Origin: Actinoallomurus soli
Lineage (GTDB): Bacteria > Actinomycetota > Actinomycetes > Streptosporangiales > Streptosporangiaceae
DNA: 64,000 nucleotides
Assembly: GCF_024055715.1 (NCBI RefSeq)
Contig: NZ_JAMXMV010000012.1
Span: 124,001-188,000 of the forward strand
Reading direction: 5' to 3'
Of the stretch, positions 1 to 64,000 are shown piece after piece. Every line of letters begins with the position of its first letter. Position 1 is the stretch's first letter. Under the pieces are notes generated by a model, which made no database searches, was not told where the DNA came from, and worked only from the letters and a program-made list of their open reading frames with translations. Both the position numbers and the translations under genes were made by a program.

Positions 1-302
1 TGCGCGCCCCGGTAGATCCGGCGCTTCTTCTCCGGCAGGCCGAGCAGCTCCGTCCCACGGAACCGCACGGCGCCACCCGTGACGTACGCCGGCGGAGTGT
101 CGAGGATGCCCATCACGGCCTGCGCGCTGACGCTCTTGCCGGACCCGGACTCCCCCAGGATCGCGAGGGTCTCCCCCTCGGCGAGCGTGTAGGAGAGCCC
201 GTTGACGGCGTTCACCGTCGAGCCGCGCATGCGGAACTCGACGCGCAGGTCCTCGACCTGGAGCAGCGGTGTCCCCGGAGCGGGGTCGGGTGTGTTCGTC
301 AT
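1..302 (-). CDS. Peptide ABC transporter ATP-binding protein (DppD/OppD type), 3' end outside window
   Basis: This is the N-terminal 100 residues of an ABC ATPase that would energise import of di- or oligopeptides at the inner face of the membrane. The start is ATG at 302, and the protein begins MTNTPDPAPG. The Walker A motif GESGSGKS is visible near residue 52, followed by the GILDTPPAYVTGG stretch typical of the Dpp/Opp family. The start overlaps the stop of the upstream permease gene in an ATGA, which implies translational coupling. The Q-loop, signature and Walker B lie beyond the left edge. It is the fourth gene of a minus-strand operon: binding protein, permease, permease, ATPase. Confidence 0.9.
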   Translation of the reverse strand, partial: MTNTPDPAPGTPLLQVEDLRVEFRMRGSTVNAVNGLSYTLAEGETLAILGESGSGKSVSAQAVMGILDTPPAYVTGGAVRFRGTELLGLPEKKRRIYRGA

Positions 303-1228
303 CGCAATTTCGGGTCCAGGGCGTCGCGCACGGCGTCGCCGAGCAGCAGGAAGCTCAGCACGGTCGCCGTCAGGAGCACCGCGGGATAGATCAGGAGGTA
401 CGGGTAGTCGGTGAAGACGTCCTGCGCCTGACTGAGCTGCAGCCCCCAGGAGACGGTGGGGTACTGCAGGCCGACGCCGAGATAGTCGAGCGTCGCCTCG
501 TACCCGATCACCACGCCGACGTTCAGCATCGCATAGACGAAGACGGGCGCGATGGCGTTCGGCAGGATGTGCCGGGCCATGATCCGCAGGTCACCGGCAC
601 CGAGCACCCGGGCGGCCTGGACGTAGTCCGCGTCCCGCACCGACAGCACCTGACCGCGCATCAGCCGGGTCATCGTCGGCCACCACAGCACGCCGAGCAC
701 CAGCGACATCGTCCACACGCCGTGGGCGGGGAAGGCCGTGAGGATCACGAGCGCGCCGAGCACGAGCGGCAGGCCGAAGAAGATGTCGGTGATCCGCGAG
801 ATGAGCGCGTCCAGCCAGCGGCCGAAGTACCCCGACAGCGAGCCCAGCGTGATCGACAGGGTCAGCGCGATCCCGGTCACGACGAAGCCCACGATCATCG
901 GGGCGCGGGCGCCGTGCACGATCTGCGCCCAGTAGTCGCAGCCGTGCATGTCGTAGCCGAACGGGTGGCCGCCGGCGCCGAACGGGTTCCACGACGACGG
1001 CGCGTGCTTGGCGAAGCGTACGTCGCACCGGTCGTTGACCCCGCGGTCGGTGAACAGCGACGGGAACACCGCCATCAGGGCCATCACGACAAGGATGACC
1101 ACCGACACCCAGAAGACGACCCGGCGGCGCAGGGCACGCCACGCGTCGCTCCACAGCGACGCGGACGCCCCTGCGACGTCCGATCCGGTCTGGGCGACGG
1201 CGAGCGTGTCGCTGCCGGCTTCACTCAT
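299..1228 (-). CDS. Peptide ABC transporter permease, DppC type
   Basis: Inner-membrane permease of the binding-protein-dependent transport family. The N-terminal segment (about residues 35-55) is a membrane anchor, followed by a periplasmic loop with a Cys-containing DRCDVRF stretch and then five hydrophobic segments. The EAA-like loop AARVLGAGDLRIMARHILPN is visible, where the ATPase would dock. I chose ATG at 1228 because AGAGGAGG precedes it by about 5 bases. A GTG at 1243 overlaps the upstream stop but lacks a ribosome site. It pairs with the DppB-type permease immediately upstream. Confidence 0.9.
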   Translation of the reverse strand: MSEAGSDTLAVAQTGSDVAGASASLWSDAWRALRRRVVFWVSVVILVVMALMAVFPSLFTDRGVNDRCDVRFAKHAPSSWNPFGAGGHPFGYDMHGCDYWAQIVHGARAPMIVGFVVTGIALTLSITLGSLSGYFGRWLDALISRITDIFFGLPLVLGALVILTAFPAHGVWTMSLVLGVLWWPTMTRLMRGQVLSVRDADYVQAARVLGAGDLRIMARHILPNAIAPVFVYAMLNVGVVIGYEATLDYLGVGLQYPTVSWGLQLSQAQDVFTDYPYLLIYPAVLLTATVLSFLLLGDAVRDALDPKLR

Positions 1229-1239
1229 GCGCCCTCCTC

Positions 1240-2166
1240 TCACTCATACCGGATCCTCGGGTCCAGGGCGCCGTACAGGATGTCGACCACCAGGTTGGCC
1301 AGCAGGAAGATCAGCACCAGGAAGGTGGAGATGCCCACGACCGTCGGGCCGTCCTTGATCTGGACCGCCTGGAAGATCTGCTGGCCGATGCCGGGCAGGT
1401 TGAAGATGCCCTCGATGACGATCGCGCCGGCGAGCAGGTTCCCCAGGTCGACACCGAGATAGGTGACCACCGGGATCAAGGAGTTGCGCAGCGTGTGCCG
1501 GAGGATGATCCGGCGCCGCGGCAGCCCCTTGGCCAGCGCGGTGCGCACGTAGTCGGCGCGCATGTTCTCCACCAGGCTGGTGCGCGTCAGCCGGGCGATG
1601 TAGGCCAGGCTGAGCGAGCCGAGGATGATGCCGGGCAACAGGTAGCTGTACGGCCAGCCGTCGTCGGTCCCCGCCGTCGGGAACCAGCCGAGTTTCAGCC
1701 CGAAGATCAGCTGGGCCGAGTAGGCCAGCACGAAGGCCGGGATGGCGATGACGAAGGTCGTGCCGCTCAGCACGAGCGAGTCGATGATCCCGCCCTTGCG
1801 CAGGCCGGCGAGCACGCCGAGCGCGATGCCCACGACGAGCTCGAAGACCCAGGCGGTGAGGGCCAGCTGGACCGTGACGGTCCAGCCCGTCGCCATCAGG
1901 CTCGCGACGGACTGGCCGTTCAGGGTCTCGCCGAAGTCCCCGCGGACGAGGCCGAGGAGGTACCGGCCGTACTGCTCGATCAGCGGCTCGTCGAGGTGGT
2001 AGTGGTGCCGGAGCGCCTCATAGACCGACGGTGGCATCGGCTTGTCGCCGCCCAGGGCCCGGATCGGGTCCCCGGGCAGCGCGAACACCGCCACGTAGAT
2101 CAGGAAGGTGGTGCCGATGAGCACCGGCACCATCTGCAGCACGCGCCGGAGGACGAAACGCCACAC
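1240..2166 (-). CDS. Peptide ABC transporter permease, DppB type
   Basis: Inner-membrane permease of 308 residues, the usual DppB/OppB length. The N-terminal membrane segment is typical of the family (MWRFVLRRVLQMVPVLIGTT), followed by a long external loop with the conserved HHYHLDEPL stretch and five more membrane segments. The cytoplasmic EAA loop is RTALAKGLPRRRIILRHTLR. GTG start at 2166 lies one base after the binding-protein stop (TAG, 2168-2170). It forms the heterodimeric pore with the following DppC-type gene. The substrate cannot be read from the sequence: peptide import is the family role. Confidence 0.9.
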   Translation of the reverse strand: MWRFVLRRVLQMVPVLIGTTFLIYVAVFALPGDPIRALGGDKPMPPSVYEALRHHYHLDEPLIEQYGRYLLGLVRGDFGETLNGQSVASLMATGWTVTVQLALTAWVFELVVGIALGVLAGLRKGGIIDSLVLSGTTFVIAIPAFVLAYSAQLIFGLKLGWFPTAGTDDGWPYSYLLPGIILGSLSLAYIARLTRTSLVENMRADYVRTALAKGLPRRRIILRHTLRNSLIPVVTYLGVDLGNLLAGAIVIEGIFNLPGIGQQIFQAVQIKDGPTVVGISTFLVLIFLLANLVVDILYGALDPRIRYE

Positions 2167-2167
2167 G

Positions 2168-3754
2168 CTACTTGACCGTCACCTGGTCAAGGTGGACCAG
2201 CGGCTGGACGTACGGGTCGACGTTGACGTTCCCGATGTGGCTGGAGTAGCCGGCCTGGTCCTGCCAGTTCCACAGCGGGGTGACCGGCAGGTCCTTCAGC
2301 ACGAGGTCCTCGGCCTGCTGGTAGTACTGCTGCCCCTGCTCGGGCGTGCCCGCCGCGTTGCCCTTCATGATCAGCGCCTCGCAGGCGGCGCCGTCGTAGC
2401 CGCTCCGGGTCGGCTTGGCGCACCGGGGCGTGAGGTAGTCCTCCGGGCTCGGGTAGTCCATCGTCCAGTTGCTGCGGTACGGGCCGGTCGCCTTGTGGTC
2501 GGTCAGCTTGGAGATGTAGTCCGACGCCTGGACCTTGTCGAAGACGATGTTCGTGATGCCGAGGTTCTGCTTGAGCTGGTTGGCCACGTCGGTCATCCAC
2601 TGCTCGTACGTCGGGTCGGCGTTGGAGAACATCAGGTGCAGCGTGTCCTTGAACCCGCCGGCCTTGTCGAACAGCTGCTTGGCCGCCGTCGGGTTGTAGG
2701 TGCAGGCCTCACCGCACGCGTTCGCCCGGTAGCCGGGCACGATCGGCGCGAGCAGCGACCCCATGGGCTTGTAGACGCCGTTGAAGACGGCGTTCACGAT
2801 CGACTGCCGGTCGATCGCCATCGAGATCGCCTTGCGCAGGTCCGGGTTGGCGAACCGGCTGTCGTAGAGCGGGAACTCCAGGAAGTCCATCGTGCCGCTG
2901 GGCACGCTGAGGTACCGCTTGCCCAGCAGCCGCTTCGCCTGGGGCACCTGCGCGGCGGGGATCTGGGTATCGAAGTCGACCCGGCCGGCCCGCAGGTCCG
3001 TGTAGGCGGCGTCGCGGCTGGCGTAGGTCTTGAAGACGACCCCGTCGGACTTGGCCGGGCGCGGGCCCTTGTAGCCGGGGAACTTCTTGGTCTTGATCTC
3101 CCGGTTGTGCTCCCAGGAGCCGTCCATCATGAACGGGCCGTTGCCGATCGGCTTCTCCTCGTACGCCTTCATGTCCTTGAAGGCCACCTTGGGCAGCGGC
3201 GCGGTGCCGAGGAACGACAGGATGTAGGGGAACTGGCTGAACGGCTGCGACAGCGTCACCTGCAGCGTCTGTGGGTCGACGACCTTCAGGCCCTTGAGCG
3301 TGTCGACCTTCGGCTTGCCCTTGTCCGGGTTGAGGTCGGCGTAGCCGTCGACGGCGGAGAAGTAGTAGTTGTTCCCCCAGCCGTTGGCGCCGTTCGCGGT
3401 GTAGTTCCAGGCGTCGGCGTAGCTCTGCGCCGTCACCGGCTCGCCGTCGTGGAACGTCAGGCCCGGCTTGATTTTGATCGTCCAGACCTTCTGGTCGGAC
3501 GACTCGACCGACGCGGCCTCCTGCGGGACCGGCTTGCCGTTCGCGTCCAGCGTCATCAGCGTGTCGAACAGCGCGCTGTCCACGTTGAGGCCGTACGAGT
3601 CGTTGGTGTTGCCGGGGATCAGGTGCTCGGGCTCGGTGTTGGCGAAGGTGAAGACCTTCGGCTTGTTCCCGGAACCGCCACCGCCGCCGCAGGCGGACGC
3701 CGCGAGCGCCACCGCGGTCAGGGAGACGAGCCATCGGCTCTTCGTGACAGGCAT
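2168..3754 (-). CDS. Extracellular peptide-binding lipoprotein, family 5 (DppA/OppA type)
   Basis: About 528 residues. The N-terminus has a signal peptide with lipobox LAASAC followed by a Gly-rich linker, so the mature protein should be a lipid-anchored surface lipoprotein. The body has family 5 solute-binding features, including NTEPEHLIPG near the N-terminus and the FHDGEPVTAQSYADAWN segment. ATG at 3754 is preferred: GGAGG lies about 11 bases upstream, and the lipoprotein signal begins right after it. A further in-frame ATG at 3778 lacks a ribosome site. First gene of the peptide import operon, downstream of a predicted promoter near 3854. Confidence 0.9.
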   Translation of the reverse strand: MPVTKSRWLVSLTAVALAASACGGGGGSGNKPKVFTFANTEPEHLIPGNTNDSYGLNVDSALFDTLMTLDANGKPVPQEAASVESSDQKVWTIKIKPGLTFHDGEPVTAQSYADAWNYTANGANGWGNNYYFSAVDGYADLNPDKGKPKVDTLKGLKVVDPQTLQVTLSQPFSQFPYILSFLGTAPLPKVAFKDMKAYEEKPIGNGPFMMDGSWEHNREIKTKKFPGYKGPRPAKSDGVVFKTYASRDAAYTDLRAGRVDFDTQIPAAQVPQAKRLLGKRYLSVPSGTMDFLEFPLYDSRFANPDLRKAISMAIDRQSIVNAVFNGVYKPMGSLLAPIVPGYRANACGEACTYNPTAAKQLFDKAGGFKDTLHLMFSNADPTYEQWMTDVANQLKQNLGITNIVFDKVQASDYISKLTDHKATGPYRSNWTMDYPSPEDYLTPRCAKPTRSGYDGAACEALIMKGNAAGTPEQGQQYYQQAEDLVLKDLPVTPLWNWQDQAGYSSHIGNVNVDPYVQPLVHLDQVTVK

Positions 3755-3809
3755 CGGGCCGTCCACCTCCAGGGTCATACGAGGATCGGCCCTTAGCTTG
3801 GCGTAATTC

Positions 3810-3886
3810 GGCCATGTCCTGGTAGATGTTTACGTCAACCGTTTCGGTATTGAAATATACCTACCAACATGGCCTCTGACATGGCC
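3810..3886 (-). promoter_or_regulatory. Predicted promoter and operator-like repeats of the peptide ABC operon
   Basis: An imperfect dyad joins GGCCATGT + TGGTAG (3810-3825, 2-base bulge) to CTACCA + ACATGGCC (3861-3874). A third copy, ACATGGCC, sits at 3879-3886. On the minus strand TATATT (3859-3854) is a credible -10 box, with a weak TGTCAG about 16 bases upstream. Transcription would then start near 3847, giving a leader of about 90 bases before the binding-protein ATG. The repeats flank the -10, as expected for a repressor site. The binding protein is unknown; the divergent XRE gene at 4256 is a candidate. Confidence 0.45.
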
Positions 3887-4072
3887 ACCACCCACCTTCG
3901 CCGCGAGAATCGCCATCCGGAGAGTCGCCGTCCGATTCGACGGATCAGTAGAACGTCCTCCGCCGCCCACGGCGCTCGTGTTACGCCTGCGCCACGGCCC
4001 AGCCGTATGCGGGAGCCTTCGCACCCGCCCACCTCCGGCGGCCACAGCCCCCTCCCGCGACTCCCAGAACCG

Positions 4073-4139
4073 TTTGCTCTGCTCACATGGAGTATGCACC
4101 TGGAACGGTCCAATGCCTACTCGAGGTGAGCAGAGCAAA
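4073..4139. repeat. 14-bp perfect inverted repeat in the 3.78-4.25 kb intergenic gap
   Basis: TTTGCTCTGCTCAC (4073-4086) and its exact reverse complement (4126-4139) are separated by 39 bases. Flanking bases extend the symmetry outward mostly through positions that could form G-U pairs in a minus-strand RNA. It lies between the peptide importer promoter and the XRE gene, in a gap of about 480 bases (3779-4255) with no convincing coding sequence. It could be an operator for two dimers or an RNA hairpin. Confidence 0.6.
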
Positions 4140-4255
4140 TAACCGCGGAAGTCGGGGCAGGGCCCGGCGGCACCGCCGGCGGGACCACACCGGCCCGTCC
4201 ACATTCCGGTCCAGGCGGCCGCAAGGACGACCCCGGACGCCGGAGACTCGTCATC

Positions 4256-4741
4256 ATGAGCCTTCGACGCATCGACGACGAGCCCCACCTCGCCCTCTTC
4301 CCGATCCCGGGACTCGTCCGGCGCGGCCGGCGTATCGCACGGATGAGCCAGCGGGAGATGGCACGGCTCGCCAAGGTCTCGCCGGCGCTCGTCGGCAGCA
4401 TCGAGAGCGGCAGGTGCACGCCCAGCCTCGCCGTCTTACAACGACTCTTGGGGGTTGCCGGGCTCTTCCTCATCGCGGTCGACATGAACGGCTACGTCGT
4501 CCAGCCGCTGGAGGAGTACCACGAGGCGGACGGGCGTGGAGTCAGGGACGCCGCCGGACGGCGTTATCCGGCGCATCTGGACCTGATCATCGACCCGGTG
4601 CCCGGCGAATGGTGGGGCGACATCTACGGCCTCCAGCGCCCGCCCGAGACGTTTCATCGGCGCAGCCGCAAGGCGCGTGAGGCGCAGCGCCGCCGCAGCC
4701 AGGAATCGGTCCGGCGAGGTTTCCGGAAGGGCACCTGGTGA
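4256..4741 (+). CDS. XRE-family DNA-binding protein with unknown C-terminal half
   Basis: 161 residues. A helix-turn-helix of the XRE/Cro-C1 type spans about residues 24-70, with the clear core SQREMARLAKVSPALVGSIE followed by SGRCTPSLAVLQRLL. The remainder (residues 71-161) includes a GEWWGDIYGLQRPPETFHRR stretch and a basic tail, and I do not recognise its family. ATG at 4256 is the first in-frame start with sense; the ribosome site is weak. It is a single gene, divergent from the peptide importer across a gap rich in inverted repeats. Local repression is plausible but inferred. Confidence 0.8.
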   Translation: MSLRRIDDEPHLALFPIPGLVRRGRRIARMSQREMARLAKVSPALVGSIESGRCTPSLAVLQRLLGVAGLFLIAVDMNGYVVQPLEEYHEADGRGVRDAAGRRYPAHLDLIIDPVPGEWWGDIYGLQRPPETFHRRSRKAREAQRRRSQESVRRGFRKGTW

Positions 4742-4745
4742 CAGA

Positions 4746-4792
4746 TCACGGCCCGGAGGGAAGGGGGGACGTACCTTCCGCCCGGGCCGTGA
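4746..4792. terminator. Hairpin terminator between convergent XRE gene and sdhB
   Basis: TCACGGCCCGGAGGGAAGG (4746-4764) pairs with 4774-4792 over 19 positions with two mismatches, around a 9-base loop. It starts five bases after the XRE stop and lies about 30 bases from the sdhB stop on the other strand, so it can serve both genes. There is no T-run, as is usual in high-GC actinobacteria. Confidence 0.75.
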
Positions 4793-4823
4793 AGTCCGGT
4801 CGCGCGCGATGCGCGGCGTGAAT

Positions 4824-5563
4824 TCAGCCTCGCGACGCCTTGAGCAGGTCGGCGTTGAGGCGGGAGATGGTCTCGAACGGAATGCCCTTCGGGCACACCG
4901 CGGTGCACTCGCCGGTGTTCGTGCAGCCGCCGAAGCCCTCGGCGTCCATCTGGTCCACCATCGAGACGACCCGGTCGTACCGCTCGGGCTGGCCCTGCGG
5001 CAGCAGGCCCAGGTGGGTGATCTTCGCGGCGGTGAACAGCATCGCGGAGGCGTTCGGGCAGGCCGCCACGCAGGCGCCGCAGCCGATGCAGGTCGCCGCG
5101 TCGAACGCGTCGTTCGCGTCGGCCTTCGGCACCGGGATGGCCGCCGCCTCGGGCGCCGAGCCGGTCGGCGCGCTGACGTAGCCGCCGGCCTGGATGATCC
5201 GGTCGAACGCCGACCGGTCCACCACCAGGTCCTTGACGACCGGGAACGCCCGCGCCCGCCACGGCTCGATCGTGATGACGTCGCCGTCCTTGAACTTGCG
5301 CATGTGCAGCTGGCAGGTGGTCGTGGCCTTCTCCGGCCCGTGCGGCGTGCCGTCGATGACCAGCGAGCACATGCCGCAGATGCCCTCGCGGCAGTCGTGG
5401 TCGAACGCCACCGGGTCCTCGCCCTCGAGGATCAGCCGCTCGTTGAGGACGTCGAGCATCTCCAGGAACGACATGTCCGGCGAGACGTCGTCGACCTCGT
5501 ACGAGGCCATGCGGCCCTCGTCGGCGGCGTTCTTCTGCCGCCAGATCTTCAGCGTGAGCTTCA

Positions 5564-5564
<1 letters not shown>
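4824..5564 (-). CDS. sdhB: Succinate dehydrogenase iron-sulfur subunit (Sdh1-type operon)
   Basis: 246 residues. It carries electrons from the flavoprotein to the membrane quinone site. The plant-type [2Fe-2S] ligands are Cys58, 63, 66 and 84 (in [10 protein letters not shown] and TTTC). The C-terminal part has [12 protein letters not shown] and [18 protein letters not shown] for the [4Fe-4S] and [3Fe-4S] clusters. ATG at 5564 shares one base with the sdhA stop (TAATG). A longer in-frame reading to 5651 overlaps sdhA and is not used. Length and order (C-A-B) match the Mycobacterium Sdh1 set. Confidence 0.93.
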
Positions 5565-7498
<1,934 letters not shown>

Positions 7499-7500
7499 GG

Positions 7501-8250
7501 CTACTTCAGCACTCCGATCGTGACCATGACGGGAACGGACACGAAGCCGATCACCAGCAACGCCGCGACGACGTCGGCGACCACCCGGACGGCCGGGTAG
7601 CGGCGCTGCCGTCCCCAGCCGAGCGTCTGGACGGCGCTGAACAGGCCATGCCGCAGATGCAGGCCCACGAGGATGACGGCGACGACGTAGAAGAGCGTGA
7701 TGTACCAGCGGGACGGGTCGAAGTCCGCGATGACCTTGTCGTACGGCTGGGCGTTCCCGCCCTTCGGGTTGACCGCGCCGAACGTCAGGTCCAGCAGGTG
7801 CCAGATGACGAACAGCACGATGACGATCCCGCCGTACCGCATGACGTGTGTGGCGTACCGGTGCTCGTGCGCCTTGGGCCGCGCGGCGTACCGGACCGGG
7901 CGGGCCCGCCGCGCCTGGCGCGCGAGGGAGACCGCGGCCCAGACGTGCAGCAGCACGGCGACGGTGAGGACCACCTCGAGGGCGGTCAGGAACACGCGGT
8001 GCGGGATCGCGGGCTCACCGACCGACCGCAGCCAGTGCGAGTAGTGGTTGAAATCCTGGCGGCCCAGGAAGACCTTGAGGTTCCCGATCGCGTGGGCGAT
8101 GAGGAACAGGACGAGGATGGCGCCGGTCACGGCCATGACGGCCTTCTTGCCGACGGAGGAGCGGTACCGCTTCAGCGGACCGGCCGCCGGGGACGGCGTC
8201 TTGGGGCGAGGGCGGGTGGCCACCGGCGTGGAACGAGACACGGACGACAC
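7501..8250 (-). CDS. sdhC: Succinate dehydrogenase cytochrome b membrane anchor (Sdh1-type)
   Basis: About 250 residues with five hydrophobic segments. It anchors SdhAB and reduces menaquinone. Membrane histidines that could bind two b hemes are visible: [23 protein letters not shown] and LHLRHG. GTG at 8250 is the likeliest start. Longer readings run into the divergent lysR start, and no ribosome site precedes any start. The predicted promoter (-35 8288-8283, -10 8265-8260) would begin the mRNA within a few bases of this GTG, suggesting a leaderless transcript. GTG at 8241 is an alternative. Confidence 0.85.
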
Positions 8251-8259
8251 ATCGCGGAA

Positions 8260-8288
8260 GTTATGTCCGTTTCGATGGTTGCGTCCAA
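8260..8288 (-). promoter_or_regulatory. Predicted promoter of sdhC-A-B
   Basis: On the minus strand TTGGAC (8288-8283) and CATAAC (8265-8260) are separated by 17 bases. Transcription would start at about 8252, essentially at the GTG chosen for sdhC. The -10 is a moderate match. The LysR box at 8310-8324 is then centred about 65 bases upstream of the start point. Confidence 0.5.
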
Positions 8289-8309
8289 GACATGACGACG
8301 CTCGTTTCC

Positions 8310-8324
8310 ATAGCCGTAGGCTAT
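8310..8324. promoter_or_regulatory. LysR-type recognition box (T-N11-A) between sdhC and lysR
   Basis: ATAGCCGTAGGCTAT is a perfect dyad with 6-bp arms and a 3-base centre, and it contains the T-N11-A signature TAGCCGTAGGCTA. It lies 4 bases before the lysR GTG, where bound protein would block lysR expression. It is also near -65 of the predicted sdhC promoter, the usual position of a LysR recognition site for activation. Confidence 0.65.
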
Positions 8325-8328
8325 AAAG

Positions 8329-9255
8329 GTGCAGTTGCAGCAGCTTTCGTACTTCGTCGCCGTGGCCGAGGTGAGGCACTTCACACAGGCGGCGGAGACG
8401 CTGCGGGTCGCGCAGCCCTCCCTGTCCAAGCAGATCAGGACGCTGGAGGCGGAGCTGGGCGCCCCGCTGTTCAGCCGCGCCCGCGGCAACATCACGCTGA
8501 CGCCCGCCGGCGAGGCGCTGCTGCCCCTCGCGCGGCGGATCCTCGCCGACGTCGAGACCGCCCGGCGGGAGGTCCAGGACCTGACGGGCCTGCGGCGCGG
8601 GCGCGTACGGCTCGGCGCCACTCCGTCACTGTTCGCCGGGCTGCTGGCCGACGCGCTGATGCGCTTCCGCACCCGCTATCCCGGCATCGAACTGCGGGTC
8701 GAGGAGGGCGGCTCGCGCGACCTCGTCCGCGACCTCGCCCGCGGCCAGCTCGACATGGCCCTGATCATCCTGCCGCTGCAGAGCACCGACCCCGCGCTGG
8801 AGACGACGCCGATCCTGCGGGAGGACCTCGTCGTCGTCTCCTCGCACGCCGACGCGCCCGAGCACCCCTCGCTGCGGATCGAGGACCTGCGCTCACGGCC
8901 CCTGGTGATGTTCCGCCGGGGGTACGACCTGCGGGAGGCGACCCAGGCGGCGTGCCGGCAGGCGGGCTTTGAACCCCGGTTCGCGGTCGAGGGCGGGGAG
9001 ATGGACGCCGTGCTGCGGTTCGTCGAGGCCGGGATGGGCTCGGCCGTCGTGCCGTCGATGGTGCTCGCCGGGCGGCCCGGGCTGGTGGGCACGCCCCTGG
9101 CCCCGCCCGGCCTGCAGCGCACGATCGCGCTCGCCCACCGCAAGGACGTCGCCCCGACGCACGCCGCCAGGGCGTTCCGGGAGACGCTGCTCGGCTTCCT
9201 GCGCGACGCCGAGACCGGCGCCGCCCTCCCGCCGGGCGTCACGCGACTCGACTGA
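8329..9255 (+). CDS. LysR-family transcriptional regulator, probable regulator of the adjacent sdh operon
   Basis: 308 residues, a normal LysR length. The N-terminal winged helix-turn-helix (residues 1-60) includes LSYFVAVAEVRHFTQAAETL and RVAQPSLSKQIRTLEAELG. The linker helix follows, then a two-lobed effector domain from about residue 90 (GRVRLGATPSLFAG). GTG at 8329 gives the standard N-terminus. No ribosome site is visible and the LysR box is 4 bases upstream, so translation is probably leaderless and autoregulated. It is divergent from sdhC and convergent with the next gene. The effector cannot be read from the sequence; a carboxylic acid would fit the context. Confidence 0.9.
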   Translation: MQLQQLSYFVAVAEVRHFTQAAETLRVAQPSLSKQIRTLEAELGAPLFSRARGNITLTPAGEALLPLARRILADVETARREVQDLTGLRRGRVRLGATPSLFAGLLADALMRFRTRYPGIELRVEEGGSRDLVRDLARGQLDMALIILPLQSTDPALETTPILREDLVVVSSHADAPEHPSLRIEDLRSRPLVMFRRGYDLREATQAACRQAGFEPRFAVEGGEMDAVLRFVEAGMGSAVVPSMVLAGRPGLVGTPLAPPGLQRTIALAHRKDVAPTHAARAFRETLLGFLRDAETGAALPPGVTRLD

Positions 9256-9264
9256 GCCCTGTCC

Positions 9265-9819
9265 TCAGCTGATCACTTCGACGTGCGGGGCGAACTCGCG
9301 CAGCGCCCTGACCAGGCGGCGCCGGCCGATCCGCCAGCCGCCCAGGCGCGTGGAGACCAGGCGCGGCCGCTCCTCGTCCGGTGGGGCGTACCCGCGCAGG
9401 GCCACGGCCCCGTGGCCGGTGGAGCCGCCCTCGGCCGCGTGGAACTCGATCGCTGCGACGTCGTCCCAGGAGAACCACTCCCCCTTGGCTCCGTCTCCCG
9501 AAGGGCACCAGTAGACGCCCTTGCGCGCGACCGCGAACGCGACCCGTCCCCGTACGACGCGGCGCAGGTAGACGGCCGCGAGGACGAACAGGCCGAGACC
9601 GGCGAGCGGCATCAGGCAGCGGGCCCCGAAGTTGACCCAGTCGTCGATCCCGGGATGCGCGTCGGGCCGCCAGCGCACGTTCGCCGGGCGCCGCAGCTCT
9701 CCGATGACGAATCCGGCGACGAGCACCGCGCCGACGACGGTCGGCACGAGCGGACTCCACCAGGCGTACCGCACGACGTAGGCGCCGGGGCCGAAGCTCG
9801 ACCGCGACCGCTGTCCCAT
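9265..9819 (-). CDS. Small membrane protein, PH-like domain, function unknown
   Basis: 184 residues with two hydrophobic segments, at about residues 18-38 and 68-85. A soluble C-terminal half begins near VAFAVARKGVYWCPSG and continues with WFSWDDVAAIEF, the pattern of bacterial PH-like membrane proteins. ATG at 9819 has AGGAG about 8 bases upstream; a GTG at 9828 is too close to that site. Only 9 bases separate its stop from the convergent lysR stop. It stands alone between the two complex II operons, with no visible link to either. Confidence 0.75.
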   Translation of the reverse strand: MGQRSRSSFGPGAYVVRYAWWSPLVPTVVGAVLVAGFVIGELRRPANVRWRPDAHPGIDDWVNFGARCLMPLAGLGLFVLAAVYLRRVVRGRVAFAVARKGVYWCPSGDGAKGEWFSWDDVAAIEFHAAEGGSTGHGAVALRGYAPPDEERPRLVSTRLGGWRIGRRRLVRALREFAPHVEVIS

Positions 9820-9967
9820 TCTCCGCACTCCTGTCCCACCGGTCCCAGGAGTCGCATCTTAGGCGGTCTCAGAAGAATGCAATCGGACACTAGCGGACCA
9901 AGCGCTCATTAGGTAACATAGTTAGCAAATACCGATTTCTGCCACAATTGCCGCATAATCAGCGTGG

Positions 9968-10020
9968 TTACTCGTCAGTAAGTGGGCAGTTTCACATTCG
10001 GCGACCGCGCCTCGTATCTT
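9968..10020 (+). promoter_or_regulatory. Predicted promoter and upstream dyad of the second complex II operon
   Basis: The gap 9820-10118 is AT-rich for this genome. TTCACA (9991-9996) and TATCTT (10015-10020) are spaced by 18 bases, a reasonable vegetative promoter giving a leader of about 90 bases. Ten bases upstream lies TTACTcgtcAGTAA (9968-9981), a perfect 5-bp-arm dyad shaped like a TetR-family operator. The regulator is unknown. I saw no Rex-like or FNR-like palindrome. Confidence 0.4.
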
Positions 10021-10118
10021 GCTCGTGACAACTCCCTAATAACGTGGAGCGCCCCGCAGAGGAGAGGCTGGAGTATAGGCGGCCCTCCCAGGCGATGTGC
10101 CTTCGATGGAGACTCCGG

Positions 10119-10949
10119 ATGACGCAGACGACGGTGGACGCGCCGGCCAAGGATCGGGCCCGGATCCCGGCGCGCACCCTACGTACGGACCGCTGGTGGA
10201 GCTACCCGCTGACCACGTTCATCGTGTTCACGGCCTGGGTTGTCTACGCGACCGTGCGCTCGATGATGGGCAGCAGTTTCTGGGTCGAGAAATATCACTA
10301 CCTGACGCCGTTCTACTCCCCGTGCGTCAGCAAGGCGTGCCCGGCCGACGCCGCGGACTTCGGCAGGTTCGTACCCGACCACCTGCCGTTCTTCATCCCG
10401 TACGCCCTCATCTCACTGCCGTTCCTGCTCGGGTTCCGGCTGACCTGCTATTACTACCGCAAGGCGTACTACCGGTCGTTCTGGCTCACCCCGTCGGCGT
10501 GCGCGGTCCCGGACAAGAGCCCGGTTCGCAAGACCCCCGGCGGCTACTCCGGTGAGACGCGGTTCCCGCTGATCCTGCAGAACGTCCACCGCTACTTCTG
10601 GGCGATCGCGGCGCTCATCTCCATCGTCAACACCTGGGACGCCATCAACGCCTTCCACGGCAAGGACGGCGGCTTCGGCATCGGGCTCGGCACCATCATC
10701 CTGTGGGTCAACGTGATCCTGCTGTGGGGCTACACCCTGTCCTGCCACTCGTGCCGGCACGTCATGGGCGGACGCCTGAAGAACTTCTCCAAGCACCCCG
10801 TCCGCTACTGGCTCTGGACGCAGATCAGCAGGCTGAACGCCCGGCACGGGCAGTTCGCGCTGATCACGCTCGGCACGCTCGCGCTGACCGACGCGTACGT
10901 CGCGCTCGTCGCGCACGGCTCATTCTCCGACCTGCGGATCTTCAACTAA
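10119..10949 (+). CDS. Membrane anchor of a second succinate dehydrogenase/fumarate reductase
   Basis: 276 residues with about five hydrophobic segments. The N-terminal half has RWWSYPLTTFIVFTAWVVYA and then a Cys-rich external loop (SPCVSKACPADA). Candidate heme histidines are in ILQNVHRYFW, INAFHGKDGG and SCHSCRHVMGG. Unlike sdhC of the first operon it has no VGKKxVMAVTG signature, so it is a different anchor family. ATG at 10119 is preceded by TGGAGA; a GTG at 10044 would add 25 poorly coding residues. It is first in the operon, 12 bases before the flavoprotein gene. Confidence 0.85.
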   Translation: MTQTTVDAPAKDRARIPARTLRTDRWWSYPLTTFIVFTAWVVYATVRSMMGSSFWVEKYHYLTPFYSPCVSKACPADAADFGRFVPDHLPFFIPYALISLPFLLGFRLTCYYYRKAYYRSFWLTPSACAVPDKSPVRKTPGGYSGETRFPLILQNVHRYFWAIAALISIVNTWDAINAFHGKDGGFGIGLGTIILWVNVILLWGYTLSCHSCRHVMGGRLKNFSKHPVRYWLWTQISRLNARHGQFALITLGTLALTDAYVALVAHGSFSDLRIFN

Positions 10950-10961
10950 GGACGACCACAA

Positions 10962-12872
10962 GTGACTGACATCGAGAGGCTGCAGTACGACGTCGTCGTC
11001 ATCGGCGCCGGTGGCGCCGGACTGCGCGCCGCGATCGAGGCGCGGCTGCAGGGCAAGAAGACCGCGATCATCTCCAAGTCGCTGTTCGGCAAGGCCCACA
11101 CGGTCATGGCCGAAGGCGGCGCGGCGGCCGCCATGGGCAACGCCAACCCGAACGACAACTGGCAGGTCCACTTCCGCGACACCATGCGCGGCGGGAAGTT
11201 CCTCAACAGCTGGCGGATGGCCGAGCTGCACGCCAAGGAGGCCCCCGACCGCATCTGGGAGCTGGAGGCCTGGGGCGCGCTGTTCGACCGCACCAAGGAA
11301 GGCAAGATCAGCCAGCGCAACTTCGGCGGCCACGAGTACCCGCGCCTCGCGCACGTCGGCGACCGCACCGGCCTTGAGCTGATCCGCACCTGCCAGCAGA
11401 AGATCGTCGCCCTCCAGCAGGATGACCACGCCGAGTTCGGCGACTACGAGGCCCGGCTGAAGGTCTTCGCCGAGACGACGATCACCCGGCTCCTCAAGGA
11501 CGAGCAGGGCCGGATCTGCGGCGCCTTCGGCTACATCCGCGAGACCGGGAAGTTCGTCGTCTTCGAGGCGCCCGCCGTCGTGCTCGCCACCGGCGGCATC
11601 GGCAAGTCCTTCAAGGTGACCTCCAACTCCTGGGAGTACACCGGGGACGGCCACGCGCTCGCGCTGCTCGCCGGCGCGTCGCTGATCAACATGGAGTTCG
11701 TGCAGTTCCACCCGACCGGCATGGTCTGGCCGCCGTCGGTCAAGGGCATCCTCGTCACCGAGTCCGTACGCGGCGACGGCGGCGTGCTGAAGAACTCCGA
11801 GGGCAAGCGCTTCATGTTCGACTACATCCCGGACGTCTTCAAGGACAAGTACGCCACGTCCGAGGAGGAGGCCGACGGCTGGTACGACGACCCGGACAAC
11901 AACCGGCGCCCGCCCGAGCTGCTGCCCCGTGACGAGGTCGCCCGCGCGATCAACTCCGAGGTCAAGGCCGGCCGCGGATCCCCCCACGGCGGCGTCTTCC
12001 TCGACATCGCCTCGCGGCTCAAGCCGGAGCAGATCATCAAGCGGCTGCCGTCGATGCACCACCAGTTCAAGGAACTGGCCGACGTCGACATCACCGCCGA
12101 GCCGATGGAGGTCGGCCCGACCTGCCACTACGTCATGGGCGGCGTCGAGGTCGACCCTGACACCGGGGCCGCGCTGGTGCCCGGCCTGTTCGCGGCCGGC
12201 GAGGTCTCCGGCGGCATGCACGGATCGAACCGCCTCGGCGGCAACTCCCTGTCCGACCTGCTGGTCTTCGGCCGCCGAGCCGGGCTGGGCGCCGCCGAGT
12301 ACGCCTCCGCGACCACCGTGTCGGTCCCGGAGTCCGAGGTCGAGGCCGCGGTGGCCGAGGCCCTCGAGCCGTACCAGCGCGACACCGGGGAGAACCCCTA
12401 CGCGGTCCACCAGGAGCTCCAGCAGACGATGAACGACCTCGTCGGCATCATCCGCCGCGAGGACGAGCTGGAGCAGGCCATCGAGGCACTCGGCAAGCTC
12501 CGCGACCGCGTGAAGAACGTCGCGGTCGCGCCCTCGGCGGGCGCCACGGTCAAGGAGGGGCAGGGCCCCGCCTACCACCCCGGCTGGCACCTCGCGCTCG
12601 ACCTGCGCAACATGATGATCGTCTCGGAGTGCGTCGCGCGCGCCGCCCTCGAGCGCCAGGAAAGCCGCGGCGGCCACACACGCGACGACTACCCGAAGAT
12701 GTCCGCCGACTGGCGCAAGATCAATCTGGTCTGCTCGCTGCGCGACGGCGTCGTGGAGCTCAAGCGCCAGGAGATGGAGCCGATGCGCGGGGACCTCCTC
12801 TCGCTCTTCGAACTCGACGAGCTGAAGAAGTACCTGACCGAGGGCGAGCTCCCCGCTGAGGAGAAGAACTGA
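10962..12872 (+). CDS. Fumarate reductase/succinate dehydrogenase flavoprotein subunit, second copy
   Basis: 636 residues. The FAD-binding fold VVVIGAGGAGLRAA begins near residue 11, and His46 in KAHTVMAEGG is the expected covalent FAD site. The active-site segment MEFVQFHPTGMVWPPS and the C-terminal FAAGEVSGGMHGSNRLGGNS are intact. It lacks the 40-residue N-terminal extension of sdhA at 5564-7498 and differs from it throughout, so the two are ancient paralogues rather than a recent duplicate. GTG start with AAGGA upstream. The direction of catalysis (succinate oxidation or fumarate reduction) cannot be decided from sequence. Confidence 0.93.
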   Translation: MTDIERLQYDVVVIGAGGAGLRAAIEARLQGKKTAIISKSLFGKAHTVMAEGGAAAAMGNANPNDNWQVHFRDTMRGGKFLNSWRMAELHAKEAPDRIWELEAWGALFDRTKEGKISQRNFGGHEYPRLAHVGDRTGLELIRTCQQKIVALQQDDHAEFGDYEARLKVFAETTITRLLKDEQGRICGAFGYIRETGKFVVFEAPAVVLATGGIGKSFKVTSNSWEYTGDGHALALLAGASLINMEFVQFHPTGMVWPPSVKGILVTESVRGDGGVLKNSEGKRFMFDYIPDVFKDKYATSEEEADGWYDDPDNNRRPPELLPRDEVARAINSEVKAGRGSPHGGVFLDIASRLKPEQIIKRLPSMHHQFKELADVDITAEPMEVGPTCHYVMGGVEVDPDTGAALVPGLFAAGEVSGGMHGSNRLGGNSLSDLLVFGRRAGLGAAEYASATTVSVPESEVEAAVAEALEPYQRDTGENPYAVHQELQQTMNDLVGIIRREDELEQAIEALGKLRDRVKNVAVAPSAGATVKEGQGPAYHPGWHLALDLRNMMIVSECVARAALERQESRGGHTRDDYPKMSADWRKINLVCSLRDGVVELKRQEMEPMRGDLLSLFELDELKKYLTEGELPAEEKN

Positions 12873-12873
12873 G

Positions 12874-13644
12874 ATGGGCTACAAGGCGAAGTTCCGGGTC
12901 TGGCGCGGCGACGCGGGCGAGGGCGAGCTCAAGGACTACACCGTCGAGGTCAACGAGGGCGAGGTCGTCCTCGACGTCATCCACCGGCTCCAGGCCACCG
13001 AGGCGCCCGACCTGGCCGTCCGGTGGAACTGCAAGGCCGGCAAGTGCGGCTCCTGTTCCGCGGAGATCAACGGCAGGCCGCGGCTGATGTGCATGACGCG
13101 GATGTCGACGTTCGCCGAGGACGAGACCGTCACGGTCACGCCGATGCGGACGTTCCCCGTCATCCGCGACCTGGTCACCGACGTCTCCTACAACTACGAG
13201 AAGGCCCGCGAGATCCCGGCCTTCGACGGCGGCGACGTCAAGCCCGGCGAGTTCCGGATGCAGCAGGTCGACGTCGAGCGCTCGCAGGAGTTCCGCAAGT
13301 GCATCGAATGCTTCCTCTGCAACAACACCTGCCACGTCATCCGTGACCACGAGGAGAACAAGGAGCACTTCTCCGGGCCCCGGTTCCTCATGCGGGTGGC
13401 GGAGCTGGAGATGCACCCGGCCGACGTCCGCGACCGCCGGCAGATCGCCCAGGAGGACTTCGGGCTGGGCTACTGCAACATCACCAAGTGCTGCACCGAG
13501 GTCTGCCCCGAGCACATCAAGATCACCGACAACGCGCTGATCCCGATGAAGGAGCGCGTCGTCGGCCGCCGGTACGACCCGCTGGTCTGGCTCGGCTCCA
13601 AGATCGGCGTGGTGAAGCGCGGCAAGGGAACCCCGAAGGCCTGA
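12874..13644 (+). CDS. Fumarate reductase/succinate dehydrogenase iron-sulfur subunit, second copy
   Basis: 256 residues. [2Fe-2S] ligands are Cys53, 58, 61 and 73 (WNCKAGKCGSCSAE and LMCM). The C-terminal ferredoxin domain has CIECFLCNNTCHV and CNITKCCTEVCPEHI, with unusual CC and internal spacing compared with sdhB at 4824-5564. ATG at 12874 lies one base after the flavoprotein stop, and its ribosome site GAGGAGA is inside the end of that gene. It completes the anchor-flavoprotein-FeS operon and is followed by a strong hairpin. Confidence 0.93.
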   Translation: MGYKAKFRVWRGDAGEGELKDYTVEVNEGEVVLDVIHRLQATEAPDLAVRWNCKAGKCGSCSAEINGRPRLMCMTRMSTFAEDETVTVTPMRTFPVIRDLVTDVSYNYEKAREIPAFDGGDVKPGEFRMQQVDVERSQEFRKCIECFLCNNTCHVIRDHEENKEHFSGPRFLMRVAELEMHPADVRDRRQIAQEDFGLGYCNITKCCTEVCPEHIKITDNALIPMKERVVGRRYDPLVWLGSKIGVVKRGKGTPKA

Positions 13645-13662
13645 CCCGCCCGTCCGTCCCCG

Positions 13663-13692
13663 TTGCGCCCCGGCCCACCGGCCGGGGCGCAA
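13663..13692 (+). terminator. Hairpin terminator after the second complex II operon
   Basis: TTGCGCCCCGGCC (13663-13675) and its exact reverse complement (13680-13692) form a 13-bp stem with a 4-base loop, 18 bases after the stop codon. No T-run follows. Confidence 0.8.
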
Positions 13693-13796
13693 CCGCGTTC
13701 CGGATGCCAGGGACAACGGGATCAGCACGGCCTGGTCATGTGAACCGAGACCTCCGGCGCTCTAGCCTTTGACGCGTGGAAGCCGAGGAGACAGAG

Positions 13797-14384
13797 ATGT
13801 CCAACGCCCCCGACGACCCCGGGCACCGCCCCCCGCCCCCGCGCCAGGGCGACGCCCAGCCGTACCAGGACGACGCCCAGCCGTACCAGGGCGACCCTTA
13901 CCCGTACCAGGGCGACCCTCAGCCGCACCTGGGCGGGCCACCGTACGGCGGCTACGCTCCCCCGTCTCCCAACCAGCCACCGCCTCCGACCGGCCCCTGG
14001 CAGGGCACGCCTCCGGGTTACGGCCCTCCCCCACAGGGCCCCCAGGGCCCACCCGCCTACGCACGCCGTCCCGGCGGCAAGGGCTTCCTCGGCACCCTGT
14101 TCGACCTCAACTTCGACCACATGGTGACGGCCAAGCTGATCAAGGTGGTCTACGTTCTCGCGATCGTCCTGATCAGCCTGACCTCCTTGTTCATCCTCCT
14201 GGTGGGCCTCTGGGCCCTTCAGTTCGGCTGGGGCAGGTATTTCGGAGTATTCATGGTTCCGGCCGCCCCGCTGCTGTGGCTGTTCGAACTCGTCACCGTG
14301 CGCATGTCGCTGGAGTTCGTGATCAATCAGTTCAAGATCAGTGAGCATCTCAAGGCCATACGGGAGCAGGGAGAAGCCCGCTGA
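13797..14384 (+). CDS. DUF4282 membrane protein with Pro/Gln/Tyr-rich N-terminus
   Basis: 195 residues. Residues 1-90 are low-complexity, with repeated AQPYQ and PYPYQGDP-like units. Residues from about 98 form the DUF4282 region: FDHMVTAKLIKVVYVLAIV, then a second hydrophobic segment, ending in the charged VRMSLEFVINQFKISEHL. Two membrane helices are predicted. ATG at 13797 has GAGGAG 6 bases upstream. It lies 70 bases before the kinase gene on the same strand, so the two are probably co-transcribed. Function is unknown for the family. Confidence 0.85.
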   Translation: MSNAPDDPGHRPPPPRQGDAQPYQDDAQPYQGDPYPYQGDPQPHLGGPPYGGYAPPSPNQPPPPTGPWQGTPPGYGPPPQGPQGPPAYARRPGGKGFLGTLFDLNFDHMVTAKLIKVVYVLAIVLISLTSLFILLVGLWALQFGWGRYFGVFMVPAAPLLWLFELVTVRMSLEFVINQFKISEHLKAIREQGEAR

Positions 14385-14453
14385 TCGCTGTGGTCGGCGG
14401 GCGGGGGGCGTTAGGCTCTCGGAGGCACCTACTGATGGGGCGAAGGACGGGTA

Positions 14454-16826
14454 GTGGCGGACATCGACGGGCCGTCCGAGACGCGGCGCGAGGAGTACGA
14501 GACACGCCGGGACACGGTCCCCTCCCAGCGTGACGCACCGGATGTCACCCGCCGCGACGGCGGCGCGCCCGCGCCCTCCCTCGTCCGGCTGCCCGCCGAC
14601 CTCGCCGGCCGGTTCACGGTGCTGGGGGACCTCCCCGCGCAGGGTGCCGAGTCCGACCTCCTGCACGTACAGGACACCGCCGGCACAGACCTCGTCGTCA
14701 AGATCTTCCGGCGGGGCTTCACCGCGGACCGCTCGGTCTGGCGGAAACTGCCGACGCTGGACTCCCCTCACGTCGTGCGCATCCTCGAGACGGGGCATGC
14801 GGAGGGACGCGACTACGAGGTCATGGAGTACGTCCCGGCGGGCAACCTCCGGGCCCTCGGGGCCGGCCTGCCGCCGGCGCTGGTCGCCGAGGTCGTGGCG
14901 CAGCTCGCGGGCGGTCTCGAACGGCTGCACGAGGCCGGCATCGTGCACCGTGACCTGAAGCCGGAGAACATCCTGGTCCGGAGCACGGCCCCGCTCCGCC
15001 TCGCCATCACGGACTTCGGCCTGAGCCGAGTGATCGAGCAGAGCGTCGTCTTCGCCTCCTCGTCGCGCACTCTGGCGTACGCGGCCCCGGAGTCCCTGTC
15101 CGGGCAGGTCTCCCCCGCGCGTGACTGGTGGTCGCTCGGCATCATCGTCCGTGAGCTGCTGACCGGCCGTACCCCGTTCGCGGGCATGAGCGAGACCGCG
15201 GTGGTCGACCACCTCGCGACCCGCACGATCGACTGTGACGACATCGCCGACCCCAGGATGCGCCTGCTCTGCCAGGGGCTGCTGACCCGCGATCCCCGCC
15301 GGCGGTGGGGCGGCGCGGAGGTCGGGCGGTGGCTCGACGGCGAGAACCCCACGGTCGCGGCGCCGACGCCGCCCGACGCGTCGCCGCTCACCGCCGGTGC
15401 CGCCGCCGGCGCGATGGCCTTCGGCGGCCGGACGTACACCGACCGGGGTGAGTTCGCGCGCGCGCTGGTGGCCGACTGGGAGTCCGGCGCCCGCTACTTC
15501 TTCGGGACGATGTTCACCCCGGTGGGGCCGAGCGAGGCCTGGCAGGCGCTGCGCGGCTGGCTGAACGGCTTCGACGACGACCCGGAAGGCCGCATCCGCC
15601 TCATCGACCAGCACCTGACCGGCGACGGTCCCCCCGACGTCAAGCTGCTGCATCTCCTGCGCTGGCTGGATCCCACCCTCGAGCCCCACTTCCTCGGGCT
15701 CCGGCTGCTCCCCGAGGACCTCCCCGTTCTCGCGGCCATCGTCGACGACGGGCGGCATCCGGACCATCGCACCGCCGCACGCGCGGCCCGGGCTCTCTGG
15801 GACCACCGGCTGCTGCCCGTCCTGGCGGGCTTCTCCGGGACCGAGGAGCTCATCGCCGTCGATCACCGCTGGCAGGGACTGGTGACGACGTGGAACCGGC
15901 AGGCGGAGTGGCTGCGGTCCCAGTTGCCCCGATCGGCGAACCGCATCCCCGCCGCCGGCGCGGCCGGCCTGGACGAGCCTCCCGTCGTACTGACCACGCT
16001 CCTCGCGCTGGCCGGCCGTCCCGACCAGGCCCGTGAGTCACTGGCCGCGGCGGCCGGGCGGGCCCGGGACTCGGTCGGGGAACCGGTTCCGTGGTTCTCC
16101 TGGCTGTCGGACCAGGCGGGGGACGATCCGCTCCGGCTCCTCGCGGTGATCCGGGCGGCCCCGGACGCCGTGCTGGAGGTCGAGGCCGCCGCTCGCCGCC
16201 GACTTGAGTCCGAACAACGCTTCGCCGAGGGGCACAGGCACTGGGAGGAGCGCGAGCGGTACCGGCTGGCCGGGCGCCGGTCGGCGATGGTCCGCGCCGT
16301 GCTGTGGACGCTTCCGCTGGCGGTCCTGTGGATCGGCGGCGGTTGGGTGATCCTGGGCATCGTCCGGCTGGCCTCTTCCGAACGCGGAAGTCAGGCGGTC
16401 GACACCTCGGGCTTCACCGTGCCGTTCCTTCTGATCGGCGTCGTCGCCTGGCTGGTCGACACCGGGGCCGAGGTCTTCCTGGCCTCCAAGCTCGGCGCCG
16501 ACTACCTGAACTCCGCGCCGTGGGCGCCGCTGGCGAAGATGTTCGGTTCGACGGGCCGTGCCCTGTCCGGGGCTTCGCAGGCCGTGTCGCGGAGGAGCCG
16601 GCGCACCAGCGGCCGAGGCTGCGGAGTCGTGGTCCTCGTCTGCGTCCTGCCGCTCCTCATGCTCCTCATCCTCATCCCCGCCCTGGTCGCCGTCTCGTGG
16701 CTGCTCTGGCTGGCGGCGCTGGTCATGGTGCCGCTCGTGCACCTCGTGATGACGGGAGTACGCATGCAGCGGTGGCGACAGGGACATGAGCAGATTCGAC
16801 GGCAGGCCGTGGGAGGACGACTGTGA
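14454..16826 (+). CDS. Membrane-anchored serine/threonine protein kinase with large unknown C-terminal region
   Basis: 790 residues. The kinase domain spans about residues 53-300: degenerate Gly loop, Lys83 in VVKIF, HRDLKPEN at 165-172, DFG at 187-189 and an APE-like APES. The catalytic residues are intact. Residues 320-620 are helical and not recognised, with motifs such as ARYFFGTMFTPVGPSEAW. The C-terminus has hydrophobic segments near 645-665, 680-700 and 730-770. GTG at 14454 follows GAAGGA. It overlaps the next gene in GTGA, so kinase and partner are translationally coupled. No PASTA or other known sensor domain is present. Substrate unknown. Confidence 0.85.
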   Translation: MADIDGPSETRREEYETRRDTVPSQRDAPDVTRRDGGAPAPSLVRLPADLAGRFTVLGDLPAQGAESDLLHVQDTAGTDLVVKIFRRGFTADRSVWRKLPTLDSPHVVRILETGHAEGRDYEVMEYVPAGNLRALGAGLPPALVAEVVAQLAGGLERLHEAGIVHRDLKPENILVRSTAPLRLAITDFGLSRVIEQSVVFASSSRTLAYAAPESLSGQVSPARDWWSLGIIVRELLTGRTPFAGMSETAVVDHLATRTIDCDDIADPRMRLLCQGLLTRDPRRRWGGAEVGRWLDGENPTVAAPTPPDASPLTAGAAAGAMAFGGRTYTDRGEFARALVADWESGARYFFGTMFTPVGPSEAWQALRGWLNGFDDDPEGRIRLIDQHLTGDGPPDVKLLHLLRWLDPTLEPHFLGLRLLPEDLPVLAAIVDDGRHPDHRTAARAARALWDHRLLPVLAGFSGTEELIAVDHRWQGLVTTWNRQAEWLRSQLPRSANRIPAAGAAGLDEPPVVLTTLLALAGRPDQARESLAAAAGRARDSVGEPVPWFSWLSDQAGDDPLRLLAVIRAAPDAVLEVEAAARRRLESEQRFAEGHRHWEERERYRLAGRRSAMVRAVLWTLPLAVLWIGGGWVILGIVRLASSERGSQAVDTSGFTVPFLLIGVVAWLVDTGAEVFLASKLGADYLNSAPWAPLAKMFGSTGRALSGASQAVSRRSRRTSGRGCGVVVLVCVLPLLMLLILIPALVAVSWLLWLAALVMVPLVHLVMTGVRMQRWRQGHEQIRRQAVGGRL

Positions 16827-18055
16827 GCAGCGGCGTGGAGGCGGACATCGCTCTGGACGCGGCGGTGATCGCGTCTCTGGGACTCGTCCGTGTGATGGGA
16901 GGCGCGGCCGGCCTGGCGGCGGCCGGCGCCGGCGCGCTCGCCGCCCTCGCCGAGGGTCGCGCCGAGGCGCAGGCGGAACGCCTCCAGGAGGCGCGGCGGC
17001 TGGAGGAGAGCGTCGGTGAGGCGCTGGACCGTACGGCCCGGATCGCGGCGCTCGCGGCGTCGGCACGCGAGCACGGCGTCGCCGTCGAACTGCCGGTCCC
17101 CGTCGAGGTCACCGGCCGGTCCGCCGACGAGCTCGCGTCCTGGATCGCCGAGGCGGACGCGCGGCTGACGGTCGCCGAGGAGTCGCTGGCGGCGGCGATC
17201 GCCGAAGCGGCCACCGGGCGCGTCTTCGCGACCGCTACGGCGTCCCTCAGGGCGACGCCGGAGAACGGCCGGTCGGCCGCCGCGCCCCGCCCGGCGGCCT
17301 CCCCCGACGATCTGACCCGCGTGCTGAAACGCCTGGCGCCGGACGCCGCCGACGCGGACCGGCAGGCCGTCACGGAGGCCGCCGAACAGGTCGTACGGGC
17401 GCCGACGATCTCGGAGGCCGAGGGCCGGCTCACGGAGGTCCGCCTCCGCATCCAGCACGCCAACGAACGCGCCCGGGAGCGCCGCGACGGGCGGGCCGCC
17501 GCCCTGCGGTTCCTGCGGGAGCTGGAGGGCCTGCCGGCCGCGGAGACCGTACGGCCGCGGCTCGCCGAGGTGGCCGACGGCACCCGGCTCTTCGACGAGG
17601 GACTGCGCGCCGAGGCCGCGCGTCTCGTCGAGGACGCGCAGCGGCAGGCCGAGCAACGCTATGTGGCGGAGGTTCTCCGGGAGGCGTTCGGCGCGCTGGG
17701 TTACGAGGTCGGCGAGGGCTTCGAGACGCTGACCGCCCAGGACGGGGAGGCGGTGCTGACGCGAGGCGACTGGCCGCAGCACGCGGTCAAGGTTCGCGTC
17801 GACGGGACACGGCAGGTACGCCTGGCACTGCTGCGCACCGAACCCGCGGAGAGCGACGAACAGCGCCGTCTCGACCTCGAGCGGGAAGAGCAGTGGTGCG
17901 CCTCCTTCGACGCCGCCAGAGAGCGCCTGGCCGAGGCGGGCGTCCACGCGGACGTACGGTGGCGGGTCGAACCGGGCACTCAGCAGTTGCCGGTCACCGG
18001 GCGGCAGCGGCCGGGGCGGCAGCAGAACGAACGCCGCCGCGAGCTCGGCAGGTGA
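16823..18055 (+). CDS. Coiled-coil protein coupled to the kinase gene, function unknown
   Basis: 410 residues, Ala/Arg/Glu-rich. A weakly hydrophobic Gly/Ala stretch at about 22-45 (MGGAAGLAAAGAGALAALAE) is followed by long charged helices to about residue 290. A compact C-terminal domain follows (about 290-395, FGALGYEVGEGFETL to VRWRVEPG), which looks like an alpha/beta fold I cannot name. Its GTG overlaps the kinase stop by four bases, strong evidence for coupled expression. It is probably a partner or substrate of the kinase, but that is inference. Confidence 0.8.
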   Translation: MSSGVEADIALDAAVIASLGLVRVMGGAAGLAAAGAGALAALAEGRAEAQAERLQEARRLEESVGEALDRTARIAALAASAREHGVAVELPVPVEVTGRSADELASWIAEADARLTVAEESLAAAIAEAATGRVFATATASLRATPENGRSAAAPRPAASPDDLTRVLKRLAPDAADADRQAVTEAAEQVVRAPTISEAEGRLTEVRLRIQHANERARERRDGRAAALRFLRELEGLPAAETVRPRLAEVADGTRLFDEGLRAEAARLVEDAQRQAEQRYVAEVLREAFGALGYEVGEGFETLTAQDGEAVLTRGDWPQHAVKVRVDGTRQVRLALLRTEPAESDEQRRLDLEREEQWCASFDAARERLAEAGVHADVRWRVEPGTQQLPVTGRQRPGRQQNERRRELGR

Positions 18056-18056
18056 C

Positions 18057-18088
18057 GCCGGGTACCGGGCGTCCGCCCGGTACCCGGC
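18057..18088. terminator. Palindromic hairpin between the kinase operon and typA
   Basis: GCCGGGTACCGGGCG (18057-18071) and its exact reverse complement (18074-18088) are separated by 2 bases. The 15-bp stem begins 2 bases after the coiled-coil gene stop and ends 21 bases before the typA stop on the other strand, so it can terminate both. Confidence 0.8.
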
Positions 18089-18109
18089 TTACGCGGGGTC
18101 TCGGAGGGT

Positions 18110-19966
18110 CTAGGCCTGGCCGCGCTTGGCGCGGGCCCGGGCGCGCTCCCGCTCTTTCGAGTCGAGGATGACCTTGCGCAGCCGGATCGCATTCGGCGTC
18201 AGCTCGACGCACTCGTCGTCGGCGACGAACTCCAGTGCGGCCTCCAGGCTCAGCACGCGCGGCGGCGTGAGCCGCTCGAACGTCTCCGCCGTCGAGGACC
18301 GGATGTTCGTCTTCTGCTTCTCCTTGGTGATGTTGACGTCCATGTCGTCGGCGCGGGAGTTCTCTCCGACGATCATGCCTTCGTACACCTCGGTGCCGGG
18401 CTCGACGAACAGCGAGCCGCGCTCCTGCAGGTTGAACATGGCGTACGCGGTGGCGGCGCCGGCGCGGTCGGAGACGAGCGAGCCGGTCGGCCGGGTGCGC
18501 AGCTCGCCGAACCACGGCTCGTAGCCCTCGAAGACCTGGTGGGCGATGCCCGTACCGCGCGTCTCGGTGAGGAACTCGGTGCGGAACCCGATCAGGCCAC
18601 GGGCCGGGACGATGAACTCGATGCGGATCCAGCCGGTGCCGTGGTTGGTCATCTGCTCCATGCGGCCCTTGCGGACGGCGAGGAGCTGGGTGATCGCGCC
18701 GAGGTACTCCTCCGGGGCGTCGACGGTGAGGCGCTCGACGGGCTCGTGCAGCTTCCCGTCGATCTCCCTCGTCACCACGCGGGGCTTGCCGATCGTCAGC
18801 TCGTAGCCCTCGCGGCGCATGGTCTCCACCAGGATGGCGAGTGCCAGCTCACCGCGGCCCTGGACCTCCCAGGAGTCCGGGCGCTCGGTCGGCAGCACGC
18901 GGATGGAGACGTTGCCGACGAGCTCGCGGTCGAGCCGGTCCTTGACCAGCCGCGCGGTGACCTTGGTGCCCTTCTCGCGGCCCGCCAGCGGCCCGGTGTT
19001 GACGCCGAGGGTCATCGAGATGGCGGGCTCGTCCACGGTGATGAACGGGAGCGGCCGCGGGTCCTCCGGGTCGGCGAGCGTGTCGCCGATCATGATGTCC
19101 GGGATGCCGGCGATGGCGATGATGTCGCCCGGCCCGGCCTGCTCGGCGGGCTTGCGCTCCAGCGCCTCGGTCATCATCAGCTCGGTGATCTTGACACGAT
19201 CGATGGTGCCGTCATGCTTGCACCAGGCGACCTGCTGCCCCTTCTTGATCTGCCCGGCGTGCACGCGGCACAGCGCGATACGGCCGAGGTAGGAGCTGGC
19301 GTCGAGGTTCGTGACGTGCGCCTGGAGCGGGGTGTTCGGGTCGTACGCCGGCGCGGGGATCGTCTCCCGGATCACCTGGAACAGCGGTTCGAGGTCCTCG
19401 GAGTCCGGCAGGCCGCCGTCGTCCGGCTTGGCCAGACTGGCCCGGCCCGCCTTGGCCGAGGCGTACACGATCGGGAAGTCGATCTGGTCCTCGGAGGCGT
19501 CGAGGTCCATGAACAGCTCGTACGTCTCGTCGACGACCTCGGCGATCCGCGCGTCCGGCCGGTCGACCTTGTTGACGACGAGGATGACCGGCAGCTTGGC
19601 GGCCAGCGCCTTGCGCAGGACGAACCGCGTCTGCGGCAGCGGTCCCTCGGAGGCGTCGACGAGGAGGACGACGCCGTCGACCATCGACAGGCCCCGCTCG
19701 ACCTCGCCGCCGAAGTCGGCGTGCCCCGGAGTGTCGATGATGTTGATCGTCATGCCACCGTGCCGGACGGCGGTGTTCTTCGCGAGAATGGTGATGCCCT
19801 TCTCGCGTTCGAGGTCGTTGGAGTCCATGACCCGCTCGTCGACGTCCTGGTTCTCACGGAACGCGCCGGACTGCCAGAGCATGGCGTCGACGAGCGTGGT
19901 CTTGCCGTGGTCGACATGGGCGACGATGGCGACGTTACGGAGATCTTCCCGGGTGGCGATGGGCAT
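18110..19966 (-). CDS. typA: Ribosome-associated GTPase TypA/BipA
   Basis: About 618 residues, close to the usual 600-635. It is a translational GTPase that binds the 70S ribosome and aids growth under stress. G1 is AHVDHGKTT (residues 16-24), the switch region has RGITILAKN-like [11 protein letters not shown]3 is [12 protein letters not shown] and G4 is NKVDRPDAR. Domains II, III and the TypA C-terminus follow ([26 protein letters not shown]). ATG at 19966 gives the conserved start; the in-frame GTG upstream (20026) adds a non-conserved leader. It appears to be a single gene. Confidence 0.95.
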
Positions 19967-20155
19967 GCGTGCGGGTCTCGCTTCGTGGTGTGGGATTCGC
20001 CGCGGGATCCACGCGGCGACCACCATTCTACTTGGCCCGCCGAGGACGCCGATCGCGTCGCCGTAAGCCCGGGCCCGCCCGGCCGGGCGAGATCGGCCGT
20101 AAGAAGCGGCCGTCGTCGTGGCAACCGGATGCCGGGGTCGGGCGTCGAATCATGG

Positions 20156-20205
20156 GGCGGGACGTCTCGATCCTGGCCGGAGCATTCAACGAGGCGTCCC
20201 GCCCA
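20156..20205. repeat. 15-bp inverted repeat upstream of the kinase gene at 20268
   Basis: GGGCGGGACGTCTCG (20156-20170) pairs with 20191-20205 at 14 of 15 positions; the exception can be a G-U pair. The loop is 20 bases. It lies 62 bases before the kinase ATG in the divergent typA-kinase gap (19967-20267), which has no gene. It may be an attenuator-like leader hairpin or a bipartite operator. Confidence 0.6.
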
Positions 20206-20267
20206 CGATCTTGCGCCTCCGGTGACGGGGTCACATGATGTGCCCTCGACGGCATCGAGGAGCATTC

Positions 20268-22109
20268 ATGAGCCGGTGGGCGCTTCCGGGCTACACGGAG
20301 CTGCGTGAGCTCGGTTCAGGTGGTTTCGGACGGGTCGTGCTCGCCCGCGACGACGTGTCCGGCGGCATCGTCGCCATCAAGTACCTGTTCACCCGGCGGC
20401 TCGGTGGGGACGCCTTCCTGGCCGCGTTCCGGGACGAGGCCCGCGTCCTGGCGACGCTGGACAGCCCGTACGTCACCCGGCTGTACGGATACGTCGAGGA
20501 GGGCGACCACGCGGCGATCGTGATGGAGGCCGTCGACGGCGGGTCGCTTCGTGCCGTGCTCGACGAGCACGGCACGACGGCGCCGGAGGCGGCCCTGGCC
20601 GTGCTGAAGGGATCCCTGCTCGGGCTCGCCGCGGCGCACGCCGCCTCGGTCGTCCACCGCGACTACAAGCCCGCGAACGTCCTCGTCCGGCAGGACGGTC
20701 AGAGCAAGGTCGCCGACTTCGGCATCGCCGTACGCTCCGGGCGGCCGGGCGCGCCCGCCGGTACGCCGTCGTACATGGCGCCGGAGCAGTGGGAGGGCGG
20801 ACCGGCCGATCCTGCCACCGACGTCTACGCGGCGACCTGCGTCCTCTTCGAATGCGTCACCGGTCGCCGGCCGTACGAGGGAGACCAGGCGGAGCTTCGC
20901 CGGGCGCACGTGACCGCGCCGGTTCCGCTGGACGAGCTCCCCGAGCCGATGCGGCCGCTCGTCGCCCGCGGCATGGCCAAGGATCCGGCCGACCGGCCGC
21001 CCGGAGCGTCGGCCTTCGTGGCCGAACTCGAGGAGGCCGCCCGGGCGGCGTACGGCCCGGACTGGGAGCGCAACGGCTGGAAGCGTCTCGCCGAGGCCGT
21101 CGCGGGTCTCGCCGCGTTGCTGCCGCTGGCGCTCCTGCTCGGGGCCGCCACGGGCGGCGCCGGCGGGACGGCAACCGGCGCGGGCGGCGCGGGCGCGGGC
21201 GGCGCGGGCGCGGGCATCGCCGGCACGGGCGGATCCACCGGTCCCGCGGTGGGCGGAAGACTGCTCGGCAGGACGGGCGTCAAGGTCGGCGCCGGTGTCG
21301 GCGGAGCGATCGCCGCCGGCGTCATCGGCACGGTCGCCCTGCTGCCGCACGGCAGGGCCCACGAGCAACGGCCCGCGCCGGTGGCCGCGCGGACGCCGTT
21401 CACCATCTCGTACGGCTCGGTGGAGCGGGCCTTCACCCGCCCGGCGCTCACCGTGGAGGGCCGGTACGTCCGCGTCGGCGGGCTGCCGGATCCCACGCTC
21501 GAGCAGGCGGTCGACCGGACCCTGCGGCTGCCCCTCGACCAGCAGCTGAAGCGGTACGAGAGTGCCCGCCAGTCGGACGGCGCGACGGCGGGACATCCTC
21601 GGGTCACCACCACCATCGAGATCGGACTGGGCGGCCCCCGGCTGCTGTCGGCCCGGTACCGCTTCACCGCCCACGGGGCGCCCCTGACGCCATTCGACTC
21701 GGGAGGCTCGCGGGCGGTGACCGTGGACCTGGTCACGGGACGCCGGCTTAGAGCGAGGGACCTCCTGCGCGACGCGGTGTTCACCCGGTCCGGCCTGAAG
21801 GACCTCGAACGGCGGATCGGCGCGGCGGCCCCCGGCGGGGCGCTCTGCGGCGGGGAGCCAAAGATCGATTCCATCGCCCTCCGCCCGGAGGCGATCGACA
21901 CCGATGACAAGGACGAGCGGGCGCTGGACCTGATGCCGACGAAGGACGGGATCGAGTTCGACGTCGTGCCGCCCCTGCTCGGTTATGTCTGGGCGTGCGC
22001 CGACGCCGTCGTCACGGTGCCGTACGACCGGATCTCCGACCTCGTACGGCCGGAGATCCTCGCGCTCATCCGGGCGTCCGCCGCGTCGCCCGCGCCCTCG
22101 CCGTCATGA
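20268..22109 (+). CDS. Receptor-like serine/threonine protein kinase with extracellular RsiV/DUF3298-like domain
   Basis: 613 residues. The kinase domain covers residues 8-265: Gly loop GSGGFGRVV (17-25), Lys38, HRDYKPAN (130-137), DFG (150-152), APE in YMAPEQW. A hydrophobic segment near 290-305 is followed by a Gly/Ala tandem-repeat linker (GGAGAGGAGAG) and a second hydrophobic stretch, then an outer domain (about 385-600). That domain has an RsiV/DUF3298-like order: paired strands, [47 protein letters not shown] at 20268 has GAGGAG 5 bases upstream. Its end overlaps the convergent gene by 6 bases. Ligand unknown. Confidence 0.88.
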
Positions 22110-22403
22110 GTCCGCGCGCAGGTGACGCTCGATCGTCTCGACCTTGCTCGTCAGCCCGTCCGTGACGCCCTCGCGGATGTCGGCCTTGAGGACCAGGCTG
22201 ACCCGCGGGCTGTGGGCGGAGACCGCCTCGACGGCGCGCTTCACCACGTCCATGACCTCGTCCCACTCGCCCTCGACGCTCGTGAACATGGCGTCCGTAC
22301 GGTTGGGCAGGCCGCTCTCCCGCACCACGCGTACCGCCTCGGCGACGGACTCCCCCACGGACTCGCCGACGCCCAGCGGTGTGATCGAGAAAGCGATGAT
22401 CAT
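22104..22403 (-). CDS. MTH1187/YkoF-type small protein (thiamine-binding-like, DUF77)
   Basis: 99 residues, the full length of this family. It begins [20 protein letters not shown] and ends with the [20 protein letters not shown] region typical of the fold, which forms tetramers and in some relatives binds thiamine-like ligands. The ATG overlaps the stop of the NUDIX gene in ATGA. It is the last gene of the long minus-strand operon that starts near 34.5 kb. The cellular role is uncertain. Confidence 0.85.
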
Positions 22404-22810
22404 GAAGACTCCTTGAGATGCTCGCGTACGGCTTCGACGACGGGGAGGTCCGCCGGCAGCCACGGGACGTCGAACAGCTCCGCCGCGGTCAGCCAGCGCA
22501 GTGCGGAGTGTTCCCGGGCCTCCGGTTCGCCGCGGACGATCGCGGCCGTCCAGACCCGCATCACGAGTCCATTGTGCAGCGGGCAGTCCTGCCCGACGCG
22601 GGCGCCCACCGTCACGTCGACCCCGAGTTCCTCGCGGCATTCGCGCACGAGTGCGTCCTGCTCGGTCTCCTCGGGTTCGACCTTGCCGCCGGGGAACTCC
22701 CACCCGCCGGCGAGTTCCGGCGGGTCGGCGCGCTGCGCCGCCAGGAGCCGTCCCCGGTGGATGATCACCGCTCCCACCACCAGGGACGGTCCCGTTCTCG
22801 CTGTTTCCAC
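22400..22810 (-). CDS. NUDIX hydrolase, MutT-like
   Basis: 136 residues. The Nudix box is complete: Gly42, Glu48, then Arg56-Glu57 and Glu60-Glu61 with Gly63, within [20 protein letters not shown] and ELGV. The GGWEFPGGK entry is typical of 8-oxo-dGTP diphosphatases that cleanse oxidised nucleotides, but substrate specificity is inferred. GTG at 22810 directly abuts the stop of the peptidoglycan hydrolase gene (22811), so it must be co-expressed with the secretion operon. The end overlaps the next gene by four bases. Confidence 0.88.
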
Positions 22811-23950
22811 TCAGAGCCTCTTGGTCGGGCCGTTGTGGCCGTTGTGCGCGGTCGGGCGGGTGAAGCCGACGGCGCCACCGGGATAGGTCTTGTAGTTCTG
22901 GAACTTGACGACGTCGCCGGTGTGGGGTGCGACGATCATGATGCCCTTCTCCGGGTTGTAGACCGTGCCGACGTGCCCCGGACCGGTATGTCCCGGCAGG
23001 TACTCGAAGAAAACGAGGTCCCCCGGCTGCTCCTGCCCACGGGGTACCGACGCCCCCCACCAGTACTGATCGTCCGAGAGACGGGGAATGGTGACGCCGG
23101 CGCTCCGGTACGCGGACATCGTCAGTCCGGAACAGTCGAAGCTGTTCGGCCCGGTCGCGCCATAGACATAGGGCTTGCCCAACTGCGCCTTTTCATAGGC
23201 GATGACCTTCGCGGCCACCGCGCTCGGGGCCACCGGGGCGCCGTTCATATCGGCACAGATCGGGCCGCTGGCCTGGACCACGTTGAAGTTCCCCGCAGCG
23301 TACTTCTGCGCCCAGGACAGCACGTTGTTCACGTAGGACGTCAGGTGGTTGTACGAGAAGATGGCATCGCGCATCCGCTGCGGCGCGCCGCTGGCCTTCA
23401 GGTAGCGTGCGGCGGCGGGAATGGCGTCGGCCGGGTCGTAACGGCTCTTCTTCCCGTCGCCGTCGCCGTCCACCCCGTACGTCGCCCAGGTGCCGGGGAT
23501 GAACTGCATCGGCCCTCCGGCGTGGGCGTAGTTCTCACCGCTGGTGACGCCGGGGGCCTTGAGCTGACCGTGATGGGTCTCGACGTAGCCGATGCCCGCG
23601 AGGACGTTCCACGGGATGCCGTACTGTTGACCGGCCTTCTTGTACAGCGCCAGGTAGTTGGCCGGGATGCCGCTGGCGTCGCCGGACTGCTGGGGCTGTG
23701 AGGCCGCCCCGGAGGTGTCCGTGCAGTTCCCGCCGCCGGTCGCGTGCTGGTAGAAGTCGTTGGCACCGAAGAACAGCGGAATGGCCACCAGGCTCATGAA
23801 GAACAGCGCCGCGGCGCCTCCGGCGATGATGATCGGCAGCCGGACCGCCCCCCGGTCCGACCGTGTGAAATGAAGAAGAGAGATAACGCGACGGCCGTCG
23901 TTCCGTCCCCCCAAGTCGACGCCGAGCCGCAGGTGCCGGCGAAGCTTCAT
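22811..23950 (-). CDS. Bifunctional peptidoglycan hydrolase: lytic transglycosylase plus NlpC/P60 (TcpG/Orf14-like)
   Basis: 379 residues. A single membrane anchor (about 38-62) puts the rest outside. The transglycosylase domain (about 95-215) has the catalytic Glu124 in [10 protein letters not shown] and the [10 protein letters not shown] motif. The NlpC/P60 domain (about 245-365) has Cys273 in DCSGL, His326 in GHVG and His343 in APHTGD. Such two-domain enzymes open the cell wall for type IV secretion in Gram-positive bacteria (Tn916 Orf14, pCW3 TcpG). ATG at 23950 is preceded by AGGAAAGGG. It is seventh in the secretion operon counting from the TcpC-like gene, eighth if the small gene at 29514 is real. 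Confidence 0.92.
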
Positions 23951-23960
23951 CCCTTTCCTT

Positions 23961-24593
23961 TCACTTGTCACCAACGTTGGCCTGGTCGAAGGCGTAGACG
24001 ACCCAGCCTCCACCGGACCTCGTCACCGTGACGGCGTACTGCTCGGGGCTGTCGCCGGGGGCACTCCCTCCCTTGCTGACGTGCCGGGTGCCGGTGACGA
24101 GAAAGATGAACTGGTCCTTTTCCATGTCGCGGAGAGAGTCCAGATGCGCGTCGGAGGTCGAGACCTCCTTGTCCTGCCTGCGCTGGTCGAGCAGGCCCGG
24201 CGCCGATGAGTCGCGCTGCAGCTGGGCCGCCAGGTCACTGGTCACCAGGCCCTGCATGCGCGCGAGATAGGCGCTCGGCTGCTCGTCGTAGCGGTAGGTG
24301 CCGTAGGCGATGACGAAGCGACGGGCGACGTCCGCCGCCGCGCTGAAGTCCTTCTGCGTGAACGGCAGCAGCGAGTAGATGTCGTAGGTGCCCCCGCTCG
24401 GCGGCGGACCGGTCAGCCCGGGAGCGGTGAACGAGGGCGCGGACGGCGACGGAGCGGCGACCGGGCCGCTCCGCTGCGCCGAACCCTTGTGCCTGCCGCT
24501 CCCGGTGCCGATGGTCAGGAGCACCCCCGCCCCGGCGAGGAGCACCACCAGCGCGGCGAACAGGAACTTGCGCTGGCGATCGGTCAGGTCCAT
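23961..24593 (-). CDS. Accessory membrane protein of the secretion operon, function unknown
   Basis: 210 residues. One N-terminal membrane segment (about 9-30) is followed by a Pro/Ser linker (40-70) and an extracytoplasmic domain from DIYSLLPFTQKDFSAAADVA to the end. The pattern of one anchor plus a small NTF2-like alpha/beta domain (FVIAYGTYRYDEQPSAYLARM to GGGWVVYAFDQANVG) resembles TcpC/VirB8-type assembly proteins. This assignment is by architecture only. It sits between the VirB6-like and hydrolase genes, with gaps of 7 and 10 bases. Confidence 0.75.
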   Translation of the reverse strand: MDLTDRQRKFLFAALVVLLAGAGVLLTIGTGSGRHKGSAQRSGPVAAPSPSAPSFTAPGLTGPPPSGGTYDIYSLLPFTQKDFSAAADVARRFVIAYGTYRYDEQPSAYLARMQGLVTSDLAAQLQRDSSAPGLLDQRRQDKEVSTSDAHLDSLRDMEKDQFIFLVTGTRHVSKGGSAPGDSPEQYAVTVTRSGGGWVVYAFDQANVGDK

Positions 24594-24600
24594 CGGCCCC

Positions 24601-26976
24601 TCATTGCTCGTCGCTCTCTTCGCGCTTGACCGGGCGCAGCCAGAACGGCATGGCCGGACCGTCCTGGCGTGACTTGTCCGACCACAGCGGCGGCGGCGCC
24701 TTGCCCTCCGAGCGGGTCTCCTCGCGCCTTCTGGCCGGGGACGCGGGGTCGGGCCTCGCTCCCGAGGCTCCTCCGCGTGCCGCAGGGCTCTTCTTCGAAC
24801 CGCCCGCGTCGGGTCGCGGAGTCGTACGGCCACCTGATCCGCCGCCGAACCAGCTCCGGCCGCCGCCGGAGCCACCGCCGCCGGTGGCAGCGCCGCCCTT
24901 CTCGCCGCCGCCCGTACGGCCGCGGCCTCCGCTCTCACCGCCACCGGCCGGCCGGCGAGGCGGTGTGCGGGTGCCGGATCCCTGGCCCTCGCTCGTCTTG
25001 CCGCCGGCGCCCCAGCTGGGTCCGGTGGGCGCGGAAGGCGGTCGCGCGCCGCCTCCGGCGGCACTCGGCCGGTGTTCCTCACGCGAGGGTGCGTCGAGCG
25101 GCGCCCGAGGAGCCGGCGGGCGGGCCGTGCCGCCCGATCCGGACGGACGCGGGCTCCACAGGCCACCGCCGTTCGCCCGCGCGGCCGGCGCCGCGGCCTG
25201 CGCGCGAGGCGACAGGTTCAGCGGAGGGGCGCTGCCCCGCGCCGCCCCGGCCGCCTTCGCCGCGAGTTGCGCGGCGCGTCCACGCCGGTCGGAGGCGCCG
25301 ACCACTTCGCGGCCCGCCGTCTCGAAGTCGGCCGCGTCGTCCCCCCTGAGGGTCGGAGCGCCGGCCAGAGCACCGGAGTCGCGCTTGCCGCCCCAGCGGC
25401 CGAGCCGGTAACCCGCGGCACCGGGGATGGCGGCGGTCGCGATCGCGGTCGTCCGCTTCCGCGTCTCCCGGACCGCCATGTCGACCTCCTGCTCGCCCTT
25501 GCGGGAGCCGACGGCGGAGTAGCCGACCGCCGCGAACAGGTGCTGGAACGGTTTCCGGTAGACGAAGGCCGCCAGCGTGACGAGGGAGATCAGCAGGATC
25601 TGCAGGCCCCACGGCAGGCTCTCGGCCATGACCAGGCCGTAGCACCACAGCAGGAGCGCCAGCACTCCGATCAACGCCGCCTGCTTCAACAGGGTCGACA
25701 GAAGCAGCTCGAACCAGCGGACCGCGATGACGCGGCCGATGCCCGGATGGATGCCGATGCCCAGGAAGATCGGCCCCGCGACGAGCAGCAGCAGGAAGGA
25801 GATCTTCAGGATGATCAGCATCACCGAGACGATCAGCACGAGCAGGCCCGCGACCAGGGCCGCGAGCAGGGCGCCGAAGCCGACCGCCAGACGCGACTGC
25901 CAGTCCTTGCCCTGGAACAGGGAGTACGCGCCGGGATAGTTGTCCTTGATGTTCTTGGTCACGCCCTTGTAGGTGTCGGCCTTCTTCCCGAGATCGACCT
26001 TCTGCCCATTCGTGCTCTCGGAGAGATCGACCGCCTGGGAGGCCAGGAGCGTGGCCGCGTTGTCCTGGACGATCTTGGCCTTCGGGTCGTCGGTCCCGAA
26101 CTCGCCCATCAGCCAGGGTTTGCAGACGAGCGTCACCCAGAGACCGTTGGCGTTACGGGTGACGGCGTCGTTCGTGACCGGCTGCGGCGGCTTCCCCTCC
26201 TTCTGCGGGATGCACGTCGTGCTGTCGGCGTCGCTCTGTGGAAGAGCCGCGTTGAAGGCCGCGGTCGCCCCGTTGGAGACCTTCGTGCCCAGCGTCGTGA
26301 AGTCGCCGGGTCGGCCGATCAACCAGATCAGCGCGACCATCGCCAGCACCATCCAGATGGTGCCTTCCGCGACCCGGCTGGCCCGCCGGCGGATCAGCCC
26401 CCACCAGGCCAGCCACAGGGCGCCGAGGATGACCACCCACGACCAGTACTTGGCGCCGAAGGTGTTCCCCATCCCCCGGATGACGCCGTCGACCGTCTTC
26501 TTCAGCCATCCGAGGAGCGACTCGGACGCCGCCGCCTGGTAGATGGTGATCGTCGTCCGGTCGATGGCCTGCGCGAAGACGAAGACGGTGTTCGCGATGT
26601 TGTTGCCGATCATCGCGGGCATGTCGGAACAGCCCATGTCCACCGCGTGCCACGACTGACCGCGCGTGCCGTACCGGTCGTAGTACGTGAGCTGATCCGG
26701 CGCGTCCTTCGCCGTCTTCTTCAGCTGGTCGCTCGGGTAGTTCGGCGGCTTGACCATGCCGTCGATGCCCGAACCGTACTGCTCCGGAGCCGGATGATCG
26801 GCAGGCGCGCAGGCGTCACTGGGGTTGGGACCAATGGGATCAGCACCCGCGATGCCCACCGGGCTGAGGATGAACACCGCCATGAGCATGAGGACGAGGA
26901 GCGACCGGCGTTTCCCCCGTGGAGTGCGGTTCGCCGGTTGTCGTCGTCGGCGGTGGCGGACGCCTGACACCCTCAT
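24601..26976 (-). CDS. VirB6/TcpH-like polytopic membrane channel protein
   Basis: 791 residues. A signal-like N-terminus (about 24-45) precedes an external region. Membrane segments lie near 172-192, 208-226, 368-390, 395-420, 430-452 and 458-476. The last 250 residues are Gly/Pro/Arg-rich and disordered, presumably cytoplasmic. Size and topology match Tn916 Orf15/TcpH, the channel subunit that contacts the VirB4 ATPase. ATG at 26976 overlaps the VirB4 stop by four bases, with GGAGG upstream. The sequence is too divergent for a firm family call by eye. Confidence 0.8.
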   Translation of the reverse strand: MRVSGVRHRRRRQPANRTPRGKRRSLLVLMLMAVFILSPVGIAGADPIGPNPSDACAPADHPAPEQYGSGIDGMVKPPNYPSDQLKKTAKDAPDQLTYYDRYGTRGQSWHAVDMGCSDMPAMIGNNIANTVFVFAQAIDRTTITIYQAAASESLLGWLKKTVDGVIRGMGNTFGAKYWSWVVILGALWLAWWGLIRRRASRVAEGTIWMVLAMVALIWLIGRPGDFTTLGTKVSNGATAAFNAALPQSDADSTTCIPQKEGKPPQPVTNDAVTRNANGLWVTLVCKPWLMGEFGTDDPKAKIVQDNAATLLASQAVDLSESTNGQKVDLGKKADTYKGVTKNIKDNYPGAYSLFQGKDWQSRLAVGFGALLAALVAGLLVLIVSVMLIILKISFLLLLVAGPIFLGIGIHPGIGRVIAVRWFELLLSTLLKQAALIGVLALLLWCYGLVMAESLPWGLQILLISLVTLAAFVYRKPFQHLFAAVGYSAVGSRKGEQEVDMAVRETRKRTTAIATAAIPGAAGYRLGRWGGKRDSGALAGAPTLRGDDAADFETAGREVVGASDRRGRAAQLAAKAAGAARGSAPPLNLSPRAQAAAPAARANGGGLWSPRPSGSGGTARPPAPRAPLDAPSREEHRPSAAGGGARPPSAPTGPSWGAGGKTSEGQGSGTRTPPRRPAGGGESGGRGRTGGGEKGGAATGGGGSGGGRSWFGGGSGGRTTPRPDAGGSKKSPAARGGASGARPDPASPARRREETRSEGKAPPPLWSDKSRQDGPAMPFWLRPVKREESDEQ

Positions 26977-29510
26977 CGGGGGACCTCCTGGGTGACCTCT
27001 GTGGCGGGGTCGCGGGGGGCGGTGGAGGGACGGGATGGTCGCTCGTTCCCACTATGCGGGTCCGGCGCCTGGCCCGCACTCATTTCGCCGGGCTTGGAGC
27101 GTGTCGGGTTGGTGTCGAGCCAGCGGAGGAGCTCCTCGGAGACGAGGTCCACGCCGATCCGGCCGGCGCGGCCGTCGAGGTCGCGGAAGATGCACTCGCC
27201 GTTGCCGAGGTTGCGCAGCACGGCGCGGTGCTCGTCGGAGTTCTCGACCCCGAGGAGGGCCATCACGTTGCCGACCTCGTTGCGCTCGGTCGAACGGAAC
27301 GAGTAGACGGACGAGAGGCAGTTCGTCACCTGCTCGTTCAGGAGGTCGCCGGCGTTCTGCGAGACGAGGATCAGGGCGGTGTTACGGGAACGGCCCATCC
27401 GGGAGACCTCCGGTATGAGCTTGGCGCCCTCGGGGGTCTGCGTGATCGCCCATGCCTCGTCGAGGAAGATCGTCTTCGGCAGATGGCGGTCGAGGCCGTG
27501 CATCAGACGGCGGGCGAACTGCGACACGAGGTACATCAGGGCGACCGAGAGCCGCTGCTCGTACGAGTAGTCCTCGCGGTTGATGGCGACGTCCGGCAGG
27601 GTCAGGCCGCCGAGCGTGAAGACCGTCGTCCAGCCCGCGGTGTCGATCCGCTCACCGCCGGACGGGTCGAAGCACAGGCGGGCGAGGCGCATCTCCGACA
27701 TCGAGCGCAGCACCGCGCCGAGGTTCTTCGACGCCGGGTCGTCCGACGCGTCGAGGTAGTCGACGACCTTGCCGAGTGAGGGCTGCGGCTGGTTGGCGAC
27801 CGCGCCGACCGCCTGGATCATGGCGGACTCGCGCTCCTCGGACATGCGCGGCAGCAGCAGGCGGAGCGTCTCCGTCGCCATGGTCTTCTTGGCCGCGAGG
27901 TCGTCGCCGAAGCTGAAGGGGTCGAGGAGGCCGGGTGCGGCGGACCCCAGCGGCAGCACGCGGGCGCGGCGGCCGCGCCGGCGCAGCAGTTCGACGAGGG
28001 ACTCGGCGTCGCCCTTCGGGTCGATGGCGGCGATCGTGACCCCGCGCAGCGCCATCTGGTACAGCAGCAGCAGCGCCAGGGTCGTCTTGCCACCGCCGGG
28101 CTCACCGGTGATCGCGACCGCGGTGGGGCGGTTGCGCGCGGCGGCGACGAGCGGGTCGAAGTGCACGATGGACCGGGCGCGGCCGAGCGTCTCCCCGATG
28201 TACGGGCCGACCCAGCCGGAGGAGGTGTCGTCCCGCCGGTCACCGAGGTCGACGGTCGCGGTGGGCATGCCGCCGGCGATCGTCCGCAGCGGCTGCCGCT
28301 GGGCGTACGCGTTGACACGGATCCGGTCGCCGGGCAGCGACTCGCAGAACAGCGAGAACTGGTCGCCGGTCGAGCAGACGATGTCGATGCCGAGGTCGCG
28401 GTAGTGCTCGACGACCGCGTCGACGCGCTGCTGCAGGAGCTCCTCGGTCGGGGCGGACACGATGAGCCGGTGCCAGCCGTAGACGAAGGGCAGCCGCTCC
28501 TTGGTGATGCCGTGCTCCAGCATGCGGGCGGCGTCGATCTGCTCGGCGAGCGCGATGGGCGCCTCGGCGCCCGCCTCACGGATGTGCTGGTCCATGTCGC
28601 GGGCGTGGGCGAGCTTACGGGAGACGTCCTTGGACGCCTTGGCCGGCGGAACGAGCTTCATCCGCGCCGACACCTCCACCGGGAAGGGCAGGGCGTCGGC
28701 GAAGTGCATCCACGGCTCACCGTCCGGGAACGGCATCAGGTCCGGGAATCGGGCGAACGACAGGTACGCGACGTACGACGAGCCGTCCGGCTGCTCCATC
28801 CGGAGGTTGGACCGGCCGTTGACGATCGTGCCCTCGACGAGGCTCTCGATCTCGCCGGCGCCCCAGGTGCGGCGCGGGGTGGCCGAGGGCGGCGGGTCGG
28901 TCAGGGCGCCGCTGGCCGCGTGCTGGAACAGCCAGGCGATCTCCGTCGACGACGCGTGCCGGGCGTACAGGGCGCTGCCGCCGAGGGAGCGGCCGAGCCG
29001 CTCGGCCTGCTCGGTCCAGCGCGTGATCTCCTTCTCCGGAATCGCCTCGTCGTGCAGCCCGAGGACCTCCTCGCTGCGCTTGTACAGGCCGAACAGCTGC
29101 TTGAAGGCGCCCCCGGACAGCTGAGCGCCCACGCCGCGCTGACCGAGGCGCACGCCGAGGTAGACCTCCTTGGTCCAGAAGTCCTTGGACCAGACGTGCG
29201 CGTACATCTCCTCGAGGTACTCACGCCAGCCCGGCCCCCCGTCCGAGGTCTCGTCGAGGGCGAGCGCCCACTCCGCAGCCGGATACGTACGGTGGGCGAT
29301 CCGCAGGTGGATCTCGGCGTCCTGCATGCGGATGCCGGCCATCGCGATGGTGATGTTGGTGGCGAGCGCCTCGCGCTCTTCGTTCGTCGTGAACTCGTAC
29401 GAGACGGTCGGCAGCCGGAAGTACGCCCACGCCGCGTTGTCGGTGAGGAGGATCCGATCGTCGAAATACCGTACGGCCAGCCGGCTGCGGGCCTTGGACG
29501 CCCTGCTCAT
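26973..29510 (-). CDS. VirB4/TcpF-like ATPase of a type IV secretion system
   Basis: 845 residues. The N-terminal half carries the VirB4-type domain. The C-terminal RecA-like domain has Walker A GEPGGGKTT (469-477), Walker B IFLDEAWAI (681-689) and the sensor segment ALILVSQNAGDLL (712-724). This is the core motor of conjugation-type secretion, homologous in role to Tn916 Orf16 and pCW3 TcpF. The ATG has GAGGAG 8 bases upstream, within the end of the preceding small gene. All ATPase motifs are intact, so the machine is probably active. Confidence 0.93.
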   Translation of the reverse strand: MSRASKARSRLAVRYFDDRILLTDNAAWAYFRLPTVSYEFTTNEEREALATNITIAMAGIRMQDAEIHLRIAHRTYPAAEWALALDETSDGGPGWREYLEEMYAHVWSKDFWTKEVYLGVRLGQRGVGAQLSGGAFKQLFGLYKRSEEVLGLHDEAIPEKEITRWTEQAERLGRSLGGSALYARHASSTEIAWLFQHAASGALTDPPPSATPRRTWGAGEIESLVEGTIVNGRSNLRMEQPDGSSYVAYLSFARFPDLMPFPDGEPWMHFADALPFPVEVSARMKLVPPAKASKDVSRKLAHARDMDQHIREAGAEAPIALAEQIDAARMLEHGITKERLPFVYGWHRLIVSAPTEELLQQRVDAVVEHYRDLGIDIVCSTGDQFSLFCESLPGDRIRVNAYAQRQPLRTIAGGMPTATVDLGDRRDDTSSGWVGPYIGETLGRARSIVHFDPLVAAARNRPTAVAITGEPGGGKTTLALLLLYQMALRGVTIAAIDPKGDAESLVELLRRRGRRARVLPLGSAAPGLLDPFSFGDDLAAKKTMATETLRLLLPRMSEERESAMIQAVGAVANQPQPSLGKVVDYLDASDDPASKNLGAVLRSMSEMRLARLCFDPSGGERIDTAGWTTVFTLGGLTLPDVAINREDYSYEQRLSVALMYLVSQFARRLMHGLDRHLPKTIFLDEAWAITQTPEGAKLIPEVSRMGRSRNTALILVSQNAGDLLNEQVTNCLSSVYSFRSTERNEVGNVMALLGVENSDEHRAVLRNLGNGECIFRDLDGRAGRIGVDLVSEELLRWLDTNPTRSKPGEMSAGQAPDPHSGNERPSRPSTAPRDPATEVTQEVPR

Positions 29511-29513
29511 CGG

Positions 29514-29714
29514 TTACTCCTCGTTCTTACTGAACACATGATCACGCACTGCCCGGCCAGCGCCCGCCGAAGAGACGGCCGCCGTCCCGGAGCCGCCGTC
29601 CGGCGGGCGCGGTACGCCGGGCACGCCGGTGCGGAGAACCACGCCGGACCGATCGGCGCGCCGTTCCAGGCGGGCGCACGCCGGACGGGCGTACGCCGGG
29701 CGGCGCCGGCTCAT
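29514..29714 (-). CDS. Small basic protein between the TcpE fusion and VirB4 genes, function unknown
   Basis: 66 residues, Arg-rich at the N-terminus (MSRRRPAYARP) and acidic at the C-terminus (SKNEE). No hydrophobic segment and no recognised family. Its reality is supported by context: GGAGG lies 7 bases before the ATG, the ATG overlaps the upstream stop as ATGA, and its stop is 3 bases before the VirB4 start. It may act mainly as a coupling ORF. A protein product is not proven. Confidence 0.6.
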   Translation of the reverse strand: MSRRRPAYARPACARLERRADRSGVVLRTGVPGVPRPPDGGSGTAAVSSAGAGRAVRDHVFSKNEE

Positions 29715-32700
29715 CGGGAGACCTCCTGCTGCGGGTAGCGCCCCGGCGTCTGCACGAGACCGCCCGCGACGACCCCGCCGAGCGCGATGTACGCCTTGCG
29801 GGTCGGGGCCCGCAGCGAACGCAGCTCATTGCGGGGTGCACGGTCGAGGCTGAGGTGGTCGTCCCAGGGGATGCGCACGAGCGCGCGGCAGCGTCCCCTG
29901 GCGACCGACTCGGCCTGCTCGACGTCGTCCATGCTGCGGCGGCTCACCCCGTTGATCACGGTGACGGCCCGGGAGCGCAGATCCTCGTAGCCGTGGCCGT
30001 CCAGCCACTCGAAGGTCATCGCCACCGCCCGCGGCGCGTCCGAACTCGCCGGCGCGACCAGCACGATCTGATCGGCGTACGGCAGGACCCGGGCGACCAC
30101 GGCGGCCGCGGCGTCCAGCAGCGTGATCGAGTAGAACCGGTCGAGGGTCCGCATCGCGAGCGCGTAGTCCCGGTCGTCGAGCGCCTGGACGGGGTTCTTA
30201 CCGGCTGCCACGACCTCCAGCCCGGACTTGGAGATGGAGGTGTACCGGCGCATCATCTGGTAGCCGGAGACCTGCTCGGCATGGGCGATCAGCGAGGTGA
30301 GCGTCTCCCGCGTCTCGGTCCGGGTGCGCCGGGCCATGGCGCCGGGGCCGGGGTTCACGTCGACCGCGACGATCCGGTCACCGCGGTGCTGGGCGAAGGT
30401 GTGCCCGAGCATGAGCGCGGTCACCGTCTGCCCGGCACCGCCGGTGCAGCCGAGCACGACGACGCGCCGGGCGCCCGCGAAGGCGGTCCGTACGCGCTGT
30501 TCGTAGTCGCCGTCGCCGTTGCCGCCGCCGCCGCCGCCCGTGAAGATGCGCCTGCGGCCGCGACCGTCGTCGCCGCGTCCCTCGTCCTCGTGGGTCACCT
30601 GGGGCATCGGTCCGGGCCGTACGGGTGAGGCCGGACCGGAGCGAACGGCGCGCGCCGGAGACTCCGGCGGCGCGGCGGCGGCCTCCGGCCGGCCCTGCCA
30701 GGACTGCTCCGCCCCCGGCCTGGGCACTGCCGGTGGCCGGGACACCGCCGGTGGCCGGGCCTGCCGGGCGGCCGGCACATGCGCGGGCCTCGTCGGCTGC
30801 GTCCGGGGCGGCTGAGCCGGCGACTCGTCGGGGGTCTGGGGCGAGCCGGTCCGCGGTGGTGTGGTGGGTGACGACGGATGCCCGGCCGCCGGGGCGCGCG
30901 GGGGCAGGGACGGCGTCGCCGGTCGCCCGGGGACGGGGGGCATCGCCGGACGGCCGGAGGCGGGCGGCGTGGCCGGGCGACCGGGCGCCGGCGGGGTCCA
31001 GCTCGGAGCCGGGGGTGCCGAATCACGGGCGGCGGCCGGCCGCGTCTCGTGCGAAGGCGCGGACTCCTCATCGTGGGAGCGGCCTCGGACGGGCGCGGCG
31101 GGCCGGTCCGGGCGGCCGGAGGACGCCTCGCGCGGTGCGGCGGAACCGGCGTCCGGTCGCGGAGCCGGGGCACGCCGCGACGGGGACGGCCACACGATCT
31201 GGTCGGTGCGGGCGTTGGCGATCGACTCTTCGTCGTCACCCGGCTCTGCCGCGTCCCGGTCGGCCGCCGGAGCGCGGTCCGCCGGGGGACGGCCGGCCGC
31301 CACACCCGAAGCCGCCGCCTCGGGTGCCGTCGTTTCGGAAGCCGTCGTTTCGGAAGCCGTCGTCTCGGCGGTCACCGCATCCGGAGCCTCGGTCTCGCGT
31401 TCGGGCGCGGCCTCGGCCGGCGGCCGTCCGGCGGCGGCAGCCGAACCCTCGTTCTCGGTCTGCGGCTCGGCGGAGCGCGCGGCCGGGGAGCCCCCGGCCG
31501 GTTTGGCGTGCCGCCCGTGCGGCAGCGGGATCACCGTCGCGGGGAACGGGCCTTCATCGGCCCGCCGCGGACCTGCCGGCCGATCCGGCCGGCCGTTCTC
31601 CCCCGGATCGGCGGAACCGCCGGTGGCCGCCGGCCGAGCAGCGGGCGGCTGAGCCGACGCGGGCCGACCAGCCGGTGGCTCAGCCGACGCAGGGCGAGCC
31701 GGCGCGGGATGCGTCGAGGGGGGTCGAGCAGCCGGTGGCTCGGCGGCCGGTCGCTCGGCGGGGGTGGTGCGGTCCGGCCACTCGGTGCCTTCTCGTCCGG
31801 AAGCGGGGGCGGACCAGGCGTCGGGATGCGTGACGGGCTGAGCGGGAGCCGCGTGCCTGCCGAGGGGGCCTGGAGGGCCTGACACCGCCGGCGTCGCGGG
31901 CGCGTCCGGGCGGGCGGCCATCTCCGAGCCCACGGGCGTCTCCGGACGACCCGGCATTTCCGGGCGGCCCGGCGTCTCCGGACGGCTCGGAGCCTCCGGA
32001 CCACCCGGCGTCTCCGAACGGCCCGGCGTGTCCGGTCGGCGGGGCTTGGTCGCGGGCACCTCCGATGGCCGTCCCAGCGTTGGCGGGACCGGCCGGGAGG
32101 TCGCGGCGGGGGCCTCCGGTTCGTGCGAGATGTTGCGCTGCCGCGCCGGCCGGCGCGACGCGTCACCCTCGCGGCCCTGCGCGGGGAGTGCGGTGTCGGG
32201 CCGGTTCTGGGCGGGCCGTCCGCGCTCGGCGACGCGCCGATCCGCGGTCTCGCCGTCGGGCGTCTCCGGGCCGGTGTCCCGTGCGGCGGGCATCGCGGGT
32301 ACGGCAGGGACCGCCGGGATGCCCGGCCTGGCGGGCAGACCGGGCCGGGCCGGGGTGGCGGGCACGGCGGGCGTGCTCGGTTTCGCCGGCGGCTCGGAGG
32401 CCGCGGGGAGGCCGGGGACGGACTGGGGGGCCGTCGGCTGGGGACGGGCCGGCCGTGGCGCGTCAGGCCGTGAGGAGGTCTCGGGGCGCACCTGCTGCGG
32501 CCGGGTCGGCTCCACGCGGGGCGCCGTGAGACGTCGTGCGCCGGACTCGGGTGACGGCACGACGCCGGTGCCGTCGTGGGGTGTCGGCTGCAGGCTCGGC
32601 GCCGGCGGACGCTGCGCGGTCGCGGGTCGGCGGGCCGCGCCGGAGGGCGCCTGGTCGGCGCCGGTTCCGGCGTACTCGAGGAACGGCGGCGCGGCCGCGG

Positions 32701-33154
32701 CCGGGGCCGCGGCGCGCTCGGGAGCGGGGGCGAGCTCGGCGGGTTCCTCCACGGTCCGCGCGACGTGCATCCGGTCGCCCGCCAGGTGGCCTCGCCGCCA
32801 CACGCGCCCGACGATCGCGACCTCGCCGGGCTCCCGGATCGGCGTGAGGCGTGCCCAGGTGCGTGCCTCGGTGAGGTAGCGGACCTGGGAGATCAGCAGC
32901 TCGGTGAGGCGTTTGCCCTCGATGACGGGCCGGGTGGCCAACCAGGTGAGCACGCCCGGCGGGACCAGGTAGACGACGTGCCAGGGCGCGTGGAACGGCA
33001 GGCCCGCCACCTGGAGCAGGATGATCCACGGCAGGAAGACACCGACGAACACCCCGATCTGCACCAACGGCAGCGGCATCGGAAGCCGTAGATCGTAGAG
33101 CTTGTACAGCCGCTTCTCGATGCGCCAGATATTGGTGTACGTAGGCAGATCCAC
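29711..33154 (-). CDS. TcpE-like membrane domain fused through a long disordered linker to a degenerate ParA/MinD ATPase domain
   Basis: 1147 residues. Residues 1-130 are TcpE/Tn916 Orf17-like: MDLPTYTNIWRIEKRLYK, two membrane segments (about 28-47 and 56-73). Residues 140-880 are Pro/Ala/Arg-rich and disordered with short tandem repeats. Residues 896-1147 have the ParA/MinD order, but the P-loop reads TGGAGQT: both the deviant-Walker signature lysine and the P-loop lysine are replaced (Thr, Gln). The domain is therefore probably a non-hydrolysing scaffold. It follows the TcpD-like gene by 61 bases. Confidence 0.88.
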   Translation of the reverse strand: MDLPTYTNIWRIEKRLYKLYDLRLPMPLPLVQIGVFVGVFLPWIILLQVAGLPFHAPWHVVYLVPPGVLTWLATRPVIEGKRLTELLISQVRYLTEARTWARLTPIREPGEVAIVGRVWRRGHLAGDRMHVARTVEEPAELAPAPERAAAPAAAAPPFLEYAGTGADQAPSGAARRPATAQRPPAPSLQPTPHDGTGVVPSPESGARRLTAPRVEPTRPQQVRPETSSRPDAPRPARPQPTAPQSVPGLPAASEPPAKPSTPAVPATPARPGLPARPGIPAVPAVPAMPAARDTGPETPDGETADRRVAERGRPAQNRPDTALPAQGREGDASRRPARQRNISHEPEAPAATSRPVPPTLGRPSEVPATKPRRPDTPGRSETPGGPEAPSRPETPGRPEMPGRPETPVGSEMAARPDAPATPAVSGPPGPLGRHAAPAQPVTHPDAWSAPASGREGTEWPDRTTPAERPAAEPPAARPPSTHPAPARPASAEPPAGRPASAQPPAARPAATGGSADPGENGRPDRPAGPRRADEGPFPATVIPLPHGRHAKPAGGSPAARSAEPQTENEGSAAAAGRPPAEAAPERETEAPDAVTAETTASETTASETTAPEAAASGVAAGRPPADRAPAADRDAAEPGDDEESIANARTDQIVWPSPSRRAPAPRPDAGSAAPREASSGRPDRPAAPVRGRSHDEESAPSHETRPAAARDSAPPAPSWTPPAPGRPATPPASGRPAMPPVPGRPATPSLPPRAPAAGHPSSPTTPPRTGSPQTPDESPAQPPRTQPTRPAHVPAARQARPPAVSRPPAVPRPGAEQSWQGRPEAAAAPPESPARAVRSGPASPVRPGPMPQVTHEDEGRGDDGRGRRRIFTGGGGGGNGDGDYEQRVRTAFAGARRVVVLGCTGGAGQTVTALMLGHTFAQHRGDRIVAVDVNPGPGAMARRTRTETRETLTSLIAHAEQVSGYQMMRRYTSISKSGLEVVAAGKNPVQALDDRDYALAMRTLDRFYSITLLDAAAAVVARVLPYADQIVLVAPASSDAPRAVAMTFEWLDGHGYEDLRSRAVTVINGVSRRSMDDVEQAESVARGRCRALVRIPWDDHLSLDRAPRNELRSLRAPTRKAYIALGGVVAGGLVQTPGRYPQQEVSR
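31326..31370. repeat. 15-bp tandem repeat inside the TcpE-fusion linker
   Basis: GCCGTCGTTTCGGAA occurs at 31326-31340 and 31341-31355, with a third copy diverged at its end (31356-31370). It encodes ETTAS/ETTAP repeats of the disordered linker. Repeat-length change would keep frame. Confidence 0.85.
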
Positions 33155-33215
33155 CCGGGCCCCACTCCCCTAATTGAGACCAGCCATGACTAGACCAGGA
33201 TGACCCCGGCCATGC

Positions 33216-33500
33216 TCAGGTCGTTTTGATGCCAAGGGCCGTCGCGATCGCCTTGGCCGTCGTCTCGATGATGTTGGGGACGTAGAAGATGACTCCAATG
33301 CCGATCGCCAGCAGGATGAATTGCACGAAGCGCGTGATCTCCCGCGTGAACAGGAAGAAGATCGCGACGATGGAGACGACGACCAGGAACAACGGCCCGA
33401 AGATGTCGCGCAGCCATTTGGCGAGATTGTCGGTGTCCAGGCCGTTGGCAGGCGCCGCCTCCACATGATGCGGCAGCATCGCCAGCATGTGTTGCATCAT
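33216..33500 (-). CDS. Small two-helix membrane protein (TcpD-like)
   Basis: 94 residues. The first hydrophobic helix is about 35-50 (FGPLFLVVVSIVAIFFLF), the second 58-80 (FVQFILLAIGIGVIFYVPN), with a short basic turn. Size, topology and position between the TcpC-like and TcpE-like genes match TcpD of the pCW3 locus, and also resemble VirB2/VirB3-type subunits. Two consecutive ATG codons at 33500/33497 follow AAGGAAGG. The assignment is by position and topology. Confidence 0.8.
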   Translation of the reverse strand: MMQHMLAMLPHHVEAAPANGLDTDNLAKWLRDIFGPLFLVVVSIVAIFFLFTREITRFVQFILLAIGIGVIFYVPNIIETTAKAIATALGIKTT

Positions 33501-33561
33501 CGGGCTGGCCTTCCTTGGTCGGGGAGTGAATCGTAGCGTTCGGGACGGCCCGGCCGGGACC

Positions 33562-34572
33562 TCACGAACCGGCCGGAAGTGTGGAACCTTGAATGTCCCT
33601 GACGAACCAATATGCGCCCTTCTTCACCATTGCGAGCTGGTAGGTCTGCTCGAGCGTGCCACCCGACGTCTTCGGCTGCCCGGCGGGGATCTGCCAGACG
33701 ACCGTCGCGAAGACGGTCCGGGAGGCGGCGTCGCCACGCGGGGCGGTGATGTCCTTCAGCTGGCCGAACGCGACGCTGTTGCCCAGCCCGGTGACGGGCG
33801 GGTCGGAGTACCGCTGGAGGGAACCGGCGTCACTGACCGCGTACGCCTTGAAGAAGTCCGTCAGCGGTTGCTGGAGGTCGTTCTCCAGCGAGGAGTCGCG
33901 GTCCTGGGCGGCTGGCGGGACCGACGCGGTCGCGGGCGGCGGCAGCGTGGCGGGGCGGCCGGTGATCGCCATCGCCCCGTCCTTCGCGTAGACCGGAACG
34001 GCCAACTGGAAGAGCCGGTTGTTCGCCCGTGCGAGGAGGGTCACGACGCCGTGCTCGGCATCGTCCGCGCGCACCGACGCGACGTGAGCGGACTGCAGCA
34101 CCGATTTGCCGGTGCCGTCCCAGCCCAGCTGCGGATCGATCCCACCGGAGATGAACTGGGCGAGTTGCTTCTGCCGGTCCTGGGCCGTGGCCTGGTCGTA
34201 ATTCAGATAGACCTCGGCGAATGACAGCGCGTAGGCCGAGGCCGCCGTCTCCGGGAACTTCGGCGCCGTCGTCTCGCCGGTCGTGGACGTGTTGGACCGG
34301 TCCTCGGTGAACCGCTCGAAGGGCGCGCGGACGCCGTTGACCAGCACGACGATGAGGAAGGCCCAGAGAATGACCCGTCCGACATAGATGAACCAGCGGC
34401 CGCCGGAACCGCCCCAACCACGGCGGTCACCGCCACCACCGCCGGAGCCGCCACGGCGTTTGCCGCGGCGTCCCTTCTCGTCCGGGGTGTCCCAAGGGTC
34501 GCCGGACGAGAATCCGCCCGGCGGGTAACCGGACGCACCGGCGTCTACAACGCCGGACGACCTGCGAGCCAT
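33562..34572 (-). CDS. TcpC-like bitopic assembly protein of the secretion apparatus
   Basis: About 336 residues. The cytoplasmic N-terminus is Gly/Arg-rich, followed by one membrane segment (about 60-82, WFIYVGRVILWAFLIVVLV) and an external region with two NTF2-like halves (about 110-210 and 220-335). This is the layout of TcpC/Tn916 Orf13, the VirB8 equivalent. The second of two adjacent ATGs (34572) is better spaced from GGAGG. First gene of the operon; a promoter candidate is at 34636-34663. Confidence 0.85.
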   Translation of the reverse strand: MARRSSGVVDAGASGYPPGGFSSGDPWDTPDEKGRRGKRRGGSGGGGGDRRGWGGSGGRWFIYVGRVILWAFLIVVLVNGVRAPFERFTEDRSNTSTTGETTAPKFPETAASAYALSFAEVYLNYDQATAQDRQKQLAQFISGGIDPQLGWDGTGKSVLQSAHVASVRADDAEHGVVTLLARANNRLFQLAVPVYAKDGAMAITGRPATLPPPATASVPPAAQDRDSSLENDLQQPLTDFFKAYAVSDAGSLQRYSDPPVTGLGNSVAFGQLKDITAPRGDAASRTVFATVVWQIPAGQPKTSGGTLEQTYQLAMVKKGAYWFVRDIQGSTLPAGS

Positions 34573-34635
34573 CATGCCTCCGCTCGCGCCTTCCCGGCCG
34601 GGATCGGCGCGCCGTCTATCCGTCTGGTCGAGTTC

Positions 34636-34663
34636 GGTTTACCACCTTAACCACGGCGGTCAA
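34636..34663 (-). promoter_or_regulatory. Predicted promoter of the Tcp-like operon
   Basis: On the minus strand TTGACC (34663-34658) and TAAACC (34641-34636) are 16 bases apart, about 60 bases before the first start codon. The -10 is weak. The gap 34573-34763 shows no other feature. Confidence 0.35.
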
Positions 34664-34763
34664 TTGTTCCAGTCTCGAGCGAGGATGCACAGTCCCGCCG
34701 CGCGGTTGTGGACATCTCGGTAGCCGGTGGAGCATTACCGGACAGCGAGGTTCGTCTGCCCTG

Positions 34764-35843
<1,080 letters not shown>

Positions 35844-35889
35844 GGACGCAGAGTCTACGGGCCCGCCGGGACCGCCCGTGCGGCGCAGA

Positions 35890-35994
35890 GGCCCCTGTGA
35901 GCGGGCCGTACGCGCCGCCTCCTCGCCGCGCCGCGGCCCGGCGGCGGCTCCTCCGCACCGACTCCCCCGACGGCCCCTGCGAGCGGACCGTACG
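35890..35994. repeat. 23-bp direct repeat in the ychF-rmuC gap
   Basis: Copies at 35890-35912 and 35972-35994 (beginning GGCCCCTG, ending CCGTACG) match at 21 of 23 bases. The gap 35844-36169 is otherwise very GC-rich, with no gene I can support. Confidence 0.55.
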
Positions 35995-36169
35995 GCTCGC
36001 GCCCCGCCCGTAGAGCCGCATGCTCGGCCCGCACGAGCCGCGTCGCCGGTCCGCGGAGTCCGCGCCGCCGGTCCGTACAGGCCACCTCCCCGGTCCGTGC
36101 CGGGGCCGGGGTGGCGGCTCGTCCGCGCGTCGGGCCGACTTTCTCGTGCTGCTTTGTCACGATGCGGAC

Positions 36170-37384
36170 ATGGACGTTCTCCTCGGGCTCGTGATCGGTC
36201 TGGTCGTGGGCGCCGCGCTCGGCATCGCCTGGGCCCAGAGCCGTACCGCCGTGGTGACCGCGCGGGCGAAGGCGGCCGAGGAGAAGCTCGCCTACGTCGA
36301 GCAGGGGATGGCGGAGCGGTTCCAGTCCCTGTCGGCGCAGGCGCTCGACGCGAGCAACCAGCGCTTCCTCGAGCTGGCCGGCAGCCGCCTGGCCACCGCC
36401 AACGCCGAGGCCGCCGGGGAACTGGACAAGCGCATCGCCCCGCTCCGGGACACGCTCAGCAAGGTCGAGGAACAGCTGCGCGAGGTCGAGACCGGGCGGC
36501 GGGAGTCCCACGCCATGCTGGCCAAGCAGGTGGAGTTCGTACGGCAGAGCTCCGACCAGCTCCGCCAGGAGACGCAGACGCTCGTACGGGCGCTGCAGCG
36601 GCCCGAGGCACGCGGGCGGTGGGGGGAGCTCCAGCTGCGCCGCGTCGTGGAGATCTCCGGCATGACCCGGCACTGCGACTTCGACGAGCAGGCCACCGCG
36701 GGCAACGGGCTCCGTCCGGACCTGGTCGTACGGCTGGCGGGCGGCAAGAACATCGTCGTGGACTCCAAGGTCTCCCTGGCCGCGTATCTCGACGCCGCCG
36801 GAGCGGACGGGCCGGGGGTGTGGGAGGCCCGGCTGGACGCGCACGCCCGGCATCTGCGCGAGCACGTGGACCGCTTGGCGGCCAAGTCGTACTGGCAGTC
36901 CTTCAGCCCGGCCCCGGAGTTCGTGGTGCTGTTCGTCCCGGGCGAGGCGTTCCTGGCGCCCGCCCTGGACCGGGATCCCGGTCTGCTGGAGTACGCGATG
37001 CGCCGCCGCGTGCACATCGCCACGCCCACGACGCTCATCAGCATGCTGCGCACGGCGCACTACGCCTGGCAGCAGCAGGCGCTGTCGGAGAACGCCCGGG
37101 CGGTGTTCGAGCTGGGCCGGGACCTGTACGACCGGCTCGGGACGCTCGGCCGCCACGTCGACCAGCTCGGCAAGTCCCTGACCAACGCCGTCGTGGCCTA
37201 CAACCGCACGATCGGGTCGCTGGAGAGCCGGGTCCTGGTGACCGCCCGCCGACTCAACGAGCTGGGCGTGACCGACGCCGAACTCGACCCCCCGACGCCG
37301 GTCGAGGAGCCGGCCCGTTCCCCGTCCGCCGCCGAACTCGCCGACGACGCCGAGCAGGACCGCCAGATCCGCCTGCTGCCCTGA
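36170..37384 (+). CDS. rmuC: DNA recombination protein RmuC homologue
   Basis: 404 residues. An N-terminal membrane anchor (about 3-22) is followed by a coiled coil (30-125) and the RmuC nuclease-like domain (about 130-340): GRWGELQLRRVVEISGM, DLVVRLAGGKNIVVDSKVSLAAY, FVPGEAFLAPAL, IATPTTLISMLRTAHYAWQQ. In E. coli it limits inversions at repeats. ATG at 36170 gives the anchored N-terminus; an upstream in-frame start at 36020 adds a low-quality GC-rich leader. No strong ribosome site. Confidence 0.9.
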   Translation: MDVLLGLVIGLVVGAALGIAWAQSRTAVVTARAKAAEEKLAYVEQGMAERFQSLSAQALDASNQRFLELAGSRLATANAEAAGELDKRIAPLRDTLSKVEEQLREVETGRRESHAMLAKQVEFVRQSSDQLRQETQTLVRALQRPEARGRWGELQLRRVVEISGMTRHCDFDEQATAGNGLRPDLVVRLAGGKNIVVDSKVSLAAYLDAAGADGPGVWEARLDAHARHLREHVDRLAAKSYWQSFSPAPEFVVLFVPGEAFLAPALDRDPGLLEYAMRRRVHIATPTTLISMLRTAHYAWQQQALSENARAVFELGRDLYDRLGTLGRHVDQLGKSLTNAVVAYNRTIGSLESRVLVTARRLNELGVTDAELDPPTPVEEPARSPSAAELADDAEQDRQIRLLP

Positions 37385-37481
37385 GGTCGCGTCGCTCTCG
37401 CCGTGTCGCGTCGTGTCGCGAGACGCGGCGTGCCGAACGGGCTACCGTGGAGCAAGGCACTGTCGACTCTGGGGCGGGCTG

Positions 37482-38141
37482 GTGGCAACGGACACGCGCG
37501 GGGACCCCGAGACGGTCCCCGCTCCGCGAGGTCGGGAGAAGCGGCGTCCGCCCGCGTCTCCGGCGGGGCGCTCACGGGCCCGTTCGGCCGTGACGCTGAC
37601 GGGCCGGGGCGGCGCGGTCGTGGTGTTCGCGTGCACGCTCCTCGGCGCGGTCGCCGGCGGGCTGTTCGGGATCCGGTCGGCGCAGGGCGTGCTGTTCGTC
37701 GCGGGGTGCCTGCTGGCGGTGTCGGCGACCCGGCGCACGGACCTGCTCACGCTCGTCGTGACCCCGCCGTTGCTGTTCTTCCTGGTGAGCCTGCTGTCGG
37801 CGGTCACCGGCTCGCTCGGGGAGAAGTCCTTCCTGGTGAGCGTCGCCGTGACCGTGGCGGCGAAGCTCACGTCGAGCGTGCCGTGGTTGTTCCTGGGCGC
37901 GGTGCTCGTCGTGCTGATCGCCGTGCCCCGGGGCCTGCCCGCCAACCTGCGGGAGCTGCGCACCCGGGTGGCGGCCGACAATCCGTTCCGCGGGCGCACC
38001 TCGCTGCGCGACCGCGGACGCGGCCGGAAGACCGAGGACGAGGACCCGGTCCGGTGGGACGAGAGCCCCGGACGGCCCCCGGCCGCCAAGGCCCCGTCGG
38101 CCGAGTCCGCGGACCCGGCCGAGGACCGAGACCCGGACTAG
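37482..38141 (+). CDS. DUF6542 membrane protein
   Basis: About 219 residues from GTG 37482 (GGGGCGGG upstream). Four hydrophobic segments (about 45-150) lie between a basic N-terminus and a charged C-terminal tail. Gene position beside ispH is conserved in actinobacteria (compare Mycobacterium Rv1111c). Its stop codon shares the palindrome CTAG (38138-38141) with the stop of convergent ispH. Function unknown. Confidence 0.8.
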
Positions 38142-39085
38142 GCCGACCGCAGGTCGCGGCGGAGTTCGTGCGGGAGCGCGAAGACCATCCGCTCGCGCAC
38201 CGACTCGACCTCCTCGACGGCGTCGAAGCCGTACTCGGCGAGGCGGGCGAGCACGCCCTGGATCAGCTCCTCCGGCACGGACGCGCCACTGGTGAGGCCC
38301 ACCGTGTCGACGCCTTCGAGCCAGGCGGGATCGATCTGCTCGGCGTAGTCGACGAGGTACGCGGCCCGGGCGCCGTGGTCCTTGGCCACCTCCACGAGAC
38401 GCTTGGAGTTGGAGGAGTTCTGCGACCCGACCACGATCACCAGCTGCGACTCCGCGGCGATCTCCTTCACCGCCACCTGGCGGTTCTGGGTGGCGTAGCA
38501 GATGTCGTCCGAGGGCGGGTCGACGAGCTTGGGGAACCGCGTGCGGAGAGCCTCGACGGTGGCGTTGGTCTCGTCGACCGACAGAGTCGTCTGGGAGAGC
38601 CAGACGACCTTCTCCGGGTCGCGCACCTCGATGTTCGCGACGTCGTCGGGGCCGTCGACGAGCTGGATGTGCTCCGGCGCCTCGCCGCTCGTCCCGATGA
38701 CCTCCTCGTGGCCGTCATGGCCGATCAGGAGGATGTCGTAGTCGTCGGCCGCGAAGCGCCTGGCCTCCTTGTGCACCTTGGTGACCAGCGGGCAGGTCGC
38801 GTCGATCGTACGGAGGCTCCGTCCGGCGGCCTCGTCGTGCACGACCGGGGCCACCCCGTGCGCGGAGAACACGACGATCGCGCCCTGTGGCACCTCCTCG
38901 GTCTCCTCGACGAAGACGGCGCCTCGTTCTTCGAGGGTCTTCACCACGTGAACGTTGTGCACGATCTGCTTGCGGACGTAGATGGGCGCGCCGTAGCGCT
39001 CGAGCGCGAGCTCGACCGTCTGCACGGCGCGATCCACACCCGCGCAGTAGCCGCGCGGCTTGGCCAGAAGAACCCGACGAGTCAT
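38138..39085 (-). CDS. ispH: 4-hydroxy-3-methylbut-2-enyl diphosphate reductase
   Basis: 315 residues. Last step of the non-mevalonate isoprenoid pathway, giving IPP and DMAPP. The [4Fe-4S] cysteines are Cys14 ([11 protein letters not shown]), Cys98 ([11 protein letters not shown]) and Cys196 ([12 protein letters not shown]). [10 protein letters not shown] carries the catalytic His126/Glu128 pair, and [10 protein letters not shown] binds diphosphate. ATG at 39085 gives the conserved start; the in-frame extension to 39250 is not conserved-looking. Convergent with the DUF6542 gene, overlapping by the four bases of CTAG. Confidence 0.96.
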
Positions 39086-39243
39086 GTGTCCATGGTAGGT
39101 GTGATCGGGGTGCGCCTGTTTCGGGCGGAGAAAAACCCGGCCACGGCGCGTGAAGGGTGCCGTGACGTAGGGCAGAGTGGTGGATGACAGATCGTCATAC
39201 CGACCAGTCCGCATCCGCGAGGCTGGAGGGAGCTGAACAAACG

Positions 39244-40131
39244 ATGACACCTTCGCCGCGCCGCCTTAAGGACCAAGTCCGGGAGACCGTCAGCGAGCTT
39301 CCCATCCATGCCGCACGGCTCGCCGTGATGGGCGTCGGCCAGGCTCTCCTGCTCACCGACCGGGTCCGCAGGGATTACAAGGAGGCACGGGAGTCGGGTC
39401 TGGCGCCGGTGCTCGGCCGGCTGATCGACGACGCGGAGGACCTGACCGGCCGGGTCGTGGGCAAGGTCACCGGCCTGGTCACGTCCGACGGGCGTACGGG
39501 CGCCGAGGAGGGCGCCTCGACGGCCACGGAGGGTCCGGAGATCGCCGTCGGCAAGCCGGCGGCCGCGGCGGACCGTACCCGCCCCGCGACGGCGCGCCCG
39601 AAGCCGCCGACGCGCTCCACGACCACCCCGCCCACGGGGCGGACCACCGCCCCGTCCCGCGCGAAGGGCGCGACCTCCGCCACATCCTCGGACACGGCCA
39701 CCCGCCGGGCCGGGGCGGCCGAGACGAAGGCGGCGAAGCCGGCCGGGCCGAGCCGGAGGGCCGGCGCCGCCGGGGGCGCCGCGGCGGCCGGGCCGACCGC
39801 GACGGAGTCCACGCCACCGGCGACCAGGAAGCCGCCGGCCAGGCGCGGGGCCGCCTCCGCGAAGGCTCCCGCGTCTTCGCCGGCTCCGGCCGCGGAGAAG
39901 AAGACCCCCGCCACCGGCGCGCCGGAGGCGGAAGCCGCGACGACGGCCGGCCGGGACCTGCCCATCGCCGACTACGACCACGCGACCATCGCCTCCGTAC
40001 GGGCCCGGCTGCGCACCCTGAACGCCCGCCAGGTCAACGAGCTGCGCGACTACGAGCGGGCGCACGCGGCGCGCGCCGAGTTCCTGCGCATGTACGAGAA
40101 CCGCATCGCCAAGCTGCGCGGCCAGGCCTGA
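39244..40131 (+). CDS. Lipid droplet-associated protein-like
   Basis: 295 residues. The N-terminal region [20 protein letters not shown] with a hydrophobic face ([10 protein letters not shown]) resembles actinobacterial lipid-droplet-associated proteins. The middle (100-240) is an Ala/Thr/Pro/Lys-rich tail. The C-terminus (250-295, [20 protein letters not shown]) is a compact helical domain. I prefer ATG 39244: the 60 bases after the earlier ATG (39184) have low third-position GC. It sits divergent to ispH, as in Mycobacterium (Rv1109c beside Rv1110). Confidence 0.8.
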
Positions 40132-40150
40132 CCCGGCCTCTGGGCGATCA

Positions 40151-40190
40151 CCGTACGGACCCCCGCGCGCAGGCGCGGGGGTCCGTACGG
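40151..40190. terminator. Hairpin terminator between convergent genes
   Basis: CCGTACGGACCCCCGCGC (40151-40168) and its exact reverse complement (40173-40190) form an 18-bp stem with a 4-base loop. It lies 19 bases after one stop and 12 bases from the other, so it serves both strands. Confidence 0.85.
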
Positions 40191-40202
40191 TTCTTCGAGC
40201 GG

Positions 40203-41432
40203 TCAGTGCCGCGCGGGCGTGGGGGCGTCCTGGAAGGTGTGGTCGACGTCCACCCGGTCCAGTGACTCGAGGTGCCGCCGCCGCGTGTAGAGCACCGCCA
40301 TGCCGGCGAGGCAGCAGAGGGCGCCGGTGTAGTACGGCAGGCTCGGGTCGACCTGCTCACCGAGCTTGCTGGCGATGTAGGGCGCGACGGCGCCGCCGAG
40401 CCAGCGGACGAAGTTGTACCCGGCGGAGGCGACCGGGCGCGGCGCGTCGGAGACCTCCATGGCGGCCTCGGTGAAGACCGTGTTGTTGATGCCGATCGGA
40501 ACGCCGGTGAGGATGACGAAGACGATGATCCCGGTGTGCCCGGACAGCGCTATCGCGACCTGCAGGACGAGCAGCACCGTGAGCGCGAGGTACAGGACCC
40601 GGACCGATCCCATCCTGCGCTGCAGCACGGGGGCGACGAAGACCGAGCACAGGGCCAGGAGCACGCCCCAGGCGAAGAAGACCAGGCCGATGCCGTGCGC
40701 GTCCATGTGCAGGACGAACGGGGTGAAGGCGAGGATCGTGAAGAACGCGTAGTTGTAGAACAGCGCGGTGAACGCCGTCGTCGACAGGCCGCCGTGGCCG
40801 AGCGCCCGGATCGGGTCGGACAGGCGGGTCCTCCTCGCGGGCCCGGCGGTCTTCCGGAGCAGAGTGGCGATCAGGACGAAGCCGATCGCCATCAGCGCCG
40901 CGGTGCCGAAGAACGGGTACCTCCAGTGCCAGCCGCCGAGCACCGCTCCGAGCAGGGGGCCGGTGGAGATGCCGAGGCCGAGCGCCGCCTCGTACAGGAT
41001 GATCGCCGACTCGGCGCCGCCGCTGGCCGCGCCGACGATGACGGCGAGGGCCGTGGCGACGAACATGGCGTTGCCGAGGCCCCAGCCGGCCCGGAAGCCG
41101 ACGAGCTCGCCCACCGAGCCGGACGTCCCGGACAGCGCCGCGAAGACGACGACCAGGGCCAGGCCGATGAGCAGGGTCTTCTTGCCACCGATGCGGCTGG
41201 AGACGAACCCGGTGACGAGCATGGCCACCGCGGTGATCAGGAAGTAGCTGGTGAACAGCAGGGAGACCTGGCTCGGCGTCGCGTCCAGGCCCTTCGCGAT
41301 CGCCGGGAGGATGGGATCGACCAGGCCGATGCCCATGAACGCCACGACGGCGGCGAAGGCGGTCGCCCACACGGACAGCGGCTGGCGGAGGAGCCCTCCT
41401 GTCTTACGGGAGTCGGGGGATGTAGCGCCCAT
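40203..41432 (-). CDS. MFS transporter (drug efflux type)
   Basis: 409 residues with 12 hydrophobic segments. The loop 2-3 motif is GFVSSRIGGKKTLLIG, the MFS motif A position. ILYEAALGLGISTGPLLGAVLGG in segment 5 matches motif C of antiporters, supporting proton-coupled efflux. ATG at 41432. The upstream marR gene ends 17 bases before it, so the two form one operon. Substrate unknown; a toxic organic compound that also binds the MarR protein is the usual logic. Confidence 0.88.
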   Translation of the reverse strand: MGATSPDSRKTGGLLRQPLSVWATAFAAVVAFMGIGLVDPILPAIAKGLDATPSQVSLLFTSYFLITAVAMLVTGFVSSRIGGKKTLLIGLALVVVFAALSGTSGSVGELVGFRAGWGLGNAMFVATALAVIVGAASGGAESAIILYEAALGLGISTGPLLGAVLGGWHWRYPFFGTAALMAIGFVLIATLLRKTAGPARRTRLSDPIRALGHGGLSTTAFTALFYNYAFFTILAFTPFVLHMDAHGIGLVFFAWGVLLALCSVFVAPVLQRRMGSVRVLYLALTVLLVLQVAIALSGHTGIIVFVILTGVPIGINNTVFTEAAMEVSDAPRPVASAGYNFVRWLGGAVAPYIASKLGEQVDPSLPYYTGALCCLAGMAVLYTRRRHLESLDRVDVDHTFQDAPTPARH

Positions 41433-41449
41433 CGAGGTGAGATTCCTCC

Positions 41450-41872
41450 TCAGGAGTCGGCGAAGAGCTTGGCCAGCGCGGGCAGCGCGGCCTCGATGGC
41501 CTCCCGCTCGTCCTCGCTCAGCGCCATCAGTCGTTCGGCGAGGTGGTCGATGCGCCGTTCCCGTGCCCGGAGCAGCCGCTCCGCGCCGGCGGGCGTCAGC
41601 TCGACGGTGACCACCCGCGCGTCGTCGGCGTTCCGGCCGCGGACGACCAGGCCGTCCCGCAGGAGGCGCCCGATCTGCCGCGTCATCGTCGGCAGCCGGA
41701 CGCCGTGCTCGGCCGCGAGGTCGGACATGCGGCGCGGTCCGGCCTCCAGTGAGCCCAGGACGGCCATCTGCTGGGTTGTGATCGGCTGCCCGAGGCTCGC
41801 TCGCCGCAGCATGAGCACGAGGTCACGAAGCCCACGGTTGATGTGCTCGGCGAGTGCCCGCGGGTCGGTCAT
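41450..41872 (-). CDS. MarR-family regulator of the adjacent MFS gene
   Basis: 140 residues, normal MarR length. The winged helix has ITTQQMAVLGSLEAGPRRMSDLAAEHGVRLPTMT as recognition core, and the wing is RGRNADDARVVTVELTPAG. ATG at 41872 follows GAGGAGG. Two TTAGCC-type palindromes lie 17-44 bases upstream of the ATG, so it probably represses its own operon and the MFS gene. The inducer is unknown. Confidence 0.9.
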   Translation of the reverse strand: MTDPRALAEHINRGLRDLVLMLRRASLGQPITTQQMAVLGSLEAGPRRMSDLAAEHGVRLPTMTRQIGRLLRDGLVVRGRNADDARVVTVELTPAGAERLLRARERRIDHLAERLMALSEDEREAIEAALPALAKLFADS

Positions 41873-41887
41873 CGCTCCTCCTCATTA

Positions 41888-41916
41888 CTTAGCCAGTCTA
41901 AGTTAGCCTGGCTAAG
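41888..41916. promoter_or_regulatory. Tandem MarR operators
   Basis: TTAGCCTGGCTAA (41903-41915) is a perfect 13-bp palindrome. TTAGCCAGTCTAA (41889-41901) matches it at all but two bases. Their centres are 14 bases apart. Together they form a 29-bp outer dyad (CTTAGCCAG / CTGGCTAAG) directly before the marR ribosome site. Bound dimers would block transcription of marR-MFS. Confidence 0.75.
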
Positions 41917-42078
41917 CATTAGAACACTCCTCCCCGTCCCCGGCATTCCCCCAGGAGGAGGACGCCGCGCCGTCAGGCCCGCCGGGCGGCCGATGGCCGG
42001 CCGGGCGGCGTACGAGGCGGGGGCGTACGGAGGTCGGGCGAAGGATGAAGGCGGGCGGCCCGCGGAGGCCGCGATCCG

Positions 42079-42804
42079 TCACTCGGCGGCCGCGGCGAAC
42101 CCCGGCAGGAGGGCCGGCAGCTCGTGGAGTCCGCGCTCCGTCACCTGGAGGTCGCGGGTGCCGGGCCGCGGCTCGACCAGCCCGCGCTCCACGAAGGTGT
42201 CGAGGATCTCCCTGCCCAGCGCGCCGCCGAGATGCGGGAGCCGCTGGATCCGGTCCAGGCAGGCCGTCGCCAGCTTGCGGCGCCCGGGGCGTACGGCGTC
42301 CGGATCGACGCCGAACTCGGCGAACACGGACCGCTCCGGCCCCAGGGCGAGTTCGGCGGTGCGCCCGTCGGGCGGCACGAGGGCTCCCCGCTCGACCAGC
42401 GTGGCGAACACCGCGACCCCGAGTCGACCCGCCGCGTGGTCATAGCAGGTACGGGCGAGGCCGTGCACCTCGGCGCGGGGATGCGGGCGGGTGTCGGCGG
42501 CTCCGCCGCCCGCGAAGCGGGACAGCGCGGCGAGGACCTCGCCGATCCCCGCCTCGGCCACGCGGTACGTCGCGTGCCGGCCGGAGTGCTCCACGGTGAC
42601 GAGCCCGGCGGTGCGCAGCCGCGCCAGGTGGTTGCCGAGCCGGGGCGCCGACACGCCGAGCGCGTCGGCGAGCTGACTCATGGTGTGCGAGCCCTCGGCC
42701 GCGAGGACCTGCAGCACGGTGAGGCGGATGGGGTCGGCCAGCTCCCGCGCGAGCGAGGTCACCGAGGCGAGGACGGGATCCTCGGGGTCCAGCCATCCGG
42801 CCAT
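42079..42804 (-). CDS. ArsR-like winged-helix regulator with C-terminal unknown domain
   Basis: 241 residues. An ArsR-type winged helix covers about 14-90: SLARELADPIRLTVLQVLAA, HTMSQLADALGVSAPRLGNH, VTVEHSGRHATYRV. Residues 110-240 form a second domain (EVHGLARTCYDHAAGRLGVA to RDLQVTERGLHEL), a known combination in actinobacterial ArsR proteins next to MFS genes. No metal-binding Cys pair is visible in the helix. ATG at 42804 with GGAAGG upstream. Divergent from the MFS gene at 42921. The gap 41917-42078 before the marR region holds nothing recognisable. Confidence 0.88.
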   Translation of the reverse strand: MAGWLDPEDPVLASVTSLARELADPIRLTVLQVLAAEGSHTMSQLADALGVSAPRLGNHLARLRTAGLVTVEHSGRHATYRVAEAGIGEVLAALSRFAGGGAADTRPHPRAEVHGLARTCYDHAAGRLGVAVFATLVERGALVPPDGRTAELALGPERSVFAEFGVDPDAVRPGRRKLATACLDRIQRLPHLGGALGREILDTFVERGLVEPRPGTRDLQVTERGLHELPALLPGFAAAAE

Positions 42805-42844
42805 GGCGGCACCTTCCTCTCGACCACATCCAACTTACACCGAG

Positions 42845-42906
42845 TCGTGAATCGTGCTTGCCCGCCCGATCTCCGGGCACTACGGTCACGATTAACGATC
42901 TCGTGA
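42845..42906. promoter_or_regulatory. Operator-like repeats between arsR and MFS genes
   Basis: TCACGA (42886-42891) and TCGTGA (42901-42906) form a perfect dyad with a 9-base centre, 14 bases before the MFS start. A third TCGTGA is at 42845-42850. The arrangement fits binding of the ArsR-type product to control both divergent genes. Confidence 0.5.
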
Positions 42907-42920
42907 AAGGTGGTTACCTC

Positions 42921-44150
42921 GTGGTCGCCGTCGCATCGCCCGAAGTCACCGCGCCGGTCGCCGTCGGCCTGCGCCGCCTGCTGTGGGGGCGGGGGATCTC
43001 CGCGCTGGGAGACGGCCTGTGGTTCACGATCTGGGCGCTGTACTTCACCCGGGTGCTCCACCTCGCGCCGGCGATCGTGGGCATCGGCATGGCCGTCGCC
43101 GGCGGGGCGGGCCTGGCGGCGGCCGTCCCCCTCGGCGCCCTGGCCGACCGGTTCAGTCCTCGCGTCATCCTCATCGCCGTCACCGCCGTGCGCGGCGCCG
43201 CCATGGCCGCGTACCTGCTGGTCCACGCGGCCTGGGGCTTCGTCCTGGTCACCGTGGTGTTCGTCGCGCTCTCCAACGGCGGCACCGCCGTACGGACGGC
43301 CCTGGTCGCGGCACTGGTGCGGGACAACGACGCGCGGCTGGCGGCGCTGGGGCGGCAGCGGGTGGTCCAGCACGTCGGCTACGCCGCCGGCGCCGGCCTC
43401 GGGGCCGTCGTCCAGTCGGTGGACCGCCCCGGCGCGTACGTCCTGGCCATCGCCGCCAACGCGGCCACCTTCGCGGTACTGGCCGCCATGACGGCCGCCG
43501 TTCCGGAGCCCGCCGTGCCGCTGCGCTCCGAGCGCGCGCCGCGATCCGGTTCGAACGCCCGGACCGCCCTCGCCGACCGCCCGTACGTCACCGTCATGGC
43601 CGTATCGGCGGTCCTCTCACTGTGCTGGGCGATGCTGTCGACCGGACTGCCATTGTGGATCTCGCACTCGACGCGGCTGCCGCTGTCGCTGAGCGGCGCG
43701 GTGGTGGTGATCAGCTCGGTGGGGATCGCGCTCCTCCAGCTACCCGCCAACCGCCTGGCGCGGACGACCGCGAGCGCCGCCCGCACCGGCTCATGGGCGG
43801 GCGTCGCGCTCGCGGTCGCCTGCGTGCTCCTGGCCGCCACCTCGGGCGGCGGAGGTCTCCTGGCCGCCGCCGCCGTGATCGCCGCGGCCCTGTTCCACCT
43901 CGCCGGCGAACTGGGGTACGTCGCCGCCGGCTGGGGACTGTCGGTGTCCCTGATGCGGGAGGAGGCCAAGGGCGCCTACCAGGGGATGAGCGAGGCGGCC
44001 ACCGCGACCGTCCAGATCGCCGCACCAGCGATCTTCACCACGGCGCTGGGCGCGTTCGGCGCCGGCGGCTGGCTGCTCGTGGCCGCCGTCTTCCTGGCCG
44101 TGGCCGTCCCGCTGCCCCCGCTCGCCCGCCACGCCCTCCGCACCCGCTGA
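42921..44150 (+). CDS. MFS transporter divergent from ArsR gene
   Basis: 409 residues from GTG 42921, which has AAGGTGG about 7 bases upstream; longer readings cover the operator. Twelve hydrophobic segments. Motif A is PLGALADRFSPRVIL. The SALGDGLWFTIWALYF start and DRPGAY region resemble actinobacterial arsR-linked efflux MFS proteins. Substrate unknown. Weak hairpin potential follows the stop, then xseA. Confidence 0.87.
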   Translation: MVAVASPEVTAPVAVGLRRLLWGRGISALGDGLWFTIWALYFTRVLHLAPAIVGIGMAVAGGAGLAAAVPLGALADRFSPRVILIAVTAVRGAAMAAYLLVHAAWGFVLVTVVFVALSNGGTAVRTALVAALVRDNDARLAALGRQRVVQHVGYAAGAGLGAVVQSVDRPGAYVLAIAANAATFAVLAAMTAAVPEPAVPLRSERAPRSGSNARTALADRPYVTVMAVSAVLSLCWAMLSTGLPLWISHSTRLPLSLSGAVVVISSVGIALLQLPANRLARTTASAARTGSWAGVALAVACVLLAATSGGGGLLAAAAVIAAALFHLAGELGYVAAGWGLSVSLMREEAKGAYQGMSEAATATVQIAAPAIFTTALGAFGAGGWLLVAAVFLAVAVPLPPLARHALRTR

Positions 44151-44196
44151 GGGCTTCGGCGGCCCGGCCCGCCCGTCGGCTGGTTAGGCTTCCGGC

Positions 44197-45402
44197 ATGG
44201 CGTTGGAGACCTCACCGGAGTCACCCACCCCGGTCCGCACCGTTCTGCAGCTCGTGGGCGGCTGGATCGCCAAGCTCGGCAGGATCTGGGTCGAAGGCCA
44301 GATCACCGAGCTGAACCGCCGGGGCGGCACGGCGTACTTCACGCTGCGCGACCCGGTGGCGAACGTCTCGGTGCGGGTGACCTGCCCCCGCGCCGTGTGC
44401 GACAACGCGGGCCCGGCCGTGGTCGACGGCGCGCGGGTCGTCGTGCACGCCAAGCCGGACTTCTACATCAACCGCGGATCGTTCGCGCTGTCGGCGTTCG
44501 AGATCCGGCCCGTGGGCGTGGGCGAGCTGCTCGCCCGGCTCGAACGCCTCAAGCAGCTCCTCGCCGCCGAAGGGGTCTTCAACGCCGAGCGCAAGCGGCC
44601 GCTGCCGTTCCTGCCCGGGACGATCGGGCTGATCTGCGGACGGGACTCCGCCGCCGAACGCGACGTGCTGGAGAACTCCCGGCGCCGCTGGCCGGCCGTC
44701 CGCTTCACGGTCGAGAACACCGCCGTGCAGGGCTCGTACGCGGTGGGCGAGATCATGGACGCGCTGCACCGGCTGGACGCCGCGCCCGACGTCGATGTGA
44801 TCATCATCGCCCGTGGCGGCGGGTCCCTGGAAGATCTGCTGCCCTTCTCCGACGAGGCGCTCGTCCGCGCAGTCGCCGCCGCCCGTACGCCCGTCGTCTC
44901 CGCGATCGGCCACGAGCAGGACACTCCGCTGCTCGACTACGTCGCCGACGTGCGCGCCTCCACTCCGACCGACGCGGCGAAGAAGACCGTTCCCGACGTC
45001 CGCGAGCAGCTGGCGCTCATCGGCCAGCTGCGCGACCGGGGGCGACGCTGCCTGTCCGGGCGGGTCGAACGCGAGATCCAGTGGCTGACGGGCATGCGCT
45101 CCCGGCCGGCGCTCGCCGACCCGGCACGGGAGATCGAGCGGCAGGCGGAGGGCATCGCGACCCTGCGCGACCGGTCCCGGCGCTGCCTGGCCGCGGCCCT
45201 CGACCGGGCGGGGGACGGCCTGTCCCACACCCGTGCCCGGCTCGTGGCCCTCTCCCCCGCCGCGACGCTCGAACGCGGCTACGCGATCGCGCAGCGCCCC
45301 GACGAGTCCGTCGTACGCGCGGCGGCGGACGTCCACAAGGACGACGAGTTGCTGGTGCGGTTCAAGGACGGCCGGATCACGGTGCGCGTCGACGCGGTCT
45401 GA
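44197..45402 (+). CDS. xseA: Exodeoxyribonuclease VII large subunit
   Basis: 401 residues. It degrades single-stranded DNA with XseB. The N-terminal OB fold (about 22-110) has [20 protein letters not shown]. The catalytic domain has [44 protein letters not shown] and [27 protein letters not shown]. The C-terminal coiled coil ends with [15 protein letters not shown] at 44197. Its partner xseB is separated by two unrelated genes (45534 and 46317), whereas the two are adjacent in Mycobacterium. Confidence 0.95.
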
Positions 45403-45533
45403 CCGCGCTCCGGCCGAACCGGATGCGCATCAGTCCCATAAACGGCGAAGATGGTCTCTTGCCACTGGATTACCTTTTCCCGGGCTGACCGCTGACGGCG
45501 GCACGGGCCCGAGATCGCGCAAAGGACTCCCCG

Positions 45534-46307
45534 TTGACCCAGCCTCCGCAGTACCAGCCGCCCGCTCCCGGCCCGTACGGGCAGCAGCCGTACCAGGGCC
45601 ACCCGCAGCAGCCGAACGCCCAGTACGCCGCCCCGCCCCAGTACGGGACCCCCCAGCAGTACGCGGCTCCCCAGCAGTACGCCGCCCCGCAGCAGTACCA
45701 GCAGCCCTACCAGGCACCGCAGGGATACCCGCCCGCGCAGGCGCAGCCCACGGGACACCCCGGGGCGTACCCGGCCGGTCAGGGCTACCAGCAGGCGTAC
45801 CAGGGGCAGCAGCCCGCCTACCCGGCGCAGGGGTACCAGGGACAGCCGGCCGCCTACCGGCAGGCGCCGCCCCAGGGTCACCCGGCGCCGGTGGGCAACC
45901 CGTCCGCGTTCGGCGGGCCGGCGTGCCGTGTCTGCGGCAACGGGCCCGCGGCTCAGGCGACGTTCCGTGGAATCACCGGGGCGGTGATCATGCACACGAT
46001 CTGGACGGCGAACGGGCCGTTCTGCCGGGACTGCGGCCTGGCGACCTTCCGGAAGCAGACGACCAAGACGCTGGCCGGTGGCTGGTGCAGCGTCCAGGCG
46101 ATCGTGCTGTCGCCGTTCTTCCTGCTGTTCAACCTGATCGCCCGCGGCAAGGTGGCGAACCTGCCCGCGCCGCAGCCGGCCGTCGCCGGCGCCCGGCCGC
46201 CCGCGGACCCGGGGCCTTCGGTGTTCCAGCGGCCGGCGGCCTACGTCTTCCCGGCGATCTTCGTCCTGTTCTTCATGCTCGTGATCATCGGAAGCCTGTC
46301 CGGCTGA
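45534..46307 (+). CDS. Pro/Gln/Tyr-rich membrane protein with a zinc-ribbon-like pair of CxxC motifs
   Basis: 257 residues from TTG 45534 (AAAGGA 9 bases upstream). Residues 1-125 are QQY/PQQYAAP repeats of low complexity. Then CRVCGN and CRDCGL, 40 residues apart, are typical of a zinc ribbon. Two hydrophobic segments follow (about 188-205 and 235-255). The layout is common in actinobacterial membrane proteins of unknown role. The region 45403-45533 before it is relatively AT-rich and may hold its promoter. Confidence 0.8.
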   Translation: MTQPPQYQPPAPGPYGQQPYQGHPQQPNAQYAAPPQYGTPQQYAAPQQYAAPQQYQQPYQAPQGYPPAQAQPTGHPGAYPAGQGYQQAYQGQQPAYPAQGYQGQPAAYRQAPPQGHPAPVGNPSAFGGPACRVCGNGPAAQATFRGITGAVIMHTIWTANGPFCRDCGLATFRKQTTKTLAGGWCSVQAIVLSPFFLLFNLIARGKVANLPAPQPAVAGARPPADPGPSVFQRPAAYVFPAIFVLFFMLVIIGSLSG

Positions 46308-46316
46308 CCGGCGCTC

Positions 46317-46787
46317 CTACCGCTTGCGGCTGAGCATCGGTTCGGGATGCTCGGTGAAGCCGAGGGACCGGTAGAGCGGCTCGCCCTCCGCGGTGGCGTT
46401 CAGGTCGACCCGGCTCACCCCGCGCTCGGCGAACCACGCGAGCAGCCCCTCCATGATCGAACGGCTGTGACCGCGCCGCCGGAACGCCGGATCGGTGACG
46501 ACCCCGTAGACGTGCCCGACCAGGCCCGTCGGGTTGTACGGACCGGGCAGCCGCAGGTCGACGACGCCCATGCCGCAAGCGGCCAGCCCGGTCTCCCCAT
46601 CGAGGACCAGGATCCTCGTCATATCGTCGGCGAGCCGCTCGCGGAGCGCTTCGGCGCACGTCCGCCGCCACCCGTCCCCGGGCGGCGGCGCTCCCCATCC
46701 TCGCGCGCTCAGACCGTCGAACAGCAGCGCCCGGAGCCGTACGAGCTCGGGGATGTCGGCATCGGTGGCCGACCGTACCAATGACAT
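46317..46787 (-). CDS. GNAT-family N-acetyltransferase
   Basis: 156 residues. The acetyl-CoA loop is VVTDPAFRRRGHSRSIMEGL, a Q/RxxGxG/A-like motif. The C-terminal strand RVDLNATAEGEPLYRSLGFTE is typical of GNAT enzymes. ATG at 46787. It is convergent with the preceding gene (9-base gap) and divergent from xseB. Substrate unknown. A longer in-frame reading to 47240 lies opposite xseB and is not used. Confidence 0.88.
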   Translation of the reverse strand: MSLVRSATDADIPELVRLRALLFDGLSARGWGAPPPGDGWRRTCAEALRERLADDMTRILVLDGETGLAACGMGVVDLRLPGPYNPTGLVGHVYGVVTDPAFRRRGHSRSIMEGLLAWFAERGVSRVDLNATAEGEPLYRSLGFTEHPEPMLSRKR

Positions 46788-46882
46788 GACGGTCGATCCT
46801 AAGGCGGGCGCGTCACGCCAGGGCCGTGCGGCCGCGGCCGGTCCTCGAGGAGCTGCTCCGAGACAGGCCCTAAGGTTGGACT

Positions 46883-47119
46883 GTGGCGGAGGAGAAACCG
46901 GAGCTGTCCTACGAGCAGGCCCGCGACGAGCTGACGGACGTCGTACGACGACTGGAGGCGGGCGGCCTGACACTCGAGGAGTCCCTGGCGCTGTGGGAGC
47001 GCGGCGAGAGACTGGCCGCGATCTGCGAGGAATGGCTGGAGGGCGCCCGTGCCCGGCTCGCCGCGGCCATGGCCGAGCGCGCCGAGCCGACGGAGCGCTC
47101 CGAGGGCGCGCCCTTCTGA
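46883..47119 (+). CDS. xseB: Exodeoxyribonuclease VII small subunit
   Basis: 78 residues, standard. [20 protein letters not shown] and [20 protein letters not shown] are the family signature helices that bind XseA. GTG at 46883. Acidic C-terminal tail. Confidence 0.95.
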
Positions 47120-47159
47120 CCCCGCCGTAGCCCTCCGTAGCCCGCCGCTGCCCCCAGAG

Positions 47160-47220
47160 CCTCGCCGAAGCCCTCCGGGGCCTCGCCGCGGCCCCCGGAG
47201 CCTCGCCGCGGCCCCCGGAG
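47160..47220. repeat. 20-bp tandem repeat downstream of xseB
   Basis: CCTCGCCGCGGCCCCCGGAG occurs twice exactly (47181-47200, 47201-47220), with one diverged copy before (about 47160-47180) and traces further upstream. It fills most of the xseB-response regulator gap (47120-47256). Confidence 0.75.
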
Positions 47221-47256
47221 CCTCGATGGGGTCTCGGCAAGCGCCGCCGGACGCCC

Positions 47257-47895
47257 TCAGGGGTTCGCCGTGCCGAGCCAGCGGGCGATCGCGGCGGCCC
47301 GGGTGCGGACCCCGAGTTTGGCGTAGATGCGGCTGACGTGGTTCTTGACGGTCTTCTCCGACAGGACGAGTTCGTCGGCGATCTCCACGTTCGAGCGCCC
47401 CTGCGTGATCAGCCGCATGACCTCCACCTCACGGGTGGACAGGCCCAGGCCGGCGCATCCGGCCGGTGGCTCGCCGAACGCGGACTGCAGCGACTCCACC
47501 ACCACCCGGGCCGCGACCGCGGAGAGCGGGTTGGCGCGCCCCGCCACGACGTCGCGGACGGCCGTGACGAGCTCCTCCGGGGAGAAGGACCCGTGGACGA
47601 GGTACCCGCACGCCCCGGCCTGGATGGAGTCGCGGATCGAGGCGGGGTCCTCGTTGTAGGACAGCATGAGCACCCGGCTGATCGCGGACAGCGGCCCGGC
47701 GGCCCGGATGCCGTCGACGTCGGGCATGCGCACGTCGAGGAGGACGAGGTCGGGGCGCAGCCGCCGAGCCAGGTCGATGGCCTGCCGGCCGTCACGGGCC
47801 GTCGCGACGATCTTGATGTCGTCGGCGGTCTCCAGGAGCGCGACGAGCCCCATCTGCACGACCGGGTTGTCGTCCACCACCATGACGCTGATCAT
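47257..47895 (-). CDS. NarL/FixJ-type response regulator
   Basis: 212 residues. The receiver domain has Asp8/9 and phospho-acceptor Asp54 (LLDVRMPD). The LuxR-type helix-turn-helix is at about 148-210: LSTREVEVMRLITQGRSNVE, IADELVLSEKTVKNHVSRIY. ATG at 47895 overlaps the histidine kinase stop by four bases. Downstream partner of the kinase at 47892-49073. Targets unknown. Confidence 0.94.
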   Translation of the reverse strand: MISVMVVDDNPVVQMGLVALLETADDIKIVATARDGRQAIDLARRLRPDLVLLDVRMPDVDGIRAAGPLSAISRVLMLSYNEDPASIRDSIQAGACGYLVHGSFSPEELVTAVRDVVAGRANPLSAVAARVVVESLQSAFGEPPAGCAGLGLSTREVEVMRLITQGRSNVEIADELVLSEKTVKNHVSRIYAKLGVRTRAAAIARWLGTANP

Positions 47896-49073
47896 CGAAC
47901 CGCCTCCCGTACTCCGTTGACCTCCGGCAGGCTGACCGTGAGGGTGCTTCCGTTGCCGGGCGAGGACGTCAGGGTCAGCAGTCCGCCGACCCGCCTGGCC
48001 CGTTCCGCCATCCCGACGACGCCGTAGTGACCGTCCCGTGTCAGCGCGGTCGTCAGGTCCGCCATGTCGGGTGGGCACGCGAAACCCTTGCCGTCGTCCC
48101 GCACCGACAGTTCCGTGCCGCGGCCGTCCGCCGTGAGGGTGATCCGTACGGTCCCGGCGGCGGCGTGGCGTTCGACGTTGGTCAGCGCCTCTTTGAGGAT
48201 GGCCAGCGTCTCCGCGCGCCGGACGGGCGGGAGGCGCACGTCGTCGGTCACGCCGACCTCGACGGTGATTCCGGTGCTCGCCGCCCAGTCGGCCGTCATC
48301 CGCCGTACGGCCTCGGCCAGCGGCAGGCTCTGGTCGCCGTCCCGCAGGCCGGCGATCAGCTCCCTGGCCTCGGCCACCGCGATCTTCAGGCCGGCGGCGA
48401 TGTTGTCCGCCTCCTGCTCGGCGCGGTCCGGGGACTTGCGCACCCAGGCCGGCAGCGCGGCCGCGGACAGGGCGACCCCGTGCAGCGTCTTGGCGAGGGA
48501 GTCGTGCATGTCGCGTGCGAGCCGCAGCCGCTCCTCCGCGGACGCCGCGACCACCTCCGCCTCGCGGCGGGCCTCTTCCGCCTCGGCGTACTGCTGGAGC
48601 AGCCGGTGCACGGCGACGCCGACGCATCCCGCCACCGGGTAGAAGACGGGCAGCGCGACCACCGCCTGGATGCCGACGCTCTGGATGGACCGGGCGGCCA
48701 GGTCGTACAGCAGGACCTGCAGCGCGCAGACGAACAGCAGGCCCCGCCACTCGTACAGCACTCCGGCCAGCGCCGAGGTGACCACGCTGAACAGGAAGAA
48801 CGGGCCGAAGGCGCCGGCGGACTCCAGGACGAGGTAGCCCGCGGCGGCGTCGAGCGCCAGCAGGAGGGGCCTGCGGGCCAGCAGGGGCAGCAGGCGGCCC
48901 GGCAGCTGCGCCACCGTGAGCGAGAGGGCCGCCACGACGCCCATCGCGACGAGCAGCGCCGTGGTGAACCGCTCGTCCGGCACGAGGACGACCGCCATCG
49001 CGAGCAGCAGCAGGCGGGCGTACATCAACAGCCGTACCGTGACGTGCAGCCGCGCGGACAGGGTGGCGTTCAT
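47892..49073 (-). CDS. HisKA_3 sensor histidine kinase
   Basis: 393 residues. About five membrane segments (18-155) form the input region, with no large external domain. His190 in RLARDMHDSLAKTLHG is the phosphorylation site. The HATPase domain has LKEALTNVERHA (N box) and VRDDGKGF (G box). ATG at 49073 is 2 bases after the stop of the substrate-binding/vWA gene. Because it has little sensor domain of its own, the neighbouring protein may sense for it (inference). Confidence 0.93.
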   Translation of the reverse strand: MNATLSARLHVTVRLLMYARLLLLAMAVVLVPDERFTTALLVAMGVVAALSLTVAQLPGRLLPLLARRPLLLALDAAAGYLVLESAGAFGPFFLFSVVTSALAGVLYEWRGLLFVCALQVLLYDLAARSIQSVGIQAVVALPVFYPVAGCVGVAVHRLLQQYAEAEEARREAEVVAASAEERLRLARDMHDSLAKTLHGVALSAAALPAWVRKSPDRAEQEADNIAAGLKIAVAEARELIAGLRDGDQSLPLAEAVRRMTADWAASTGITVEVGVTDDVRLPPVRRAETLAILKEALTNVERHAAAGTVRITLTADGRGTELSVRDDGKGFACPPDMADLTTALTRDGHYGVVGMAERARRVGGLLTLTSSPGNGSTLTVSLPEVNGVREAVR

Positions 49074-49075
49074 GG

Positions 49076-50746
49076 TCAGTGCGGGCAGGGCAGGTCTTCG
49101 TCGACGCGCAGGGCGACGGCGCACCGGAACAGGGTCATGAGCTGCTGGTCGTTCCGGATCGAGTAGGCGGCGCCCGCCGTCGCGTCGGCGATCTTCCGGA
49201 GCGGCCTCATGTCGACGCCGTCGCCGAACGCCATGAGGGTGATGTTGACCTGGCGTTCGGGGTCGAAGTCCTTTTTCAGCTCGGCGACCAGCCGGTCGAG
49301 CGTCAGCCCGTCCCGGTCGCCGGAGGCGCCACCGGTCAGCACGAGGACCTCGTTGAGCATTCCGGCCCGGTAGCTCTGCGACAGCTCGCGGTAGGCGTCG
49401 AGGATGGCGTCGTACATGCCGCCGTCCCTCTCCTTCTTCGCCCGCAGCCGCCCGATCCGCTGGAGCAGCCGGGCCCTGCGGGTTCCGGTGGGGCCGAGTT
49501 CCCGCAGCGGGCCGACCTCGACGAGTCGCCGGTACGGGCGGACGCGGGCGGGGAAGGACCACAGCCCGAACTCGGTGTCGTCCTCCAGCAGCGACAGGCC
49601 GTTGCCCAACGCCCCCGTCATCACCTGCGCACGGGTGCCGGCGCCCATCCGGGCGAGCGTGGCGCCCGAGACGTCGATCAGTGCGATGGCCCGCAGGCCC
49701 TGCTGCATCTTCTGCCAGGTTCCGCGCATGGCGAGCGCCGCTCCCGGGCGTACGACGGGCAGCGCGTGGGGCGCGGCGGCGGGCAGCCCCGAGGAGACCA
49801 GCCCGCCCGCGTCACCGGCCGGGGTGCGGAGCCAGGCGGTGTGCAGCCGGGCCGTGCCCTCGGCCGAGCCCAGCGCGCCGAGGAGGCCGGCGGCGATCCT
49901 CCGGCGTCCCCGGTCGGCGGTGAGGACGGCGTAGGGGAAGTCCAGGGCCGGCGCCGTCGCCGGGTAGACCGCGGTGACCTGGCGTCCCTCCTGCCGCTGC
50001 TGCCAGATCGTCTGCTCCGAGAGGGGCAGTACGGGGGGTCTGCCCTGGTCGGCGAGGCCGGCGATGGCGTCGGTGGCGTTCGACGACGGCTTGACGCCCT
50101 GCAGCACGCGGCTGAACGTCTCGAGGCCGCCGGATCCGCCGCCCGCGGTCGCCGCGAGGGCGAGCAGCGACGTCATCCCGGTCGCGGAGGGCACCGGGTC
50201 GAGCAGGCGCAGGCTGTAGGCGTCGTTCTCGAACGCGCTCCATCCCCGCTGCGCCAGCCGCGCCCCCTCGCGGCGGGCGCCGTCCGGGGTCATGGCGAAC
50301 ACGACCGGGGAGGAGGCCACGGACGTCGCGGACCGCACCCCCGGGAGCCTGACACCGTCGAACCACAGCGAGGAGTCGGCGATCCAGACGTCGGGCCGTG
50401 TGTCGGCGGCCCTGCCACCGGACGCGAGCAGCCCCGCCGTCTGCGCGGAGTCGCCGGTCACGACGTTCACGTCGGCGCAGCGGGCCTTGTTGTAGCGGGC
50501 CGCCACCTCGATGATCACCGGTGCGATGGCCGGATCGGCCGTCACGGTGAGCGACCGGTTCTGGCAGGCGGTCTGGTTCCGGTAGACGAGCCAGCCTCCG
50601 GCGCCGAGTGCCAGGCCGACGACGAGGGCGACGGCCGCCGCCATGCTCGTGCGTTCGCGTCCGCTCACGGAGGAGAGGACCGCTCCCGTGGAGTCCGGGC
50701 CCTCCGAGTCCGCCGGGACGTCACGGTCGGTGAAGACGGAGTCCAC
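49076..50746 (-). CDS. Membrane-anchored substrate-binding-like domain plus von Willebrand A domain
   Basis: About 556 residues. A short cytoplasmic N-terminus is followed by one membrane segment (about 36-55), then an extracellular SBP-like domain (about 65-345: ITADPAIAPVI-like start, WIADSSLWF) and a vWA domain (about 370-556). The vWA metal site reads DVSGA instead of DxSxS, so it may be incomplete. GTG 50746 is preferred because GGAGA lies 9 bases upstream; a TTG at 50794 also fits the frame. It is co-transcribed with the histidine kinase. Confidence 0.87.
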   Translation of the reverse strand: MDSVFTDRDVPADSEGPDSTGAVLSSVSGRERTSMAAAVALVVGLALGAGGWLVYRNQTACQNRSLTVTADPAIAPVIIEVAARYNKARCADVNVVTGDSAQTAGLLASGGRAADTRPDVWIADSSLWFDGVRLPGVRSATSVASSPVVFAMTPDGARREGARLAQRGWSAFENDAYSLRLLDPVPSATGMTSLLALAATAGGGSGGLETFSRVLQGVKPSSNATDAIAGLADQGRPPVLPLSEQTIWQQRQEGRQVTAVYPATAPALDFPYAVLTADRGRRRIAAGLLGALGSAEGTARLHTAWLRTPAGDAGGLVSSGLPAAAPHALPVVRPGAALAMRGTWQKMQQGLRAIALIDVSGATLARMGAGTRAQVMTGALGNGLSLLEDDTEFGLWSFPARVRPYRRLVEVGPLRELGPTGTRRARLLQRIGRLRAKKERDGGMYDAILDAYRELSQSYRAGMLNEVLVLTGGASGDRDGLTLDRLVAELKKDFDPERQVNITLMAFGDGVDMRPLRKIADATAGAAYSIRNDQQLMTLFRCAVALRVDEDLPCPH

Positions 50747-50848
50747 CGTTGTACGTCTCCAGAGGGAGGCGCGTGCCTGCACCGGAATCCGCAAGCGCGA
50801 CGATCAGCGGGGTCCCCATGATCCCCAAAGCTACCTGAATCGCCCGAC

Positions 50849-51637
50849 TTATTGGTGGATTTCGGTCTTCCCTGGAGACGGCTTCGGCTGCGGCCGCAGC
50901 GAGCCCGCAAGCGTGGCGAGCTCCTCGTACGAGGCCGTGCCGGTGACGACCAGTGTGACGCCGGGTAGCCGCCGCACCAGCGACCGCTGATTCTTGTCCT
51001 TGCGGAACGTCTTGTCCCACGTGGCGCCGGCCACCTGGAGCGAACCGTCCGGCGTGCCCTGGCTCGTCATGCGGGCGACGAACCCGTCGCTGCCGTCGGG
51101 CCGCTCATCGCTCTCCTCGAGCCCGGCGTACTGCTTGCCCGGCGTGTAGTACCCGAGGTGCCAGCCGACCGGGCCGTTCGCCCGGCCGGTCAGGTTCGAA
51201 CTCGTGGGGTACCACTTCGGGCTCAGGCCCTGGGGGGCCTGCACGGTGAACGGGGCGGTCGCGACCAGGCCGTTCAGGTCGGAGCGGAAGTCGACCTGCG
51301 GGATGGCGTTCGGATTGCGCCGGGGGGTGACCAGGAGGACGAACCCGACGACCACCATGCAGGACAGCATCGCCATCAGGAATCCGGGGAACCCGGACGT
51401 CAGCCGCCGGTAGACCGACGGCGACACGACGATCGGGCCCTCGCCGGCCGCACCGTCCGCGCCCGTACCGGAACCGGAGGAGGGGTCCTGCGGACGGGAC
51501 GCCGCGCGCTCCGCCCCGGAGGCTCCCTGGGACTCGGCGCCCCGCTCCGCTGCGGGTGCCTCTTCGGGCGCGGTGCCGTCCGTCTCCGGGGGCACCTCGC
51601 TCACCGGCGTCCGGGTCGCGTCACGAGCTTCGCTCAC
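50849..51637 (-). CDS. DUF4245 membrane protein
   Basis: 262 residues. An acidic, Ala/Ser-rich N-terminus (1-70) precedes a membrane segment (about 84-103) and the DUF4245 domain (115-255), with FTVQAPQGLSPKWYPTSSNL and GSLQVAGATWDKTF. The position next to glpX is conserved in actinobacteria (compare Rv1100/Rv1099c). GTG at 51637 lies inside the end of the TetR gene (17-base overlap). Function unknown. Confidence 0.88.
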   Translation of the reverse strand: MSEARDATRTPVSEVPPETDGTAPEEAPAAERGAESQGASGAERAASRPQDPSSGSGTGADGAAGEGPIVVSPSVYRRLTSGFPGFLMAMLSCMVVVGFVLLVTPRRNPNAIPQVDFRSDLNGLVATAPFTVQAPQGLSPKWYPTSSNLTGRANGPVGWHLGYYTPGKQYAGLEESDERPDGSDGFVARMTSQGTPDGSLQVAGATWDKTFRKDKNQRSLVRRLPGVTLVVTGTASYEELATLAGSLRPQPKPSPGKTEIHQ

Positions 51638-52232
51638 GCCGGCTCTCCAGGGTCGAGATGATCGCCAGCACGTCGTCGGCCAGCCGCCGGGACGCCTCTT
51701 CGTCCTCCGACAGCGCCACCTCCGAGACCGCGCCGGACACGGCGCCGGTCAGCACGACCACGAGAGCCTCGTCGACGTCGCCGTCTCCCGTCTCGAACAG
51801 CGCCGCGTTGCGCCGCGCCCAGGTGCGCAGCCGCTCGCGCAGCACCCGGTCGAAGCCGGGCGGGCCATCGCCGGAGACGAACAGGCGGGACAGGTCGGGC
51901 TCGGCGAGACAACCGTCGAGGTAGGCGCGCGCGCCCGCGATGAACAACCGCATGGGGTCGGACTCGCCGAGGTCGCGGGCGCGGTGGACGGCCTCGCGGG
52001 TGCGCTCCTGCTGCCGGGCCTGGAACTCGCCGAAGAGCGTCAGGTAGAGATCGGCCTTGCCGCTGAAGTGGTGGTAGAGGCTGCCGACGCTGGCTCCCGC
52101 CTTGGCGACGATGTCGGTGACCGCCGCCTGGGCGAACCCGGCCTCGGAGAACACCTCGCGGGCGGCCGCCAGCAGCGCGCTCCGCGTGGCCGCGCCACGA
52201 TCCGACATGCGCGAGACGGGTTCGACGCTCAC
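51621..52232 (-). CDS. TetR-family transcriptional regulator
   Basis: 203 residues. The N-terminal helix-turn-helix is SALLAAAREVFSEAGFAQAA, VTDIVAKAGASVGSLYHHFS. The ligand domain is not assignable. GTG at 52232 has GAGGAG 8 bases upstream and begins MSVEPVSRMSDRG; the ATG at 52208 is an alternative. Its start overlaps the stop of a 45-codon reading frame (GTGA). Its 3' end overlaps the DUF4245 gene. Targets unknown, perhaps this operon. Confidence 0.9.
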   Translation of the reverse strand: MSVEPVSRMSDRGAATRSALLAAAREVFSEAGFAQAAVTDIVAKAGASVGSLYHHFSGKADLYLTLFGEFQARQQERTREAVHRARDLGESDPMRLFIAGARAYLDGCLAEPDLSRLFVSGDGPPGFDRVLRERLRTWARRNAALFETGDGDVDEALVVVLTGAVSGAVSEVALSEDEEASRRLADDVLAIISTLESRRERSS

Positions 52233-52366
52233 TGACGCGCTCCTCGTGGGATGGGAGGCACGCCGGACACGCGCCGTACGGACGGCGCGCGGTGGGCGCG
52301 GCCCGCGGCCGGCGCTCCGGCCCGGGCCGGCCGTTCGGCGGCCTGCCACTCGATGTCGCTGCTCAT
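52229..52366 (-). CDS. Candidate small ORF upstream of the TetR gene
   Basis: 45 codons from ATG 52366 (MSSDIEWQAAERPARAG) to a TGA overlapping the TetR GTG. Third-position GC is about 80%, like genes here. On the minus strand TAATCT lies 9 bases before the ATG, so a leaderless transcript is possible. No family is recognised. It may work as a translational coupling leader. Confidence 0.4.
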   Translation of the reverse strand: MSSDIEWQAAERPARAGAPAAGRAHRAPSVRRVSGVPPIPRGARQ

Positions 52367-52467
52367 GACGGCCCTAGATTACGCCCTGTCTGCTCGGAAA
52401 TACGATCGAAGGAGACCCGTCCGGGTGACCCGTCAGGTAAAGCCCGCCAGGAAAGGCCCACATCGCC

Positions 52468-53502
52468 ATGACTGAAGAAACGACCGTATCGTCCCCGCTG
52501 ACCACCGAGGCCCACGCCCCGGATCGCAACCTCGCCCTGGAGTTGGTGCGCGTGACGGAGGCGGCGGCGATGGCCGCGGCCCGATGGGTCGGCCGCGGCG
52601 ACAAGAACGGAGCCGACGGGGCCGCGGTGAACGCCATGCGCCAGCTCATCAACACGGTGTCGATGAACGGCGTGGTGGTGATCGGCGAGGGTGAGAAGGA
52701 CCACGCGCCGATGCTGTTCAACGGCGAGCAGGTGGGCGACGGCACCGGTGCCGAGTGTGACGTGGCCGTCGATCCGATCGACGGGACGCGGTTGACGGCG
52801 CTGGGGATGAACAACGCGATCGCCGTGATCGCGGTCAGTCCCCGGGGCACGATGTACGACCCGTCCGCGGTCTTCTACATGGAGAAGCTGGCGACCGGCC
52901 CGGAGGCGGCGGACGTCGTGGACATCGAGGCGTCCGTGGCCGACAACATCCGCGCGGTCGCGCGGGCGAAGCACTGCTCGCCCGGCGACGTGACCGTCGT
53001 GATCCTCGACCGGCCGCGGCACGAGGGCATCGTGAAGGAGATCCGCGAGGCGGGCGCGCGGATCAAGTTCATCACCGACGGCGACGTGGCCGGTGCGATC
53101 ATGGCCGCGCGTGAGGGCACGGGCATCGACCTGATGCTCGGCATCGGCGGCACGCCGGAGGGCATCATCGCGGCCTGTGCGATCAAGTCCCTCGGCGGCG
53201 TCCTGCAGGGCAGGCTGTGGCCGAAGGACGACGCGGAACGGCAGAAGGCGATCGACGCGGGTCACGACCTGTCGCGCGTCCTGACGACGGACGACCTCGT
53301 GGCCTCCGACGACGTGTTCTTCGCCGCCACCGGCATCACCGACGGCGAGCTGGCCGAAGGCGTCCGGTACGGCAAGGGGATCACGTCCACGCACTCGCTC
53401 GTCATGCGCTCGCGCAGCGGGACGATCCGCCGGATCCACAGCGAGCACAAGCTGTCCAAGCTGCGGGCCTACTCCGCGATCGACTTCGACGCGGCCGGCT
53501 GA
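52468..53502 (+). CDS. glpX: Fructose-1,6-bisphosphatase class II
   Basis: 344 residues. Gluconeogenic phosphatase, metal-dependent. The metal and substrate motifs are GEGE (73-76), DPIDGT (102-107), and the C-terminal [12 protein letters not shown] region. ATG at 52468 follows AGGAAAGG. Divergent from the TetR/DUF4245 genes. Followed by a strong terminator. Confidence 0.96.
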
Positions 53503-53507
53503 GCGGT

Positions 53508-53538
53508 CCGGGCGGGGGCCGCCGTGGCCCCCGCCCGG
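53508..53538. terminator. Hairpin terminator between glpX and the sugar ABC operon
   Basis: CCGGGCGGGGGCC (53508-53520) and its exact reverse complement (53526-53538) form a 13-bp stem with a 5-base loop, followed by AAAAG. It is placed between two convergent transcripts. Confidence 0.85.
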
Positions 53539-53570
53539 AAAAGTGGCCTACTTCATCGAGGAGACGTCGC

Positions 53571-54452
53571 CTACTTCACCGAGCCGGCCGTGAGGCCGCC
53601 GATGAGGTACCGCTCGATGAAGACGAACAGGATGACCACCGGAACGATCGCGATCAGCGAGGTCGCGAAGAGGTACTGCCAGTGCTGCTGGTACGACGTG
53701 ACGAACCCGGGGACCGCCACGGTGAGCGGCTGGCGGTCGGGCGACGAGGTGATCGTCAGCGCGACGACGTACTCGTTCCACGCGCCGATGAACGTGTAGA
53801 TCACCGCGGTGACCAGACCGGGCAGGGACAGCGGCAGCGTCACCCGGGTCAGCGCCTTGATCTTGCCCGCGCCGTCCAGGTAGGCGGCCTCCTCCAGCGC
53901 CTTGGGGATGCTGGAGAAGTACCCGTGCAGAATCCACACGCAGAACGGCAGGTTGAAGGCGGCGTTGACCAGGATCAGCCCGAGCAGGGTGTCGGTCAGG
54001 TTCAGCGCCACCATCTCGCGGTAGATGCCGATCACCAGCGCGGTCGGCGCGAACATCTGGGTGACGAGCACCAGCAGCAGGAACGCGCCGCGCCCGCGGA
54101 ACCGGTTGCGCGCCGTGTAGTACGCCGCCGGAAGCGCCACCGCGAGTGCGATCAGCGTCGCCACGGCGGCGACGATGAGCGACACCTGCATGTTCTTCCA
54201 GATCGGCGCGGCCTTCCACACGTTGACGAAGTTGGCGAAGTCCCAGTGCTTCGGCAGGAAGGTGGTCGGCGACTTGGTCAGCTCGCGGTCGGGTTTGAGC
54301 GCGGTGAGCGCCATCTCCAGGTAGGGCGCGATGAAGACGAACGCGACCAGGTACCCGACGCCGGCGAGGATCGCGACCTTGGCCCGGCGGACGAACGCGC
54401 CGTCGCCCGCGCCCTGCCGGTCCTTGGGGCGCGGCGTGCTGCGGCCGCTCAT
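53571..54452 (-). CDS. Carbohydrate ABC transporter permease (MalG type)
   Basis: 293 residues, six hydrophobic segments. The EAA loop for the ATPase is EEAAYLDGAGKIKALTRVTL. The ATG overlaps the stop of the partner permease by four bases. No ATPase gene is in the operon; actinobacterial sugar importers often share one ATPase (MsiK) encoded elsewhere, and the same may hold here (inference). Confidence 0.93.
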   Translation of the reverse strand: MSGRSTPRPKDRQGAGDGAFVRRAKVAILAGVGYLVAFVFIAPYLEMALTALKPDRELTKSPTTFLPKHWDFANFVNVWKAAPIWKNMQVSLIVAAVATLIALAVALPAAYYTARNRFRGRGAFLLLVLVTQMFAPTALVIGIYREMVALNLTDTLLGLILVNAAFNLPFCVWILHGYFSSIPKALEEAAYLDGAGKIKALTRVTLPLSLPGLVTAVIYTFIGAWNEYVVALTITSSPDRQPLTVAVPGFVTSYQQHWQYLFATSLIAIVPVVILFVFIERYLIGGLTAGSVK

Positions 54453-55411
54453 GATTGCGCCTCCCCGCGCCAGCCGACGACCCGGAGGTAGACGAGCACC
54501 AGGATCAGGATCAGCGCGAAGTTCACGACCGCCATCGCGGCGGACTCCCCGACGTCGCCGCTCCCGGTGAAGGCGAGCTTGTACATGAAGGTCGTGCTGG
54601 TGTCGGTCTTGCTGCCCGGGCCACCGCCGGTCATCGCGTAGATGATCGGGAACGAGTTGAAGACGTTGATCACGTTGATGATCGCCGCGACGAGCAGGGA
54701 CGGCCGCAGCAGCGGCAGCGTGATCCTGAAGTACGTCCGCGCGCGACCGGCACCGTCGACCCGTGCGGCCTCGTAGACGTCCTCGGGGATCGTCTGCAGG
54801 CCGGCCAGGATGACGAACGAGGTGAACGGCAGGGAGACGAAGACCGCCACCCACATCATCCACATCATCGCCTGGGCGGGGTGGGACAGCCAGTTCACCG
54901 GGTGATCGATGATCCCCACGCCCTGCAGGACCTTGTTGACGACGCCGTAGTAGTAGTTGAGCATCCACTTCCACGTCAGCGCGGTCATCAGCACCGAGGC
55001 GGCCCACGGCACGATGACCGCCCAGCGCACGATGCGCCGTCCGGGGAAGCGCGCGTTGAGCAGCTGCCCGAGCGCCAGCGACACCACGATCGTCACCAGG
55101 ACGACGCCGACCACCCACACGACGGTGCGCAGCAGCACGCTGACGAGGTCGGACTCGTCGAACAGGTCACGGTAGTTGCCGGTCCCGCGGGTTCCGAGCG
55201 TCGCTCCGGACGAGCTGATCCGCAGCACTGACGTCCGGACCATCTCGATCACGGGCCACAGGACCACGGCCGCGATCAGGATGACGGCGGGGCCGATCCA
55301 CGGAAGGGGGGCGAGCGCCCGGCCGAGCCGGCGGAGGGCGCTCGTCTTCGGCGGCGGCGCCGGCGCCGGGGTCGTGGCCCCGGCGCCGTGCGCCTCGATG
55401 GTGTCGTGCAC
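54449..55411 (-). CDS. Carbohydrate ABC transporter permease (MalF type)
   Basis: About 320 residues. Six hydrophobic segments with the EAA loop YEAARVDGAGRARTYFRITL and the GGGPGSKTDT external loop. GTG 55411 is 10 bases after the binding-protein stop. A GTG at 55456 would overlap that gene by 35 bases. The N-terminal Pro-rich tail is cytoplasmic. Confidence 0.9.
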   Translation of the reverse strand: MHDTIEAHGAGATTPAPAPPPKTSALRRLGRALAPLPWIGPAVILIAAVVLWPVIEMVRTSVLRISSSGATLGTRGTGNYRDLFDESDLVSVLLRTVVWVVGVVLVTIVVSLALGQLLNARFPGRRIVRWAVIVPWAASVLMTALTWKWMLNYYYGVVNKVLQGVGIIDHPVNWLSHPAQAMMWMMWVAVFVSLPFTSFVILAGLQTIPEDVYEAARVDGAGRARTYFRITLPLLRPSLLVAAIINVINVFNSFPIIYAMTGGGPGSKTDTSTTFMYKLAFTGSGDVGESAAMAVVNFALILILVLVYLRVVGWRGEAQS

Positions 55412-55421
55412 GGGCGGTCCG

Positions 55422-56675
55422 TCAGCCGTTCTTCTGCGCGGTCTGCTGGAGCTCACCCAGGACGCTCTTCGGGTCGCCGGTGATGGCGGTGCCGAGCTTC
55501 TCCTTGATGGTGTTCGCCAGCGGTCCCCATGCGGCGTTGCCCGTGGGGTAGAACTTCGCGTTCGGGAGGGCGTCGATGAACGGCTTGTCGTACGGCACGG
55601 CGTTCGCGATGACGTCGCCCGCCGACTTGGTCACCGGCAGGAAGCCCTCCTCCTTCTGGAAGTTGGCCACGTTGTTCGCCTGGTAGAAGAAGTTCAGGAA
55701 CTTGGAGACGGCGTCCTTCTTCTTGCCGCCGTTGTTCTTGAAGGCCACCAGGAAGTCCTGCACGCCGAGCGTGTTGGAGGTCGAGCCGGACTTGCTGGGC
55801 AGCGGCGCGATGCCGTACGGCAGCTTGGCGTTGACCTTGTTGATGAAGCCCGCCGGCATGAAGACGGCGCCGTTGAGCATGCCGATCTTGCCCTGCGCGA
55901 ACTCGTTGAAGACGTCCTTGCGGTCGGTCGTCTCCGGGTTCGGCTGGGTGAGGCCGCTCTTGGTCAGGTCCTTGAGGTAGTTGACCGTGTCCACGTTGGC
56001 CTGGCTGTCGATCGCCCAGTTGCCGGACTGGTCGACGTAGCCGCCGCCGTTGTTCATGGCCCACATGAAGAACTCGGCCTGGGACTCCTCGGCGCCGAGC
56101 GGCAGGCCCAGCGGGAAGACGCCCTTGTCCTTGTCCTTGATCTTCTGGGCGTCGGCCTTGACGTCGTCCCAGGTCTTCGGCGGGGTGTCGATGCCGGCCT
56201 TCTTGAAGACGTCCTTGTTGTAGAAGAACAGGCGGACGCTGGACAGCAGCGGCACGGCGTACTGGATGCCCTTGTACTTGTCGCCGTCGATGAACGACGG
56301 GAGGATGTCGCTCGACACCTGCGGCGACAGCACGTCCGAGGCCGGGAAGAGCAGGCCGTCCCGCGCAAAGTCGGCGAACGCGTTGTAGTTCAGGATGTCG
56401 GGGGTCTGCTTCGTCTGGACGTAGGTCTTGACCTTCGCGTCCATCTGGGTCCAGTCGACCATTTCCAGGTTGACCTTGTAACCCTTGTTCTGCTCCTCGA
56501 ACGTCTTGATCAGACTGTCCCAGAGGCTCTTCGTCTTGTCGTCGTAGATCGCGGCGACGAACCTGATCGTCTTGTCGTCACCGCCGCCGCCGGACGAACT
56601 GCCCTTGCTGCAGCCGGACACACCGAGGGCCACCGTGAGACCCGCGGCGATGGCGCCCATGAGATGCCGTTTCAC
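55422..56675 (-). CDS. Sugar-binding lipoprotein of an ABC importer
   Basis: 417 residues. The lipobox is LGVSGC after a short signal peptide; GTG 56675 follows AAGGCGGGG. The mature domain has family 1 binding-protein features: LIKTFEEQNKGYKVNLEMVD, DILNYNAFADFARDG, RLFFYNKDVFKKAGI. The ligand cannot be read, but a chitobiose or N-acetylglucosamine-type sugar is suggested by the dre-like operator. The frame open to 56822 is non-coding before the GTG. Confidence 0.9.
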   Translation of the reverse strand: MKRHLMGAIAAGLTVALGVSGCSKGSSSGGGGDDKTIRFVAAIYDDKTKSLWDSLIKTFEEQNKGYKVNLEMVDWTQMDAKVKTYVQTKQTPDILNYNAFADFARDGLLFPASDVLSPQVSSDILPSFIDGDKYKGIQYAVPLLSSVRLFFYNKDVFKKAGIDTPPKTWDDVKADAQKIKDKDKGVFPLGLPLGAEESQAEFFMWAMNNGGGYVDQSGNWAIDSQANVDTVNYLKDLTKSGLTQPNPETTDRKDVFNEFAQGKIGMLNGAVFMPAGFINKVNAKLPYGIAPLPSKSGSTSNTLGVQDFLVAFKNNGGKKKDAVSKFLNFFYQANNVANFQKEEGFLPVTKSAGDVIANAVPYDKPFIDALPNAKFYPTGNAAWGPLANTIKEKLGTAITGDPKSVLGELQQTAQKNG

Positions 56676-56848
56676 CTGTCCCCGCCTTCTGCTCTTGCTT
56701 CGGCTCCGGGGCCACGCGGGTGGGCGCGACGTCCCCGGCTCACTGTCTTGATATGGGTTCGCCAATCCCCCGGCCCGGCCCCTCAGCCCGTCACCCTCCG
56801 AGCAGCCGTTTTGGCGTGGCACAGCAGTTGCGGCTGACGCCGCAGCCT

Positions 56849-56869
56849 CCTTTCACGCAGCATGAAAGG
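56849..56869. repeat. Inverted repeat in the long leader of the sugar ABC operon
   Basis: CCTTTCA (56849-56855) and TGAAAGG (56863-56869) are separated by 7 bases. A second small dyad (TGCGGC/GCCGCA) lies at 56829-56844. If transcription starts near 56911, both are in a leader of about 236 bases before the binding-protein GTG. They may be RNA hairpins or a second operator. Confidence 0.45.
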
Positions 56870-56917
56870 TTGTGCACGATTTACGCGCCCATTGAGCAAA
56901 ATCGCGCATGGCACTGA

Positions 56918-56946
56918 ACGATAGGAGCTGGTCCGTACCAGTTCAA
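56918..56946 (-). promoter_or_regulatory. Promoter of the sugar ABC operon with a dre-like operator in its spacer
   Basis: On the minus strand -35 TTGAAC (56946-56941) and -10 TATCGT (56923-56918) are exactly 17 bases apart. The spacer contains CTGGT-N4-ACCAG (56928-56941), extended to GCTGGTCCGTACCAGT on the plus strand. That matches the DasR dre consensus ACTGGTCTAGACCAGT at 12 of 16 bases. Repression by a GntR/HutC-family protein, relieved by amino-sugar phosphates, would fit a sugar importer. Confidence 0.6.
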
Positions 56947-57019
56947 GAGGAGAGGGAGGTAGGAGTCTTAACCGTTACCGAAACGCCTGTGACCTGCTGT
57001 TCTCGTTGTTGCGGCCCGG

Positions 57020-57625
57020 TCACGGGTGACGGCGGCCCAGCGACCAGCGGCGCCGCCGCTTGGGCGTACGGGCGTTGACGGACCCCAGCACGACCACTCC
57101 GCTGACCTCCACGAGGGGGGCGTCATCCCCGTACGACGGCCGGACCCGCAGATCCTGCGTGCCGAGGACGGACCGGCCGGTGAACTCCACCCGCACGCCC
57201 TCCGGCACGACGAGGCGGAGCCGCCCGGCGAGCATCGCGGCCCGTACGACGACGTGGCGGCGCTGCAGCAGGGCCTCCCGCAGGTCGATCTCCACGGTCC
57301 CGAAGAACGCGGACACCGGCAGGCCGGCCGGGACGACCCAGCGCCCGGCACGCCGTACGGTCGTGAAGGCGGCGAACATCGGGCCGTCCCCGACCTGGAT
57401 CGGCTGCTGCTCCGGCGTGGCCAGGTCGGCGGTGAGCTCGGTCAGCTCGCCGAGCGTGCGGGCGGAGTAGGCGCCCTCGACGCGTTCGGCGTGCTCGTCG
57501 GCGGTGAGCCGGCCGTCGCCGTGGGCGTCGCGCAGCAGCGCGACGACCCGCTCCCGATCGGCGTCGGAGGCGCGCAGGTCACGCGCCGGCACGTGCTGGT
57601 CGTTCGCTCTCCACGGCAACTCCAC
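57020..57625 (-). CDS. DUF1707 domain protein with C-terminal LiaF-like region
   Basis: 201 residues from GTG 57625. The DUF1707 domain (about 16-70) has RASDADRERVVALLRDAHGDGRL, TADEHAERVEGAYSARTLGE. The C-terminal part (95-190) has beta-strand repeats such as FFGTVEIDLREALLQRRHVV, typical of DUF1707-linked cell-wall-sensing proteins. Longer readings run antisense to the ABC gene and are rejected. Role unknown. The gap 56676-57019 holds the sugar promoter and leader. Confidence 0.85.
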   Translation of the reverse strand: MELPWRANDQHVPARDLRASDADRERVVALLRDAHGDGRLTADEHAERVEGAYSARTLGELTELTADLATPEQQPIQVGDGPMFAAFTTVRRAGRWVVPAGLPVSAFFGTVEIDLREALLQRRHVVVRAAMLAGRLRLVVPEGVRVEFTGRSVLGTQDLRVRPSYGDDAPLVEVSGVVVLGSVNARTPKRRRRWSLGRRHP

Positions 57626-57679
57626 GGCTCGACGATATTCGCTGGCGCGGCATGCTGATGGCTTCGTAGCGTGGAGACC

Positions 57680-58615
57680 ATGGCGGACCTTCCGGCGATC
57701 ACCCTGCGCGACGTCGTCAAGCGGTACCGCGACAAGGACGGATCCCAGATCACCGCGGTCGACGGGCTCACGCTCGACGTGCCCGCCGGCGTCTGCCTCG
57801 GCCTGCTCGGCCCGAACGGCGCCGGCAAGTCCACCACCATGCGCATGCTGACCGCCCAATCCCGCGCCGACGAGGGTGAGATCACCGTCCTGGGCCATCC
57901 CGTCCCGGCCGAGGCGAAAGAGGCGCGGGCGCTCATGGGCGTGGTCCCGCAGACCGACAACCTCGACGAGGAGCTCACCGTCCGGCAGAACCTCGAGGTG
58001 TTCGCGCACCTGTACCGCCTGCCCCGTGCCGGACGGCGCCGGGCGGTCGAGCGGGCCCTGGAGATCGCCCAGCTCACCGGGCGCGCCAGGACCCGCGTCG
58101 TGAACCTGTCCGGCGGCATGCGCCGGCGGCTCCTCGTCGCGCGCGGGCTGGTGCACTCCCCGCGCCTCGTGCTGCTCGACGAGCCGACGGTCGGCCTCGA
58201 CCCGCAGGTCCGCGCCGACCTGTGGGGCCTGATCGCCGGGCTGCGCGACGAGGGCACGACCGTGCTGATGTCCACCCACTACATCGAGGAGGCCGAGCGG
58301 CTCGCCGACGCCTGCGCGCTGATGTCCGGCGGCCGGATCGTCGCCCAGGGCACGCCCGGCGAGCTGATCGCCCACCACGCGGGCGACAGCGTCGAGGAGC
58401 ACCACGGCCCGCCCGACCGGCTGGCGGAGATCGAGGCGCTCGTACGCCGGGCGGGCCTGCCGACCCGGCGCACCGGCCCGACCGTGTCGGTGCTGCGGGC
58501 CGAGCACATCCCGCCGTCGCTGGCCGACGCGCTCGGCAACGGCGACCGGGTCGTACGGCGGGCGGCCAGCCTCGAAGACGTGTTCGTCGTCCTGACCGGA
58601 GAGAACGTTGGCTGA
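57680..58615 (+). CDS. ABC efflux ATP-binding protein (DrrA type)
   Basis: 311 residues. Walker A GPNGAGKST, signature LSGGMRR, Walker B LVLLDEPTVGLD and H-loop STHY are intact. The C-terminal extension with FVVLTG is DrrA-like. ATG 57680 has GGAGA upstream; a GTG at 57671 is possible. It overlaps the permease start by 8 bases. Exports an unknown lipid or drug. Divergent from the DUF1707 gene (54-base gap). Confidence 0.93.
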   Translation: MADLPAITLRDVVKRYRDKDGSQITAVDGLTLDVPAGVCLGLLGPNGAGKSTTMRMLTAQSRADEGEITVLGHPVPAEAKEARALMGVVPQTDNLDEELTVRQNLEVFAHLYRLPRAGRRRAVERALEIAQLTGRARTRVVNLSGGMRRRLLVARGLVHSPRLVLLDEPTVGLDPQVRADLWGLIAGLRDEGTTVLMSTHYIEEAERLADACALMSGGRIVAQGTPGELIAHHAGDSVEEHHGPPDRLAEIEALVRRAGLPTRRTGPTVSVLRAEHIPPSLADALGNGDRVVRRAASLEDVFVVLTGENVG

Positions 58616-59390
58616 CACGAGACTCCGCCGGTTCGAGTGGGCGCCGGTGCGCGGCGTCTGGCGGCACGAGCTGGCGCTCTTCCGGCGCTACTGGCCCTCC
58701 TCGTCGTTCGCCTCCACCGTCGAGCCCACCATCTACCTGCTCGCCTTCGGCTTCGGCTTCGGGTCGCTGCTGGGCCACGTCGCCGGCTACCGCTACGTCG
58801 ACTTCGTCGGCACGGGCGTGGTGGCCACGGCCGCGCTGTTCACGTCGGTGTTCCCGGGGATGTTCAACACCTACGTCCGGCGGGTCTACCAGCACTCCTA
58901 CGAGGCGGTGCTGGCGGCGCCCGTGGACGTGCACGAACTCGTGGCCGGCGAGGCGTCGTGGATCGCGGTCAAGAGCGGGATGTTCTCCTGCGTGCCGCTG
59001 CTGGTCGCGATGCTCTTCGGGCTGCACCCGGCCGCCGGCATGCTCGCCGTGCCGCTCTTCACGACCCTCACGGCGGTCGGGTTCGCGCTGTTCGGCGTCT
59101 GGGCGTCGACGGTCGTCCCGTCGATCAACAGCTTCGACTACGTGATCACGGGCATCCTCACCCCGCTGTTCCTGGTCGCGGGTACCTTCTTCCCGATCAG
59201 CGGCCTGCCGGCCTGGGCCCGTACGGCGGCGCATGTCAATCCGCTGTACCACTGCGTCGAGCTGGTCCGCCACGCGGTCTTCGGCTTCCACCCGCTGGCG
59301 GACCTCGGCCACCTGGGCACCCTCGCGCTCTTCGCCGCGGTGATGGCGGTCCTCGCCGTCCGCGGGATGCGGCGCCGCCTCATCGACTGA
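58608..59390 (+). CDS. ABC-2 type efflux permease (DrrB type)
   Basis: 260 residues, six hydrophobic segments. TTG start at 58608 with GGAGAG upstream, overlapping the ATPase gene. The GTFFPISGLPAWARTAAHVNPLYH segment is the conserved ABC-2 motif. Partner of the DrrA-type ATPase. Confidence 0.92.
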   Translation: MADTRLRRFEWAPVRGVWRHELALFRRYWPSSSFASTVEPTIYLLAFGFGFGSLLGHVAGYRYVDFVGTGVVATAALFTSVFPGMFNTYVRRVYQHSYEAVLAAPVDVHELVAGEASWIAVKSGMFSCVPLLVAMLFGLHPAAGMLAVPLFTTLTAVGFALFGVWASTVVPSINSFDYVITGILTPLFLVAGTFFPISGLPAWARTAAHVNPLYHCVELVRHAVFGFHPLADLGHLGTLALFAAVMAVLAVRGMRRRLID

Positions 59391-59414
59391 CGGCGACGGG
59401 CGGTTGCGGAGGTA

Positions 59415-59465
59415 TTGACCCCCGATGACCTGGTATCTACGCTGACGCGAACGTATTTCACGTTC
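59415..59465 (+). promoter_or_regulatory. Promoter and operator of the MFS gene at 59477
   Basis: TTGACC (59415-59420), 17-base spacer, TACGCT (59438-59443). Six bases later GAACGT-atttc-ACGTTC (59449-59465) is a perfect 6-bp-arm dyad covering the expected start point, followed by GGAGGG. This is a compact repressible promoter. No regulator gene is adjacent. Confidence 0.6.
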
Positions 59466-59476
59466 CGGAGGGCAGC

Positions 59477-60688
59477 GTGGCGGCGGACATCGACGAACGG
59501 ACCCGGCGCGGCCGCTACGCGGCGTACGTGGCCTTCGGTGTGCAGGGGCTGAGCTTCGCCGCCCTCGTGACCCGCATCCCGGAACTGCAGAAGGCCCACA
59601 ACCTCAGCGACGGCGCGCTCGCCCTCGTCCTGCTGGCCGTTCCGGTGGTCGCCGGGATCGGCAGCGTGCTCGCCGGTTCGCTCATGACGCGGTACGGCAG
59701 CGGGGTCGTGCTGCGAGTCGCCCAGCCGCTCGTCCTCCTGTCGATCGTCGCGATCGGCGTCGCGCCCGGCGATCTCGCGCTGTACGGCGCGGCGGCCTTG
59801 TTCGGCCTGTTCGTCGGCGCGGTGGACGCCTCCATGAACGCCCAGGCGGTCACCGCCGAGACGCGGTACGGCAAGAGCCTGCTCACCGGCTTCCACGCCG
59901 TGTGGAGCGCGGCGGGCATCCTCGCCGGTCTGTGGAGCGCGTTCGCCAACCGGATCGACCTGGGCCTCGGCACCGGGTTCGCCCTCCCGGCGGTCCTCGG
60001 CGTCGCGGCGTCCCTGTCCACCGGCCACCGTCTGTATCCGAAGGCGCTGGAGGCCACCGGGCCGAGCGTCGAACAGCTGAAGGCCGCCGCCAGGAGAGTG
60101 CCGTGGAAGCCGATCATCATCATCGGCGCCGCGGTGACCTGCATGTACATCGCGGACTCGGCGACCTCCAGCTACAGCGCGAAGTACCTCAAGGACGACC
60201 TGCACGCCTCCGGCGCCGTCGCCCCTCTCGGCTACGTCGCCTACCAGATCTGCATGATGCTCAGCCGGACCGGCGCCGACCTGCTCGTACGCGCCCACGG
60301 CGCCGCGAGGATCGTCGGGGCGGGCGGGCTGATCGGCGGCGTCGGCCTCCTCACCGCGGCGCTCTCCCCGAATCCCCTGGTCGCCATCGCCGGGTTCGCC
60401 GTCGCCGGGGTCGGTCTCTCCGTCGTCGTCCCCACGTCCTTCTCGGCGGCCGGCCGGCTCGACCCGACCGGGCTCGGCATCGCCGTCTCCCGGGTGAACG
60501 TCTTCAACTACGCCGGGTTCGTGCTCGGCGCGGCCATCGCGGGGGCGGTCGCCTCCGATCTGTGGCTCGCCTACCTGCTGGGCGCCGCACTCTGCCTCGT
60601 CGTCCTGGTGACCGCACGGGGGTTCGAGCCCGCGCCCGTCGACGGGGCGATGCCGAATCCCGCCGTCGCCGAACGCCCCGTCGCCTGA
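59477..60688 (+). CDS. MFS transporter
   Basis: 403 residues, 12 hydrophobic segments. GTG start with GGAGGG upstream. GVQGLSFAALVTRIPELQKA opens segment 1. The DASMNAQAVTAE stretch and a long even distribution of glycine resemble the YbjJ-type MFS group. Substrate unknown. Confidence 0.87.
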   Translation: MAADIDERTRRGRYAAYVAFGVQGLSFAALVTRIPELQKAHNLSDGALALVLLAVPVVAGIGSVLAGSLMTRYGSGVVLRVAQPLVLLSIVAIGVAPGDLALYGAAALFGLFVGAVDASMNAQAVTAETRYGKSLLTGFHAVWSAAGILAGLWSAFANRIDLGLGTGFALPAVLGVAASLSTGHRLYPKALEATGPSVEQLKAAARRVPWKPIIIIGAAVTCMYIADSATSSYSAKYLKDDLHASGAVAPLGYVAYQICMMLSRTGADLLVRAHGAARIVGAGGLIGGVGLLTAALSPNPLVAIAGFAVAGVGLSVVVPTSFSAAGRLDPTGLGIAVSRVNVFNYAGFVLGAAIAGAVASDLWLAYLLGAALCLVVLVTARGFEPAPVDGAMPNPAVAERPVA

Positions 60689-60740
60689 GCGGACGGCGCG
60701 CACCGGCGTTCCGGCGCGGGGCCGCCGGGGTGTATCGCGG

Positions 60741-60762
60741 GCGTATCGAGAATCGCATACGC
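60741..60762. repeat. Inverted repeat upstream of the serine hydrolase gene
   Basis: GCGTAT (60741-60746) and ATACGC (60757-60762) flank 10 bases; an additional GTATCG lies at 60732-60737. It is 33 bases before the ATG. It may be an operator. Confidence 0.4.
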
Positions 60763-60794
60763 CACCGCAACGGCCTCGCGTCTTCAGTGGAGGC

Positions 60795-62027
60795 ATGGAT
60801 CACAACGCATCGATCGACCGGCGGCGGCTGCTCGGATGGGGCGGGCTGGCGGCCGCCGGCGTGGTGGCCGGCACGTCCCTGGTGGGCGCCCAGGCCGGTC
60901 ACGCCGACCAGACCCCGGCCGATGACCACCGGATCCCGCCGGACACCCTGCCCGGCGGAGCCTACGACCGGTACGTGGCGCGGCTGGCCGCCCAGGGCAG
61001 GTTCTCCGGCGTGGTGCTGCTGTCACACCACGGCCGGACGGTGCTGTCCCGCAGCTACGGCATGGCCGACAGGGAGAAGGGGATCGCCAACCACGAGGGC
61101 ACCGCGTTCAGCCTCAGTTCGGCGGGCAAGCCGTTCCACGCGGTGGCCGTCCTGCAGCTGGCCCAGCAGGGCCGGCTGCGACTGTCGGACACGGTGGGCG
61201 ACCATCTGAAGGGCTTCGCCAAGGACATCGCCGAGCAGGTGACCGTCCACCACCTGCTGTCCGGCACCTCCGGGCTGGACAGCCCGGCCGAGGACGTGCA
61301 ACGCGTCTTCCAGAGCCGGGACGAGGTGCACGAGTACTACGAGCAGCGGGCCCGGCAGGCGAGACTGGTGGGCGTCCCGGGCTCTCCCGACACCGCCCAC
61401 GAGGAGGCGGAGGTCACCATCTCCGCGCTGATCGTGGAGGCCGTGACCGGCGAGACGTACTGGGACCACGTGGAGGAGAACATCTTCCGGCGCTGCGGCA
61501 TGACCGGATCGGCGTTCTACACCCGGCCGCAGTGGCTCACCGACGCGCACATCGCGCACCCGTACATGACGCTGGCCGACGGGAGCGTGGTGGACGCCAT
61601 CCGTAACCTGGACAAGAGCAGCCCGGACCAGGACGTTCTCGGCAAGAATCCGGGCCGCGCCTTCATCGACGCCCCCGGAGACGGTGGCTTCGCCACCGCG
61701 CCGGATCTGGTCCGGTTCGCCCGCGCGCTGGGCGACGGCACGCTGCTGGACCGGCCCTGGGCCGACGTGCTCACCGCCGCCAAGATCCCCCACGGACCGG
61801 GGTCGTTCGGCGCGTACGGGATTCCGGTCTCCATCGTCGGCGGCCAGTGGATGTACCAGCGCGCCGGCGGCAACCCCGGTGTCGGCGCCAACTGGGACAT
61901 CTACCCGTACACCGGCTGGGTCGGTGTCATCCTCGGCAACGGCGACGGCGTGCCGCTGCGGGAGATGATCGGGCAGGAGATGCAGGCCATCACCGGAGTT
62001 CCGGCCGGCGGGGGAACGGGCGGCTGA
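60795..62027 (+). CDS. Tat-exported serine hydrolase, beta-lactamase class C-like, with altered second motif
   Basis: 410 residues. RRRLLGWGG with a following hydrophobic stretch is a Tat signal, so the enzyme is exported. The SxxK motif is SAGK in SLSSAGKPFHA, and the fold from 65 to 400 is serine beta-lactamase/penicillin-binding. The usual Tyr-x-Asn position reads A-H-E-E (AHEEAEVTISALIVEAVTG) and the third motif position reads RAGG. The fold is kept but catalytic competence is uncertain. ATG 60795 with GTGGAGG upstream. Confidence 0.85.
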   Translation: MDHNASIDRRRLLGWGGLAAAGVVAGTSLVGAQAGHADQTPADDHRIPPDTLPGGAYDRYVARLAAQGRFSGVVLLSHHGRTVLSRSYGMADREKGIANHEGTAFSLSSAGKPFHAVAVLQLAQQGRLRLSDTVGDHLKGFAKDIAEQVTVHHLLSGTSGLDSPAEDVQRVFQSRDEVHEYYEQRARQARLVGVPGSPDTAHEEAEVTISALIVEAVTGETYWDHVEENIFRRCGMTGSAFYTRPQWLTDAHIAHPYMTLADGSVVDAIRNLDKSSPDQDVLGKNPGRAFIDAPGDGGFATAPDLVRFARALGDGTLLDRPWADVLTAAKIPHGPGSFGAYGIPVSIVGGQWMYQRAGGNPGVGANWDIYPYTGWVGVILGNGDGVPLREMIGQEMQAITGVPAGGGTGG

Positions 62028-62870
62028 GCCGCGCACGCGCAGGCTCTGTCCGACGGTTCCTTCGTTCTCCTCGTAGACGACGTGGTGGCGGCGGGTGTAG
62101 CGGTTGAGCGCCGCCGGGTCGAAGCGGCCGCCCCGGCTCACCTCGGTGCGATGCTCGATGAGGGCCTCCACCACGCGCTCCCAGCCGCCGGGCGAGGAGA
62201 TCTGGACGACCTTGGGCGGCGGGGTGGATCCGGGGCGGATCGCGTGCGGGACGCCGTGCGGCAGCAGGACGAACCGCCCCTTGCCGACCCGGTGCGTCAT
62301 CCCGTCGAAGTCGATCTCCAGGACGCCGTCCACCACGTAGATGCACTCGTCGGCGACGTGGTGGGTGTGGCGCGGGACGGGCTGGGCGACGGTCACCTCC
62401 AGCAGGGAGATCAGGCCGTCGGTGTCCTCGGTGCGCGCCTTGACGCCGAACGCGGGCGGCACGGCGATGCGCCCGGGCCTCGCCTGTCCCCGCCGCAGCG
62501 GGTGGAACCGGCTCTTGCCGCCCCAGTCGGCAGGGTCGCCCTCCCCTAGGTGGTAGCGCATGCCGTACGGCCTGCCCAGCTCGTTGAGCTTCCGCCGGTC
62601 GCGGTGACCGTCGCCCGCGCCCGCCCCGTACACGTCCTCGAGGTAGCGGTCCCAGCCGCCCGGCGCGGACAAGTCCAGGGCGTGCACGGTGGAGCCGTCC
62701 GCGCCGAGGTTGCGCATGGCGTGCGTGACGCCGCGCCGGAGCAGGGCGAACATCCCGGCGGTGAGGTGGTGGACGGCGCCGTCGAACAAGAGGCTGTTCG
62801 GTCCGGCCCCACCCGAGGTGAAGTGGTTACGGCCACCGACACCGGCGCCAGGCGAGGTGGACCCAGGAGA
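62028..62870 (-). pseudogene. Cupin gene remnant lacking both ends
   Basis: The minus-strand frame encodes two cupin halves. HHLTAGMFALLRRGVTHAMR is the second half of one cupin, and a complete second cupin follows (VPRHTHHVADECIYVVDGVL, LLPHGVPHAIRP). The first half of the first cupin is missing: upstream sequence is low-complexity, then a truncated DUF397 ORF. Only a TTG (62789) is available as start. At the other end no stop occurs until 61023, antisense to the serine hydrolase, suggesting loss of the natural 3' end. Boundaries are approximate. Confidence 0.6.
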
Positions 62871-62875
62871 GCGCC

Positions 62876-62974
62876 TCAGGACGGCCGAGTGTCCGTCTCG
62901 ACGACCGCGATCTCGACACAGTCGCCCTGCTGCGCTCCGCTACGGCTGCTCTTCCGCCAGACCGGAATGCTCAT
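62876..62974 (-). CDS. Truncated DUF397 protein
   Basis: 32 residues beginning MSIPVWRKSSRSGAQQGDCV. This is the DUF397 N-terminal signature; the family is normally 60-75 residues and continues with a VRDSKDP region, absent here. AAGGAG lies 8 bases before ATG 62974. It follows the TPR regulator gene, the usual neighbour. Probably a truncated gene from the same deletion that damaged the cupin gene. Confidence 0.65.
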   Translation of the reverse strand: MSIPVWRKSSRSGAQQGDCVEIAVVETDTRPS

Positions 62975-63010
62975 TTCATCGTCTCCTTATCGGGCGTTCC
63001 GCATAGGCAT

Positions 63011-64000
63011 TCAGACCCGGCAGCCGTAGTCGTCGATCAGGTCCCGGACTTCCCCGACATCGCGGAAAGGCCGGAGGCGAGTGAGAACAGTTTGGGAGCG
63101 CCGAACGGTGCGCTCGCTCGGCATGTCGGCCGAGAGTTCGAGCATGCGACGAGCCGTTCGCGCGGCTTCCTCGGGCTCGTTGGCATCGGTGAGGGCGACC
63201 GCGAGCCAGGACAGGTAGAGCGCGAGTTCTCGCGCATGGGTGTCGTCGTACCGGCCGAGCACCTCCGTCAGCACGGGCACCGCACGGAGCGGACGCCGCA
63301 ACTCCACGTGAACGCGGGCTTCCATGATGCGAAGCTCGCTCTCGTCGACCCAGTACAGATAGGGAGGGTCGTCCTGGCCTCCGTGCCGCGAGAGAGCCTC
63401 GGATGCCCGTCCGAGGGCCCTGATCGCCAAGGATGCCTGATCGGTCTTCGCGTAGGCCCAGGCGACCCGGTCCCAGAAGAGCGCCTCCGCCCGAGGCGGC
63501 GCGTGGCGGCCCGCCTCCTCGAGTGCTGCGATCGCGAGGTCCAGTCCGGCTTCGAGGGCGCCGACGTTGGTCCGGTGATAAGCGAGAGACCCGACCAGAT
63601 TGGCGGCTGATGTCCGGTCACCGGTCTCACGCGCCGCGCCGATACCGAGCTGGTAGATCTCCTCGGCCCGCCGGTCGAGACCGGCGTCACTGGCGATCCA
63701 ACCGACGACCTGCGCCAGCTCACCGATCGCGGCGAGGAGCGTCCGGCCGACCTGCTCGCTGAAGTCGCCCGCCCGGTGCATGGCCACAGCGGCATCCAGT
63801 TCTCGCAGGGCAGGTCCGATCAGGTCCCCGCCGGCCAACACGTCGTCCGCCAGACGCAGCCGGTGTATGCGGGCCCACAGATCGGCGACCGTTTCTGGGC
63901 CTATCCGTCGTCCGGTCGCACCGCCCGACTGTGGCACCGACGCGTCAATCTCTGAGAGGCCATGGACGAATGAGTTCGCGTGCGGGTGAGGGTGAGGCTG
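63011..64000 (-). CDS. TPR-containing regulator (XRE/DUF397-partner type), 5' end outside window
   Basis: At least 330 residues. The frame stays open to the right edge, so the start and any helix-turn-helix lie outside. LWARIHRLRLADDVLAGGDL, followed by TPR-like helices (VGRTLLAAIGELAQVVGWIA, AEEIYQLGIGAARETGDRTS), is typical of actinobacterial XRE-TPR proteins that pair with DUF397. An in-frame GTG at 63937 exists but residues before it look coding. It precedes the DUF397 ORF by 36 bases. Confidence 0.8.
   Translation of the reverse strand, partial: QPHPHPHANSFVHGLSEIDASVPQSGGATGRRIGPETVADLWARIHRLRLADDVLAGGDLIGPALRELDAAVAMHRAGDFSEQVGRTLLAAIGELAQVVGWIASDAGLDRRAEEIYQLGIGAARETGDRTSAANLVGSLAYHRTNVGALEAGLDLAIAALEEAGRHAPPRAEALFWDRVAWAYAKTDQASLAIRALGRASEALSRHGGQDDPPYLYWVDESELRIMEARVHVELRRPLRAVPVLTEVLGRYDDTHARELALYLSWLAVALTDANEPEEAARTARRMLELSADMPSERTVRRSQTVLTRLRPFRDVGEVRDLIDDYGCRV

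Follow-up and report, generated by a model that had tools for sequence, protein, structure and literature searches.

The DNA considered here is a 64,000-nt window (the whole stretch that was analyzed) from Actinoallomurus soli, a member of the Streptosporangiales (assembly GCF_024055715.1, contig NZ_JAMXMV010000012.1, forward strand 124,001-188,000). A single minus-strand operon in this window encodes a set of T4SS components (Table 1), and family matches in Pfam and NCBIfam confirmed both the components named in an initial annotation of the sequence and their order; the Pfam searches covered the operon, ychF, the two genes behind the operon, and ten further genes of the window. The extent first assigned to the machine, 22104 to 34572, needed correction: the machine itself occupies 22811-34575, and a start at 22104 takes in a NUDIX gene and a thiamine-binding-family gene that lie directly behind the operon (gaps of 0 and -4 bp). 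The tcpC gene comes first in the operon, 188 bp below ychF, and the virB6 and virB4 genes overlap by 4 bp.

Table 1. Features of the operon and its immediate neighbors, with coordinates in the window.
Feature	Position	Strand	Evidence
ychF, conserved upstream neighbor, not a machine part	34764..35843	-	PF06071 7e-39
TcpC-like (VirB8-type) protein, 337 aa	33562..34575	-	PF12642 E=1.4e-22
Small membrane protein, 94 aa	33216..33500	-	Present in 49/49 complete loci
Fusion of TcpE (VirB3-like), Pro/Ala-rich linker, and ParA/MinD-fold domain, 1147 aa	29711..33154	-	PF12648 8.3e-25
VirB4/TcpF ATPase, 845 aa	26973..29510	-	AAA_10 1.6e-64; NF052333 7.6e-74
VirB6-like channel protein	24601..26976	-	PF04610 9.3e-9; NF046089 1.4e-17
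Membrane-anchored VirB8/NTF2-fold protein, 210 aa (predicted fold)	23961..24593	-	AlphaFold model and PDB matches
Lytic transglycosylase (SLT) and NlpC/P60 peptidoglycan hydrolase, TcpG/Orf14 type	22811..23950	-	PF00877 1.2e-18; PF01464 3.3e-8
NUDIX hydrolase, not a machine part	22400-22810	-	PF00293 8.7e-17
Thiamine-binding-family protein, not a machine part	22104-22403	-	PF01910 9.8e-28

Taken together, the operon has the composition of an MPF-FA machine, a group that includes Tn916, ICEBs1, and the tcp locus of pCW3: an ATPase of the TcpF/VirB4 type, a TcpE-family protein beside virB4 along with TcpC/VirB8 and VirB6 (PF12648, PF12642, and PF04610 all above their cut-offs; the NF046089 match of VirB6 falls under that model's cut-off), and an SLT/NlpC wall hydrolase inside the operon (PF00877 and PF01464 above cut-off). 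Its genes run in an E-F-H-G order, the arrangement of Tn916 orf17-14. For the ATPase, the AAA_10 match is above cut-off, and NF052333 (TcpF) is the best NCBIfam match at 249 bits, below that model's own cut-off of 1100. Both Walker motifs of VirB4, A (GEPGGGKTT) and B (IFLDEAW), are intact, as had been claimed, and G472, G474, K475, and E685 are invariant across 13 aligned VirB4s. The 94-aa membrane protein gave Pfam matches below cut-off only (LptF_LptG, 4.1e-6; TrbC/VirB2, 0.0036). No meaningful family match was found for the 210-aa protein in the Pfam and NCBIfam profile searches; the initial annotation called it an accessory anchor protein, and its membrane anchorage holds, to which structure prediction adds a VirB8/NTF2 fold. 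Its AlphaFold model (mean pLDDT 78.6) matches the VirB8 domain of PrgL best in the PDB (7aed, E=1.6e-5), followed by TraH (5aiw, 1.6e-4), and by this predicted fold the protein is a second VirB8-like component.

The fusion protein proved to hold more than had been described. Its TcpE part, already recognized, spans residues 5-102 of 1147 and is followed by a stretch of approximately 770 Pro/Ala-rich residues and then by a C-terminal domain, absent from the initial annotation, whose predicted structure (pLDDT 83.3, pTM 0.86) has a ParA/MinD fold by comparison with the PDB (ParA 3ea0, E=1.7e-10; MinD 1hyq, 3.5e-8). ATPases of the ParA/MinD family carry a deviant Walker A motif, KGGxGK[ST], with both lysines. 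The corresponding P-loop in the window is a degenerate GCTGGAGQT, and a motif with both lysines was found in none of the 81 loci compared: the lysines are replaced in 81/81, glutamine standing for the P-loop lysine in every one, and the usual form is GCTGGAGQ[TS]. (We give these counts on 81 loci because many loci of the wider sets represent the same species twice.) Despite the altered P-loop, dN/dS of the domain is only 0.008-0.049 between the window and its relatives.

The initial annotation had reported that relaxase, coupling protein, integrase, and att sites are missing from the window, and further searching bore this out. A reading by eye from the protein starts, over all genes called in the window and in the 17 kb on each side, turned up neither a relaxase nor a coupling protein nor an integrase. 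There is no tRNA gene in the window and no convincing att-type repeat flanking the machine; six imperfect two-copy repeat families were seen, and a 28-nt pair (86%) at 21383 and 34321 lies inside two genes and was taken as chance. Genome-wide searches of A. soli for motors and relaxases covered PF02534 and PF01580 motors and TrwC relaxases. The whole genome contains one AAA_10/VirB4 in all, no match to the PF02534 coupling protein, no TrwC/MobF relaxase (TrwC being the sole relaxase family searched), and no homologue of a plasmid coupling protein at 1e-10 with six candidates scored. None of the 24 PF01580 matches is on the window's contig. Besides an FtsK-like ORF, they hit seven long ORFs with multiple domains, a gene within a pSAM2-like element, and two more; judged by length and context, they are not of the dedicated coupling type. 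Across the order, the plasmid query found a coupling-protein homologue in 75 of 200 genomes, A. soli not among them, and one genome (G024) has a VirD4-like gene approximately 5 kb beyond the cluster.

That the machine is vertically kept, as first proposed, is well supported by its distribution, synteny, and rates of change. In our sample of 200 Streptosporangiales genomes, VirB4 is found at E <= 8.1e-267 in 197 (the total being read from the genome table), and the three exceptions belong to one genus. Machine gene order and strand are unchanged in 49/49 complete loci (32 of 81 loci, none of them longer than 20 kb, did not show all eight modules and were left out), and ychF, noted earlier as the flanking gene, lies upstream on the same strand in all 44 complete loci that reach that far. 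Protein distances for VirB4, MinD, TcpE, and TcpC track those for RmuC and YchF (r=0.904-0.955 over 43 loci, after removal of 37 of 80 named loci whose stretch did not include all six genes under comparison), and 0 of 999 permutations gave correlations as high. We compared the window with three relatives, including A. spadix and a second locus (L034) that stops short of the first genes. Against A. spadix, dN/dS is 0.021 for VirB4, 0.008 for the MinD domain, 0.078 for TcpE, and 0.037 for ychF, with a range over the machine genes of 0.008-0.275 in which TcpC is highest; the less conserved parts of the machine are looser, the 210-aa protein reaching 0.414 against L034. The machine is a core locus of the order, vertically inherited and under purifying selection, as these data show, and the patchy distribution that would have marked an integrative element was not found. 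Within the scope searched, the locus shows neither the coupling protein nor the integrase, att sites, or patchiness of a conjugative element, and it keeps its T4SS genes without a neighboring relaxase, as MOBless (domesticated) T4SSs do.

The machine was also sought beyond the order. Across the phylum, 18 of 396 genomes, our own included, matched at 1e-20; in the class, with this family set aside, 38 of the 311 genomes sampled matched at 1e-10. Both searches scored two candidates for each genome. In three loci from other classes (L207, L208, and L209), everything from VirB4 through the hydrolase is present with no MinD match in a profile search, and the other out-of-order places examined by profile hold partial or distant sets. 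In a check for developmental promoter motifs, we also observed a possible excess of GACAC upstream of tcpC (68 sites in 37 loci, against a mean of 40.8 and a maximum of 55 in 50 shuffles), in stretches that include coding sequence and with shuffling that preserved only single-base content.

Close relatives of the machine occur on plasmids of Nocardiopsis. Three plasmid records encode VirB4s 71-75% identical to that of the window; profiles find all eight machine modules on two of them (NZ_CP099838.1 and NZ_CP080600.1), and the first, examined over the whole plasmid, also carries a MobF relaxase, a PF02534 coupling protein, and an integrase. Unlike the window locus, the plasmids have rearranged genes, a separate MinD with a canonical KGGVGKTT, and a hydrolase consisting of the SLT part only (by Pfam for NZ_CP099838.1, by profile range for both). 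The plasmid VirB4s nest beside chromosomal copies of a genus that we take for Nocardiopsis (SH-aLRT 99, in a quickly built tree with long outgroup branches), a placement that led us to reject the plasmid copies as the ancestral form, and the plasmid MinD is no closer to that genus than to others. VirB4 nesting and the canonical plasmid MinD do not fit one simple history. The window locus differs from MPF-FA conjugation machines in its lack, within the scope searched, of relaxase, coupling protein, and integrase, in its TcpE-MinD-like fusion and predicted second VirB8-fold protein, and in being near-universal and vertical in an order.

The closest studied precedent is the Streptomyces cmdABCDEF cluster (SCO4126-4131), a T4SS-like cluster that S. 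coelicolor is described as needing for normal sporulation (PMC2782261). Like the window machine, cmd is chromosomal, is conserved in a sporulating mycelial genus, and combines a VirB4-like ATPase with membrane proteins; there is also an SLT gene approximately 5 kb from the cmd-like region. It belongs to another T4SS type, with a short 475-aa ATPase, a CmdC of the SCO6880 family, and a weakly TraG-like CmdA. We located the cmd-like region in three Streptomyces-like genomes via ppk and compared profiles: the CmdB-type ATPase matches the C-terminal half of VirB4 (hhalign 96.8%, E=2.6e-10), and no significant homology was found between TcpC and CmdE, VirB6 and CmdD, or VirB4 and CmdC, in a comparison that could miss weak homology because the Cmd alignments had 2-3 close rows. 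The A. soli genome has no SCO6880-family match at 1e-5, and we rejected the identification of the window machine with cmd, the ATPase domain alone being detectably homologous.

Two further groups offer parallels. Guglielmini et al. 2011 (PMC3158045) describe MOBless T4SSs, which have no nearby relaxase and are proposed often to be domesticated for protein transport, and report few T4SSs in actinobacteria; the window locus shares the missing relaxase and differs from the systems described there in being core to an order and, in A. soli, in also having no PF02534. PMC12857230 lists VirD4-less T4SSs (Bordetella Ptl, Brucella VirB, Helicobacter ComB, Bartonella Trw), which, like the window locus within the scope searched, have a VirB machine with no coupling protein, VirB4 being described as the only ATPase in ComB. 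These systems are Gram-negative, whereas the window machine belongs to the single-membrane type. Separately, PMC12857230 names two T4SSs as exceptions, that of S. suis 89K and that of the Patescibacteria.

A secretion machine that an order of soil bacteria keeps with the usual DNA-selecting and DNA-processing parts missing has therefore probably acquired a different cellular role. The likeliest reading is a domesticated envelope channel that VirB4 drives and that probably serves protein export during hyphal development; to this explanation as a whole, a T4SS of the Tn916/pCW3 kind turned channel, we incline slightly. An ancestor of the Streptosporangiales would have acquired an MPF-FA machine in its chromosome, near ychF, and the machine would have been inherited vertically from then on, with neither relaxase nor coupling protein nor integrase alongside. 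Its steps are given here in falling order of certainty. The VirB3/4/6/8 channel would assemble while the wall hydrolase opens the peptidoglycan; VirB4 would be the machine's only energy source; ordinary conjugation would not be carried out by it; and protein may be exported in hyphal development, perhaps once Sec has exported it, the route described for Ptl, which lacks VirD4. Least certainly, the non-canonical MinD-like domain, tethered to the membrane through a long flexible arm and the VirB3-like part, might stand in for the coupling protein as a module for positioning or for docking substrates. Protein export and a developmental role are drawn by analogy with cmd, whose detectable homology lies in the VirB4 ATPase domain.

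Among other accounts, the machine might work with an FtsK- or TraB-type double-stranded DNA pump to move chromosomal DNA between hyphal compartments or mycelia. In SLP2 a transglycosylase-C40 peptidase gene comes immediately after an FtsK/SpoIIIE gene, and a gene for an ATP/GTP-binding protein lies a few genes further on; cmd deletions in S. coelicolor raise anucleate spores to 6-8% from 0.1% (PMC2782261); and A. soli has its FtsK-like ORF. The parallel is one of analogy, since both SLP2 and cmd represent T4SS types different from this one. No FtsK-type gene sits beside the operon, and Xie et al. state, with data not shown there, that cmd deletion left transfer of an SLP2-derived plasmid unaffected (PMC2782261); we regard this account as unlikely. 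Somewhat more unlikely still is a resident helper, a channel carrying DNA for visiting plasmids or integrative conjugative elements, which would supply the relaxase and coupling protein themselves. Some room is left for such transfer with help in trans because the Nocardiopsis plasmid machinery sits with DNA-processing genes, and 75 of the 200 genomes of the order contain a coupling-protein homologue; however, those plasmids bring their own machine, and near-universality with ychF-like constraint would be unexpected in genomes without such a coupling protein, A. soli among them. DNA uptake as in Helicobacter ComB, which is described with the same minimal energy set of VirB4 without VirD4 (PMC12857230), seems improbable, no competence gene having been noticed by eye beside the machine in the window. 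The idea of an integrated conjugative element in decay, which would fit the missing transfer genes and the 3 of 49 complete loci in which TcpE and MinD do not share a frame (they do in 46), is ruled out for practical purposes by the constraint and the invariant synteny, and the reading frames of the window are intact.

Returning to the domesticated channel, a bolder version of it is conceivable, though we hold it with considerable doubt: in this order of mycelial actinobacteria, the coupling protein would have been replaced by a catalytically altered MinD-like domain fused, through a long arm, to the VirB3 homologue, yielding a developmental organelle, and Streptomyces cmd would be an independent parallel step. 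If true, repeated domestication of conjugation machines would be a feature of multicellular actinobacteria. An order-core T4SS that has no PF02534 coupling protein in A. soli and could be deleted in harmless laboratory strains makes a directly testable system, and the VirB3-MinD fusion with its altered P-loop may offer a handle on how place or substrate is chosen without VirD4.

Family searches of the called genes recovered seven consecutive minus-strand genes in the window (in an Actinoallomurus-like genome of 9.42 Mb and 60 contigs), encoding in order TcpC, a small membrane protein (94 aa), a long TcpE fusion (1147 aa), VirB4, VirB6, an anchored protein of 210 aa and an SLT–NlpC hydrolase, with intergenic gaps of 61, 61, 200, -4, 7 and 10 bp. 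The initial annotation had described just such an operon of TcpC-, TcpE-, VirB4- and VirB6-like, anchor and hydrolase genes, and both its order and strand hold, as do the VirB4 motifs it called intact: the Walker motifs are preserved in this protein, which is 99% identical to VirB4 of A. spadix, the nearest named relative in the scan. The small membrane protein has only matches below the family cut-off (LptF_LptG, 4.1e-6; TrbC, 0.0036). A structure model gives the 210-aa protein a VirB8/NTF2 fold, shared with the Gram-positive conjugation plasmid proteins PrgL (the nearest, E = 1.6e-5) and TraH (E = 1.6e-4) at modest TM-scores, so that the machine has two VirB8-like parts. Beyond the hydrolase gene lie a NUDIX gene (gap 0 bp) and a thiamine-binding-family gene (gap -4 bp), the latter sharing 6 bp at its end with a serine/threonine kinase gene that converges on it. 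Across 37 loci, the sequence upstream of tcpC has 68 sites of GACAC, the WhiA core motif, against a mean of 40.8 in a weak shuffle control.

Locations of the secretion operon and of other features discussed in the text
Feature	Location	Strand
Seven-gene secretion operon	window 22811-34575	minus
Serine/threonine kinase gene	window 20268-22109	
Shared ends of kinase and thiamine-binding-family genes	window 22104-22109	
Separate T4SS-like cluster (genome G648)	L195:5719-13986	
MobF relaxase gene of a plasmid typed non-mobilizable	L272:18634-25389	
VirD4-like and M48-like peptidase genes (genome G024)	L284:12931-15407	
pSAM2-type-looking element (own genome)	L252 (G000:C22:335000-353000)	

In the 1147-aa protein, the TcpE domain (residues 5-102) comes first, a middle of approximately 770 residues (22% Pro, 19% Ala) follows, and the C-terminal end is a domain modelled with a ParA/MinD fold (pLDDT 83.3, pTM 0.86; best PDB match 3ea0, E = 1.7e-10), for which sequence searches yield only sub-cut-off matches to the ParA/MinD clan (CbiA, 0.003). 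TcpE and MinD share one frame in 46 of 49 complete loci, the 3 exceptions having overlapping frames in the linker. ParA/MinD proteins carry a KGGxGK[ST] P-loop; that of the window domain reads GCTGGAGQT, with glutamine for the P-loop lysine in all 81 loci read, and the altered motif recurs in genus g3 (taken for Nocardiopsis from the VirB4 tree) and in other genomes, at 24 of 25 loci with a match, the 25th being cut. Against three relatives, dN/dS is 0.008, 0.037 and 0.049 for the MinD-like domain and 0.021, 0.033 and 0.067 for VirB4; the domain is constrained about as strongly as VirB4 and is therefore not decaying.

VirB4 matches at E <= 0.001 occur in 199 of 200 genomes drawn from the order Streptosporangiales, and in 197 they reach E <= 8.1e-267. 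A single genus accounts for the other three genomes (2.3e-11, 8.0e-14 and no match); in two of them, no cluster part was detected in the 20 kb around ychF, and in one an RmuC-like gene, judged by eye, still adjoins ychF. All eight modules (counting the MinD-like domain separately) are found in 49 of 81 loci, with order and strand the same in every one, and ychF lies upstream on the same strand in all 44 complete loci long enough to include it; in two g3 genomes (G030, G008), approximately 10-17 kb of other sequence separates it from the cluster. Over 43 loci, divergence of VirB4, MinD, TcpE and TcpC follows that of RmuC and YchF (r = 0.904-0.955, comparable to the 0.927 between RmuC and YchF themselves; 0 of 999 permutations as high), which bears out the proposed vertical retention beside ychF.

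DNA-processing genes appear to be missing. The only AAA_10 protein of the genome at E <= 0.001 is the window VirB4. PF02534 coupling proteins, present in 7 of 21 genomes searched, are absent from this one, as are homologues at 1e-10 of a Nocardiopsis plasmid coupling protein, found in 75 of the 200 genomes with up to six candidates scored in each. For relaxases, a search for the TrwC family gave no match here (4 of 21 genomes have one), and by eye no integrase, relaxase or coupling protein was noticed in the 17 kb flanking the window at each end. None of the 24 PF01580 matches lies on the window's contig. They fall in an FtsK-like ORF, in seven FtsK-domain ORFs (1338-1846 aa; contigs C2, C13, C33, C44, C48 and C60) that, from length and repeated domains, are probably EccC-type T7SS ATPases, in an 875-aa frame close to what by eye is a small WXG100-like gene, in a weak 262-aa frame and in a 622-aa frame inside a pSAM2-type-looking integrated element. 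By eye, that element carries GntR-like regulators, small membrane proteins, a TraB-like FtsK protein and an integrase.

One observation counts against this reading: in genome G024, a 488-aa VirD4-like gene lies approximately 5 kb past the hydrolase gene. Because similar genes (57-62% identity) occur in three other genomes (L153, L155, L152), in all four adjoining an M48-like peptidase gene (329 aa, by eye), we provisionally take its nearness to be chance; two of the four are of the window's genus, and for three only a short surrounding stretch was read.

The VirB4 of the window has 71-75% identical counterparts in three Nocardiopsis plasmid records. NZ_CP099838.1 and NZ_CP080600.1 have all eight modules, in rearranged order, with MinD unfused and a P-loop reading KGGVGKTT; the third, NZ_CP074136.1, is known from its VirB4 match. 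NZ_CP099838.1 is typed as non-mobilizable, yet its whole gene table includes a TrwC-domain MobF relaxase, a PF02534 coupling protein and an integrase. By gene content, then, the same machine occurs with DNA-processing genes on a plasmid, and the chromosomal counterpart appears without them. In the VirB4 tree, the plasmid copies nest inside the chromosomal family beside g3. For both plasmids, the identities of VirB4, TcpC and the small membrane protein point to the same placement, as does the identity of VirB6 to G008; the TcpE of one plasmid and the MinD proteins of both depart from it. On a plasmid typed non-mobilizable, a 2251-aa MobF relaxase combines primase (DnaG N-terminal, Toprim) and helicase-type domains. 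The plasmid collection also holds an 11.85-Mb Nonomuraea gerenzanensis record (NZ_LT559118.1), evidently a chromosome.

Passages of Xie et al. 2009 (PMC2782261) describe cmdABCDEF, six chromosomal Streptomyces coelicolor genes with a VirB4-like CmdB; deleting cmdB or all six delayed sporulation and gave branched hyphae and 6-8% anucleate spores, deleting cmdA alone apparently left sporulation unaffected, and transfer of an SLP2-derived plasmid was unaffected by cmd deletion (data not shown there). We located a cmd-like region near ppk in three Streptomyces-like genomes (all six genes in two of the three stretches), and infer that it is cmd from the collinear genes there, family matches and P-loop lysine 90, the residue mutated in that study (PMC2782261). 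CmdC is an SCO6880-family protein (7.7e-53), CmdB matches AAA_10 (5.6e-13) and CmdA has a weak, sub-cut-off TraG C-terminal match (6.6e-4). Profile comparison links CmdB to the ATPase half of the window VirB4 (96.8%), and three other window-protein/Cmd pairs gave no link. SCO6880-family proteins are absent from the own genome; within its taxonomic family, 16 of the 34 genomes sampled have one (ten strong, E < 1e-140; six weak), a patchiness that suggests mobile elements. Both loci are chromosomal and conserved, but their T4SS types differ, and on sequence grounds their orthology is undemonstrated.

Other T4SS-like genes were also seen. A separate chromosomal cluster in G648 comprises a TcpC-like protein (400 aa), 107-aa and 252-aa proteins, VirB4 (876 aa) and a 764-aa membrane protein. 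VirB4 matches of ~1e-25 to 1e-28 occur in 15 sampled genomes of family f93, one of them with an additional, stronger match; surrounding regions were fetched for three. Two Streptomyces-like loci (L210, L211; genomes G392, G803) pair a 1011-1014 aa VirB4 with TcpC-, VirB6-, VirB8-fold- and SLT-like matches, of which the VirB8-fold- and SLT-like ones lie on the opposite strand.

Among open-licence papers, neither the search listings nor the text consulted describes the locus. Text from PMC3218068 reports 17 T4SS-based actinobacterial ICEs, detected with a search that demanded an integrase, a coupling protein and a relaxase and would pass over this locus. Excerpts elsewhere mention a defective ICE near mid-chromosome in all Streptomyces strains of one study (PMC9513070) and a VirB4-like gene that is conserved across three Frankia strains and most resembles a Streptomyces one (PMC2266912).

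The locus is real, core and other than an ordinary ICE, in line with the non-ICE chromosomal machine first proposed, and no DNA-processing genes were found beside it. It is best read as a domesticated VirB3/4/6/8 channel, which VirB4 alone would drive and for which the cluster hydrolase would open the wall; the MinD-like arm may serve as a positioning or docking module, and the machine may act in development. Protein-exporting T4SSs without VirD4 are described for Gram-negative bacteria in part of PMC12857230, and relaxase loss was proposed long ago, in PMC3158045, as a mark of protein transport. The locus is well suited to asking whether Gram-positive T4SSs do more than transfer DNA.
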